From positions 32,139,621-32,203,620 of the forward strand of contig OZ024870.1 in the NCBI GenBank assembly GCA_964017185.1: a stretch of 64,000 nucleotides of DNA, in the 5' to 3' direction. Below are positions 1 through 64,000 of the stretch, piece after piece. A program made the position numbers and the translations under genes. The notes below the pieces were generated by a model that made no database searches, had not been told where the DNA came from, and worked only from the letters and a program-made list of their open reading frames with translations. The stretch's first letter is position 1. Each line of letters begins with the position of its first letter. Origin of the DNA: Rugalucina vietnamica. Its lineage: Eukaryota; Mollusca; Bivalvia; Lucinida; Lucinidae.

Positions 1-71
1 CTATATACTCAAATTTTTGGAGAAGAATATTTTAAATTGAAGAGGTCAGTGCAACAAGGTACCTAAGTTCA

Positions 72-1671
72 AAAGACAAAAGCGGCAAACATCCTAACAG
101 GCCTAATGGTATACCTGAAGAGCGCATTGAACAGATCAAAGATAATATCAAATCATTTCCGCATTTCTAGAGCAGATAATCCAAATAAGTTTTATCTTCA
201 TGAAAATTTAAATGTAAGGAGAATGTGGCTCTTGTACCTTAGCAAATATGAACCACAGGAATTGGAAAAGAAATGCGCAGAAGAGAGAAAATCAATCCTG
301 AAGTGAAACGCTGGCTCTATATAAAATTTTCAATATGAGTATTGAATGCCACGTACAGATACATGTGTTCCAAATGCGACCAGCTTGAATTATCCATTCA
401 AGATGCAGAAAACTCTAATGACCAAAACAGAAAGTCCCGGCTTGAAACAGAAAAGGAGATGCATCTCCGAAAGACTCAGGATGCATATGATAAGCTTAAG
501 TATTTCACTAATAAAGCTGTAGAAAATGATGATCTTGATGCATACACATTTGACTTTCAACAAAACCTTCCTGTGCCATGTGTCACCACAAGTGATCTAT
601 TTTATATGAGACAGTTATAGACTTACAATTTTGGTGTTCATGATTTAAAAACAGGTGATACATGCATATATGGGGCGAGTCTTCAGCACAAAGAGGCTCA
701 TCAGCGGTATGTTCATGCCTAGAACATACAATTTTAAGTAGGCATACACATGCAAATCACCTAGTATTGTTTGTGGACAAAATAAAAACAAAGCAATGAT
801 TACGTTCTTAACCTTATTGTGCGCAAATCCCGACAAGTCTTACAGACGTATCGATTATTACCACCTCATTAGAGGTCATACGTTCCTACTCAATGACGGA
901 GATTTTGCTTGGATTGAACAGAGAAAAAAAATGAGCTTCCCCAAGTACCAAAAGACTACATAAATATCATTAGAGATAGCCGTACTGTACAGCCATTCAA
1001 AGTTGTAGAAGGACAGACTATTAACTCATTTAAGCCTGGCGTCCCTTTTATGGGACATAGGCAAACAGCATAGCCCATGATGTGACGCCGCAGAACGCGG
1101 CGTCCCATCTGGGGCTATTCTGTTTGCTTGGAGGAATTTCATCGAAAAATGAAATAAAAATTAAAAATCACTCCTAACATCCCTACAAATGAAAGTGGAC
1201 TCACCCAATTGATAAAGATGGGAAAATCCATTCGTCAAATATGGGTTAAAGATTATAAAGTAATGGGTGATGTGTCAGTGAAACAGAATCTCACTAGTAA
1301 TTATAGTGAGAAAGTCTTAATACGGACAGTTATGTCGTTCTCATATGGATGCAGCGAAGAAATAGATCATGTCACAGGGACAGAAACCCTCGTGGAACAT
1401 TTCAGTGAAGTATGGTGTAGCTACACACATAACAATCTAGAAAGTTGGAACAAGGTTAAGTTGTTCAAGCTTGGGGTGTCACCCGAAAGAGAAGTACAAG
1501 GACAGACTCGCTATCAAGGCGGCAAAGTACTCGTACAAGGACTTAAACAATTTAATACAACGGTGCCTTCTAAGCAAGCACACATCTGACTTCTACAAAG
1601 CGCTACCATGTGAAGTCGTTGTTAACAGTGAACAAAATGACTCGGAGTATAAAGATACTCATGTGGATTAA
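72..1671 (+). pseudogene. Decayed transposase-like gene (DUF7869-like family suspected)
   Basis: Protein-like segments follow one another in different frames. One around 106-303 ends in ...NVRRMWLLYLSKYEPQELEKK. A second at 342-617 contains CSKCDQLEL and ends YTFDFQQNLPVPC...FYMRQL. A reading around 620-1020 includes LVLFVD and GHTFLLNDGDFAWIEQ-like pieces. A tail at 1471-1670 holds KYKDRLAIKAAKYSYKDL and DFYKALP. From memory, this order matches a mollusc/cnidarian family of DDE-like proteins with a D-x-C-G-G-Q-N-K-N box. The copy is broken by stops and frameshifts (near 170, 330, 770 and 1480), and a hairpin insert lies at about 1.06-1.13 kb. Around 775-785 the reading goes directly from FVD to K-x-K-x-K, so the Cys-Gly-Gly-Gln part of the box appears deleted. 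It is not functional. The coding nature is fairly sure; the family name is uncertain. Confidence 0.55.
1061..1127. repeat. GC-rich hairpin inside the transposase pseudogene
   Basis: GCAAACAGCATAGCCC at the left pairs with GGGGCTATTCTGTTTGC at the right, and GACGCCG pairs with CGGCGTC around a 5-8 base loop. The block interrupts the protein-like reading and is much more GC-rich than its surroundings, so it may be a small foldback insertion. Nothing in it is coding. Confidence 0.6.
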
Positions 1672-2470
1672 GTACATGTGTACTGAATACAACTTTCCAA
1701 CCACCACTTACACTGGATGCCTGCCTATTGTAAAAGCAGGTTTCGCATAATTTCCAGGTATAGACAAATCAATAAAAAGTAAGTGGCTGTCTAGAAATGT
1801 CGATCAGTAAAATACTGAGTGACAACATGCTTCTCACTAGATTAGTATAAAGCAAGGAAGACAGCATCATTTACACAGCTCACAGCTCAAAATGGATCTC
1901 AAAATATGATCTCAGCCATGGACCAAATCAACATTTATTTTCTCTTTTCCAGAATGGGATAAACCCCATTTTTGATTGGCCAATATAAGCTGGTTACCTG
2001 TGTTTCCAATATTGATTGTTTGCAAGCTGGAAAAAAGCAATTAATGTAGATTTGTTGAATAGTTTTTGTTGTATAGTTTTTTCTTGTTTCCTGTTCATTT
2101 TTATTTCCAAATGATGTTTATCATTCAATTAAGACAATTGATTAATTTTTTAAAGTTAAACTACAAAGAAAACATCTGGTTAGCTGAGTGAGCAGCTTTT
2201 TCTTAAAAGGTGACTACTCAGTAACATTAATATATATGCACATAAAAGGTGTAAACATCACACAAAAATTGACACCAACACAAGGAACCAAATTAACCAT
2301 AACAGAAGTACAGCCTTGGAACTGTTAGTAATTAAGTGATATACTCCTGGCTCTTCAAGTTCAATGAATATCAACATATGTGTATCTGTTTTTGATGTGA
2401 AAATAAGCAATGACCAGGAACATGCACAATTACAAATAAGCCACCTCGCCAGGGTTATTTATTGAGCTTT
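1672..2470. other. Non-coding, no recognisable feature
   Basis: AT-rich sequence with no long open frame, no clear inverted repeat and no family that recurs elsewhere in the window. Confidence 0.5.
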
Positions 2471-2571
2471 ACGTATACCCATGCTCTGAGGTCCGTTCGT
2501 ATACCCATGCTCTGGCGTCCGTTCTTATACCCTACTCTGGATCCTTTCGTCTACCATACTCTGGCGTCCAT
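2471..2571 (+). repeat. Degenerate tandem repeat, about 4 units of 24-26 bp
   Basis: The unit TATACCCATGCTCTGGCGTC is repeated about four times with drift. The same words (TATACCCATGCTCCGTCGTC) occur on the minus strand at the GACG-rich end of the element near 50.9 kb. This is therefore probably a relic of that element's end, amplified in tandem. Confidence 0.6.
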
Positions 2572-2788
2572 CACTATATCATTTCCAATGGAAATTTCGA
2601 TTTTAATGACGAAAAAATTCTCTATATATTGCACAGGCATGGGCAAGTTTTCGTAATGTACAAGCACTGTGTGCGATTGTTTCTGAATTTCTTGTGGAGT
2701 GTAACCAAGTTGCCGCTAAGTTGTGGCTTTACTTTTAATTAAAGTTTCGTGAACGTTGGTAGCATGTTCAAAAACAATAAACAATAAT

Positions 2789-3024
2789 TGAGCCGCATCG
2801 TGAGAAAACCGGATTTTTGCCTAGGCGAAAACAAAGGCGCAGATCAGCTTCGCGGTAACCGCGAAGCTGATAAGCGCCTTTGTTTTCGCTACTCGGATAG
2901 TGCAATTCCTCCTCTACTTAAATCCAAAATTTCAAGCTTCTAGCTCTTTTCTGAGCTTGTACAGGCCGGTTTGTGTCGGACCTGGTCGGAAACCCCGAAG
3001 ACCGGTTTTCTCGCGTCGAGGCTT
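2789..3024 (-). mobile_element. MITE, TGAGCC/GGCTCA family (236 bp)
   Basis: Termini are TGAGCCGCATCGTGAGAAAA and its imperfect complement TTTTCTCGCGTCGAGGCTTA. A strong central palindrome (AGCTTCGCGGTAACCGCGAAGCT) is flanked by CAAAGGCGC/GCGCCTTTG. The element interrupts copy A of the duplication and is absent from copy B near 8533. At least nine relatives lie in this window. It has no coding capacity and is therefore non-autonomous. Confidence 0.85.
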
Positions 3025-4140
3025 ATATGTGTCAGATACAGGCTAGACCGTTAATTACAAATTTATTAAACTCTGTACCTAGCAGAGTTTTTGTTGCCTT
3101 CAAATCCTAAAGAAATTTACTTGACACTCTCGTTTGAAATTCAATAAAATAATGCAGCTGTCGATAAGCTAGTTACTGAAATGCAAATTAAAAACGTGAC
3201 TGTTCTGCAGAGCTTCAAAATTACGTCTACCGCAGCCTAGCCGATCCACGAGAAACCCTATTTTAAAGTTCTCTTCGAGACAACAACAATTAAATAGAAT
3301 CTGCATAGTTTTACACTTTGAATGCCGTTTCAAGCTAATCTGATTTGCAGGTACAAATAGTTCTCTAGGTCTTGTAAACTTTGATAATATTATAATGTCT
3401 ATGCCTTTAGAAGTCGACCGCTTTATGTGATTTTGGACTTTTCTTATATTTCTGAATGTTCCTCACTTTAATATTTGGTGGTACCAAAATAAATATATGG
3501 CTGTTTCAGTCAAATTAAACCATTGTTACCCACTTATAAGGTTTGGACATCTCGTATGGTTTATTTTATCTGTGAACGCAATGGTTATTTAAACATTTTT
3601 TAGATTTTTCCTCGTCATTGCTTACACTATCTACTTGCCATTAACTAAAGTCAATTACAGAGGCCATTAAACTTTCGCCATTTTATTACATATTAGGTCA
3701 ATATGCATCGATTATTCCATTCAAGATCTATGGTCATGCGTGCAAAGTCAGAAGATTACTTATCAAAAGAAATGATTGCCTTTGATCAGACATCCCGTGG
3801 ACTCCTTAAATATCTTCACAACAATTAGGATCAATCACTGATCGATGGAAATCTCGTTACGCGTCAGATAAAATTACTTTTTCTTCCACCTAACATCAAG
3901 TAATCACGCTCATGTAAAGCGAAAAAAAAAACAAGAGGATCGGTGGACATCGTAATGCTCACCTGGAACCTGATATTTATTCTAACATGTCTTTCTAGCC
4001 AAATATCTTGGGTAAGATATCGAAATTGTATTTCAAACCCATATGCGACTACGTAGCCTAAAAATTGTCATATGAAATTGTTCAAAGATATTCTATACTG
4101 GGAATAAAGTTCAAATTAGTTTCTGATGTGCATGGTGGCA

Positions 4141-4935
4141 TATTTCTCACCCATCAGAGTAAAAGAATCGATGATGGGATTGAGGCCGAGACAAGGAAAT
4201 CTCAGGTAAGTTATCAGTCGGCAGAGCCACGAACGAGACTCGAATAATCTGAAAACGAGCCTGAGATTTCTGTGTTGAGGCCTCAACACCATCATTGATT
4301 ATTTTTCTCACCCATCACTTAAAGCATTTTGACTCTGAATAGGTACAGGTGCTGTTCAGGCAGCGATTTGGTTTGGTTTTGCATGAAACAATAAGCAAAT
4401 TAACCAATAATTTTGTATATGCACTAACCTTACAAAAAATTCAATCAGCATTTTGTTTTCTGCATAAAATTCTCAGCAAAATTAAAGACAGGTGTCAACT
4501 GTCAGTGACAAAAATGAACTTGGAGATGTTAATTTCAGGAAGTTAACAGAAGAAATTGTAGTCTGCTGCTTTAATAAAAATCTCAAAAAAACTTTATGCA
4601 CAAAACAAAATGCTGATTGAATATTTTTTAATGTTAGTGCATATGCAAAATTATTTTTTTTATTTTTTTTTTTCATTGGTTAATTTGCATATTGTTTCAT
4701 GTAAAATCAAAATGACTGCCAAGCCTATACAGAGTCAAAATGATTAAGTGGTGGGTGAGAAAAATAATCAATGATGGTGTTGAGGCCTGAACACGGAATT
4801 CTCAGGCTCGTTTTCAGATTATTCAAGTTTCATCCTCGGCAGAGCCTCGGATGAGACTTGAATAATCTGAAAACTTGCCCGACATTTTCTTGTCTCGGCC
4901 TCCACCCCATTATAGATTCTTTTTATCCAGGCATC
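4141..4935. mobile_element. Foldback element with nested hairpin arms (about 795 bp)
   Basis: Almost the whole element is palindromic. The left arm 4141-4480 pairs with the right arm 4560-4935, leaving a loop of roughly 80 bp. Each arm is itself a hairpin: GAGGCCGAGACAAGG...CCTGAGATTTCTGTG...GAGGCCTC at 4180-4290, with its counterpart at 4778-4905. Copy B lacks the element (near 9920), so it inserted after the duplication or was lost from B. TTTCTCACCCATC recurs as an internal direct repeat. No transposase is encoded. Confidence 0.8.
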
Positions 4936-5516
4936 TGATCGGCATTCAATAGCACCCTTACTAGTGTCATAATTTATAAAACAGAGAACTTCTGCCCCGT
5001 TGCTGTGTGCCAAGTTTCCATTTATGTCGGCTTGAGGAGCAATTTAAATTTTATGACCATATACGGACAGGGCGGTTAGCATTACGGCATCATGATTTTG
5101 TGACTAAGAAAAATTATGGAAACTTTCTTTTCCAAAGAGGCTTCATCGACGGCTGATAGTTCCCGGTGCCCAGCATGTTTCAAAAACAAACATCACTACC
5201 ACTTAGCATGCGTGCTCCCAAATATGAGAACATGTCATTACTATCTGTAATATTAAAACAAGATATTTCAAAATTCGATTCTGAAAGATAGACTTAGACA
5301 ATATTATTATCATCATGCTGATCTTAAATAATTTTATTTAGATGAAACACAGACAAACAGACTTTTCCTGCTTAAACATGCATTTGGCATACTAAGTCAT
5401 TTAGATCATAACGAAACGACAGAATGTTGGCCTAACGTTTGGCAAAATGTTACGAAATGTTTTATTAGTTCATATGTACTACAATAGTAGTATTCCGTGC
5501 TCCTACCTTTTTATAT

Positions 5517-6584
5517 CAGAATTCTTGTGGTTGTGCCGTGTGGCGCCCTAAAAAGTCTCCCCGTACATCCATTTAATGCTCTTATTTTTCCAATCCTCAG
5601 GGATTGCTTGCAATCAGTTTGTATTTTCCTATCTCTAACTACCACAACTCTTCGATACCGTATTGAAGGTCATTAGTTGACCGTCACTCGTATCTCGTTG
5701 TATAAGCAATTCTTACGTTTCTATCCATGGACTTGTATTAGACATGGACCTGAGATGTGGGTTTCGGTTATACCTTTTTTCTTTCATTCGAAAGATTTTG
5801 CATAACGATTTAGTGCATTATCTATTCTATAATAGATTATAACTTGAATGTTAAGCAACAGTCTGCATGCTTAGTTTTTAACCAAATCATGGTTGATAAC
5901 TATGCTGCCTTCTTTAATTGCACGCTGGTGGCTCGGGCATCAGACTCTATGATGGCCCCGACTTAAAGCTATTCATTTTAGTTGGTTGGGGCCGGAGCTT
6001 CTTGTCTGTTGCTTGGCCCACCGGGGTCCAACTGGTGTTTTTCTTTTGCTCCGGAGTTAGTAGGTTATTCGGCGCCCAGGGATCTCCATCGTAGGGCAGC
6101 TTAATCAATCTGTGAGTCTTGGTTTTTGATTCATCAGGATGTTTATCATGATTTATTTGTTTGTTCTTGATAATTCATTGACTAGTTAGAGATTCACCAC
6201 GAGGACCGAAGAACTAACTAAATGTTATGAACCACTGCAGAAGCTGAGGGTGAGGTTAGGTACCTGTAAAACCGGTTTAAGCCCGCCAGTAACTTTGTGT
6301 TACTGATCGTTCCAAGTCGATACTTCTGTGGTGGTTCTTTTTGTTTTATGTCTTGGTGTTTAAAAAAAATTTGTGCTGTTGGCGCCTTATGTATGTTTTC
6401 ATATTTTTTAGTTAAGTTAAGGTAACTGAGTGGCCACCTATTGGGAAAATAGCTGCTCATTCGGCTTACGATATGTTTCATGGTATAAGTACCTGATTGT
6501 TAGTTTGGTTTTTTCCCACCTCGGTTTATGGAGAGGGAATCTTTTTCTGATTGTGCCTTTTCCTGATCTTTGCCTACTTGTACC
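5517..6584 (+). mobile_element. YLDD retroelement, 3' fragment (copy 1)
   Basis: Bases 5834-6584 match the 3' part of the element at 35.0-38.6 kb, from the end of its RT reading frame (TATAACTTGAATGTTA) through the tail ending GATCTTTGCCTACTTGTACC. Comparison with copy B, where the site reads TCCTATAGTTTTAAA near 10508, shows the insertion flanked by TCCTA on both sides (5511-5515 and 6586-6590). That suggests a short target-site duplication. The 5' portion 5517-5833 does not match the other copies by eye. It is a dead fragment. Confidence 0.7.
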
Positions 6585-6607
6585 TTCCTATAGTTTTAAA
6601 CGAAAAA

Positions 6608-6772
6608 GTAAATGACTGGGCAAGGCGGTTCTTACGAGTACCCGACAATCTATGTTTTGGAGCAAAAATAAGAAAAAATAGGTAAATCCCTGCAAACCCC
6701 AGTTTTGCTATATAAAAGTGGGGTCTAGGGGGTAGGCTATACATGTCAAGGACATGTTTTCCTGATGGCATA
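6608..6772 (-). mobile_element. Hairpin MITE of the GAAAACATG family, partial
   Basis: It shares GCGGTTCTTACGAGTACC, ACAATCTATGTTTTGGAGCA and the terminal GGACATGTTTTCCTGATG with copies at 8045-8325, 8566-8829 and 58.4-58.9 kb. It is only one arm of the element. Confidence 0.65.
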
Positions 6773-6861
6773 TGTACAAGGGCACACAGCATCTTTGTTA
6801 CTAATATATGTACAATGTACCAACGATTGTATCAGAAAGTATCAGGTTTGGCTTTGACATT

Positions 6862-7097
6862 TGAGCCGCCTCGTGGGAGAACCAACAATGTGGTTTCCGT
6901 ACAGGTCCGACACAAACCGCCCTGCACAAGCACAGAAAAGAGCTAGAAGCTTGACATTTCGGATTTAAGTAGAAGACGAATTGTACTATCGGAGTAGCGA
7001 AAAAAAAGGCGCTAATCAGCTTCGCGGTTACCGCGAAGCTGATCTGAGTCTTTCTTTTCGCCTATGTAGATTGTTGGTTTTCCCACGAGGCGGCTCA
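6862..7097 (+). mobile_element. MITE, TGAGCC/GGCTCA family, with known empty site
   Basis: This is a near full-length member. It has TGAGCCGCCTCGTGGGAGAA at one end and TTCCCACGAGGCGGCTCA at the other, with the central AGCTTCGCGGTTACCGCGAAGCT palindrome. The paralogous site in copy B (12893) is empty: GATATTTACT there versus GACATT-element-TTTACT here. The comparison implies duplication of only TT (or TTT) on insertion, which is unusual for a known superfamily. Confidence 0.88.
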
Positions 7098-8044
7098 TTT
7101 ACTGTAATACTTCACTGGACCAATGCTTGTGTCTGACCTAGAATTTTCAGTCGATCACAAGATTTTATTATTAAAACGTCTGAAACTATAGATTTAAGAA
7201 GTCAAAAATAGAAATGTATCGGAATTACCATCTTATAGCATAGGTTTTGCATAAAGATATGTGAAACTTTGTCTACTAAAGTTATCATTATGCCGAAAGT
7301 GCATGCGTTCAAGACATTTGATCTGAGTTCGTTTTCTCTTCCTTTTGCCTATTGTCACATTCGGTAAGGGCGTTAACATTTATAAAGCCCAAATTTATGT
7401 AAATCAGAAAGACGGATTTTTTTCCAGTCTTGCAGGTAAAAGACAGTCACAAACATGTCCTAAAGCAGTCTAATGTGAGTTCAAATCAAATCCAGATCCT
7501 ACAACTGGTTATGGTGTTAGCTACCGTGAGCATAAAAAATTCAAAGCCTCATAATATAATGGTCATATGTGTGTCGTTTTAGTATGAATACATCCATGGC
7601 AGATTGGAAGAGGTTGACTGTTACCAAGATACACATCCACTGACAATGGAGTAAGCGTTGGCGACTAAAGACTTCGAATGTGTTGTTTTTCTGTGAAATA
7701 TTTTTAAATTGCTGACTCTCAGATGAGCTATCGTTGCATTGTTGGCTTTATTTTCTTTGACTGAAATGCACAGAAATGTCAATGAACTCGGTATAACATG
7801 AAACATAAAAGATTTATAACACCGAAAGTGTACATATATGTACATGTTACATGTACCACGTTTCAAGTATGTGAGTGTGCCTGGCGTGCTCTATCTTCTA
7901 CAGACAGTGTGCATGATTCAAGAAGACGCGATATAAGACTAAGAGAGACCAGTTTTCTTTATTAACACAAACTTGAAGGTCTCAATGTTACCTTCTTCAG
8001 CTCAATACCTTTTCAAGATTTATAAAGCAAAACATTTCTGTTAC

Positions 8045-8325
8045 ATCCGGGGAAAACATGTCCGTGAAAGTTATACCCCCTCAAACCCCACTTTTAACAG
8101 TAAAATTGGGATATGCAGGGGTATATCTATTTTTCTTAATTTTGCTCCAAAACATATATTGTGGGTACTCGTTAGAACCGCCTTGGCGAGATGGTTCTAA
8201 CGGGGTACCCACAATCTATGTTTTGAGCAAACTTAAGAAAAATATTAAACATTTTCTGCTGAAAATTTACATTTTTTAGAACTTAAAAAATCTCTGTATA
8301 TTGCATGGACAAGTTTTCGTAATTA
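8045..8325 (+). mobile_element. Hairpin MITE, GAAAACATG family
   Basis: The ends are GGGGAAAACATGTCCGTG and CATGGACAAGTTTTCGTAAT. An internal near-perfect hairpin at 8160-8213 pairs GTGGGTACTCGTTAGAACC with GGTTCTAACGGGGTACCCAC. It lies at the junction between the two copies of the segmental duplication and may have been involved in the duplication. Confidence 0.65.
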
Positions 8326-8565
8326 TATGACCGAGATCAGTGATCTTTGTTATTAGAGACTGGAAGTTCTCAGCGCTACATTCTTGAGCTTATGAAGCAA
8401 AACATTTCTGATAGTAAGCACCGTGTGCGATTGTTTCTTATTTCCTTGTGGAGTGTAAACAAGTTGTGGCTTTACTTTTAATTAAGTTTCGTGAACCTTG
8501 GTTTCATGTTCAAAAACAATAAACAGTATGTGACTGATCTTGGCTAGACCGTTAATTACCAAAGT

Positions 8566-8829
8566 CATAACGAAAACATGCCTATGCAACATACAGAGAT
8601 CTTTTAAGTTGTAAAAATTTAAAATCTTCAGTAGAATTTGTTTTTGTTATTTTTCTTATTTTTGCTCAAACCATAGACTGTGGGTCGCCGAGGCGGTTCT
8701 AACGAGTACCCACAATCTGTGTTTTGGAGCAAAAATTCGAAATATAGGTATACCCCTGCATACCCCAGTTTTTCTTTATCAAAGAGGTGTTCAAGGGGAT
8801 ATACATTACACAGACATGTTTTCGTGATG
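8566..8829 (-). mobile_element. Hairpin MITE, GAAAACATG family (264 bp)
   Basis: Inverted ends CATAACGAAAACATG and CATGTTTTCGTGATG surround the same GGTTCTAACGAGTACCCACA segment seen at 8.2 kb. The corresponding position in copy A (about 3057) has no element, so the insertion is clean. It is non-coding. Confidence 0.75.
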
Positions 8830-10522
8830 TATTAAACTTTGTACCTATCAGAGATTTTGTTACCGAAATTTACTTGACACTCTCGTTGAGATTCAATAAA
8901 ATAATGCAGCCGTCGATAAGCTAGTTACTGAAATGCAAATTAAAAACGTGACTGTTCTGCAGAGCTTCAAAATTACATCTACCGCAGCCTAAACCCTATT
9001 TTAAAGTTCTCTTCGAGACAACACCAAGCCAATAGAGTCTGCATATTTTTACACTTTGAATGCCGTTTCAAGCTAATCTGATTTGCTGGTATTAACAGTT
9101 CTCTTGGCCTTGTTAACTTTGACAACATTAAAATGACTATGCCTTTAGCAGTCGACCGCTTTATGTGATTTTGGACCTTTTTTCTTATATTTCTGAATGT
9201 TCTTCAATTTAATATTTGGTGGTACAAGGTACAAAAATAAATGGCTGTTTCAGTAAAATTAAAGCATAGTTACCAACTTATAAGGTTTGGACATCTCGTA
9301 TGGTTTATTTCATCTGTGAACACAATGGTTATTCAAACATTTTTTTTTTTAATTTCCTCGTCATTGCTTTCACTATCTACTTGCCATTTTCAATAAATGT
9401 AAACAAAAGTGACTTGCAGAGGCCAATAAACTTTCGCAATTTTATTACATATTAGGTCAATATGCATCGACTATTCCATTCAAGATCTATGGTCATGCGT
9501 GCAAAGTCTGAAGATTACTTATCAAAAGAAATGATCGCCTTTGATCAGAAATCCCGTGGACTCCTTAAATATCTTTACAACAATTAGGATCAATCACTGA
9601 TCGATGGAAATCTCGTTACGCGTCAGATAAAATTACTTTTTCTTCCACCTAACATCAAGTAATCACGCTCATGTAAAGCGAAAAAATAAGAGGATCAGCG
9701 GACATCGTAATGCTCACCTGGCAACTGATATTTATTCTAATAATCAATTTGATACATGTCTTTCTAGCCAAGTACCTTGTGTAAGATATTGAATTTGTAA
9801 TGTTTTCCCCAATCCGAACCCATATGCGACCACGTAGCCGTAAAATTGTCATATGATTTTTTTCAAAGACATTCTATACTAGGAATAAAGTTCAAATCAG
9901 TTTCTGCCGAGCATGGTGGTGTATATCAAATTACTTGATCGGCAAAACGTGATGTAAATTCTATGGCATCCTAGTGTCATGATTAATAAAACAGAGAACT
10001 TCTGCCACTGTTGGTGTGTACCAAGTTTCCATTTATGTTCTGGAGAAGTAATTTAAATATAACTAAATATGGACATTCCGGTCTTCCTGTTTTGTGACAT
10101 AGAAAAAGAAAATAAATGAAAATATGAAAACTTTCTTTCGCCAAAGGGACTTCGGATTGACAGTCCCCGTTCTCAGCATGTTTCAAAAGCAAACATCACT
10201 ATCACTTAGCATGAGCGCTCTCAGATATGAGAACATGCCATTACTATCTGCAATATTAAAACAAGATCTATCAAAATTCGATTCTGAAAGACAGACTTAG
10301 ACAATATTATTATCATCATGTTGATCTTAAATAATTTAATCTGGATGAAATGCAGAAAAGAACAGACTGTTCCTGCTTAAACATGCATTTGGCATGCTAA
10401 GGCATTTTGATCATAACGAAACGACAGAATGTTGGCTAAACGTTTGGCAAAATGTTAAGAAATGTTCAATTAGTTCATATGTACTACAAAATAGCAGTAT
10501 TCCGTGTTCCTATAGTTTTAAA

Positions 10523-12467
10523 TGATGCACTGAAAACCATTTATGGACCAAAGAGTTCTGGGGCCACCGCATTACTCAGTGCAGATGGAGTGCGATTCTC
10601 ACAGATAAAGAGGATATCTTGAAAAGGTGGGCAGAACATTTCAATAGTGTGCTGAATCGACCATCAAGCATCAATGAGGATGCAATCGACAGACTTCCAC
10701 AAATAGAGTGCAATGTTATGTTAGATGAATTACCAACTGTCATGGAAACAAGAAAAGCAGTTCAACAACTGTCATCTGGCAAAGCTCCAAGGGCAGATGC
10801 AATTCCTGCAGATGTTTGTAAGGCCGGGGGGCTACCCATGGCATGGAAACTGATAGAGTTGTTTCACTGTATGTGGAGGAAGGAGGCTATCCCACAAGAA
10901 TTTAAGGATGCGTCCATAATCCACCTAGTATACAAGTGGAAAGGAAATCCACAAGTCTGTGACAACCACAGATCCATCTCCCTCCTATGCATTGCTGGGA
11001 AGATACTGGCAAAATTCTGTTGAACCGCCTGAATGTTCATCTTGATCAGAAGGGACTTATCCCAGAAAGTCAGTGTGGATTCAGAAAAGACAGAGGGACA
11101 ATAGATATGATCTTCACAGCAAGACAGCTTCAGGAGAAAAGCCAAGAACAGAATGTAGATCTATACATGTCTGTCGACCTCACCAAAGCTTTTGACACAG
11201 TTAGTCGTGATGGACTCTGGAAAATCATGGCCAAGTTTGGCTGTCCACCCAGATTCATAGCAATGGTGCGGCAATTTCATGATGGCATGCAAGCACGTGT
11301 ACAAAATGATGGAGAGTTCTCTGAACCTTTTGAGGTAACGAATGGGGTCAAACAGGGCTATGTTATGGCACCAACACTACTCAGCCATGCTCATGGATGC
11401 TTTTCAGGACAGTGACACTGGTTTTCCAATCAGGTACCGTTTTGATGGCAACATATTCAACCTTATAAGGTTGCAAGCCAAAACTAAGGTGCAAACTGAT
11501 GTGCTAGATGAGCTCCTCTATGCAGATGATATGGATAAGAATGCCAGCTCAGAGGCAAAAATGCAAAGAATCTTGGATCAAGTCTCACAGTCATGTGATA
11601 ACTATGATCTCACAATCAGCACAAAAAAGACAGAGGTTGTAAACCAACTAGCACCTTGAAAACCGTACAATATACCAACCATCACTGTGAATGGACAAAA
11701 ACTGAAAGTTGTTGATAAATTCACCTACCTGGGAATCACTTTTTCCAGAGCAGTGCACATTGATGATTAGGTCACTGCCAGAATTGCAAAAGCCAGTGTG
11801 GCATTTGGAAGACTCCGTGCAATGTCTGGGAGGGAAATGGAATCAAGCTCGACACCAAGCTGAAAGTCTACAAGGCTGTGGTACTGCCAACCCTCTTGTA
11901 CGCATGTAAAACCGCGTCATGCAAAAAAGAAGCTTAACCATTTCCACTTAAGCTGTTAATCAAGTGACAAGACACAGAGGTCCTGAAGAAAGCAGGAATG
12001 CAAAGCATGCGTACCGTCTTAAAGCTAGCACAGCTAAGGTAGACTGGCCATGTTATAAGAATGCCTGATGAGCGACTTCAAAAGAAAGTCTTCTATGGAG
12101 AACTACAAGAGGGAAAGCGCTCTCAAAGTGGCCAGAAGAAACGCTACAAAGACACCCTCAAAGCCTCTCTGGAGGATTTCGACATACCAGTTGGGTCTTG
12201 GGAACAGACTGCACAGGTGCGATCAAAGTGGCGAGGTCTCATCAACAAAGGAGCAGCTCTCTATGAAAACAGAGAATCTGTGAAGCTGAAAGAAAGCGCA
12301 GAGAACGCAAAGCCAATACCAATGGTCCATCACATTGACTTGCTCTACTTGCAACCGATAGTTTAGAGCTAGAATTGGCCTAGTCAGCCATCAAAGAACT
12401 CACCAACACACACGAACCTATTCAAGAAATAATGATGGTCTTTCTCATTAGTGAGAGACGAACGGCC
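10523..12467 (+). pseudogene. LINE reverse transcriptase, 5'-truncated and broken
   Basis: This is the remains of a non-LTR retrotransposon polymerase that copies its own RNA into nicked DNA. The N-side RT region is at 10619-11020 (AVQQLSSGKAPRADAIPADV, then a NHRSISLL box). The middle at 10987-11415 has FTARQLQEKSQEQNVDLYM, DLTKAFDTVSRDGLW and GVKQGYVMAPTL. The catalytic LLYADDM lies near 11515-11535 and the thumb (TYLGIT, VTARIAKASVAFGRL) at 11720-11820. A C-terminal segment at 12061-12366 has RMPDERLQKKVFYGEL and ends near a degraded C-x2-C finger. Frameshifts or stops occur near 11020, 11380, 11660, 11770 and 11930. The endonuclease domain is missing. AGTTTTAAA at 10514-10522 and again at 12468-12476 is a 9-bp target-site duplication, and copy A shows the uninserted site. 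The clade is not certain (RTE-like or a related EEP LINE). Confidence 0.9.
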
Positions 12468-12612
12468 AGTTTTAAACGAAAGGGAAAGAGTAAATGAATG
12501 GGAAAATGCGATTTCCACAAATAATTTATGATTCAAAATTTTATAGATCTAACAATAAAAACAGCCAGTTGCTACATTGTAGCACGGCTTAGTGAATATG
12601 ATTAAGGCGGCA

Positions 12613-12818
12613 TTAGCCTCATGGGAAAACCAACAATCTGCATAGGCGAAAACAAAGGCGCAGATCAGCTTCGCGAAGCTGATCAGCGCCTTTGTTTTCG
12701 CTACTCGGATAGTACAATTCCTCTTTCAAGCTTCTAGCCTGCTTCTATAGCTGTACAGGCCGGTTTGTGTCGGACCTGTTCGGAAACCACATTGTTGGTT
12801 TTCCCACGAGGCGGCTCA
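12613..12818 (-). mobile_element. MITE, TGAGCC/GGCTCA family, shortened palindrome
   Basis: The ends are TTAGCCTCATGGGAAAACC and TTCCCACGAGGCGGCTCA. The central palindrome is reduced to GATCAGCTTCGCGAAGCTGATC, without the GGTTACC loop of the longer members. It is therefore a perfect 22-base inverted repeat. Confidence 0.85.
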
Positions 12819-14117
12819 TATATGAACAAGGACACAAAACATCCTTATAATGACAATGTACCAACGATTGTACCAGAAAGTATCGGGTTTGGCTTTGATA
12901 TTTACTATAATACTTCACTGGAGCAATGCTTGTGTCTGACCTTGAATTTTCAGTCGCAAGTCTTTATTATAAAAACTCACGATATTTTTCTCTTGAACTG
13001 TAGATTTAAGAAGTCTGAAATAGAAATGTATCGGAATTACCATCTTATAGCATAGGTTTTGCATAAAGATATGTGAAACTTTGTCTGCTCAAGTTATCAT
13101 TATGCTGAAAGTGCATGCGTTCCAGACATTTGATCTGAGTTCGTTCTCTCTTCCTTTGCCTATTGTCACATTAGGTAAGGGCATTAAAATTTATCAAGCC
13201 CAAATTTAATATATAAATCAGACTGACGTTTTTCCCAGTCTTGCAGGTAAAAGACATAATCACATACTCAATAAAATCGAAATTTGGCCGGATCAGATAC
13301 TACCCTTGAGCATCTAGAAAAAAATCATCGGACTTGAAACTGGAAAATGTTGTAGCTGCCATTCTATCTCCTAATTCGTTCTTGGTTCGGTCTTCTTGTT
13401 TTTAAAACTCCTAAAGCAGTCTAATGTGAGTTCAAATCCAATCCAGATCCGACAACTAGTTATGGTGTTAGCTACCGTGAGCATCAAAAATTCAAAGCCT
13501 CATAGTATAATGGTCATATGTGTGTCGATTTAGTGACAGCTTGGAAGCGGTTGACTGATACACCTCCGCTGACAATGGTGTTACGCGTTGGCGACTAAAG
13601 ACTTCGAATGGGTTGTTTTTCTGTGAAAATCTTTTAAACTGCTGACTCTCAGATGAGCTATCGTTGCACTGTTTGCTTTCCTTTCTTTGACTGAAATGCA
13701 CAGCAATGTCAATGAACTCGGTATAGCACGAAACATTAAAAATTTATAGCACCGAAAGTGCGCATACATGTTACATGTACCACGTTCCAATTACGTGATT
13801 GTGCCTGGCGTGCTCTATCTCCTACAGACTGTGTGCATGATTCAAACGGAATCTTCCTTATCATGACTATGGTGCAATAAAATAAGAAGTCTAGATCACA
13901 TGATTGCCTGCTTAATTGACTTCAAGAAGTCAGCTACAATCTAGCATTTAAATTGTCCAGTTTCAGTATATTTATTTTAGGAAGGCAACCCAATTAGCAT
14001 AAAGTCGACATAAAATTTGCATTGGGCAAAGCAATGTCCGTCTCAACGTTTTTCTCGGGCTTCGTCAGTTCTGGATTCTTAACGGGCCATGACAAACCTG
14101 GACTACAGTACTTAATT

Positions 14118-14357
14118 TGAGCCACCACATGGGAAAACCAACAATCTGCATAGGCGAAAACAAAGGCGCTGATCAGCTTCGCAGTAGTAACTGCGAAGCT
14201 GATCAGCGCCTTTGTTTTCGCTACACGGATAGAACAATTCCTCTTCTGTATAAATCCAAAATTTCATGCTTCTAGCCTGCTTCTGTGCTTGTACAGCTCG
14301 GTTTGTGTCAGACCTGGTCGGAAACCCCGAAGACCGGTTTTCTCGCGTCGCGGCTCA
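14118..14357 (-). mobile_element. MITE, TGAGCC/GGCTCA family
   Basis: The ends are TGAGCCACCACATGGGAAAA and TTTCTCGCGTCGCGGCTCA. The centre GCTTCGCAGTAGTAACTGCGAAGC has a slightly different loop from its relatives. Internal blocks match the 2789-3024 copy throughout. Confidence 0.85.
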
Positions 14358-14607
14358 TTAGGGAGATAATTTCTGTCACCGAGAAAACTAATCAAGTATC
14401 GATCTAAGCTAATCCCGTGGGTCGGTAGATAATGGGACCCAGACCCAGCCAATTATGGGAAAACAGCAAAATAATATACCAGCTGTCACTGCGGATTAGG
14501 TCAGGGCAAATAAGCTAAAACAGGACAGAATTACCGTCCAAATTTATATCTCAAGCATCGTGTTGATACGCCGATCTCATGGGAGCAAACGTTTATATTT
14601 ATATTTA

Positions 14608-14822
14608 TAAGCCTTCGCGTGAGAAGACCAACAATTTGAGTTTTCGACCAGGCCAAACATGAACCGACATGTACAGTCACAGAAGTAGGCTAGAAGCTTG
14701 AAATTTTGGATTTTGGAAGAAGATGATTTGTGCTATCTGTGTGGTGAACACAAAGGCGCTCATCAGCTGTGCATCTTTGTTTTCGCATAGGCAAAATTTC
14801 TGTTTTCTCGTGACGATGCTTA
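14608..14822 (+). mobile_element. MITE, TGAGCC/GGCTCA family, diverged
   Basis: A diverged member running from TAAGCCTTCGCGTGAGAAGA to TTTCTCGTGACGATGCTTA. It has CAAAGGCGC, a reduced CAGCTG centre and the ATTTTGGATTTTGGAAGAAGA block. It is older than the 6862 or 25314 copies judging by drift. Confidence 0.75.
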
Positions 14823-15196
14823 ATAATAAGCCACATCGTAAAAAAGAGGGAATTCATTGTTGCCCCTTCCCCACCTGCAATTAATATTGTGCACCCCAAT
14901 ATGTAACCGCCGTACATGGTACATGAGTGTGAATTTTTGAACATGTCGTACATCTGTCGTACATGTGTGAACAGTGGTGATGATACTAGCCAGAAAGACA
15001 GGCTATTGTCTTCATTATTGGATTGACACGCATGTCAGCAAACTTGAAGGCTATGGAGCTCTTTACTTCGTCAATCGTACCCCTCCTGGCGCACCCCCTG
15101 GTGAAGTACTGTCAGTTTGGTGTGCCATCAGTAAACCATTCAGATTCAGGTTAGCGTTTCAGGAGCATCGCCCAGGGAAGCTTTGAAATTCTTTCA
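14823..15196. other. No gene recognised
   Basis: A 70-codon frame at 14974-15183 has no recognisable motif. Nothing else stands out. Confidence 0.4.
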
Positions 15197-15425
15197 GGCC
15201 CCGAGGTTATTTTTTTTCATGCTCAGCTAAGATGAGACTAACATTTATCCTGCTTGAAACTGTTGGCATTTTAACATTGATAAGCGGGATAAATTACAGG
15301 CTTTCATGATCTAATCCTGCAATTATAAAATGTATTTGAGCTATTTTGTCATTATGAGCAGTTTCAGTTTTATGCTCAGCTGAGTTGAGCAGGAAAAATG
15401 ATTTAAATGTATAACCTCGGGCCCA
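15197..15425. repeat. Small inverted-repeat element
   Basis: GGCCCCGAGGTTAT at the left is inverted as ATAACCTCGGGCCC at the right. In between, ATGCTCAGCT-A-GATGAG and ATGCTCAGCTGAGTTGAG occur as a direct pair. It is probably a MITE-like insertion and is non-coding. Confidence 0.45.
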
Positions 15426-15514
15426 GTCCTCAATGAGCCTTCTTTGAACCACCTTTTTAACGACCTGCTGATCACTGCTGAAAGTAAGAGAAACCAGGTG
15501 GAAATTTCCGACCC

Positions 15515-15650
15515 CACCTATCGGGGCCTTGGGAAATAGAGCAGCCCTCCAGGTAAGAGTTATAATTGTCTGATCGACCACCTGATTACCGCTTAGAAGG
15601 TCTGAGCCTGCCCAGGAAAGGCAGTTTAGTCAAATCATTTATACGTAAAT
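15515..15650 (+). mobile_element. SINE fragment (CCCATTGGGGCC family)
   Basis: Matches the reverse complement of 53238-53549 in the order ACCCCACCTATCGGGGCC, CCACCTGATTACCGCTTAGAAGG, GTCTGAGCCTGCCCAGG. The copy is old and truncated, and sits head-on to the copy that follows. Confidence 0.6.
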
Positions 15651-15668
15651 TTAAGCCGTAGTTTTCTA

Positions 15669-15962
15669 CTTGTTTGTTTGTTTGAATTGATGCTTAACGT
15701 CCCAGTCAACAGCAATGGTCATGTCGGGACGTTGCCTCCATTATATGGGACTTTTACCCAACATTAGGATGTCATGACACTCAAAATGTGCTCCGTAAAT
15801 ATAACCACACAAGGCTTAGGATGGCTTAACTAAACCACTTTCCCTGGGCAGGCTCAGACTTGATCGGTTAATCAGTAAACAGATCGGTCGCTCAATAGTT
15901 TAGAAGCTTTGCCTGGAAGCACAAGCAGTCCATGTATTTCTTTTAGGTCACAATGGGCGGGG
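15669..15962 (-). mobile_element. SINE, (AAAC)n tail, 5' end without tRNA head
   Basis: On the minus strand this copy begins near CCCGCCCATTGTGACC and ends in an AAACAAACAAAC tail (plus strand GTTTGTTTGTTT at 15669). The body contains CAACGTCCCGACATGACC and matches 53238-53549 along its length. A G-run at about 15958-15971 follows its head. It is non-coding and pol III derived by analogy only. Confidence 0.75.
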
Positions 15963-15965
15963 GGG

Positions 15966-16891
15966 GGGGGGAGAGGCATATTCCCATCCTTAACTTTTCT
16001 CTTTCAAGTTGGTGGTAACATTCAATGCACATTTCGGGTGTTGGGAACAAGACCCATAAAATGGAGGCAACGTCCTGATATGATCATAGCTGTTGACTGG
16101 TGATCAAATCGACAAATCAAACAAACTACTGGAACCTTTTTCCTGTGAAATCAGAGTTATGTCGAGGTATAACTACAACACTTTTGTCCGTCGTATGGGG
16201 TGGAAGTTATGATCGGTAATCCCCATTTCACCACGTGCAAATCGTTCACTGAACATTTTATGTTTTAGGCTTGGAAGGAACAGGTTTGTTATTTACGATT
16301 AATAAGCATGCACTTACATAATTTAAATAGATCTGCCATACAAACAACTTTCATTGAAACAATGATATAAAATGCCCGAATACCTGACATTTTATTAGAC
16401 TGTAGTTGAACGCATATAGTTGCCATGTATAAACAAAAGAATCGTTCGTGGTGTCGTGGCTAGGCTACGCTAGTCGTTTTCGGCATTCTACTGAATCGGG
16501 TTGCGTTGGTTCAACGCCGAACTTTCCACTTTTTAGGTTGCATGACAATTTCCCGGTGGAACTAACTGTGATCACACTGAAAAAGTATACTGATCCATCA
16601 TCCAATGGAGCTAGAATTCAGACTATCTCAGTATCTGGGAAAAAAAACTGTACCAACATGTACATTTTGAAACACGGCGTACTTGATACCCCTTTTCATA
16701 CATTTTTTCATATTCTTGAGTTATTTTTTCAACTCATGTAAAAACGTCGGTGGTGTTATCAAATTTTTGTTTCAGTATGTTTTACATTGTATTTTGTCTC
16801 CTGCTGTGTATCTATGGGCTCCCTATAGTAACTGCCGATCTAGAATACAGTAGGTACTGTTTTGTATTTTCAATGTTTTCTAAAACTTATT
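15966..16891. other. No recognised feature
   Basis: AT-rich. A 97-codon frame at 16448-16741 has no motif and no typical start context. I see no repeat shared with the rest of the window. Confidence 0.4.
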
Positions 16892-19800
16892 TGAGCCTTC
16901 GCGTATCTATGTTTTTGGCCAGATCAGACACAAACCAGATTGAACAGCCACAAAAATAGCTACAAACTTGAAATTTCAGATTTAGAAAGAAGTAGTCAAT
17001 GTCGAATGGGCACAAAAAATCGTCCCGTGGGAATTTCATGACGATTTGTGACGACCTACCTTAAATCAAACTTTGGGGCATATGCAACAATTTAAACCAA
17101 TTCGTCGCCCTGAGAACCGCGTCTGGGCTGAAATATGACGTCTTCAAAATGGTGACCAGCGCATTCATAATATGCATTTTAAACAATCATTTTCGTACTA
17201 TGCTCGTCAGATAAAAATGATTTCCAGCTTCTCGCTGTTTTTAAATGGGTGGATTTTACCAATTGTATTTATAAAAGCTATTTTAGCACAAAAGTATCTC
17301 TCACAAGGAGCATAGCACTAAAGATATGAGCCACGTCACGACAAAATCTGCATACAAAGTGCTAAATTATACATAGTACACCCGGAGCTAATTTGACCTA
17401 CCTTGCATCCCCAAGACATTTTATGGGTGCCAATCATTTACTGGCATCCCAGAAATGCAAAAACAAAAATGTCCCCAAAGATTAAATCAAATGCACTATG
17501 GAACAAAGCACGGTTTCCATGGTAACCGTTAACGTGATTCTTGAGGATAGGGGTATACATACAAAATTAAAAATATCTCCACTGTCACTTATTTTAGATT
17601 ATTGAAAATGGTCTCATTTTAAAGCTTAGACATAGCCCCTTTTTATGGTAAGTAATGCAAAATAACTAATTAGCATATTCATTAATTTTCATGAAAACAT
17701 GCAAAATGGCAGAAAAATCTTTAAAAATCCACAAATTAAGTAATTTCAGGGTCAAGCTGTCGTTGTGACACTTGGTTATTTTAACCAGTAATATCAAATG
17801 AATTTATTGATGACCTGGTCCTATATGATAATTATTTCATTTGTATATTCATGAATATTAGTAAAATTGCCAAAAAGTGAGGAAAAACAAGAGAAATATC
17901 CATTGCAAGGTATACTGGATAGGTTATAAGATCCAATCTATCTTGCATCCCTGGGACAAATTCTCAAGACTGTCAGTGTTTTCAGTGGGACAACCTTAAT
18001 GCCATCAAATATTGTCATCAGCAATGAAACAACATTTGCATGATGTAAAATTACATAGTTTCCACACTACTCCTCATGCGATTCTAAAGAATAGGATGTT
18101 CTTCCTAAAATACTTATATCCCACCAATAGAATGCTCTAGAGTACTATAATTGGTTTGATAAAGATACCTTTACCAAACAATTTAGCGTATCTCGGCAGT
18201 CAAAAGTCATATGGTGCTGAAAGATGACATCAAGTAATGGTGTCTAGGGCATTATTATATCATCATGTACTATAAAGTATGGGTCATTTGTGTTTTAGTT
18301 TTAAGAATATTAACAAAACGTTTTGAATTTAGAGAAAATATACAGAACAATTAAGGGTATGCGTAGCAAAACGCACGTAACCGGGTTACTGAAAGACCTA
18401 GGGAGCTATAATTTGTAATAAATGATTGCTAGGACAATGTTTTGTAGCCATATAATCCGATATATAAAGTAAGAAAAAGAGTAGAACTGAGATCCTTGAA
18501 GAGCAGTTAACATATAAATGAGAAATATGGGTCATACCGCGGTTTCCAGCTATTTTTCTTGTAGATATATTGATATTAATGAGATCTTAATAAATAATAG
18601 CACCATCAATGAAACATGAAGGGGTATACCAACAATATTGCTTATATCTCAGCTGCCAATAGCCGTGGAGAACTCAAAATGGCATCAATCTATTGCTCGG
18701 ACAAAGTTTTATTATCATGTGATCAGATGTATAAATCATGCTTCCTTCCATTTTCATATTTTTCGAAACTTTATGTAACTTTCAGAAAATCTAATAACAT
18801 GTGGTTAAGCTATCGTACTGCATGGCATAAGTGCCTTCTCCCATCATTCTAATGGAACCATTTTCAGCATTCTAATGATATTGTCAGCTGAGATATGAGC
18901 GATTTTCTTTGGTGTACCCCTTTTTCTCTTATTTATGAAGATCTCAGTAATATCCATACATATATCGTTACAGAACATTGTCCTAGCAATCATTTGATGC
19001 CAATTATAGCTCCTCTACGTACACCCCCTCGTAAATTGTAGATATTGCCCAAGACATCATTTGATGCCATTTTCAGCACTATAGGACTTTTGATGCCTTC
19101 ATACAAGTCATTTTGTAGGTTAACCCATTTGTTTTTTATTGTCTATTCTCTAAAATTTCTTTAGTTTTCATTAAAATTCATGATATTGGAAATTAGATTA
19201 TTCTGATATATTAGTACATTGCCATAGCATTCATTGAATACCTCTGTTAGCATCCTGGGTTGATAAACAGCTCTGGTACAAGCGATTTTGGTACATATAC
19301 CCCCTATTGTTCCACAATTCTTCTCCATTTTTAATGTCTTTATTTTATGTATATTTTTTTTATTTTGTTAATTTTCATGAATAAGTGAATTCAGTGCTTT
19401 AAATATGAGGTATAAAGGTTAAATTGTTCAGTTCATGCATCACTATCAGACTAATTATAGTATTCTAGAGCATTCTATTGGTGGAATATGAGTATTTTTT
19501 GTAAGTAGAATCGCATGACAGGTGGTGTACAACTAAGCAATTTTACATCAAGCGAATGATTTTGTAGCTGAAGACAATATTTGATGGCATTAAGGTGGTC
19601 CCTCTGACAACACTAACAGCCTTGAGAATTTGTCCCAGAGATGCGAGTTAGGCCATATAACATATGCAATAACTTGCAATTGTTATGGTTTTTCCCTCGT
19701 TTTTCCTCACTTTTTTTGACATTTTATTAATTTCATGAATATGCAAATGAGGAAATCTTCATATAGGGCCAGTTCATCGATAAATTTGTCATATGATACT

Positions 19801-20697
19801 ACTGGTTCAGTAACACAGTGTCACAACGGCAGTTTGGGCCTGAAATTAGTTCATTTATGGATTTTCAACGACGTTTTGTCATTTTTTATATTTTCGTTAA
19901 AATTAATGAATATGTGAATTAGATGATTTGCATAACTTACCATAAAAATAAAGGGCTATGTCTAAGCTTTACAATGAGACCAAGTACAGTAGTCTAGGAT
20001 AAGTAACAATGGAGATATGATCAATTTTGTATGTACGCACCCATGCTCAAGAATCTCGTTAACGGTTGCCATGGAAACCATGCATTTTTTCATAGCGCAA
20101 TAGAGTTTATCTTTGAGAACAAAAATTCTTCGTATTTCTGGGGTCCCAAGAAATGATTGGGCAACCATGAAAAATTGTCCTGGGGGTACATAAAATTAGC
20201 TCCCGGGGTCTTTAAGTTGTGCGCGTTTTTGAAGAAAAACGTATGTCCAACGTATGCACGAACAAACGTATGACTAGATAAAGCAATATCATTTAACCCA
20301 TCGACTTAATTCGTCTATCGTATGTATGATCAGATGCATTTCATACATTTTCTTCGCAAAAAAAGTCAATAATGCGATGTTTTCAATTGATTTTGATGGA
20401 AATACGAATAATTCATATATAGTCAGATAGCCGCCATATTGATGACGTCATAAATCGACTCTGACGCGGATGTAAGTGCGACGAACAGGTTTAATGTTAT
20501 ACATGTACCCCATAGATAAGTTTTATATAGGTCGTCATAAATCGTCAAAAAAATCGCACGAGATTCCCATTCGACATTGACTAAAGAGGCGTCATTCTAT
20601 CAATGCAGAGAAAATAAAGGTGCTGATCAGCTGTGTAGCTACTGCAACTTTGTTTTCGACCAAGTGTTGCTTTTTTTTTCAACATCTATGCAACTCA
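16892..20697 (+). mobile_element. MITE (TGAGCC family) split by a 3.6 kb foldback element
   Basis: The left half at 16892-16993 runs from TGAGCCTTCGCGTATC through ACTTGAAATTTCAGATTTAG. The right half at 20583-20697 resumes with ATTCTATCAATGCAGAGAAA, AAAGGTGCTGATCAGCTGTG and ends AACATCTATGCAACTCA. The two halves join in the same order as intact members, so the foldback at 16994-20582 inserted into an existing MITE. Confidence 0.75.
16994..20582. mobile_element. Foldback element, 3.6 kb, near full-length palindrome
   Basis: AGTCAATGTCGAATGGG at 16994 is exactly inverted at 20566-20582. The arms stay paired to the middle: 17035-17065 with 20510-20550, 17380-17560 with 20020-20215 (GGTTTCCATGGTAACCGTTAAC versus GTTAACGGTTGCCATGGAAACC), 18370-18420 with about 19005-19035, and 18640-18670 with 18880-18900. 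The apex is near 18.76 kb. There is no transposase-like frame; the longest frames are short and motif-free. It is probably a non-autonomous DNA transposon. Target-site duplication is unclear. Confidence 0.82.
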
Positions 20698-20990
20698 TTA
20701 AAATATGAATAAAGTATAGCTCTGGCATGAGAGCGTTTGGCACAGGAAATGTGGCATCATTGAAACAGCGTGCATATGATGTCCCTAACGATTAGAGAAG
20801 AATAGGGATCCATTAGATGGCTAAAACACCAAAGCAGGCTTTGTATGGTGAAATTTGTATTTTGTTAATTTTCTTTCGTGTCTGAGGAGAAGAACAAATT
20901 AAATGCGAGAATTCACATTTTATCAAATACACGTAACATCATGTGTCCATCTATCACTTTGAAATCAAAGCATGGTTTCCATTTTTCCAG

Positions 20991-21446
20991 CATGCTATCC
21001 GAACTCGACCTTCATAGTGATAAATCCGAACGCAACCATCTATACCAATGTTGTGGCATTCGAAGACATCGGGTTGAAGTCGGCGACGCCTTGCAATGTA
21101 ACCACGTCCGGGGACATTGTACAGATCATAGGGTGTCAGAAGGTGGGAGACAAAATAAGCCGAGGACTCATTGCTATAAATTAGTCCTTCCTTCAGCTAA
21201 TGTTAAGAAGGTGGCCACCTTGCTAGCAAAGAGCCAGTTATCTGGCTTTCCACGTGTTTTGTGTAATCATATGCGATGTGTTGTTTTGACCATTCTTTCC
21301 AACAAATTGCATCAATTCCTGGATTTTCTAGTTTTACTTTTCTTGTAAAAAAAAAACTACAAAACTGTCTTTAGTTTTATTTCAGCTCAAAAATGATAGT
21401 CAGGAATAATTAATGAATCTAATATTGCCCCAAAACAACAACAACA

Positions 21447-21505
<59 letters not shown>

Positions 21506-22076
21506 TAATAATAATAATAACCAAATCTTTTCAGAACCACGCTGTATTGGTGCACTTCTCGGATCGACAGGGCAGTGCACCTCGCGACAATATAATAGGT
21601 GGGCGCAAGATGAAATCCTACAGGATTGAGTGCCTCGAGATATCTACAATCTACTTAACTGTCACCCACATCGTCAATGTACAGGGCACAACGTAAGTAA
21701 CGGTGTAATCTATCACTTATGGTATACTCAACGCTAGTTTCGTTCTTATCCCATGCACGTTCGAGAAAATGAACTTCAAAAATAGTCAACTCAAGGCAAA
21801 TAAAATTTATATATTTGGTATTTTAAATAAGTAATTAAATGTACGCATTTTGACTGTTTGATCTTCACGAAACAAAATTACAATACGTCAAATTAGAATG
21901 CCAACGGGCCATGGTGAAACCCGTACTAATTCTGACCATATTGATTATTTTTTCTCAGAACCGAAATGCCAACCACAGCTACGACATCGACTGAACAACC
22001 CACGACCACAGAACCGATGACAACCACTATAACCACGACAACAATGGCCCCTACCCCCGTGCCAACCACACAGAAT
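20991..22076 (+). CDS. Three exons of a secreted/surface protein with Thr-rich linker (partial gene)
   Basis: Exon a 20991-21142 follows TTTTTCCAG. It encodes CYPNSTFIVINPNATIYTN... and ends GCQK before GTGGGA, phase 0. Exon b 21535-21692 follows AATCTTTTCAG, starts NHAVLVHFSDRQ, ends VNVQGT and is followed by GTAAGT, phase 2. Exon c 21959-22076 follows TTTTCTCAG, begins in the matching phase (TTEMPTTATTSTEQ), is mostly Thr/Pro, ends PTTQN and is followed by GTAAGT, phase 0. All phases agree, and all three exons have good splice sites. The first two exons carry four Cys and N-x-S/T sites, consistent with an extracellular fold; the third resembles an O-glycosylated stalk. I do not recognise the family. 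The 5' end and signal peptide were not found. The gene may continue to the terminal exon at 24224-24337 across the minisatellite, which would keep phase. Confidence 0.6.
21448..21520 (+). repeat. (AAT)n microsatellite in an intron
   Basis: About 24 near-perfect AAT/ATA triplets end 14 bases before the acceptor of exon b at 21535. Length variation here could alter the spacing of the polypyrimidine/branch-point region. Confidence 0.95.
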
Positions 22077-22404
22077 GTAAGTTATTTTCTGTCAGTGCTG
22101 TAACGCTGCCCGTCAGTGCCGTAACATACATGTAGATTGAAAACATATTAACCGGTACAAGCCGATGTTGTAACTCAAGTACACATACTCACTGAAACAA
22201 GCTCATGTGATGGATGTATTGGTTCCGATTCAGCTCAAACGAGTTCTGGTAGAGGGTTGCTGGAGGCGACATCCATGCGTACACCGGCATGACTGTATTA
22301 TTCTATGGTCGGATCCGAATCGGACCGTGGCCAAGCGATTTTGACTCCACATTCGACATTCGTTTATGTAGTTTGTGATAAATGCATACATATACATTTA
22401 CATT

Positions 22405-23407
22405 TGTGTGACTCTTCTGTGTTGTCAAGTTGTGTGACTCTTCTGTGTTGTCAAGTTGTGTGACTCTGTGTTGTCAAGTTGTATTTATTTTATTTATTTG
22501 TATGACTCTTCTGTGTTGTGTAGTTGTATGACTATTCTGTGTTGTCAAGTTATGTGACTCTTCTGTGTTGTCAAGTTGTATGACTCTTCTGTGTTGTGTA
22601 GTTGTATGACTCTTCTGTGTTGTCAAGTTGTGTGACTCTTCTGTGTTGTGTAGTTGTGTGACTCTTCTGTGTTGTCAAGTTGTGTGACTCTTCTGTGTTG
22701 TCAAGTTGTATGACTCTTCTCTGTTGTGTAGTTGTATGACTCTTCTGTGTTGTCAAGTTGTGTGACTCTTCTGTGTTGTGTAGTTGTGTGACTGTTCTGT
22801 GTTGTCAAGTTGTGTGACTCTTCTGTGTTGTGTAGTTGTGTGACTCTTCTGTGTTGTCAAGTTGTGTGACTCTTCTGTGTTGTCAAGTTGTATGACTTTG
22901 TGTTGTGTGGTTGTATGACTCTTGTGTGTTGTCAAGTTGTGTGACTCTTCTGTGTTGTGTAGTTGTATGACTATTCTGTGTTGTCAAGTTATGTGACTCC
23001 TCTGTGTTGTCAAGTTGTATGACTCTTCTGTGTTTTGTAGTTGTATGACTCTTCTGTGTTGTCAAGTTGTGTGACTCTTCTGTGTTGTGTAGTTGTGTGA
23101 CTCTTCTGTGTTGTCAAGTTGTGTGACTCTTCTGTGTTGTCAAGTTGTATGACTCTTCTCTGTTGTGTAGTTGTATGGCTCTTCTGTATTGTCAAGTTGT
23201 AAGACTCTTCTGTGTTGTGTAGTTGTGTGACTCTTCTGTGTTGTCAAGTTGTGTGACTCTTCTGTGTTGTCAAGTTGTATAACTCCTGTGTTGTGTAGTT
23301 GTGTGACTCTTCTGTGTTGTCAAGTTGTGTGACTCTTCTGTGTTGTCAAGTTGTATGACTCTTCTGTGTTGTGTAGTTGTGTGACGATTCTGTGTTGTCA
23401 AGTTGTG
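22405..23407 (+). repeat. 26-bp minisatellite, about 38 copies, two monomer types
   Basis: Monomers are TGACTCTTCTGTGTTGTCAA plus GTTGTG, and a variant with TGTGTA in place of TGTCAA. The types are intermingled (A-A-B and A-B patterns), and some units have short deletions (22465, 22893 and 23285). Because 26 is not a multiple of 3, long frames on the minus strand cycle through one 26-residue peptide. These frames are a by-product of the repeat and not genes. It lies in what would be the intron between 22076 and 24224. Confidence 0.95.
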
Positions 23408-23439
23408 CGACGTCGTTATTACTAATTCTTGCATAATAT

Positions 23440-23601
23440 CTATGCGCATAGCTGTTTGAGGCCGTTTTCGATTGGTCGAAAGCCGTGTTCAAACAGCAAA
23501 ACCCATGTTAAAATCATGAAATTCACGTGCCGCTTGAACATGGGTTTTGGGCGACGTCATTGGTCAATGCGACGTGACGTCATGTGTTTCGTAGAAACAA
23601 T
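23440..23601 (+). promoter_or_regulatory. CpG-containing promoter-like block with CRE and CCAAT boxes
   Basis: Two inverted CCAAT boxes (ATTGG at 23471-23475 and 23559-23563), a palindromic CRE TGACGTCA at 23575-23582 and another GACGTCA at 23553-23559 lie 20-130 bases upstream of an ATG in good context. GCTGTTTGA...TCAAACAGC (about 23449-23495) forms a hairpin. The block is CpG-rich in an AT-rich region. This looks like a TATA-less promoter of a broadly expressed gene, or of a transposon that mimics one. Activity is inferred. Confidence 0.5.
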
Positions 23602-24337
23602 ATGGCCGACGTTGAAGAAGCTCCGCTGTTTTCGGTGAGTTTTTACGTTGCTAATGTTATTTTCAAGATTAGAGTGAAAATGCAAGAATAGCGATCAACC
23701 ATGGTTTGTTTCAGTGCTCAAACATTCGCTGGATCACTCGGAAGGTGTTCGAACACGCGGCCTGCGGCATTGTGTTCAAACACCTTCCTCGTGATCCATC
23801 GAATGTTTGAACACTGAAAACCATGGTTGATCCCTATAATCGAGTAGCCGATATGATTTCCCATTAGTTTTCATCATTTTTACTGTTGCTGCCATTTTAA
23901 ATGGGCATTCGCATGAGAAAACCAACGATTTGGGTTTCCGGCCAGATCCGACATAAACCAGTCTGCACAGTCACAGAAGCAGGCTAGAGGCTTGAAATTT
24001 TGGCTATAAGTAGAAGAGTAATTGTACTATCCGACTAGCGAAAACAAAGGCGCTGATCAGCTGTGCAGTTACTGCACAGCTGATATGCGCCTTTGTTTTC
24101 GCCTATACATTGTGTTGGTTTTCTCATGCGGTGGCTCAATTCTATTGGTTCTTCACCACGCATTTAATTATTTTTAATCACCACGCATTTAATTATTTGC
24201 TGCGCCGTCAATTATTTTTCCAGGTGCTGGTTCGTAAGCCCCCGGTGAGTCTGCTTCAGCAGCTACTGAACAGTGGACCCCTGGGTATGAAGATGAAGGA
24301 AAGAATTGCGCAGACCAAGATTATCCTGGGATTTTAA
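23602..24337 (+). CDS. Possible two-exon microprotein gene (48 residues)
   Basis: Exon 1 23602-23634 starts with ATG (A at -3, G at +4), reads MADVEEAPLFS and is followed by a consensus donor GTGAGT. Exon 2 24224-24337 follows TTATTTTTCCAG, begins in the same phase (VLVRKPPVSLLQQLLNSG), ends KERIAQTKIILGF and stops with TAA. AATAAA signals follow at 24379, 24430 and 24466. The 589-bp intron contains a 142-bp inverted repeat and a MITE. The predicted peptide has an acidic N-terminus and an LLQQLL (LXXLL-type) helix-like stretch, with no membrane segment. I do not recognise a homologue. Alternatively, exon 2 is the last exon of the Thr-rich gene upstream (also phase-compatible), or exon 1 is the first exon of a transposon gene. 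Coding status is unproven. Confidence 0.45.
23692..23833. repeat. Inverted repeat, arms about 60 bp
   Basis: GATCAACCATGGTTTGTTTC...GTGTTCGAACAC at the left pairs with GTGTTCAAACACC...GAAAACCATGGTTGATC at the right, with a loop around CGGCCTGCGGCATT. TCAAACA/TGTTTGA words are shared with the promoter-like block just upstream, so both may belong to one element. Confidence 0.7.
23902..24138 (+). mobile_element. MITE, TGAGCC/GGCTCA family, intronic
   Basis: It runs from TGGGCATTCGCATGAGAAAA to TTTTCTCATGCGGTGGCTCA. The centre CAGCTGTGCAGTTACTGCACAGCTG defines a subtype shared with 52661-52896. It sits within the intron of the two-exon gene model. Confidence 0.85.
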
Positions 24338-24500
24338 CATATACTTGTTATTGTTTATATACAAGTAGTTTCTGACTGAATAAAGCAACAGAGTACTATA
24401 GAAGAATTGTTCTAGTAGAGATTTTAAAGAATAAAGTTATCATCTGTACGCAAGACAGTAAAGTGAATAAAGAAAAAAAAAAAGTTATTTGATATGCCGA
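24338..24500 (+). terminator. 3' UTR with three AATAAA signals
   Basis: AATAAA occurs at 24379-24384, 24430-24435 and 24466-24471. The last is followed by an A-run at 24472-24483. Their position right after the TAA at 24335-24337 supports a real terminal exon at 24224-24337. Confidence 0.5.
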
Positions 24501-24824
24501 GTTATTTCTTGATTTGACTTGATTGATGTCATATTTGGTTAATATGCGCTTAGTACAGTCGCAGCGCATATTTTGGGTCAGAGATAGACGGGCATCAGTC
24601 TCAGAGATAAAGAATTCCCACTAAAATTACACAATCAGATGTTGAATCTCATAGATAAACCCTGCTAAAATCTCAAGAAATTTTTACCTCAGAGATTTTT
24701 GTTATCAGTAAGCTCAATTTTTTTCATACTTGGAAGTTTGGAACCTTTTTTTTTTTTTTTTTCTTGGACGTTTGCTAGTCTAGGTCAGAGACAGAGGCCA
24801 GTGTTCCACGTAGTTATTTATTTT

Positions 24825-25100
24825 CAACTGATGGGATGGCCCTACCCATTGGGGTCGTGAGAATTAGATGGACTGCCTATATCTGCGGGTAGCGCTCAAC
24901 CATTAGTGACTGACCATCTGATTACTGATTAACTGCTAAGAAGGCCTAAAGTGGTATAGTCAAACCATACACTTTAGTTTTTATCATATTTCGGTGGCAA
25001 TATTTTCAAGCATGTTTTTATTTCATGATATAATGTCCCATAAACTGAAGGCATAACCCAAGCTGTTGACTTAGACGATAACCCGTAACAAATTAAACAA
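24825..25100 (+). mobile_element. SINE, old copy (CCCATTGGGGCC family)
   Basis: CCCTACCCATTGGGGTCGTG, TAGATGGACTGCC, CCATCTGATTACTG and CTAAGAAGGCC follow the same order as the reverse complement of 53238-53549. The copy is well diverged. Confidence 0.6.
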
Positions 25101-25104
25101 AACA

Positions 25105-25133
25105 CTGTGTGTGTGTGGGGGGGGGGGGGGGGG
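25105..25133 (+). repeat. (GT)n(G)n simple repeat
   Basis: A short GT run turns into a G-run of about 17 bases, a likely sequencing or assembly weak point. Confidence 0.9.
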
Positions 25134-25313
25134 TAAATCTTTCATTAGCCTAGAATGTATCAACGTATGTCCATAGGCCTGCTAAGACCAAAAACAAGAG
25201 AACGATCCTTACTAGATAAGAGATGTAATTACATGTTTATTTGACGTAGACAGCTTACCGGAAGAGAGAGAGAGAAAATAAAAAAACATCTATTGTAAAA
25301 AAAATCATATATT

Positions 25314-25553
25314 TGAGCCGCCTCGTGAGAAAATCAACAATGTGGTTTCCGACGGAACAGGTCCGACACAAACCGGCCTGTACAAACACAGAAAAGAGCT
25401 AGAAGCTTGAAATTTCGGATTTAAGTAGAAGAGGAATTATACTATCCGAGTAGCGAAAACAAAGGCACTGATCAGCTTCGCGGTTACCGCGAAGCTGATC
25501 TGCGTCTTTGTTTTTGCCTATGCAGATTGTTGTTTTTCCCATGAGGCGGCTCA
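25314..25553 (+). mobile_element. MITE, TGAGCC/GGCTCA family, well preserved
   Basis: TGAGCCGCCTCGTGAGAAAA and TTTCCCATGAGGCGGCTCA bound the element, with the centre AGCTTCGCGGTTACCGCGAAGCT. It is among the least diverged members here. Confidence 0.9.
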
Positions 25554-25975
25554 ATTTTGTTTAAGATCCGTCAACAAACGTGCGGCTGTATTATGATTTT
25601 CGATACCCAGATACATATTTTCCAGAATCAACAAAAGTCTCTTCTGACAGTAAAATGCAACTTAATAAAGGGAATTATCCGCTTTTAACAATATTTATCA
25701 CTTATAACAAGACAGTCTTCTTGAATTAAGACATTTTCTTCCCCGTAATTGCATGGATCTATCATCATTATGTAACATAACAAGGCTATGTTTCATATTT
25801 CATAATGGAAGTAAGTGGTCCTTTGGGAAAGCCTATATCATTTGGAAGCAAAAAAAGTATCGAAATGTTGTGAACTAAAAGGCTAACTTGACAAAGCCAT
25901 TGATCTTGATTAAACCCCGATTTTACGACGATTTTACAGTGTTAAACGTCAATGGAATTCCCTTTATGTCTCACT

Positions 25976-27646
25976 TGAGCCGAGCTTATAGCATGGGCAG
26001 GTACTCGGCGTCCGTCCGTCGTCAACTTCTTCTCTGAAGCCGTAAGGCTGATTGCTTTCATATAAATTCAGCTGAGACTTGGTCTTTGAAAAACGACCTT
26101 CGACAAAGGTCAAAAATAACTTTGATCTTCAATACTCACAAAATATCATTAGCTCGGTGAAATGATCTGTATCTACCAATTTTCAGGTGACAGGCTACAA
26201 AACTTTTTTTTCAAAAATCCATTGCTTACATTTTTGCCATTGATAAGCTTGTAACCAAATCTGACCGTGCCGAAAAATAGGTCAAGGTCAACCAAATGTC
26301 GTAACTTATATAAGCTATGAAGGATCTGAGTTCTCGATGCTACATTGAAATAAGTTGACCGGTTCGTGTGAAGATTTTTAAGTCTTTACCATATAAGGGC
26401 ATGGTGATGATCTCGATCATCTGACCTAGAACATTTGTACAATTTTTTCCCTTTTCCCATAAAGGCTCCTATTAAAACTTGATTCTGAGATAAATTAGTA
26501 AAATTTTCATATGTAATCTACTTTTTCTATACAAAGTCAGAAGATGGCCTTGACCTTGAATACTCACATAACATCAATAACTCAATAAGTTGTCTGTATC
26601 TACCAGCTTTCATGTCACAGGCTAAAAAACTTTCTGAAAAATCCAATGTTTTCAATCTTTTTCTCGTTGAAAAGCATATGTGACCAAATTTGACCTTGCT
26701 ATAAAATAGGTCAAGGTCAATATAAGGTCATGCTTTGTATAAACTATGATGGGCCAGAGTCCCCAATACCACTTTTTCTTGACATCGGTCCAATGGTTCC
26801 TGAGAATTAACGGTTTTACCATATATGACCATATATGTACACGGCGTCCATCTTGGTCATGTGACCTAGGCCATTTTTACAAATCTTGGTTCACCCTTCC
26901 TAAGGATACTCCACATGAAGTTTGGCTCTAATTGGCCAAGTGTTTTCAGGGGAGATGTTTAGATATTGGGACCCCAATACTGATAAGCTGATACGCCAGA
27001 TAGATCAAGTCCAGCGTAAGGCCGCTCGCTGGACAGTCAATAACTTTTGCAGGCAGGCTTGTGTAACTGGGATTATTGAAAAACTAGGATGGCGAACATT
27101 GGAACAAAGACGGGCTGACGCCCGCCTTTGCTTGTTTTACAAAGTGGCTCACGGCTTGGTTGCAGTACCCCTCCCGGACCATGTGCAGTACTCAAACAGG
27201 ATATCACGGTACTGCCACTCCATGACCTTTAGGCAGGTATCCACATCCACAAACTATTATAAATATTAGTGGAACTCCCTACCCGAGTCAGTTTCAACAC
27301 TGCAGAGCCTTGATGCATTCAAGGCTGAAGTCTGCAAGTTGCACCACTCGCGCCCATAGATCCCTGATGCCTGTTTTTATCTGATTTAAGCTATTCTTAA
27401 CTATTTTAACATATCATCTGTTTTTTATCCTTTACTATTTTACTTTAAACCTCTGTACTATAATCCCCTCTTTTTTTCTGTCTGCTACTAACAGACGATG
27501 CGCGAGCCTGCCTAGAATGTCCGCGAGGGCGTGTGGCAGTATATAGAGATAGATAGATATTATGGACTACAATGACAACGACAACGATCACGACACCTAT
27601 AGCCTATAATAGGCTCACCTATGAGCCTTCAGCTGATGTGAGCTAT
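25976..27646 (-). mobile_element. GCTCACCTGAGC-type element interrupted by a LINE tail
   Basis: One end has GAGCTTATAGCATGGGCAGG followed by CGTCCGTCCGTCGTC. The other end has GGCTCACCTATGAGCC and CAGCTGATGTGAGCTATAAA, matching the two ends of 49463-51000. The body contains two units of a roughly 450-bp repeat with CATCTTGGTCATGTGACCTA and GACCTTG / AGGTCAAGGTCA words. LINE sequence replaces or interrupts it from 26951 to 27563. It has no protein of its own. Confidence 0.65.
26951..27563 (+). pseudogene. LINE RT C-terminal tail and 3' end (CR1-like)
   Basis: The frame 26955-27266 reads WDPNTDKLIRQIDQVQRKAA, then RWTVNNFCRQACVTGIIEKL, GWRTLEQRRADARLCLFYK and HGLVAVPLPDHVQYSNR. This is the usual C-terminal region of CR1/Jockey-type RTs. 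A stop or shift near 27268 precedes WNSLPESVSTLQSLDAFKAE, then a stop at 27358-27360. The 3' UTR ends in AGATAGATAGATA, a short-repeat tail as in CR1-like elements. It is strongly 5'-truncated. Confidence 0.85.
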
Positions 27647-27714
27647 AAAGGTTGGCGGTGGGTTAAGCCACAATCCAAACAAAAAGACCGTTCAGATTAG
27701 CTGGCACTCTTTTA

Positions 27715-28643
27715 AGCTACAGTCACACTGTCACGTTTCGAGGCCTACGTTTTACTACGTTTCCAAGTCCCACGTTTTGCCCTAAATTTGTCCGGTTTTG
27801 CAGGTTGTTAGGTTTCAGTACGTTTATAGCTACGTTTTGTGACGTTTTACTCCGTATCGCTACGTATTGTCCGGTTATCCAACGGCTTAGGGCCACAGTT
27901 TCACTAGGGATTGGTACGTTTAGCTACGTATTTAGTACGTGCCGATACGTTTTCCTACGATTCAGTAGGTTTTATCAGGTTATTACTACGTAGCGTCCGG
28001 ATAGTTCACTTGTACCCGTGACGTATTTATTGGAATTATCGCACCAAAATTAATTAGTTGCATAATGACCACCAAGAAAGGGTCCAAGAAAAGCTCCAGG
28101 GGTGGCAAATCTGCGCGTGCACCGGGGCTGTTAAGTGCACTGCAAGATGACACAGAAGAGGTAACCTTTTTTCTCTATATTTTGTGACTCGATTTATTGC
28201 ATCTTTAAAAAAAAAACACAAAAAACATCACGACCAAACTGTACAAATTTAGTGCATATTACTATTTGTTTCGAAATTGCACCCAATTCTTAATCCCATG
28301 CGTACTGGCCATGAACTTGAGCGTTCGATGATCGTATTCTTTGGAAATTTAATCGTATGCTTTTGTGTCCTTATACATATTTGTTACGTATGTACTACGT
28401 TTTACTACGATTCGACTACGCATTGCTACGTTTTACTAGGTATAAGCTACGTAAATCGGAGTGCCACGTTCGAACTGTTTTTTTAGTTCGAACGTGGCAT
28501 GGGCCAGGTATATGGCCGTATATAGCCGTATGTAGTACGTTCCACTACGTTGTAATACGTTTTACTACGTATATTGCCGTATTGCTACGTTTCAGAAACG
28601 TAGTAAAACGTAGGCCTCGAAACGTGACAGTGTGACTGTAGCT
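27715..28643 (+). mobile_element. PIF/Harbinger-like element with perfect long TIRs (929 bp)
   Basis: AGCTACAGTCACACTGTCAC and the following bases up to TTTTACTACGTTT (about 48 bases) are perfectly inverted at 28596-28643. Flanking TTA at 27712-27714 and 28644-28646 fits the 3-bp TWA duplication typical of PIF/Harbinger. Subterminal regions carry many copies of TACGTTT/ACTACG. The perfect TIRs suggest recent mobility. The transposase itself is absent, so this is a deletion derivative. A Harbinger assignment is inferred from the duplication length only. Confidence 0.7.
28065..28160 (+). CDS. First-exon candidate inside the Harbinger-like element
   Basis: An ATG at 28065 (context GCATAATGA) opens MTTKKGSKKSSRGGKSARAP, continues GLLSALQDDTEE and is followed by GTAACC at 28161. 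The Lys/Ser/Arg/Gly-rich start, a complete frame and a donor site suggest the first coding exon of a DNA-binding protein (transposase or Myb-like accessory) of the parent transposon. The rest appears deleted, because the right TIR follows within 440 bp. It is not recognised by name. Confidence 0.45.
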
Positions 28644-28646
28644 TTA

Positions 28647-28791
28647 CCCATGTGCGTTCTTTTAACTCCATGACAGTGTTGACACTGAGGTCTCACTAAA
28701 TACCGCAATGAACTGTTCATTAAAATTAATGCCCGGTTAAGTGATAAAAGCGTCGAAAAACTATAACACAGTGTAATAATAATGATAGTAA

Positions 28792-28868
<77 letters not shown>

Positions 28869-29074
28869 CTCTATATTTTATGAGAAAGACATATTTAGCA
28901 CGAATGCCAGGCTTCGATATGGTCCATGAACATGTTTCAAAATAAGTTTTTGGGCACCTTGCTCGTTTATACGGTCATTTGTATGTGTAGTGGGGATAGA
29001 AGCAAGTTTCCTTTTGAACAATCATTTACATGTAACACGTAACTGACAAGTTGTTGGATTTTTTTCGGAATACC
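28647..29074. other. Non-coding, with (AAAT)n/(AAT)n microsatellite
   Basis: AAAT repeats at about 28789-28832 turn into AAT repeats to 28867. The rest is featureless. Confidence 0.7.
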
Positions 29075-29079
29075 CCGTC

Positions 29080-29259
29080 CAGGGGCGGATCCAGGATTTC
29101 TGGAGAAGGGGTTAAAACCTATTTAGGGGGGTTCGTTTTCACACTTTTACCAATAATTGCTCAAATTTCCCCACGAAACTGAAATAATTTGGTTGCAGAG
29201 GGGGGTTCGCTGAGGGGGGTTCAAGCGAACCCCCCGAACCCCCTCTAAATCCGCCACTG
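29080..29259. mobile_element. hAT-like MITE (180 bp)
   Basis: The termini CAGGGGCGGATCCAGG and CTAAATCCGCCACTG are inverted copies, matching a widespread CAGNGGCGGA hAT-type miniature family. CCGTC on both sides (29075-29079 and 29260-29264) is a 5-bp duplication. The interior holds GGGGGGTTCG and AACCCCCC hairpins. Confidence 0.8.
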
Positions 29260-29565
29260 CCGTCCTCTTCATGTTAAGATTTTCTCGGAATAACTCGTCC
29301 ACTGCATGCTGTTTAGCATAAGATAGTTTTAAAATTGATTGCTCGAATTAATATCAAATTAATCGAAATTATGGTGATCTCATACTCTTCTTTAGCAAAG
29401 GGAGATTGATGATCACAAAATCAGTGTTGAATCATTCTGTGGAGTTATACGGCTTTGCCGCTTGGATTGTGATGCAGTTATTCACTGTTCGGGCGAAAAT
29501 TAGACAACCTTATACATAATACACAAAATTTGTTGAGCGTCAAGATTTTACAGGTTATGCTGGAA

Positions 29566-32500
29566 CACGCAAGGTAAATTGCAAATTGACCTTTGGTGGT
29601 CAATGTAAAAAAAAGTTGAATTATATTCGGTGGTCGTTTTGAGCGTTTCCTGTTATTATACGGTTTTCGCGAGATTAACTGAGGAGAAAGTTACGATAAT
29701 TTTCTATCAAAAGCTTATTATAGAAAATAAAGAATGTCAGGCTATCCTTTTTTGGCTGAATGTATGAAATGGTAGTTTGAAAAAATTAACCGTTCCACTG
29801 CAATCGCTTGTGTCCTGTTTGATCGGTGGTGAAAACGAAGTAGAATGTGGACAAACCCAGACTAAAATGCCTTAATTGTGTCGTTGCAAGTTTTTAGTAA
29901 CCAATCTTCGTCGAAGTCAGTTACATCAACACAAAGTTTGATTTTGAGACATAATTTTAAAAACGTTTATTTTTTCCTTTCAACGCTGAGATCGATTTTC
30001 TACCGGTGGCCAACTTGATATTGCGGTGATCGTATTGATTAATGGGGATTGCATGGCAAATGCTCGTTTAAGAGAAACCAGGAGAATGCTGGTCTGATAA
30101 ACATTTATTCTTATGAAAAATGCAAATTTGTTTTGAAAAATGTTTATTTTAAGTCAAATAATAGTGATTTTATATTTAATTACGGAGATAACCGAGTGTT
30201 CACGTAGATGTTTCTGTAATAGTCCGGCACGAAATCAATTTGACCTGGAATTGTGGTATAAAGTTTTTTTCTTTACAGATTCTTGTAGGTTAGACATAAC
30301 CATTAAGGATTCTGGATGATGACAGCCTGTCATCATTGAGCATTTTGAGAAATTCAAGATGGCGTCCAAGATGTCAGAAAATAATGAAAATACATATATT
30401 ATTGTACAAAGTGCCCGTTACAATGAATAAAAATGCTATGTTTCCTCACAACTTTAGCAGGTATTATTATATCTGACATAAGTTATTGTTGCCTGGTTTA
30501 AGGATCAAAATTGACATCCAAGATGGCCACCAGAATAAGATTTCTTGACGAATACAAATGTCTGCACAGGATATACATATTTGAGCTTCTTATGCATACA
30601 TATTTTGATCAATTAGAACTGAACATGACATATTAAACTTTGTTTTCTTTATAAATCCATCCATGTAAGACCTTGTCAATACAGAATCCAACTTCTGACA
30701 CCCTGTCAGCATTAAACAATTTGATCAAGATGATATCTGAAAATGATTTTTACGCACTGTTTTAAAGTTTGTCTCTAACTGAATGAAAAATGCTGTTTTA
30801 TCCCACCATTTAATACATATTGACATATTAAACTTTGTTTTCTTTATAAATCCATCCATGTAAGACCTTGTCAATACAGAATCCAACTTCTGACACCCTG
30901 TCAGCATTAAACAATTTGATCAAGATGATATCTGAAAATGATTTTTACGCACTGTTTTAAAGTTTGTCTCTAACTGAATGAAAAATGCTGTTTTATCCCA
31001 CCATTTAATATATATTGACATATCTAACATGAGTTACCTTTTCCAGGCTTGAGTGCAATATGGAATCCAAGATGGCTGTCAGAACATTCAAATATTATAA
31101 ACATTTTCATAATACATGTACACTGTTAAACCTTTTGTATGTTTCTGATTTTAATGCACCATTAAACACGTTTAATTCTTAGGAATACTAATAAAAAATA
31201 ACAAGAACTCCGCTGTATAGTTGGCACTCACATAGTCTTCATTTTACTGTTTTTGCTGTTACTGAGAACAAACAGCAGCTTATCAAATCTATAGGCTATG
31301 GTCTTACACAGGATGCTTAGATTTATAAAGGGAGCAATGATATCCACAAACTAGTTGGTACAGGCAAAAAAAGCGAACAAAATGTGTAAAAATGTTTTTC
31401 AATTGAAAGTATTGACAAAACACACTTAAAAGCAGACAGATAATATCCTTGTATACTATATAGTCACTTCTGTACTTCATGAAAATCGAAAAGGAGTTTC
31501 AATTTTTGCGGATGACACTGATGTACTTTTTTGTTACTTTAAATCTCAACACCTCACGATTCCTGGTATCATTTGAAAACAAGAGCTGTCATAAGCCGAC
31601 AGACTAGGTATAAATGACTGGTGAACTAACACTTGATTTAATTAACGCTCGTGTTCTATAAAGCTTGGTCACTATTGCACGCTTTTATACTTTGACCTCC
31701 TAAATAACTGAAATTGTCAGTCATGCCTTTTAAAATCAGATCTGCTAAATGTGTTGCCAGTGTCATTTTGGTGGCTGACAAATGAGACGAAACTTGAACT
31801 GTACCTCTGACCACCAAATCGCCTTCTTAAATCAACTGAATTGAATTTTTTGGAAGTGAAACTGAAAGTCATAGCGCCACATAGCGCTGTGGTTAGGCTT
31901 AGGCTTGTAGGAAATAAATAACACAAAACTGTGAGACAAATGGTTTTTAGACTGCGTCCTTAGCTGCATAATTGTGGTTTTATTGCATCTGCTTATAGCA
32001 TGGGGTGATATAAGAGCTGAACTTTTCGGATGTAATAATTTTCTTTGGCTAAATATGCTTTCAAGTATGCATATTGACCAGGTATCATTGGTCTATTTTG
32101 TATGTTCCCTTCACTTTGACTGTTGAATGTTTTGCCAAAGTATGTTTAGTCTAGCATTAAAGGGTGTTTATCAGTAACTTAGCTGTAATTGTGAAATCTT
32201 GCTTATCTTTTTATTATTAATTAAGTATTTGTCCTTTATATACATTAACATGCTTGTATGTTTCAAACACATACCTTCTGCTGATGCCATTGATATATAT
32301 TTCATGCCCCTCTGACTCTGGCCAAATTAACGTCATATTACTTAGCTGGCTGAATGTGTAACTGTCTTTGAACTATTCTTAAGCAAACTCTTACACTTGG
32401 CATCCTTGATTTCATGCCCGGCCATTGATATTTTAAGTAGAGGCTAACATTTGAATTGTGTAATCGTGTCTGTTAATTGTCATTGATATACTTTTAAAGC

Positions 32501-34751
32501 ATGCACCATAGCCTGGTATTCCCCTTTTAGATCTGATTTTCATACTCTATTGACATTGACAATTTTTATGTCACGGCTTGCACTAAGGCGTGTATTTCTG
32601 CACCATTGTTAGACAGCTTGGTGTGAATCCGTAAATAGTAATTCCCCCAGGACATTGATCTATATTGTACAGTATGCTACCTAGAGTTCGTTAAAATTTA
32701 CATAGATTTTCGCATTTAAGTGCGTTTCCTGTAACAGCTATATCTGCAGATATATAGATCCTTAGATATAAAAAGTCCTTTGTACAGCCTTCGGCTGAAA
32801 CACCCCTTGTACACATGACCTACACTGTGTATTGTAATTATCTCATCCACTGCAGTTGCAATATCGTTAAGGACGTTTTTATCACCAATGCTGTTGATTT
32901 TTGACAGTATATGTATATATCTTCTAGATCTTAATCCTGTCCATTTGTTCTGAAGCTATATAAATCAATATACTTTCAGTAAAAGTAGCTAAGCTGGAGT
33001 ATATAACAAGTCATACCCGATACGACTTATAAATAAGAAAAAAAACTGTACAAAAGTCTCCACTGTGCACTTAATATGTAAGCTAGTTTCTTAGCTTTAT
33101 TTGTGTGGAGGAAATGCATCTGATTATATTGGTATTCAATTCAAGCGCAGATATTTTTTATACTATTATAAATCTTATAAATGCCAATTTGATGATTTTA
33201 AATGTATCATGCTGCTGATGAATCTATGAATGAATGGTAATGCAATTTTCATCATCGTTTTACACTGTGACCATAATATGTGTAAAAATAAGCTGAAATT
33301 TCAGTAATAGAATAACAGCAATGCAGTGTGTTAAATCTGCACTTTTAATAGCTTCAAAGATAATTCAAAGCGATTTATTACTTAAAATATATTCAAAGCA
33401 TTTGCTTAGATGAACCATGTGGTATTTTCGTGTCTGTTTTACAGCAACAATATACAGATAGAGAAGAAATTGTGGTGTTGTTTTTCTGGTGGCCATTTTG
33501 GATGCCATCTTAAATATGATATGCCATCTTTAATATGATAATTTTACAGCTTGCAAAAATATGTAAGCTTCAACAGTCCTATAACTTCCCTTCAAGATTT
33601 GATCAAAATGCAAACAAACATTCAAACAAACATTCACTTTAAGATCAGTGTAATTGACTTTTTTGTTCTAAATCTGTATCTGGTAGACATTTTGGATGCC
33701 ATCTTGAATTTCTGACAAGGCTCAATGATGTCATGAGTTCATTATTTTGATTCTATAATGTCAGTGTCTAATCCAGAAGAAGCTCAAATATGTATACCGT
33801 ATAAATATATGGTAAAACAATTAAAATCTTTAAAAAATCTTATTTTGGCAGCCATCTTGGATGCCATCCTTGGTTTTTTCAAACCAGAAATCATTAACTG
33901 AAGACAGTCGAGTTAATACCTAATAAAGTTGTGAGGCAACATAGCATTTTCATTCATTTTATGGACAAAATGTATATCAGACCATAGGTTTTTCATCATT
34001 TTAGACATCTTGGACGCCATCTTGAATTTCTCAAAATGCTCAATGATGACAGGCTGTCATCATCCAGAATCTTAAATTGCAATGTCTTACCTACAAGAAT
34101 CCATCAAGAAAAAACTTTATACCCGACTTCCAGGTCCATCGAAAATATGCCATATTCGTGCCGGACTATAATGTTTATTTTGATTTGGCGGTGTTTAGAA
34201 TGTGTCTCCATTAATTTTCCTGACTTCTAACAGAAAATGACAGGTTAGTTGCATTTTTCTGGCCTTCTCTCTTGGTAAAAAAATTACATTATCTCCATTT
34301 ATCAACACGACCACCGCAGTATCAAGCTGACCACCGGTAGAAAAATCGATCAAATCGAATATTTTTAAAATTATGTCTGAAAGGCAAATTAAGTGTCTAT
34401 GTAACTAAATTCAACGACCATTGGCTACTAAAAGCTTGCAACGGCACAATTAAGGCATTCTAGCCTGTGTTGGTCCAGAGTCTACTTTCGGTTAACAGGG
34501 CACAAGATATTGCAGTGAAATGATTTTTTTTTCAACTACCACTTGGGGTAGACATTCAACGACAAAAAACTGATAGCCTGACATTCTTTGATTTTTATAA
34601 CAAGCTTTTGATAAAAAATTATCGTACCTTTCTCCTCAGTGAGTATCGCGAAAACTAACAACAGGAAACGCTCAAAACGACCATCGGATATAATTCAACG
34701 TTTTTTATGTTGACCACCGACGGTGGTCAACTTGCACTTTACCGGGCGTGT
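29566..34751. mobile_element. Foldback element, 5.2 kb
   Basis: CACGCAAGGTAAATTGCAA at the left and TTGCACTTTACCGGGCGTG at the right are the inverted ends. Pairing continues: 29640-29750 with 34565-34680, 29900-30035 with 34320-34470, 30220-30470 with 33910-34170, and on to about 31080/33490. GGTGGTC/GACCACC occurs several times near the ends. Many CAAGATGGC / GCCATCTTG words line both arms. No transposase frame is present in the 2.4 kb of less-paired middle. It is a non-autonomous DNA element by structure; the superfamily is unknown. Confidence 0.8.
30627..31020 (+). repeat. Two tandem copies of a 196-bp unit
   Basis: GACATATTAAACTTTGTTTT recurs at exactly 196-bp spacing, and the copies are almost identical. 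This indicates a recent tandem duplication limited to the left arm of the foldback. Confidence 0.92.
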
Positions 34752-34780
34752 GGAAAATGTAAACACGAATTATAAAATTT

Positions 34781-34876
34781 TGGTTTAGAATGCAAAAACA
34801 CAAAAAATACAAAATTTGAATATAATTGGTTTAGAATGCAAAAACACAAAAATTACAAAATTTGAATATAAACCCT
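34781..34876 (+). repeat. Two tandem copies of a 48-bp unit
   Basis: TTGGTTTAGAATGCAAAAAC...TTTGAATATAA occurs twice back to back with one or two differences, just outside the foldback. Confidence 0.9.
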
Positions 34877-35037
34877 TTTGCAGTTACAAACTGGTCCAAT
34901 ATCATTTCTGAGAATCACGTGGTATTGTATACATACATACCGATAAATGATCGGTGACACACACAGCAACTGAGACAGAAGTTGAGGTTAGATTTTCGAT
35001 GAGAAATTCGAGTTTTCTCCTACAGCGTTTCTTCTAC

Positions 35038-35615
35038 TGACTGATAGATAGTTGCAGTCAATGCAGATTGAACATTTATCGAAAGAATGTAACATAAGAA
35101 ATCTCAGTTATTTCGTTTTCGAAACACTTCAACGTTAGAGTGATGGGAGTACTATATGTTCATGGGGCGGAAGTGTTTGTGAATTCGAAATAACCTGGAT
35201 TCCTTATGTTACTTTCATTCACACGGGGACCCAACTGTTAATCGTGATTATTGATGCGACGTGGAATGTTAATGCATGCTACTATGAAGTTTCGTATGCG
35301 TCGGCGATATTGTTACGAATGCGACGTTCCACATCCTCTGCCCTTGAACGGTAAGCATCACATGTTTGCTCTCGCGAAAATAAACAAAGCCGAGTTTACA
35401 AAATCGGCGTCCACTATGATCTGCAAAATTCTTCTATGTTCCCACTTGAAGTCAATTGGAATACTTACGGAACTTGTGTTTTTCAGCTAATGGTTTATAA
35501 AGTTGACCTGTAGATACAATTTTGCCACGGAAACTCATTACATTCTTAAATTCCTTTTGTTTTTCTTTGTTTTGGTCGTAAACTAAAACGTATAACACAG
35601 TCCTGTGGGTGTCTT
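35038..35615 (+). repeat. Left inverted terminal repeat of the YLDD element
   Basis: Partner of 38191-38624. It contains a splice-donor-like GGTAAGCATCACATG at about 35349 and short protein-like frames conserved in both repeats, for example KTPTGL reading outward. It is interrupted at about 35083-35219. Confidence 0.7.
35083..35219. mobile_element. Small foldback MITE in the left terminal repeat
   Basis: GAATGTAACATAAGAAATC...TTATTTCG...AAACACTTC at the left is inverted at the right as GAAGTGTTT...CGAAATAACC...CTTATGTTACTTTCATTC. The right terminal repeat has no counterpart at this position (38577-38590), which gives the empty site. Confidence 0.75.
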
Positions 35616-36348
35616 AATCGAAGACGATGCGACACAGAAATGCATCGTGGAAGAATGAGACCGATGATTCAGTAAAATAAAATAGCAAATGTTGCGATAT
35701 GGAGACAGTGATGCATTTTCTTCAATAAATATTTTTAAATACATGTTAAAGGGGGTCAACCGTGGTTTTAATACTGTATTATTACTTGCAGAGGCTGGAG
35801 AAAGTTGTTTGAGCCCGAGGCCGAGGGTTAAAAGTGCTCCCCGGGCGAAGACTCTTCTTGTTAATGCAATGAAATGACCATAGTTGATCGATGTTCTTGT
35901 ATAACACACCATTCCAATGGAAAACTGCCTCGCAACTGCACCTAAAAAACGCATAAACCCCTTTAATTCTGTTGTTTTCCCCCTGCTTATCAGAAATGCA
36001 TGGAGCCACCCATATTCAATGTGATCAAAATTATTTGGTTTAGCCTTAGATTCATTTAAAGGTAGGAAACATATAAGCTCTGTCACTGATATGTCCGAAT
36101 GATTTGCTGTTTCGGGGCAAGAAGAAATCAGTTGTGTCACTCGAATGTTGACAAAGCTGAATCAGAAACCCCACTCTGTGACCTCATTCAAAATAAAAGT
36201 GGTATATGCTTTGAAGCTCGCTCAACGAAGTGCATGTAGTCCAAGGAAAAAACGCCATGCAATATTTCGCTTGATAAAGGCACTCGTTATGCTTCTGCAT
36301 GTACGTGAATAACTTTTGAAAGAGCACAACAAAATGCTAATTCTTCCA

Positions 36349-37146
36349 TGACTCATTCTAGTAGTGCGTACCCTCGTCTTCGATGCAAACAAAAGATGCT
36401 TAAGATGCCATGATAATCAAGCTGGTGTTATCGAGGCTTTCAATTCCACTTCTAGGTACCTCGATGACCTTTTGAACATTGACAACCCTTATTTTGAAGG
36501 TATGGTCAATCAAATTCATCCATCTGAACTACAGTTGAACAAAGCCAATATCTCGGATACCGAAGCCCCCTTTTTAGATCTACATCTTTCTGTTGCAAAT
36601 GGATTTGTTTCTTCTGATAAGCGCGATGACTTTGATTTTGATATAGTAAATTTTCCGTTTTTGGATGGTGACGTTCCTCGTCGTGCTTCTTATGGTGTAT
36701 ACATTTCGCAACTTATTAGGTTTGCTAGAGTCTGCAATCATGTTACAGACTTCAACGCTCGAAATAAATGTTTAACAGCCAAACTTCTCCAACAGGGCTA
36801 TCGGTATCATAAACTTCGAAAAACCTTTTCTAAATTTTATCGTAGACACTATGAATAGATTTCCAAATATAATGTTGGGTTAAAGACGCTTTTAAGTGAG
36901 GGCCTTTCGGAACCAGAATTTTATGGTGACTTGGTTTACAAATTTAAGAAACTTATAGGAAGTATTGATTTTTCTTTTCAGTTTAGAAAAATCATAACAC
37001 GTTACAGACGTATAGGTTATAACTTGAATGTTATGCGACAGTCTGCATGCTTAGTTTTTAACCCAATCACGGTTGATAACTATGCTGCCTTCTTTAATTG
37101 CACGCCGGTGGGTCGGGCGTCAGACTCTTTGATGGCCCCGACTTAA
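36349..37146 (+). pseudogene. RT-like protein fragment of the YLDD retroelement
   Basis: The reading frame enters without an ATG and has FNSTSRYLDDLLNID (the polymerase YLDD box), PYFEGMVNQIHPSELQLNKA, DTEAPFLDLHLSVANGFVSS, then DIVNFPFLDGDVPRRASYGV and YISQLIRFARVCNHVTDFNA. An in-frame TAG at 36856-36858 interrupts RRHYE / ISKYNVGLKTLL. Reading continues through FKKLIGSIDFSFQFRKIITR to GRASDSLMAPT and stops at 37144-37146. The N-terminal half of the polymerase (fingers) is missing upstream. The conserved order is shared with the minus-strand fragment at 40.7-40.9 kb. Confidence 0.8.
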
Positions 37147-37412
37147 AGCTATTCATTTTAGTTGGTTGGGGCCGGAGCTTCTTGTCTGTTGCTTGGCCCA
37201 CCGGGGTCCAACTGATGTTTTTCTTTTGCACCGGAGTTAGTCAGTTATTCGGCGCCCAGGGATCTCCATCGTCGGGCAGCTTACTGAATCTGTGAGTCCT
37301 GGTATTTGATTCATCAGGATGTTTATCATGATTTATTTGTTTGTTCTTGATGATTCATTGACTAGTTAGAGATTCACCACGAGGACCGAAGAACTAACTA
37401 AATGTTATGAAC

Positions 37413-38130
37413 CACTGCAGAAGCTGAGGGTGAGGTTATTGCCATGTAAAATCGATTTAAGCCCCCCAGTTATTTATAACTGACCGTTCCAAGGCGGTAC
37501 TACTGTAGTGGTTCACACTTATCAAAGTTATTCCGATTACGAGTTTCATGTTGCATAGCTTTGTGGCCACACGATAATAATTTGGCTGTTCACTTAGCCC
37601 TCTGCATTTTACTTGTTCTGTCCGAGCTAGCACAGTGGCCACCTAATACCTTCAAAAGCTGCTCACCCTGCTTTCCGTTATTCATGTTAAACGTTGCTAT
37701 CTATGTTTAGTATTTTCTTAATTAAGTATTTTCTTAAAATGATTTTTCTTATTTCTTGTATATCACTGAACCACTGCGGAAGCTGAGGGTGAGGTTATGG
37801 CCATGTAAAATCGGTTTAAACCCGCCAGTAACTTTGTGTTACTGATCGTTCCAAGTCGATACTTCTGTGATGGTTCTTTTTGTTTCATGTCTTGGGGTTT
37901 AAATTATTTTGTGCTGTTGGCGCCTTATGTTTGTTTTCATATTTTTAGTTAAGGTAACTGAGTTGCCACCTATTGGGAAAATAGCTGCTCATTCGGCTTA
38001 CGAAATGTTTTTATGGTATAAGTACCTGATTGTTACTTTGGTTTTTCCCACCTCGGTTTTTGGAGTGGGAATCTTTCTCTGATTGCGCCTTTTCCTGATC
38101 TTTGCCTACTTGTACCTTTTTACCTTACTG
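37413..38130 (+). repeat. Two tandem diverged copies of the YLDD element 3' region
   Basis: GAACCACTGCAGAAGCTGAG opens one unit at 37409 and GAACCACTGCGGAAGCTGAG the next at 37770. Both run through GTAAAATCG-TTTAA and the 'GGCCACCTA' / 'GTTGCCACCTATTGGG' region. The second copy is closer to the copies at 6.2 kb and 39.2 kb, so two sub-lineages are joined. Confidence 0.7.
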
Positions 38131-38190
38131 TTTTTCACGCTCAGTAAATAAATGTGCATTTACAAAGCCGTTTGGATACAAATTTCAATA

Positions 38191-38624
38191 AAGACACCCA
38201 CAGGACTATTATACTTCTTAGTTAACGACCAAGACAAAGAAAAACAAAAGGAATTTAAGAATGTAACGAGTTTCCGTGGCAAAATTGTATCTACATGTCA
38301 ACTTTATAAACCATTAGCTGAAAAACACAAGTGCCGTAAGTATTCCAATTGACTTCAAGCGGGAACAAAGAAGAATTTTGCAGATCATAGTGGACGCCGA
38401 TTTTGTAAACTCGGCTTTGTTTATTTTCGCGAGAGCAACATGTGATGCTTACCTTTTAAGGGCAGAGGATGTGGAACGTCGCAACGATCTCGCCGACGCA
38501 TACGAAACTTCATAATAGCATGCATTAACATTCCACGTCGCAGCAATAATCACGATTAACAGTTTGGTCCCCGTGATTCAATAAATGTCCAATTTCTGCA
38601 TTGACTGCACCTATCTATCAGTCA
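38191..38624 (-). repeat. Right inverted terminal repeat of the YLDD element
   Basis: Inverted partner of 35038-35615 without the MITE. Both copies contain the same ACATGTGATGCTTACC (reverse: GGTAAGCATCACATGT) donor-like site. Confidence 0.7.
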
Positions 38625-39124
38625 TAACTAAACAAAAACTGAAGTACATTAATTTGCCATTTTATTTTCACCCTTGAAAGCACAAAATGCCATATCTATC
38701 ACGTCATTTCAAAAGGTGGACATTTTTCAGCCGCTCTTATTTTCAATTATTATTTTCAAATTATTTATTTTAAATTATTTTCTTATTGAAATCAAAAGAA
38801 ATATTGCAGACATTTCGTATGCCGTATGCCGAAATATTAAAATTGTACATGTACTAGTTTTCTTTTAACAAAATGGTAGCAAACGTTAGCGAAAGGTGTA
38901 ATCTTGAGTTACAAGAAGAAAAGAATACAGTTCTCTCTGTATCAAGTAATATGTCTGTCGACATTAATAGAAAAAAGACACACGTGAACGTCGTAAACGT
39001 CATCTGACAAAATACTGACCGATTTTTAATTTCAGTCGAATATGAGCAATGATAAACTGAATATCTATATTAACGAAATTGCAGATCAATGAATATCATT
39101 AATATTCAGTACAACCTGTCTTAA

Positions 39125-40903
39125 AAAGGTACAAGTAGGCAAAGATCAGGAAAAGGTGCAATCAGAAAAAAGATTCCCACTCCAAAAACCGAGATGGGGA
39201 AAAACTAAATTAACAATCAGGTACTTATACCATGAAAACATATCGTAAGCCGAATGGGCAGCAATTTTCCCAACAGTAGGCCACTCAGTTACCTAAACTT
39301 AACTACAATTATGAAAACATACATAAGGCGCCAGCAGCACAAAAATTATAAACACCTAGACATAAAACGAAAAAACCACCACAGAAGTATCGCCTTGGAA
39401 CGATCAGTAATATAAAATTACTGGCGGGCGTCAGGACTTATGTGTGGTCACTGTATATACATGTTTGAAGATTTACCTGTATAAAAAGCATTGTTTATTT
39501 TTGTCAATAATGTTACATTCTTTAGCATGCTGTATCATGTGGCTGTTGAATATGTTGCAAATACATGGATTTGTGTATACATGATTGTGAAATGAGTGGT
39601 CAGCTCAGAGCAAGTGAGTCATTTTTCAGTTACTTCCGGGTTGAAATCGTGGGACCCATTTTTCTTAGCTTTTTGAAAAAAATAAGCCAGATTTTTCGAT
39701 GTAGTCATTGACTTCAATCATATAAGAACCTGAAACAAAAGGCATGTCATCTTTCAGCAAACAATAAGCGCACACGAGCTGCCCCAAGTTATCCACTTTC
39801 AGAATTTTCAAGAAAAACATGTTTACACTATCTTTTCCCAGAGAAATACATTTCCATGACCCCAAAATAATCCTTAATTTGTCAGATTATGTATCCTAGA
39901 TATTTAGGCTTTGTGTAATGTTTACTCAAATGCATTCCATTTTCCAGGAAATGGGTCCCACGAAAACCAGTAACATTTCCAATTTTACACCAAGCTATTT
40001 AAAATTTTAAAATAATAACTATATTGAATCATTCCTAGTATCTGTGACGTCTATAAGCAATAAATGCACATCATCATTTGATTGACAGATTCAAGAAAAC
40101 AGTAGATTTCTATTTACATACCCTACCCACTCATGTCAATATTGATAAATTCTTAAATCGATTTTACAGGTACCTAACCTCACCCTCAGCTTCTGCAGTG
40201 GCTCATAACATTTAGTTAGTCATTCGGTCCTCGTGGTGAATCTCTAACTAGTCAATGAATCATCAAGAACAAACAGATATATCATGAAAACCATCCTGAT
40301 GAATCAAAAACGAGGACTCAACAGATTCAGTAAGCTGCCCGACGATGGAGATCCCTGGGCGCCGAATAACTTACAAACTCCGGAGCAAAAGAAAAACACC
40401 AGTTGGACCCCGGTGGGCCAAGCAACAGACAAGAAGCTCCGGCCCCAACAAACTAAAATGAATAGCTTTAAGTCGGGGCCATCATAGAGTCTGACACCCG
40501 ACCCACCGGCGTGCAATTAAAGAAGGCAGCAAAGTTATCAACCATGATTGGGTTAAAAACTAAGCATGCAGACTGTCGCATAACATTCAAGTTATAACCT
40601 ATACGTCTGTAACGTGTTATGATTTTTCTAAACTGAAAAGAAAAATCAATACTTCCTATAAGTTTCTTAAATGTAAATCAAGTCACCATAAAATTCTGGT
40701 TGCGAAAGACCCTCATTTAAAAGCGTCTTTAACCCAACATTATATTTGGAAATCAATTCATAGTGTCTACGATAAAATTTAGAAAAGGTTTTTAGAAATT
40801 TATGATACCGATAGCCCTGTTGGAGAAGTTTGGCCGTTAAAGATTTATTTCGAGCGTTGAAGTCTGTAACATGATTGCAGACTCTAGCAAACCTAATAAA
40901 CAA
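39125..40903 (-). mobile_element. YLDD retroelement, broken minus-strand copy
   Basis: Bases 40165-40903 are the reverse complement of the RT end and following region (FARVCNHVTDFNARNKSLTA, then KTFSKFYRRHYELISKYNVG). Bases 39125-39432 are the reverse complement of the 3' tail (GGTACAAGTAGGCAAAGATC). The 720 bp between them are foreign and hold an inverted-repeat element at 39629-39974. In this copy the residue that is a stop in the 36.8 kb copy reads L, showing that stop is a mutation. Confidence 0.75.
39629..39974. mobile_element. Small MITE-like inverted-repeat element (346 bp)
   Basis: GTTACT...TCGTGGGACCCATTT at the left is inverted as AAATGGGTCCCACGA...AGTAAC at the right. Two short frames inside are motif-free. 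Confidence 0.6.
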
Positions 40904-42153
40904 AGTTAACGTTGCTACCTTATATTGACCCTATCTAATTGCGCATACAAGGGGACACAATTCTTACCTTTCATTTTTTTTTAACTTTTTTTTTTTTGTC
41001 TTTTTTAAAGGAGTTGCGCCATCTTGTTTTGTCTTCTGCGGAAATGACCGGCTTCGGCGTAGTTTGGTGAAATTTGGCGGAATTCGTCGGGAACGTCATT
41101 TTCGCGCAGTTACAGTTTTCAGTAAGAAATTATAATTTTGGTGTAACAGGGGACATGCTGTTTTCAAAACGTTTACGGCGCGCGTTTCATTATATTATGT
41201 CCGTATTGAATAGTATTACAGTAAAATTTATATCAGAAGAAGTACTAACATTAAAATGGTTTATATTAAAGGGTGACTTTTCAAGCTAAAAACCTGCTCA
41301 TTGACGAATATCTAAGCCCTACCTCACAAAATACCGATTGCGACGCAACATCGTTGGAGTTATGCGCCAGCTTCTTTGAAAGCACTGCCAATCTGACATA
41401 ACGCAATTTATTTTTGGTGAAATAATTACACTGATAGTTCCTCGAAGTTATAGAACACTGGTCATAGCAAACAAATCATTCTACTCAAAGCCGATTCCGT
41501 GTTTTCTGAGCGGACTTTCGCCCGGAAGTGGAACACCGCAGCTTGGAGTTTGAAATCGAACAGTTATGCACTCACACTGATCAGATCACTCAGGCGAATA
41601 AGCACACAAAAGAGGACCATTTTTGGTCCTCCTTCAGCTTAATTGAATAATCGGACCAACACTTCATTAACACAGCAGGCACTGGACCCCAACCAGTTGA
41701 GACTGATTATCTTATTACTCAAAGATGGCTGAGAAAGATAAGGAATTCATTAACATAAGAATCAACCTCTTATCCAGAAAATTCAACATCTCTCTGAAAC
41801 GAATTAAAAAAACAAACTTTTTTTTTTGCATTTTTCCTAGTTTGTACACAGCTGGGATCAGCTAAGACAATCCCCATGCAAAAATGAAATTTTGAGCATA
41901 TAAAACTAATTATCCTGAATATCAAACAAAAATTAAAATAAAAGCTTGTATTTCAATATTCAATTTTTGTAAAGTATTTCTTTGGTAGAAGGGGCAGGTT
42001 GTGATTTGTTGAACAGCAAATTCACTTCTGTCGCACAAACATGAAAAATAGGTATCAATATGTCACATTTATGTGACATTTGGGAAATGTGACATCTGTG
42101 TATGTTTGATTTCAATACTTTAGGGGATTGTAATTTACTCTCGATTTTAAGGT
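40904..42153. other. Non-coding, no recognised feature
   Basis: A CpG-rich stretch at 41010-41110 (ATTTGGCGGAATTCGTCGGG) stands out mildly. Otherwise the region is AT-rich with short motif-free frames. Confidence 0.35.
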
Positions 42154-43568
42154 TTAAGAGCAATTCCGTGTAAAAACCAGCCAAATCCTTATGGGGGCTC
42201 GGCACGCATAGTCATGGATTTCCTTCATACTTTACGGATATATTAGGGACCACACAAAAACAGGTTTTTCAATGTTAGTTTTTTGAAAATATGCATGGTT
42301 GCCATGGTAACCACAATAGAAGATTTAGGGCTTCAAAACAGCATTTTTTGAGTGAAAATTGGCATTTTTTCAAACACAACCTAGACATCACATAACTTGC
42401 TTTCTAAAATTTGAATGCATACAATGGTACAGATATACATACTCAAAATTACTGTAACTTAGCATCTTATTATAATGAACTGTCTTCTAGCTATGGTAGT
42501 TGTAAGGTGGGTGGGGTTTCCCATTTTTCATTTTTATCAAAAAAGTCATTTTTCAGCATATTTTGAGAACATAAAGAAAAAAATTGAGGTAAATTTAAAA
42601 GGCATCACATAGTTGTCATGAAAGATCATTGTCAGCATGGCCAGTTAATGTAAAATCTTAGTGGGCACTTCATAAACAAAAATTTCAGAGACATCTAAAT
42701 CTACCTACTAGGACGAGACCCCATAAAATTGTGTTTTTATAATATCGAGGTTAAAGAATGAGGCTATCCAAATATTTTTGACTTAACACTAAATGAGAAT
42801 TTTAAACAGTTATATAATGATATATAGCATCTAAAAATACTTATAAAGCAATGATTAATTGCATTTAAAGTGTTTAATGACAATGTAGAAGTACCCCACC
42901 CACTTAAATTAACATGGAAGCTGGTACATTTTCAACCTGAAACAGAAGTTAGTACAAGTTAAATGTGATAAAATGCTATAGTCAAGAGACATATTGTATA
43001 CTTAGTGCAAAACCAATGAATTGTTCATCAGTAAAACAATGGTTACCATGGTAACACTTAGAACAAACATACATTGTCGCATCTTAAATAACAATGGCAA
43101 ATAGACTATATTGCTGGTAACTTCATACAATATATCAAACATCATTTTTTTTTTTTTATTTTTATTGTGTAAATCATTAGCAAAATGTTAAAATACTCAT
43201 AAATATGCTTTACTGTCTAAGGTACTCAATGACAGGATAACCTTACCCCACCCACCTAATTAACATTAAGAGCAATTCTCTGTAACCACAAATTTTTTCA
43301 CAGGGCCGTGGAACACAATCATACTCACCGATTTTGCTGAAACTTTCTTATCTTGGTTATATAAACACAAACCTTTTTAATCAACACTCATTTGGTCCAA
43401 TTTCATACCAGTTGCCATGGAAACGGCAAATGAATATTTTGGCAAAAAGTGTGTCCGAAAATCACTTAAACTGGGTATTTTCCAGCTGAAACAATTACTT
43501 TATACAAATTCAGATCCAACTTCTGGTCCCTATTTATGAATATATAACACATTCTGGTTAGAAATACA

Positions 43569-43596
43569 AAAAAAAAAAAAAAAAAAAAAAAAAAAA
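43569..43596 (+). repeat. Poly(A) run
   Basis: About 28 A in the left inner arm. The matching place in the right arm (near 51165) has only a short run, so this is a local expansion. Confidence 0.95.
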
Positions 43597-43969
43597 CATT
43601 GATTTGGAAAATCTTTGATTTTATCATGGCCCTGCAAAGTGGGTGGGGTTTCGAAGATTTGAAAAATGTGAAGCATTTTCAGGGACAATTATCATAGTGA
43701 GTGCAGTCGGTTGCAGATATACGCGCATATTTACGATATACAGCAGTGTTTTGTTAACCAAGCTCTGAATAGACATGTTTGGGAAGTAAGGTCTGAATAT
43801 GCGTAACTATAGCAACAATGAGGGTACTGTCACAAAACGCAAATTTGTGAGTGTCTGTCATTTTGGTCTCATAGAATTCTAATAAGAGGACATTATTGGT
43901 TGTAAATTATTTGATATGTTGCAATTGAAACTACTCTTTAGAAAATTTTGCATATAATCTTCAGTGACC

Positions 43970-45400
43970 TTCTAAAGGTCAAGGTCAAGGTCATAGAATA
44001 GAGAAAAATGACACAAAATTGGCCTTTTCCCATGTTCAAGTTGATTAATATTTTATGCATAACTGAGACTCAAATTTCTTACTTACTTTATTGGATATTT
44101 ATGCATACCACTACAAAGTATTTCATGTTGAGATATTTTTGTCCACCAGGTGATTTCAAGGTCAAGGTCAAATATCATTCAGACAATCCTCCTGCTGACC
44201 TTAAATAACCTTTTAAGGGTCAAGGTCATGGTCAAAAATGCAAGAAAATGGCTTAAATTGGCATTTTCTTACCAGTATTTTGTTATTTTTCAAAGAGTTT
44301 GGTGCAAAATTGCCTAAATATTTGTTTTGAAAGCTTGAGATATGTTGTATATGAATCAAAGGTTAAGAAAATATGGCATTGTATCTGCAGTGACCTTCGG
44401 AAAGTCAAGGTCAAGGTCACGTTAGAGAAAGATAACACAAAATTGGCTTTTTTTGCTCATGTTATAGTTGATTTGGCCATAATTTAGGCTCATGTTTTTT
44501 TCCTTATTGAATATTTATGCACATCACCACGCCGTTTTTCACGCTGAGATATTTTTGTCCTCCAGGTGACTTCAAGGTCAAGGTCACGAAAAGTTCAATT
44601 TTTCAGGGGGTAAAATGAAGTTTTTGTTGAAGTAGTAAACAAATTAAAGTGTTAATTTTTATCGTATTAAGTTGTTTCATTTAAATATGTGTTGCAAAGT
44701 CCAATATCATTCAGACAATCCACCTGCTGGCCTTAAATTACCTTTTAAGGGTCAAGGTCAAGGTCAAAAATGCAAGAAAATGGTTTAAAAGGGCATTTTC
44801 TTACCAGTATTTTGTAATTTTTTCACAGAGTTTGGTACAAAATTGTAATAATATTTGTTAAAACGCTTGAGATATGTTGTGTATGGAACAGCAGTTAAGA
44901 AAATATGGCATTGAATCTGCAGTGACCTTCAATGGCATTGAATATGCAGTGACCTTCTGAAACTGAATTCTTCAAGGTAACAGAATCAAGAAAATGACAT
45001 GAAAATGTCATTTTTGGCCAATATTTAAGTTTATTTTGCAATAATTGTTCCTTGACATTCTTGTTATCATGAATGATTATACATGTTTACACAAAGTCTT
45101 TCCATTTGTGATAATTTTGTCCACCAGGTGACTTCAAAGTAAAGGTCAAAATCTCAAAACTTTGAATTTTAGGGGATAAAATGGAGTTTTTGTGTTAATT
45201 GTAAACAAATTAAATTATTTATTTCAAGCATAGTATGCTTTTTCATTTATATATGTGTTGCAAAGTTCGATATCATTCAGACAATACACCTGTTGACCTA
45301 AAATAACCTTTTAATGGTAAAGGTGAAGGTCAAAGATGTAAGAAAATGGCTGAAACTGGCATTTTTTACCAGTATTTTGTTATTTTCCTCCGATTTTGGT
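43970..45400 (+). repeat. TCAAGGTCA motif array, left arm
   Basis: Clusters of TCAAGGTCA, often as AGGTCAAGGTCA pairs, occur near 43975, 44155, 44215, 44403, 44573 and 44750. They lie in units beginning at GTCCACCAGGTGA (44144, 44560 and 45120). The motif equals the extended half-site of NR5A/FTZ-F1 and ERR nuclear receptors. Binding is not shown. Confidence 0.75.
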
Positions 45401-45714
45401 GCGAAACTGTTTAATGTTTGTTTTTTAAAGTTTGAAATATAATGTACAGCATATGAAACAGCTATAATCATGCATTTTTAACTGATTTATGTTTAGATAT
45501 AGGTATCAATATAGAAAAGTATGGAGTGCCACAGGGGGGCCAATCTCAGTATTATGAAAACATGAATTTATGAGATCTTGCTTTAGTGCTCACATTTAAT
45601 TGTCCTTGAAAACTTTGTTTATGAAGTGCCCACTAATATTTCTTTTTTTCAGATTTGCCTTAGATGGCAATGCTCTTTCATGGGGAGTGTATAAGGCCTC
45701 TCAAATTTGTGTAC

Positions 45715-46012
45715 GATCAGGAAAAGGTGCAATCAGAAAGAAACCGAGGTGGGAATAACTAAACCGACAACCAGGCACCAGAAAACACATCGTAAGCCGA
45801 AGAAGCAGCTATTTCTCAACAGGTGGCCACTCAGTTACCCAAACTTAAATAAAAATATGTAAATCCACATAAGGTTCAAAAAGCAGAAAATTCCACCCCA
45901 AAACAAAAACAAATAGAACCACAACAGAAGCACCGCCTTGGAACGATCAGTAAAACAAAATTACTTGGGGGACTTAAACCGGTTTTACTGGGCCCTAACC
46001 TCACAGTACCTC
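45715..46012 (-). mobile_element. YLDD retroelement 3' tail at the centre of the palindrome
   Basis: GATCAGGAAAAGGTGCAATC through CGATCAGTAAAACAAAATTA and TAAACCGGTTTTACTGGGCC match the minus-strand tail at 39125-39432. It lies in the loop of the inner foldback and has no partner in the opposite arm. Confidence 0.7.
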
Positions 46013-46079
46013 CGAACCTCTATAGGTGAGGGGAATGAAATCCAGATCACATGCGCAAGACAAAATGCATGCATCTTTG

Positions 46080-49000
46080 ACCTTCACCTTTACCATTAAA
46101 AGGTTATTTTAGGTCAACAGGTGTATTGTCTGAATGATATTGTACTTTGCAACACATATTTAAATGAAAAAGCATACTATGATTGAAATTAATAATTTAA
46201 TTTGTTTACAATTAACACAAAAACTCCATTTTACCCCCTGAAATTCAAAGTTTTGAGACCTTGACCTTTACTTTGAAGTCACCTGGTGGACAAAATTATC
46301 ACAGACTGAAAGACTTTGTATAAACATTTATAATTATTCATGATAACTCGAATACCATGGAACAATTATTGCAGCATAAAATTGAATATTGGCCAAAAAT
46401 GACATTTTCATGTCATTTTCTTGATTCTGTTACCTTAAGAAATCAGTTTCAGAAGGTCACTGCAGATTCAATGCCATTGAAGGTCACTGCATATTCAATG
46501 CCATTTTTTTTCTTAACTGCTGTTCCATATACAACATATCTCAAGCGTTTTAACAAATATTAAAACAATTTTGCACCAAACTCCGTGAAAAAATAACAAA
46601 ATACTGGTAAGAAAATGTCCGTTTAAACCATTTTCTTGCATTTTTGACCTTGACCTTTAAAAGGTAATTTAAGGCCAGCAGGTGGATTGTCTGAATGATA
46701 TTGGACTTTGCAACACATATTTAAATGAAAAAGCTTAATACGATAAAAATTAACACTTAAATTTGTTTACTTCTTCAACCAAAAACTTCATTTTACCCCC
46801 TGAAAAATTGAACTTTTCGTAACCTTGACCTTGACCTTGAAGTCACCTGGTGGACAAAATTATCTCAGCGTGAAAAAAGTCGTGATGATGTGCATAAATA
46901 TTCAATAAGGAAAAAAAAAACTTGAGCCTAAATTATGACCAAATCAACTTTAACTTGAGCAAAAATAAAGAAACAAACATTTTTGTTATCTTTCTCTAAC
47001 GTGACATTGACCTTGACTTTCCGAAGGTCACTGCAGATTCAATGCCATATTTTCTTAACCTTTGTTTCATATACAACATATCTCAAGCTTTCAAAACAAA
47101 TATTTAGGCAATTTTGCACCAAACTCTTTGAAAAATAACAAAATACTGGTAAGAAAATGCCCGTATACACCATTTTCTTGCATTTTTGACCTTGACCTTG
47201 ACCCTTAGAAGGCAATTGAAGGCCAGCAGGTGGATTGTCTGAATGATATTGGACTTTGCAACACAAATTTAAATGAAAAAGCTTAATACGATAAAAATTA
47301 ACACTCTAATTTGTTTACTTCTTCAACAAAAAACTTCATTTTACCCCCTGAAAAATTGAACTTTTCGTGACCTTGACCTTGACCTTGAAGTCACCTGGTG
47401 GACAAAAATATCTCAGCGTGAAAAACTTTGTTGTAATGTGCATAAATATTCAATAAGGAAAAAAAAACTTGAGCCTAAATTATGGCCAAATCAACTATAA
47501 CATGAGCAAAAAAAAGCCAATTTTGTGTTATCTTTTTCTAACGTGATCTTGTCCTTGACTTTCCGAAGGTCACTGCAGATTCAATGCCATATTTTCTTAA
47601 CTTTTGTTTTATATACAACATATCTCAAGCTTTCAAAACAAATATTTAGGCAATTTTGCACCAAACTCTTTGAAAAATAACAACATACTGGTAAGAAAAT
47701 GCCCGTTTAAACTATTTTCTTGCATTTTTGACCTTGACCCTTAAAAGGAAATTTAAGGCCAGCAGGTGGATTGTCTGAATGATATTGAACTTAGCAATAC
47801 ATATTAAAATGAAAAAGCTTGATACGATAAAAATTAACACTTTAATTTGTTTGCTTCTTCAACAAAAAACTTCATTTTACCCGCTGAAAAATTGAACATT
47901 TCATGACCTTGACCTTGAAATCACCTGGTGGACAAAAATATCTCAGCGTGAAAAGCATCGTGGTGATGTGCATAAATATTCAATAAGGAAAAAAAAATTG
48001 AGCCTAAATTATGGCCAAATCAACTATAACATGAGCAAAAAAAGCCAATTTTGTGTTATCTTTTTCTAACGTGATCTTGTCCTTGACTTTCCGAAGGTCA
48101 CTGCAGATTCAATGCCATATTTTCTTAACTTTTGTTTCATATACAACATATCTCAAGCTTTCAAAACAAATATTTAGGCAATTTTGCACCAAACTCTTTG
48201 AAAAATAACAACATACTGGTAAGAAAATGCCCGTTTAAACTATTTTCTTGCATTTTTGACCTTGACCCTTAAAAGGTAATTTAAGGCCAGCAGGTGGATT
48301 GTCTGAATGATATTGAACTTAGCAATACATATTAAAATGAAAAAGCTTGATACGATAAAAATTAACACTTTAATTTGTTTGCTTCTTCAACAAAAAACTT
48401 CATTTTACCCGCTGAAAAATTGAACATTTCATGACCTTGACCTTGACCTTGAAGTCACCTGGTGGACAAAAATATCTCAGCGTGAAAAGCATTGTGGTGA
48501 TGTGCATAAATATTCAATAAGGAAAAAAAATTGAGCCTAAATTATGGCCAAATCAACTATAACATGAGCAAAAAAAGCCAATTTTTATCTTTCTCTAACG
48601 TGACCTTGACCTTGACTTTCTGAAGGTCACTGTAGATTCAATGCCATATTTTCCTAACCTTTGTTTCATACACAACATATCTCAAGCTTTCAAAACAAAT
48701 ATTAAGGAAATTTTGCAACACGCTCTTTGAAACATAACAAAATACTGGTAAGAAAATGCCAATTTAAGCCATTTTCTTGCATTTTTGACCTTGACCTTGA
48801 CCCTTAAAAGGTTATTTAAGGTCAGCAGGAGGATTGTCTGAATGATATTTGACCTTGACCTTGAAGTCACCTGGTGGACAAAAATATCTCAACATGAAAT
48901 ACTGTAGATCCGGAAATATTCGCGAGAACTTAATTTTCGCTAATATTCGCGAATTGCTTGCCTCGCGAATTCAAGGTTCTCGCTAATAAAGAGTCACTAT

Positions 49001-49260
49001 AGACTTTATAGAATACATGGACACTCACTCGCGAATTCAAGAACTCGCTAATAATTCGGAAATAGAAAAATCGCGAAATAAAAGTCACGCGAAAATTTCC
49101 GAATTTACAGTACTTTGTTGTGATATGCATAAATATTCAATAAAGTAAGAAATTTGAGCCTCAATTATGTATAAATCAACTTGAACATGGGAAAAGGCCA
49201 ATTTTGTGCCATTTTTCTCTATTCTGTGACCTTGACCTTGACCTTTAGAAGGTCACTGAA
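46080..49260 (-). repeat. Tandemly expanded about 530-bp units with TGACCTTGA arrays, right arm
   Basis: CACCTGGTGGACAAA starts successive units at about 46283, 46850, 47396, 47925, 48457 and 48870. Spacings are 567, 546, 529, 532 and 413. The left arm has only three such boundaries (spacings 416 and 560), so about three extra units were added here. The units around 47.4-48.5 kb are nearly identical to each other. Each carries TGACCTTGACCTTGA clusters, the reverse of TCAAGGTCA. Confidence 0.85.
48900..49112. mobile_element. MITE with TACTGTA/TACAGTA ends (213 bp)
   Basis: TACTGTAGATCCGGAAATAT and AAATTTCCGAATTTACAGTA are inverted ends. The interior has TTCGCGA/TCGCGAA hairpins. The neighbouring unit reads straight across (GAAAAACTTTGTTG at about 47420), giving the empty site. 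The duplication is TA or TAC. It probably belongs to the Tc1/mariner-type miniature elements. Confidence 0.8.
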
Positions 49261-49462
49261 GATTATATGCAAAATTTTTCTAAAGAGTAGTTTCAATTGC
49301 AACATACATGTATCAAATAATTTACAATCAATTATGTCCTCTTATTAGAATTCTATGAGACCAAAATGAGTTGCGTTTTGTGACAGTACCATCATTGTTG
49401 CTATGGTTACGCATATTCAGACCTAACTTCCCAAACATGTCTTTTCAGAACTTGGTTAACAC

Positions 49463-51000
49463 CAGAGGACCAATGGTCCTATAAACGCTCACCTGAGATC
49501 TGCTGCATATACCAATAAACATGTTTGAATATTATGGTATTTAACTCCAGTGCAGGAGCAGATGAAGCCCTTGGGCCATTTTCTTTTTTCAGAATCTTCA
49601 ATATTCTGTCCATTTGCCAATTTCCTGCTGGCTTTTCCCTTCAAATGACATTTTAACAGTTTTCCCAATTCAAATGCATAGGCAACCCATGTTGACCTTG
49701 CCATAAACTTGGTCAAGGTCATCACAGGGTCATGATTTATATATACATTGGAGTACTTTAGCCATCGATGCTTCACGCCAAGTTTCCTTGAAATCAGTCT
49801 ATTGATTTTAGAGAAGAACATTTTTTATGTGTTTTTACCATATATGGGCATGGCGGCCATCTTTGTCATGTGACCTAGATTATTTATATACACATTGATT
49901 CCCCCATTCTAAAGATGCTTCACATAAAATTTTGCTTTGATTGGCCAAGCGGTTTCTGAGGAGAAGACGTTTGAATATTATGGAAATATATATGTATATT
50001 GCCCCGGGGTGGGGGCACATGAGCCCCTGGGGTCCAATTTTTTTCAGAATCATTAATATTCAGTCCTACTGCCCATTTCCTGCAAGACATTCACTTTAAA
50101 TTACATTTTAAAAGTTTTCCCCATTCAAATGCATTGGCGACCTATGTTGACCTTGCCGTAAAATAGGTCAAGGTCATCACAGGGTCATGATTTATATATA
50201 CATTGTAGTGCTTGATCCATCGATGCTTCATGCCAAGTTTTGTTAAAATCGGTCCAGCGGTTCTGGAGAAGAAGATTTTTGAAGGGCTTTTACCATATAT
50301 GGGCATGGCGGCCATCTTGGTCATGTGACCTGGATTATTTATATACACATTGGTTCCCCCTTCCCATAGATGCTTCATGTAAAATTTGGCTTTGAGTGGC
50401 CAAGCGGTTTCAGAGAAGAAGATGTTTGAATATTATGATAATATACATGTATATTGCCCCGGGGTGGGGGCGGATGAGCCCCTGGTGCCCAATTTTTTTC
50501 AAAATCATTAATATTCAGTCCTACTGCTCATTTTCTGCAAGATTTTTCCTTTAAATGACAATTTAACAATTTTTCCCATTCAAATGCAAAGGCGACCTAT
50601 TTTGACCTTGCCGTAAAATAGGTCAAGGTCACCGCAAGGTCATGATTTATATATACATTGTAGTGCTTGAGTCATCGATGCTTCATGCCAAGTTTGGTTG
50701 AAATCGGTCCTGTGGTTCCGGAGAATAAGATTTTTGAAGGGTTTTTACCATATATGGGCATGGCGGCCATCTTGGTCATGTGACCTGGATTATTTATATA
50801 CACATTGGTTCCCCCTTCCCATAGATGCTTCATGTAAAATTTGGCTTTGATTGGCCAAGCTGTTTCAGAGAAGAAGATCTTTGAAAATGGTGGACGACGG
50901 ACGGACGGACGACGGACGGACGACGGACGGACGGACGGACGACGGAGCATGGGTATACTATAAGCTCACCTTGTGAGCCTAACGGCTCAGGTGAGCTAGA
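49463..51000 (-). mobile_element. GCTCACCTGAGC-type element, three internal 452-bp units
   Basis: AACAC at 49458-49462 and 51001-51005 flank the element. The left arm of the palindrome (about 43754) lacks it, which proves insertion. On the minus strand it starts TCTAGCTCACCTGAGCC, has GAGCTTATAGTATACCCATG and a (GACG)n tract, then three units spaced 452-453 bp (ATGGGCATGGCGGCCATCTT at about 49845, 50297 and 50750). No protein is encoded. Long frames on the minus strand only follow the repeat. The class is not established. Confidence 0.8.
50888..50946 (+). repeat. (GACG/GACGGACG)n microsatellite
   Basis: Irregular GACG and GACGGACG units are internal to the 49463-51000 element, at the same place relative to its end as CGTCCGTCC in the 25976 copy. 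Confidence 0.95.
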
Positions 51001-52660
51001 AACACTGTTGGATATCGTAAATATGCGCGTATATCTGCAATCGACCGCATTCACTATGAAAATAGTCCATGAAAATGCTTCAAAATCACATTTTTCAAAT
51101 CTTCGAAACCCCACCCACTTTGCAGGGCCACGATAAAATCAGAGGTTTTCCAAATCAATGTTTGTTTTTTGTATTTCTAACCAGAATGTGTTATATATTC
51201 ATAAACAGGGACCAGAAGCTGGATCTGAATTAGTATAAAGTAATTGTTTCAGCTGGAAAATACCCAGTTTAAGTGATTTTCGGACACACATTTTGCCAAA
51301 ATATTCATTTGCCGTTTCCATGGCAACGGGAATGAAATTGGACCAAATGAGTGTTGATTAAAAAGTTTTGTTTGAATAACCAAGATAGGAAAGTTTCAGC
51401 AAAATCGGTGATTATGCGTTCCACGGCCCTGTGAAAAAATTTAAGTGGTCACAGAGAATTGCTCTTAATGTTAATTAAGTGGGTGGGGTAAGGTTATCCT
51501 GTCATTGAGTACCTTAGACAGTAAAGCATATTTATGAGTATTTAAACATTTTGCTAATGATTTACAACATACAAATAATCAAAAAAATGATGTTTGATAT
51601 ATTGTATGAAGTTACCAGCAATGAAGTCTATTTGCCATTGCTATTTAAGATGCGACCATGTATGTTTGTTCTAAGTGTTACCATGGTAACCATTGTTTTA
51701 CTGGTGAACAATTCATTGGTTTTGCACTAAATATACAATATGTCTCTTGACTAAAGCATTTTATCACATTTTACTTGTAATAATTTCTGTTTCAGGTTGA
51801 AAATGTACCAGTTTCCATGTTAATTTAAGTGGGTGGGGTACTTCTACATTGTCATTAAACACTTTAAATACAATAAATCATTGCTTTGTAAGTATTTTTA
51901 TTTGCTATATATCATTATATAACTGTTTAAAATTCTCATTTAGTGTTAAGTCAAAAATATTTGGATGGCCTCATTCTTTAACCTCGATATTATAAAAACA
52001 CAATTTTATGGGGTCTCGTCCTAGTAGGTAGATTTAGATGTCTCTGAAATTTTTGTTTATGAAGTGCCCACTAAGATTTTATATTAACTGGCCATGCTGA
52101 CAATGATCTTTCATGACAACTATGTGAGTCCTCTTAAATTTACCTCAATTTTTTTCTTCATGTTCTCAAAATATGCTGAAAAATGACATTTTGATAAAAT
52201 TGAAAAAATGGGAAACCCCACCCACCTTACGACTACCATAGCTAAAAGACTGTTCATTATACTAAGATGCTAAGTTACAGTAATTTTTAGTATATATATC
52301 TGTACCACTGTATGCATTCAAAATCAAGATACCAAGTTAGGTGATGTCTAGGTTGTGTTTGAAAAAGTGCCAATTTTCACTCAAAAAAAAGCTGTTTTGA
52401 AGCCCAAAACCTTCTAGTGTGGTTTCCATGGCAACCATGCATATTTTCAAAAAACGAAGGGAAGTTTCAATACATCGTTTTTGACCCTCTATCCGAAAAT
52501 CAGGTTTTCGTTAAAATCTGTGACTATGCGTGGCCACACTTTGGTTGGTTTTTACACGGAATTGCTCTTAACGTGTGATGAATTTGCATTCATATCCTAT
52601 CAGTGCAGATCTTGTATTAAGTTTCACATTTGAAGAAAATTGGTACCAAAGATTCACATA

Positions 52661-52896
52661 TGAGCCTGTGCGTGAGAAAGCCAACAATTTGGGTTCTGAC
52701 CAGGTCTGACACAAACCAGCCTGTAGAGTTACAGAAGCAGACTAGAAGCTTGAAATTTTGGATTTAAAAAGATGAAGGATTATACTATCCGTGCAGCGAA
52801 AACAAAGGCGCTGATCAGCTGTGCAGTTAGTGCACAGATGATCTTTGACTTTGTTTTCGCCTATGCAAATTGTTGGTTTTCTCATGCGATGGCTCA
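52661..52896 (+). mobile_element. MITE, TGAGCC/GGCTCA family
   Basis: It runs from TGAGCCTGTGCGTGAGAAAG to TTTTCTCATGCGATGGCTCA. The centre CAGCTGTGCAGTTAGTGCACAG is the same subtype as 23902-24138. Confidence 0.88.
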
Positions 52897-53036
52897 TATT
52901 ATATGTGAGTTTGGGTATGTATAGAACTGGTATGAATTTACCCAATGCATGAAGAAGTGGTGAAGATCTTTATAAGTAGTTTTAAAACAAATGTACCAAA
53001 TTTTTACATGTCATGCTGTGAAGAACTAGATTGGAA

Positions 53037-53037
<1 letters not shown>

Positions 53038-53077
<40 letters not shown>
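53038..53077 (+). repeat. Poly(A) tract, 40 bases
   Basis: Uninterrupted A-run. It could be an old retroposon tail, but no upstream coding or SINE body was identified. Confidence 0.95.
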
Positions 53078-53079
<2 letters not shown>

Positions 53080-53189
53080 TGCTATGTGTGTTTTTATCAG
53101 TGTGAAGAATATGCATGAATGCCACATGAAATTTTACTGCGTGCACAATTTTCATAGGCACATGGATTTTTTTAAATGAAATTAAATGC

Positions 53190-53655
53190 TGCACCCTATG
53201 GGCAGTTTGCCTTTATTACGTCAGGATGAACATTTGTTTGTTTGTTTGAATTGATGCTTTACGTCCCAGTCAACAGCAATGGTCATGTCGGGACGTTGCC
53301 TCCATTTTATTGGACTTTTACCCAACATTAGGATGTCATGACACTCAAAATGTGCTTCTTTTGATATAACCACCCAATTAAGCCAATAAGGCTTATATGT
53401 AGGGATGGTTTGACTAGACCACTTTTCCTTGGCAGGCTCAGACTTGAGCGGTTATCCAGTAATCAGATGGCCGGTCAGTAGCTTCGAAGCTTTGCCTGGA
53501 GACACAAGCAGCCCATCTATTTCTCCTAGGCCCCAATGGGCGGGGGCCCATGAACATTTGTCACCAACATGACAGGCATATGTACCAGCTGGGTTTCGAA
53601 CCCGCAACCTCTTGACTGCTAAGCGAACACGCTATCCATTACACCACCGCGGCTG
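53190..53655 (-). mobile_element. tRNA-derived SINE interrupted by a second SINE
   Basis: On the minus strand the head has an A box (TGGTGTAATGGATAGCG, near 53630-53646) and a B box (GGGTTCGAAACCC, 53590-53602). The body TGTCATGTTGGTGACAAATG follows, then the second SINE, and the body resumes at CATCCTGACGTAATAAAGGC. The acceptor-stem ends do not pair, so this is not a working tRNA gene. The 3' limit is approximate. Confidence 0.7.
53238..53549 (-). mobile_element. SINE (CCCATTGGGGCC family) with 12-bp target duplication
   Basis: ATGAACATTTGT occurs at 53226-53237 and 53550-53561. Between them, on the minus strand, the element starts GGGCCCCCGCCCATTGGGGC, has CCATCTGATTACTGG and CAACGTCCCGACATGACC, and ends with AAACAAACAAAC. 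This defines the full extent of the family in the window: 312 bp with no tRNA head of its own. Confidence 0.85.
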
Positions 53656-54561
53656 TAAATGAAATTCGTGACAATTACTTAGGGGCTGTGAGTACACGTA
53701 CAAGTGTTTGTCGAGTATTGACATTGTATGCATAATATTTGCAATGAGCTCACATGCCAGCCTTCATTAGTGAACATAAAACATCAAAAGCCTGACGAGA
53801 ATAAAAAAAAATCAAATAAACTGTATACCAATAATGATGCAAGCTTAAACTTTTATATTACATTCGCAATAAGTCCATATGCCAAACCCAAACTACATTT
53901 TGAGCACAACAAAAGGGCCCAAATATCGAGACATTTTTTGAATCATTTTGTTTTCATTTGATTATCAAAAAAAGAATAATGAACAAACTTCTCATTGCTT
54001 CATAAATGTTCCAATGTAACAGATTCATTTTTACATTAACTCTTTGATTTTTGTGATTAAATCATAAGCAATCCATTCAATAGAGAAGGAAAACATTTGA
54101 GGCTCAGTTTAGTTGAGCAGGAATATGCTGACAAAAACTGGAAGATGCTTTTTCTTTATGACACAGTTGCACAGTTATGATGTGCATCTTATTGCAATCA
54201 GGAAGTGGTAACATATAGTACATGTCCTACTGACCATCTGCCACTTATCAGCAGGGTAATTAACAAGTTATTGTAAAGCCACAGTATGCCACTGTTTAAT
54301 TACTATTTTATTACCTTTAATGAACTCCTGTTTTTCTGGAAATCAGAGAGATTTTGTTGCTTGTGCAGAAGGGTGAGATTATCTGAATGAGTGTAAGTGG
54401 AGTATGCCTCGAGTGTAATGTAGGTTGAGAATACAGCCGTGTCTCAATGGTCTTCCGTCAGGTACGGGTCCGTGTATAGGTTCCGTTTTTTTTGTTTTTG
54501 TTTTATTTCGGGTAGCCGTTAGACTTTTGCCGGATAAAATTCGAAGGGTGAAATGTACCAG
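53656..54561. other. No recognised feature
   Basis: AT-rich, with short frames lacking motifs. GAGGCTCAGTTTAGTTGAGCAGGAA at about 54100-54124 echoes the 15.37 kb repeat. Confidence 0.35.
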
Positions 54562-54662
54562 AGGCGGTGATTGGTGACCTTCGCAAAACACCAAAAATGG
54601 TTTGGAAACCAAATCCGCTAACAAAGCTACCTCCACAAAGTTCCATTTCTCCATTAGTAAGG
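54562..54662 (+). CDS. Possible coding exon (33 codons), gene unknown
   Basis: TGTACCAG precedes an open frame AVIGDLRKTPKMVWKPNPLT, KLPPQSSISPLVR, which ends at a strong donor GTAAGT (54663). The composition (Pro, Lys, Trp) is protein-like and unlike the flanking AT-rich sequence. The acceptor lacks a good pyrimidine tract, and no second exon was found in compatible phase. Treat as tentative. Confidence 0.3.
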
Positions 54663-54949
54663 GTAAGTATATGGTCATTTGATTATTTTTTTTTCCTGAC
54701 TACGAATTTGAGACTTTCTGCCATACTCGTGTCTAGCGGCCATGAACAAAATTGTGGGTGGGGTACTTTCTTTGCGTGAATTGGGCAAATTTTCATTACA
54801 AAGCCATTGGAATGTTTCTCAATATATGCAGCTGTATGACTGACTGCAATAAGAAATTTTTGCATTTCCTGGGGCAGCCATACATTGACAGGCAGGAGAA
54901 ATATTGCTTTATAGAGTGAAATCAACACTCTTTGGCTTTTCAGATGGCT

Positions 54950-55081
54950 GAGGCTATCCGCACGACGGTCGTGCCGATTAGCGGCGTAATCCGCACGACG
55001 GTCGTGCCGATAAGCGGTGTTATTGGCCCGACCGTCGTGCGGATAGCCAATACTACAGGTATTGGCTATCGGCACGACGGG
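54950..55081. repeat. GC-rich palindrome cluster, 33-bp units
   Basis: Two direct units of ATCCGCACGACGGTCGTGCC plus GAT(A/T)AGCGGYGT are followed by inverted versions (CGACCGTCGTGCGGATAGCC, then GGCTATCGGCACGACGGG). Each contains GCACGAC/GTCGTGC, a 7-bp stem with one-base loop. It is strikingly GC-rich against the background. Confidence 0.85.
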
Positions 55082-55607
55082 AGTGTAAGATTATCTAACA
55101 AGCTTACGCATGTATTCAATTATTAATTTGTCATTAAATAGATTAATTATGTGTTTAGCTATTACAATACACTCGAAATTAACATTTTTGTTTATTATGA
55201 ATGAGAAAACTAAGTTTGATTTTATTAATCCAGCTGATGTAATCTGAATCACAGTAGATTTCTAACAGCGGAGAAAAAGACAACCGTTGCATTTTTTAAT
55301 GGTGTTACTGAAATGTTTCCATACTCCATTGTTAAAATCAAAGGCTGTTTATTCTTTTGGATTCCCACATTCTTTTATTATTAGGTTACGATAATTACTT
55401 TCTCATTTACGCACACGCTTGACTGATTTTTACAGGTAAATTCACAGGTAAGCCAATTTCAGCAAAATAACAATTTTGTTAATTAAAAAGTGAAAAATTC
55501 CTTCATGTGTAATATTATGTGTCAGTTTTGAAGCCAGTGTATAATATTCATCAACTTAAAATGTATCCACTTCTGAACATTTTTAATATTTGGATGTCGA
55601 TTTCCCT

Positions 55608-55689
55608 GTCGTGCGGATAACGCCGCTTATCCGCACGACGGTCGTGCCGATAAGCGGCCTTATCGGCACGACCGTCGTGCGGATAGCCA
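55608..55689. repeat. GC-rich palindrome cluster, second block
   Basis: It has the same units as 54950-55081: CCGCACGACGGTCGTGCCG, GATAAGCGG and the inverted TATCGGCACGACCGTCGTGC. Both blocks end in GTCGTGCGGATAGCCA. A 30-base sequence starting AGTGAAATCAACACTCTTTG occurs beside each block (54915 and 55711), so the blocks and flanks were duplicated together about 796 bp apart. Confidence 0.85.
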
Positions 55690-55732
55690 GTGTCTTTTCA
55701 GATACCTTCGAGTGAAATCAACACTCTTTGGC

Positions 55733-55915
55733 TTTTCAGATACCTTCGGCTAGCAAAGAAGCGTACAAAAGTAGTTTCTTTCCACAGACTATCAGGGACT
55801 GGAATGACCTCCCTGATTCACTTGTCTCCTCTGCTGAAATGTCTGATGAAAGTTCGCTTCACTCGTGCGTTCAAGGGACTAATTTCTCCTGGGTAGTACT
55901 GAAATGCGAAATCGT
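55733..55915 (+). pseudogene. LINE RT C-terminal end fragment
   Basis: The frame reads IPSASKEAYKSSFFPQTIRD, WNDLPDSLVSSAE. This matches the F-F-P-R-T-I-x-D-W-N-x-L-P signature at the extreme C-terminus of CR1/Jockey-like RTs. Reading then degrades. It is a short fragment only. Confidence 0.7.
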
Positions 55916-55968
55916 CTTGATTTCGCGAAATTGTCTTGATTTCGCGAAATCGTCTCTACTGAATGGCG
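55915..55968 (+). repeat. Short tandem hairpin repeat, 21 bp
   Basis: CGAAATCGTCTTGATTTCG is repeated with small changes two to three times. Each unit can form CGAAATC/GATTTCG. Similar words (GATTTCG, GCGAAATCG) recur in the 59 kb array. Confidence 0.7.
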
Positions 55969-56380
55969 TAATCGTCCCTTAAATTTTTTCAACATACTTT
56001 TCAAAAACATTTGACATTGCAATTATTCTATATAACCAAATTTTAATCAATAATATTTAAATTTATTTTTAAATTGTGTTTTAAGGTGAATTAAATATGA
56101 CTTGTGATTTCTCGTGAGTGGCGAACTCAATCCGCTTGTAAAAGGTCTGTTTTACATCAAATGAAGGATAAACATTGAAAACTTACAGAAGCATCTTGAT
56201 TATTTTAGGCTCGAACATTAACTTTGATTTCTTCTCTGTTGGTAATAACCAATGACCCTTAATAGCAAAAGGGGGGTGAATGCATTTATTATAAACAGTC
56301 ACCAGCTCCATTGCTCAAAGGGGTCATCGTGTATGTTGACCACTTCTTTATATTTTTGTCTGTTGGCTTATCATTCCTGG

Positions 56381-57945
56381 TCGGTGTGTAGTACACCCGG
56401 TAGTATCCGGAGATACCCCTTACCGACAATAGCAAATTGATGCTTGTTTCATACGTTCTTGTGTTGTGATGTTGTTCTTGATCTTCATAACGACGTTGTT
56501 TTATGTCGGTGTGTTGTACACCCGGTAGCATCCGAAAATACCCCTTACCGACATTTTTGCGGTTTTATTACATACATGTATATGATTTTTGTTTTAATGT
56601 TGCTTGGCTTATACATAGGGAGCACTGTTGACGGCGTTGTTTGAATGTCGGCGTGTTGTACACCCGATGAGATCGGCGTGTTGTACACCCGATGAGACCA
56701 GAAGATCCCCCTTGCCTCGGATCCAATAAATTTTGGATCCGAGCCCTTGCCGACATTGCTATGATGGCTGACGTACACATGTACAAAGAAGAATGTAAAA
56801 TTGTTTAAATGTTTTGCATGTCGGTGTGTTGTACACCCGGTAGGACCTAAGGGTCCCTTTTACCAACTTAGTGATGTTGTTTCAGTGATTTTTCTCCCTA
56901 TAAAACCGACTCCGGTTTCCGGTATCGTTCCCAATGCAAAAAAGTATCTTTTTTTCCCAATTGAAGCTGGAAAAATTCCCAAAATGACAGACATTTTCCC
57001 ATTTAGATTGCTGTTTTTCCTCATATTTTGTAAATCCAGTCTTTCTTTAAGTTTCCTGGTAAATTTCAATAGAAATCTTTTGAAAACAAAGCTTAGATTT
57101 CAATAAAATAACATCGTTTTTATCTCGATGTAGGCGGCCATCTTTGTTTACAGTGGACTGGTTTATCTAAAAGTTCAGTTCCTGGTCATCTCGGTCCAAA
57201 AATTTTGGACAAAGTCATCTCGACCTGGACACCTTATAGCAGTCCTGTCAATGAGTTTGTGTGGGTGTGGAAAATGCAAAATAACTTTTTAAATAACTTT
57301 GTGTGTGTGTGTGGGGGGGGGGGGAGTTGGAGGGGTTAATGGTTTTGAGAAAAAATAAATAAGAATAGAGTCAGATATTTTTGTACAGTTTTAAACATAG
57401 TATCCAACACTTTACAATGCCATTATTTCTGAACCTTCCTGAACCCAGTGTATTACAAATGTTCATAATTAAGATATTTTATCATTCTTTGGTAATTGGA
57501 CATTGAAATATTAGAAATACTAATTTTTAAAGGTGTTTATTTTTTTAGAAAATAGGTATATTAGTGAGTCATTGTATTTCCCAATTCTGCTGGAAAACCA
57601 CGCTTATTTTCCCAATTTGAGGGGAAAACGCCACTATTTTTCCCAATTGAACCGGAACAGGTACCGTTCCCAAAAAGGCGAAAAAAATCACTGTGTTTGA
57701 ATATAGTTATATATTGTTTAAATGTTGTTTGACCGATACCCAGAAGCACTTCAGTCAGAATTCACGGCTGACGACGTTGATTAGCATATCGGCGTGTTGT
57801 ACGATCAAAATAAAACAGAAAGTGAATAAAAAGATAATCCCTATTAACACATAAATATGCGAACGCAATCTGCAACAGAAGAAGCAGCGGAATGAATTCT
57901 ATTAAGAAACTTAAACATAAAATGTCGGCGTGTTCTTTAAAGTAC
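56381..57945 (+). repeat. Dispersed array of TGTCGGTGTGTTGTACACCC repeats
   Basis: Copies start near 56381, 56504, 56647 (plus 56674), 56818, 57790 and 57922. The first four are followed by GGTAG-ATCC... and a CCTTACCGACA end, making 48-bp units spaced 125-175 bp apart. The spacing is regular apart from the hAT-like insertion at 56883-57693. The core holds TGTACA, and TGTCGG/CCGACA bracket each unit as inverted ends. The array is non-coding. Confidence 0.75.
56883..57693. mobile_element. hAT-like element, 5-bp duplication (811 bp)
   Basis: CAGTGATTTTTCTCCC and the right-end GCGAAAAAAATCACTG are inverted. TGTTT lies on both sides (56878-56882 and 57694-57698). The interior repeats TTTTCCCAATTGA / TTCCCAATT words near both ends. 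It contains no transposase. Confidence 0.7.
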
Positions 57946-58414
57946 AATTTTACAATTGTTATAATTCCTATTGAGTATTCAACGACCAAAAATGTCTTTG
58001 AAATTTAAAGATCAAAATTATTATTATTTTTTTTTTTTTCAATTCTAAATTCATTTCTAATTAAAGATCCAAGAAAAAATGCTTCTGTGTCTGTTTCTAT
58101 TTAAAGATCAAGGATGTCGCTTTCTTTGTTATAATATTATCAGACCAATTGACACCTTCCGTGTTAAATGACACCTAAGACGATAATCCAATTAACAAGC
58201 ACCCGCAGAAGGTAATCATCAACAACTAATCTAATTAAGGGCCAAGGCAGGATTATCGAATTTCTTTAATGTACCTGATCACTAAGAGACGCATATAATA
58301 TCAGTGGAACACCTGGAATCTCTCTCTCTCTCTCTAAGATTTTCGTATTTTCTTAAATTACTAAATTATGTGATTTCGCTATTCACTATAAATCATTTCG
58401 AAAATATGTCCGCC

Positions 58415-58925
58415 AGAACATATATTGTGGGTACTGGTTAGAACCGCCCACAATCTATTTTTCACAATATTTCAGCTGAAAATTTTCAATTTTTAAAGCT
58501 CAAAAATTCTCTGTTTATTGCATGGGCATGTTTTCGTTATGTGATTTCGTCAAATCATGTAGTGTAAATTAAAATTTAAACTCCAATAAAAGAGACAATG
58601 ACGGTGTTCTAAGTTTGGCAATAATTCTTGAACTTTTTTCACTACGAAAACTTGCCCATGCAATAAAGAGAGATTTTCTGAGCTTTAAAAATTGGAAATC
58701 TTCACCTGAAAAATTTTGATATCTTTCTTATTTTTGCTCAAAACATAGACGGTGGGGTACATGTTAGAACCGCCTTGCCGAGGGGGTTCTAATGAATACC
58801 CACATTCTATGTTTTGAAGCAAAAATAAGAAAAATAGGTATACCCCTGTATACCCCAGTTTTGCTATATAAAATTTGGGTTCAAGGGGGTATACATTACA
58901 CGGACATGTTTTCCTGATGTCATGT
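58415..58925. mobile_element. Two hairpin MITEs of the GAAAACATG family, head to head
   Basis: 58415-58530 carries GTGGGTACTGGTTAGAACC through TTGCATGGGCATGTTTTCG. 58630-58925 is the inverted copy, from CGAAAACTTGCCCATGCAAT through GTTAGAACCGCC to GGACATGTTTTCCTGATG. Both match the copies at 8.0-8.8 kb. Confidence 0.7.
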
Positions 58926-58969
58926 AGAGAAAGGATTAATTATTTGTTATATAAATTAAGTATTGTATA

Positions 58970-59650
58970 AGAAGCGATTTCGCTAATTGAACTTTGACTT
59001 CATTAAGATTATTGCGCAGAATCTCTTAACAACAATTAAAACTAAAAGATATAATCTTCTACTTTAAGATGGGATTATTACTATTAAAACATTTTATTTT
59101 ATCGAGTAAAATTTGTATCTGTGTAACTCCGTTAATTTAAGAGGCGATTTCGCTAACTGAACTTTGATTTCGTCAAGCTTGTTGCGCGAGAAGCTTTACA
59201 AGCAAGCTCGAATATTACTTGAATAATTGTCAAAATTTCTTATCGTTTACGTGTTTGTATATTTCTAATTAAATATATTATTGAATAGATAATGTATCTG
59301 GGTTATAAATGAGTTATTTTTCGCTGACTGAACTTCGATTTCGGAAAGTTTGTTGGACCAGGGAACTGTTATACAGCTCCCTGGGTTAACAGCTCCCTGG
59401 TTGGACGAAATCGTCTCCCGAAGCTCGATTATCATTTAACAATTGTCCAAATATATCATCTTTCTATGTCAAGATATTGGTTTATAACTAACCAAATTAT
59501 AATTGTGCTTAAATAATGTATCTAGGTTGTTAATTTGCTTTTAAAATTTAATATTAGAGATAATTAGAGGCAATTTCGCTGATTGAACTGGTTGATTCCA
59601 TTGAGCTTGTCGCGCGAAATCGGCTATCCTAGCTCGATTATTACGTATGG
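58970..59650 (+). repeat. Degenerate tandem array, about 175-bp units, four copies
   Basis: GCGATTTCGCTAATTGAACT and variants start units near 58974, 59147, 59322 and 59568. Each is followed by T-GATTTC-T-AAGCTTGTTGCGCG and AGCTCGATTAT-like words. The third unit has gained a block with two copies of CAGCTCCCTGG. Confidence 0.75.
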
Positions 59651-60624
59651 TGACTCACCCGTTAACCGGTGTATACCGTTAACCGGTGTAAAAAGTTAAT
59701 GGGCTATATTTTATACGTCTCTCTGTTCACGGTTGTAATTTTTTTCAGGCAATAGACACGGAGCGTTGTTGCGTGTCAACATACTATTACTTACCATCTT
59801 TGTCATGAAGTCTTCTCACAATCATGTGCTTTCTCGAAATGCGTGCATTTTCATGGTTTTGACACTTTTAGAAACCACAAACTATCATTGCAATGCCATT
59901 GTAAGAATGGTAACAAACATAGTGTATTTCAATTTGAAATATATATTTTTCGGATGTTCGCGTTTAATTATTTATATTCGTTTTGCTCGTCAAGTGATTT
60001 GTGTGCATTTATTAATCACTAACATTTACTACATTATTATCATCATAATTTTCAAATGCGAGAAAAAGATCAATTGTGTAGGAGCTTCTTATTCAAAATA
60101 AAATAATGAAAGCGAATGCAGGGCGGGTCGTGAATGTGTGTGATAAAACCAAGGATGAGTAGTAAGTATTTTAGGATTTTATTATAGCTTTCGGTTCGGT
60201 TCGGCGACACGGACACAGAATTTTGAAAGAGAAGTTTTTTTCTATTATTTTTCGAATTTCCCATTGTTTTTGTTTAGGTCAAGAAGTTTGGGACCTGCAA
60301 TTTCTCATTGTTGGTCGCTGTTTTCCCCCAAATTAAGAGTCTAAGCATCGATTTTCTTAGTCGTGCGATTCGCGCCAAAACAATTCGTACTTTACCTGAA
60401 AATTTCTTTTCTTGAAACTTTTTGGCCTGAGAGCTGACAAGCTTTTGGACCAGAATTTGTTCAAGCTTCATTGACAGTGACATTGAACGGCTCTAGCAGG
60501 GCTGCAACGATCTGTCATAAAATTTAAAGAATCTGAATAGTTTTTCTGGTTTGACCTTCCCCCACCCACTTTTTTTCATATAGTGATTGAAGGTCTTTTT
60601 GTTTAATCATTTGAATTGGAACTC
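59651..60624. other. Region upstream of the LINE; possible 5' UTR
   Basis: CGTTAACCGGTGTA is repeated at about 59670-59700. No clear gene is present. The LINE 5' UTR may begin anywhere here; its start cannot be set without another copy. Confidence 0.35.
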
Positions 60625-62460
60625 ATGGCTTCAGGTTTTGTCGGTCCAACTGTGGGGCGGTTGACTTGTCGGGGTGGAAAAGAGCTGGTATGTTGTTTCC
60701 ATACACCGAAGTCTTGTCCGCTGCTCCTCAGGTTGGCTTTGTTGTTGGTTTTCGGGCTCTGTGTTTGGAAGTGGACAACATCAGGAGATATTTTAGATGC
60801 GAACCAGGACTGTAGTATAGGATTTGGTAAATCAGTTGGTGGAATTGCTCAGAGCTTGGCTCTCACAAGGAAAATTGGTAACCGAAGAGGCTCCGAAGGA
60901 TTACGCAGTTTCAATCCTTCAAAGGGAACAAACTTGTTGATTCTTATTATTTTGGCTGGAGATATAGAAATGAACCCAGGCCCCAGGTTCCAGTGCCGCA
61001 CGTGCAAGAAGTATTGTAAGGCGGCCGAGAAAGCAGTTAAATGTGAAGATTGCGAGAAACGCTTCCATGCGTCTTGCGTAAATCTTGGTCCCGTTGAGTT
61101 ACAAAAGATTGAGTTGGGTAATGATTCTTGGTATTGTTCAAACTGCAAAGCTGAGTGCAGCCTATGCAGTGGTGCTGTTTTGAATTCTCATAAGGCTGTC
61201 CAGTGTGACAAATGTGAAATGTGGGTGCACAATAACTGTTCTTTTATGTCAGACTCAGAGTATGAAATGATGCAAAACTCAAACTGTACATGGATTTGCC
61301 CAAAATGTGACTTTTTCAATTTCTCAGACTCTTTTTTCAATGAACAGTTTAACTTGGAAAGTGAAAATAGGTTTGACCTACTTGCAAGAGGTCATGAAAA
61401 CAAGTCCACTGAAACCTTGAATAGCAAAAACAGTTTTATTAGTGGTCTGAAATTTTCCAGTATCAACATAAACAGTATAAGAGGAAAAAAACTTGAGTTG
61501 TTGGCCTTCATTGATTTTCATCAATCGCAGATTTTGGCGATTCAGGAAACAAAAATTGACAATTCCATATTAACGTCTGAATTATTTCCGGAATCTTTTC
61601 CATACAGCGTGTACAGAAAGGATAGAACCTTACATGGTGGTGGTGTTATGCTTCTTGTACACAAGGACATCCCACACATGCCCCTCACAGAATTGGACAA
61701 TGACTCAGAGTCAGTTTGGGTCAAACTTTTTGTAAATAAGAAAACTCACTTTGTGGCTAGCTGGTATCGACCACCTGTCGATGGTCATTTACCAGTATCG
61801 GACAATGGAAATGACTTATTGAATTCACTGGAAAAGTTTGACAATTTATTTAGAGAACAGCTTGACAAAATCAAAAATATTAATAAAGGCAACAAACCCC
61901 CCTTAATTCATGTTTTAGGTGATTTTAACTTTAGAGATATTGTATGGCCGGACAGACTCAGCAAATCTGGGTCATCATTGAGTCAGACGGAGGGTCAGAT
62001 TTTGATAGATATCATGAATGACCATGGTTTGGAACAATTAGTCAATTTCCCCACCAGAGAAAGAAATACTTTGGACTTAATTTTGACCTCTCTTCCTGGT
62101 CAGTTTGTAGACATTCATTCCCCGGATAAGCTCAGTGATCATGACATTGTTTCTGGCACATTGAAAATTGCTATCCCCCCTATAAAGAAACCTAGGAGAA
62201 AAGTGTATCGTTATCAGAAAGGTGATTATGAATCTATGAGAGCAGAAACACTTAAATTTGCAAAGGAAAGATACTTCAACGGTTACTCAGATACTCGGTC
62301 GGTCCAGGAAAATTTCAATCTCATTACATCGTTTATTCAGGAATCGGCAGATAAACATATCCCCTCAAAAACTAGTCGCTCAGTTTCCTCTGTCCCTTGG
62401 ATAACACTTGAAATAAGAAGGAAGATTCGCATGAAAAAATGCAACTCATGCAAAAGCTAA
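60625..62460 (+). CDS. LINE ORF: 2A-like peptide, PHD-like fingers, EEP endonuclease
   Basis: The first ATG is at 60625 (CTCATGG). Residues about 32-47 are hydrophobic. A second hydrophobic stretch NLLILIILA leads directly into GDIEMNPGP (residues 112-120), a match to the 2A ribosome-skipping consensus D-x-E-x-N-P-G-P with separation expected between G119 and P120. Then come two Cys/His clusters (CRTCKKYCKAAEKAVKCEDC; CSLCSGAVLNSHKAVQCDKC) of PHD type, at about residues 124-225. An apurinic-type endonuclease follows at about 270-525, with SININSIRGKK, QETKIDN, GGGVMLLVHKD, VLGDFNFRDI and LSDHDIV. The endonuclease would nick target DNA for RT priming. The frame ends early at 62458-62460 after a 1-base indel in the A-run at 62434-62439; homologous sequence continues in another frame. 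The family is CR1/Jockey-like. Confidence 0.9.
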   Translation: MASGFVGPTVGRLTCRGGKELVCCFHTPKSCPLLLRLALLLVFGLCVWKWTTSGDILDANQDCSIGFGKSVGGIAQSLALTRKIGNRRGSEGLRSFNPSKGTNLLILIILAGDIEMNPGPRFQCRTCKKYCKAAEKAVKCEDCEKRFHASCVNLGPVELQKIELGNDSWYCSNCKAECSLCSGAVLNSHKAVQCDKCEMWVHNNCSFMSDSEYEMMQNSNCTWICPKCDFFNFSDSFFNEQFNLESENRFDLLARGHENKSTETLNSKNSFISGLKFSSININSIRGKKLELLAFIDFHQSQILAIQETKIDNSILTSELFPESFPYSVYRKDRTLHGGGVMLLVHKDIPHMPLTELDNDSESVWVKLFVNKKTHFVASWYRPPVDGHLPVSDNGNDLLNSLEKFDNLFREQLDKIKNINKGNKPPLIHVLGDFNFRDIVWPDRLSKSGSSLSQTEGQILIDIMNDHGLEQLVNFPTRERNTLDLILTSLPGQFVDIHSPDKLSDHDIVSGTLKIAIPPIKKPRRKVYRYQKGDYESMRAETLKFAKERYFNGYSDTRSVQENFNLITSFIQESADKHIPSKTSRSVSSVPWITLEIRRKIRMKKCNSCKS

Positions 62461-64000
62461 AAAGACTGGTAGTGCAAAATTTAGATCTAAATTTGAATCT
62501 TTACGGAAAGAGATCAAAGCTGATATCAGGAAGCAGCATGATCTTTATGTGAACAACTTGGTGGGAGATGTTAAGGCTAATTCTAGAGATTTTTACAGGT
62601 ACATAAACAGTCAGAAAAAAGATACCCAAGGTATTCCCCCGTTTGAAAAAGAGAAATGGAAGTGGAATAGCTCAATCTGAATTTGAGAAGGCGGAAGAAT
62701 TTAATGGTCAGTTCTCGGATGTTTTCACTAAAAGTGAATACAAACAGGTCCCTCTTATGGATAGATCTGCCCCATTCATGCATGATATTGTGGTCACAAA
62801 GGAAGGGGTGACCAAACTTCTCAAAGGTCTAAACCCGTCTAAAGCCTTAGGGCCTGATGAGCTTCATCCCAGAGTCCTAAAGGAACTGGCTATGGAATTA
62901 GGGCCGGTATTCGCCCATCTCTTCCAGCAGTCAATTGATACAGGTGAAATTCCTAAAGAATGGTCTCTTGCTAATATTTGCCCCCTGTTTAAGAAGGGCG
63001 ACAGGTCACTTGCCCGCAATTACCGCCCTGTTTCTTTGACATGCATTCCTTGTAAGCTTCTTGAACATATTGTATGCTCAAATATTATGGCCCATCTTGA
63101 TGAATATGAACTCCTGTCGGACAGGCAACACGCATTTAGGAAATGGCATAGCTGTGAAACTCAGTTGACTACAGTGATAAATGACTGGGCCAAAATCTTA
63201 GACAAAAAAGGCCAGGTTGACACTTTTATACTCGATTTTGAAAAGGCTTTCGATACTCCTCCCCATGAACTCCTTAAAAGCAAATTGTTCAGCTATGGAA
63301 TAGGTGGAACAACACTGAATTGGATAAATGCTTTCCTTTGTTTCAGACAACAAAGGGTAGTGGTTAATGGTATTAAATCGGATTGGGCTCCAGTTGTGTC
63401 GGGTGTCCCTCAGGGCACCGTTCTCGGCCCCTTGCTGTTTTCCTTGTATATAAATGACATCTCAGCAGACATCGAGTCTGAAATAAGACTCTTTGCTGAT
63501 GATTGTGTTTGCTATCGTGAAATCAAGAATGAAGAGGATACATTGAAACTTCAGAGACATTGATTGCCTAGGCAGTTGGGCTAGAAAATGGGGAATGAGA
63601 TTTCAACCCGTCAAATGCAACATGATGCAGCTGACAAATAAACGGTCTAGTAAGATACAGGCTAACTACACCCTTGAGGGCACTTTACTGGAAAACGTTG
63701 AAAGCATAAAATACCTGGGTGTAACTATCACAAATGATTTGAAATGGAATACTCATATTTCCAATGTTTGTACAAAGGCTAACAGAACTCTCGGATTCTT
63801 GAGGAGAAATTTGTATTCTTGTCCCCCAGATGTGAAAGAAGCAGCTTATAAAGAACTGGTGCGGCCGGTCTTGGAATATGGAAGCTCAGTTTGGGACCCT
63901 CACACTCATGGCCTCCAGGAAGAACTGGAAAAGGTCCAAAATCGTGCGGCAAGGTTTGTGATGGGAAATTATGTTTTTGAAACTGGGAGCATGACTGGCA
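62440..64000 (+). pseudogene. Reverse transcriptase part of the 60.6 kb LINE (frameshifted, cut by window end)
   Basis: Reading resumes as AKAKKTGSAKFRSKFESLRK up to a second shift in the C-run at 62636-62640. It then continues from LKKRNGSGIAQSEFEKAEEF. RT blocks follow in order: LNPSKALGPDELHPRVLKEL, FKKGDRSLARNYRPVSL, FILDFEKAFDTPPHELL, GVPQGTVLGPLLFSLYINDI and the catalytic LFADDCVCY (about 63490). A third shift near 63553 leads to DCLGSWARKWGMRF, KYLGVTITNDLKWNTHI and NRTLGFLRRNL. The frame stays open to base 64000. Three indels, two of them in homopolymers, with almost no stops, suggest a young copy, or sequencing error in an intact one. Confidence 0.9.

Follow-up and report, generated by a model that had tools for sequence, protein, structure and literature searches.

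An octapeptide close to the N-terminus of a retrotransposon protein raises the question whether the single open reading frame of this element is translated into one protein or into two. In the window (the whole 64,000-nt stretch of Rugalucina vietnamica DNA that was analysed), positions 60955–60984 of the plus strand encode AGDIEMNPGP in frame with the ATG at 60625, and the uninterrupted open frame around them (60607–62460) contains the canonical 2A/StopGo core DIEMNPGP. We think it highly probable that this is a genuine 2A/StopGo site, belonging to a young non-LTR retrotransposon with many copies and a single ORF; skipping there would separate its leader from its PHD-endonuclease-RT (PHD-EN-RT) protein.

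Sequence context of the 2A/StopGo core

The following features were identified in and around the open frame:

60190..60624, plus strand: 5' untranslated region of 435 nt with TTCGG repeats at its start; boundary near 60190 in L001, L002, L003, L005, L040 and L044
60625..60981, plus strand: leader peptide of 119 codons; begins with the first AUG and ends with the Gly of NPG
60721..60765, plus strand: distal hydrophobic segment, leader residues 33–47, a possible signal or anchor; best 15-residue hydropathy mean 2.73 (copy L041)
60934..60960, plus strand: L-rich stretch LLILIILAG, directly 5' of the core; hexapeptide LIILAG like viral motifs 2/6
60961..60984, plus strand: 2A/StopGo core DIEMNPGP; predicted skip between Gly (codon end 60981) and Pro (60982–60984)
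60985..61308, plus strand: two tandem C4HC3 PHD-type fingers (Pfam PHD, two stretches, E 2.5e-10)
61459..62151, plus strand: APE-type endonuclease (Pfam Exo_endo_phos / Exo_endo_phos_2)
62461..63594, plus strand: frame-broken middle of the window copy, with an RT piece in another frame (62607–63563; Pfam RVT_1 within 62994–63533)
63595..64000, plus strand: C-terminal part, again in the first frame and cut by the window end (from the frame and the comparison of copies)

The window letters and the frame from the ATG bear out the GDIEMNPGP that the original prediction had placed within 60955..60984, and also its position behind a hydrophobic stretch and before PHD fingers, as LLILIILAG adjoins the core and the Pfam PHD match lies downstream. 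A leader of about 119 residues had been expected; exactly 119 codons were counted from the ATG to the Gly of NPG, with Pro as the next residue. The possible signal segment, predicted at residues 32–47, corresponds to a hydrophobic segment measured in copy L041 at residues 33–47.

The pattern (D/G/C/N)(V/I)ExNPGP has a single match in the six frames of the 64-kb window, and this is also the only NPGP. Sixty random 64-kb sequences from a first-order Markov model gave no core and 14 NPGP matches. In LIILAG-D, p12 is Asp and p11 is Gly, and the likeness of the hexapeptide to viral motifs 2/6 was judged by eye. In a survey of viral sequences, these motifs are six residues long, rich in L and with (A/S/C)G at their end, and D(V/I)ExNPGP follows. 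Motif 6 is among the four upstream classes tested there, which were all active in vitro, and activity was almost lost in nearly every case where characteristic upstream residues were mutated (PMC12846837).

Structure of the element and its copies

Unit boundaries were obtained by comparing the window copy with five other copies, all chosen among matches that share with it the same 201 nt around the motif. The LINE is 4.2 kb long and has a single ORF; it runs from 60190 to a position equivalent to 64389 of the window and consists of leader, 2A, two PHD fingers, endonuclease and RT. Its 5' untranslated region contains no ATG, which is also the case in 37 of 5000 Markov shuffles, so that the ATG at 60625 is the first AUG of the element. 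Within the leader, Met codons were found only at the start and inside the motif.

The best Pfam PHD stretch covers protein residues 178–228, and the spacing of the first finger was read by eye. In copy L041 the tandem fingers (residues 132–228) match the double PHD of DPF2 (ubi-d4, 5b79) among solved structures with an E-value of 5.8e-5; from the finger family they might be able to read histones. The protein of this copy (1228 aa from the ATG) has PHD (two stretches), Exo_endo_phos(_2) and RVT_1 in one frame, and the best matches of its RT in a PDB search were L1 ORF2p entries (8uw3, 1e-19). All five copies examined at the 3' end (L039 and L041–L044) carry a (TTCAGA)n tail. A short-repeat 3' tail replacing poly(A) is typical of CR1/L2-type LINEs. 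By domain order and tail, the element has the architecture of some CR1/L2 LINEs.

The original prediction had placed the motif in a LINE polyprotein. The motif is indeed N-terminal in a LINE ORF, but the window copy is not intact: its first frame stops at 62460 and the remainder lies in two further pieces. An uninterrupted frame of 1234–1235 codons is present in four of the six copies compared (L041–L044), while in L040 the open frame starts no earlier than 34 codons before the core and has a different end. The 201 nt around the motif are identical in all 40 scored copies (358 candidates). The LINE family is therefore young, mobile and high-copy. No relatives were confirmed in the viral-contig or genome-contig collections searched.

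Recurrence and conservation of the motif

The pattern D(V/I/M)ExNPGP has 763 matches genome-wide (386 + 377), and the reversed-pattern control has none (0 + 0). Sixty-four motif loci were collected, corresponding to 59 distinct places since five were counted twice (L001/L040, L003/L044, L004/L043, L006/L041 and L008/L042). They form 31 clusters at 75% identity and 12 at 45%; several of the 31 are single broken copies, and as L045–L064 were chosen for their differing motif spellings these numbers do not represent a random sample. Depending on the family, the motif is followed by PHD-EN-RT, by EN-RT directly, or by a coiled-coil-like ORF1 (L011 and L014), the last being called by eye with no Pfam family above the cut-off. 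In 11 of the 31 clusters p11 holds a residue other than Gly, and the families therefore need not be equally active.

Both families with the coiled-coil-like ORF1 have a lone TAG between this ORF and an EN in the same frame (2371–2373 in L011; 2401–2403 of the turned locus in L014, which lies on the minus strand). Readthrough or reinitiation at this codon is possible, with one locus each.

In an EN-RT tree of 23 rows, the PHD and PHD-less rows are separated by one branch with 100/100 support. The tree is unrooted, has no outgroup and was built from hand-chosen rows, 12 of the 23 being less than half filled, and the coiled-coil families were left out. As the two kinds of rows fall on opposite sides of this branch, the motif occurs to either side of the deepest split seen.

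Since the motif itself led to most of the loci, their perfect cores taken alone prove little. Young copies of the window family were also collected through an upstream anchor of 10 nucleotides plus a single downstream base, which gave 36 LINE rows among the 100 listed of 731 matches. Twenty-nine of these 36 copies keep the octapeptide; conservation among copies, the comparison that the original prediction had pointed to, is thus seen in most of them. The changes in the octapeptide were seven non-synonymous and two synonymous ones. These losses look like ordinary, neutral decay, and conservation within the family is accordingly no proof of function.

In pairwise comparison of subfamilies A, C and D, none of the eight motif codons differs non-synonymously, and the synonymous differences number 4, 4 and 5 for 4.7 synonymous sites; C and D had been located through the motif. 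The PHD region has 0.11–0.18 differences per non-synonymous site among the same subfamilies. For the PHD clade of the window, the evidence for conservation consists of motif-found loci and the young copies from the upstream-anchor search.

A search independent of the motif used a 102-residue EN query from L062, which starts just after the motif; 150 of 2018 candidates were scored, and the matches are PHD-less relatives. Twenty-four matches, the query's own place included, could be compared with the motif list for C1 and C2 to 17.63 Mb. An exact motif lies 2–83 nt upstream on the same strand in 20 of them, in ten DNA spellings, and the matches are 32–65% identical to the query (own place excepted). 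Two of the four matches without an exact motif begin at query residue 24–25 and may be truncated; the other two (C1:59563638 and C1:8853222) extend to the start of the query.

Could the octapeptide be a coincidental, inactive match that is preserved merely by the youth of the copies? The identity of all scored copies over 201 nt means that agreement within the family says little, and the motif changes within it look neutral, as a coincidence would predict. Such a reading has to account for 763 matches against none in the control and for a motif in front of 20 of the 24 EN matches of PHD-less relatives that were found without it, and we regard it as very improbable. A 2A/StopGo site at the N-terminus of the LINE protein is well supported by the canonical core, the LIILAG hexapeptide resembling an active viral class and the recurrence in diverged families, the motif-independent EN matches of PHD-less relatives included. 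Judged from motif, context and recurrence, skipping at NPG/P is very likely.

Hydrophobicity, divergence and possible exchange of the leader

For the analysis of hydrophobicity, one leader per cluster was used, starting at the Met that lies farthest from the motif within a distance of 130 residues. This could be done for 23 of the 31 clusters; without L011, L058 and the non-LINE L064, 20 leaders were measurable. L028, L030, L018 and L038 had been dropped beforehand because their clusters were already represented, and L049 because just 14 aa separate its Met from the motif; the clusters of L012, L025, L029, L036, L046, L056 and L060 were dropped as having no usable leader, being broken or being a near-copy. 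With a window of 15 residues and a threshold of 1.9, both of our own choice, the distal leader is hydrophobic (mean ≥ 1.9) in 12 of the 20 measurable families and below the threshold in 8. The same threshold is passed by only 2 of 1592 downstream protein segments, and by 255 of 2000 shuffled nucleotide sequences. Among the families, hydrophobicity of the distal leader is thus common, though not universal. The 18 residues immediately before the motif pass in 7 of 23 leaders, and the window family fails here (1.28).

By eye, a WRxxIGLF/YRxxIGLHY-like stretch could be seen in the PHD-less leaders L015, L018, L048, L053, L061, L062 and L063, and more weakly in L031, L045 and L058.

Two parts of the leader differ in how they diverge. 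Between A and D, pN/pS is 0.73 in the N-terminal half (64 codons of a gapped alignment) and 0.17 over the 34 codons that adjoin the core; the corresponding value for A and C is invalid, since the homology of L020 stops at about codon −42. Among less close relatives, matches between leaders are short and span 11–25 residues. Both the free divergence of the N-terminal half and the shortness of the matches would fit a distal leader that is the functionless remnant of a reduced ORF1. Only the last ~30 codons would then count, forming the upstream portion of a StopGo site that removes the remnant. We find this rather unlikely, as the distal hydrophobic segment recurs in more than half of the measurable families and a useless peptide would not be expected to keep the WRxxIGLF-like stretch that several PHD-less leaders have in common by eye.

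In L038 and L027 (family C), the 5' untranslated region and leader are ~80–100% like those of family A until ~80 nt before the core, and ~57–92% from there on. L022 shows this likeness to family A from ~280 nt before the core onward, and L020 only from ~120 nt. A sharp break in identity ~80 nt before the core was seen against L041 in L038, L022 and L027. From these alignments, it looks like families have exchanged a 5' module whose junction falls within the leader, each family keeping its own 2A. We tentatively suggest that the single-ORF LINEs may not be ORF1-less, and that on both sides of the EN-RT tree a module of hydrophobic leader and 2A, exchanged between families, might yield a small, membrane-directed partner together with EN-RT from one mRNA. 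We regard this as less likely than not.

Another reading is that of dual targeting, which the original prediction had raised and where the leader would be a signal or signal-anchor and skipping only partial, so that a fused minority goes to the ER and a skipped majority to the cytosol or nucleus. The hydrophobic segment at leader residues 33–47 would be in line with such a role, and there is a precedent in sea-urchin NLR proteins, whose N-terminal 2A is reported to double as a signal sequence (PMC4981915). The segment begins only after ~32 residues and includes an Arg, however, and it is hard to see what purpose an ER-directed EN-RT would serve. According to PMC12846837, the four viral upstream classes tested skip at ~92.7% to almost 100% in reticulocyte lysate, which would leave little fused product. 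We consider dual targeting doubtful.

Proposed role of the site

We return to the 2A/StopGo site as the most probable explanation. Translation would start at the first AUG (60625) and produce the hydrophobic leader. At NPG|P, the 119-residue leader would be released and synthesis would resume at the Pro, giving a PHD-EN-RT protein free of the leader, while ribosomes that do not skip would make a leader-fused form. In this way the site could keep a greasy and possibly membrane-directed leader off a nuclear enzyme, with both products coming from one mRNA. Motif, frame, anatomy and recurrence over diverged families can be read from the sequences, whereas skipping itself, its efficiency and the destination and any membrane role of the leader are what we infer. 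The original prediction had the leader released and a fingers/EN/RT protein starting with Pro; motif, frame and recurrence support the site, but the window copy itself cannot make the full EN-RT.

If the first 119 codons are released by 2A, the single-ORF PHD LINEs would be two-protein elements after all, which bears on how LINEs without a separate ORF1 work. The 763 matches, at least 31 clusters and uninterrupted copies within one genome form a natural mutational series, which could be used to test the upstream residues needed by StopGo and the role of the leader.

Other observations in the genome and the window

One of the collected motifs lies outside the LINEs. At L064/L065 (G000:C2:17619000-17633500, minus strand), LKLLLSG-DVEQNPGP is found in an apparent spliced exon of a non-LINE gene. 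A putative splice donor (ATG|GTAAGC) lies two codons downstream of the core. At a distance of 5.7 kb there is a putative acceptor, TTTTCTTTTTCAG, from which a phase-0 frame of as many as 384 codons begins. The product has no match in Pfam, NCBIfam or PDB. Both exons are nearly unchanged at three places, on C2, C4 and C11 (where the frame has 935 codons); C3 has a partial copy, and C4 also a relative with 39% identity. This arrangement might reflect duplication of a gene, or else L064/L065 could belong to a mobile element that has not been recognised as such.

The 56-Mb contig C11 contains ~96 (counted by eye) of the 150 best-scored matches of 5033 candidates to the endonuclease family PF14529, many of them in frames of ~1243 codons. 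One LINE may have piled up on this contig, unless the choice of candidates was biased. The PF14529 matches were not used as a motif-independent sample, and the EN protein of L062 took their place. The window also contains an RT-like fragment of a different LINE at 10526–11415 (by eye) and a long tandem array with a 26-nt unit at 22356–23406.

Comparison with known systems

2A sequences are reportedly present in APE-type LINEs of multicellular organisms, where they are said to mediate translational recoding (so the title of Odon 2013, Mol Biol Evol 30:1955), and the 2A core found here likewise sits in an APE-type LINE. The L1Tc element of Trypanosoma cruzi is also said to have a 2A in frame with its LINE proteins (Heras et al. 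2006); it is likewise an in-frame 2A, but in a trypanosome LINE.

For the N-terminal 2A of sea-urchin NLR proteins, both skipping and a signal function are reported in PMC4981915. There the leader has 26 residues and belongs to a host immune gene, whereas the leader of the R. vietnamica LINE has 119 residues and a separate distal hydrophobic segment. The comparison with viral StopGo motifs draws on PMC12846837, which is a survey of viral sequences, and LIILAG of the R. vietnamica LINE was likened to these by eye.

In overall structure the element resembles CR1 subgroup 6 and L2 subgroup 4, which according to PMC4120745 apparently have a single ORF with an N-terminal PHD before EN-RT. Such elements are treated there as a possible reversion to R2-like single-ORF elements or as possible parasites. 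The single-ORF PHD-EN-RT order is the same, and the term '2A-like' is absent from the main text of that paper; unlike the elements in its description, the R. vietnamica element has two fingers and a 2A at the end of the leader. A recurring hydrophobic leader before a 2A, or its exchange between families, was not found in the literature passages on such LINEs; we make no claim of novelty, as Odon 2013 lies outside these passages. 2A sequences in APE-type LINEs and single-ORF PHD LINEs are, as far as these sources go, both already known, and the family described here adds another member.
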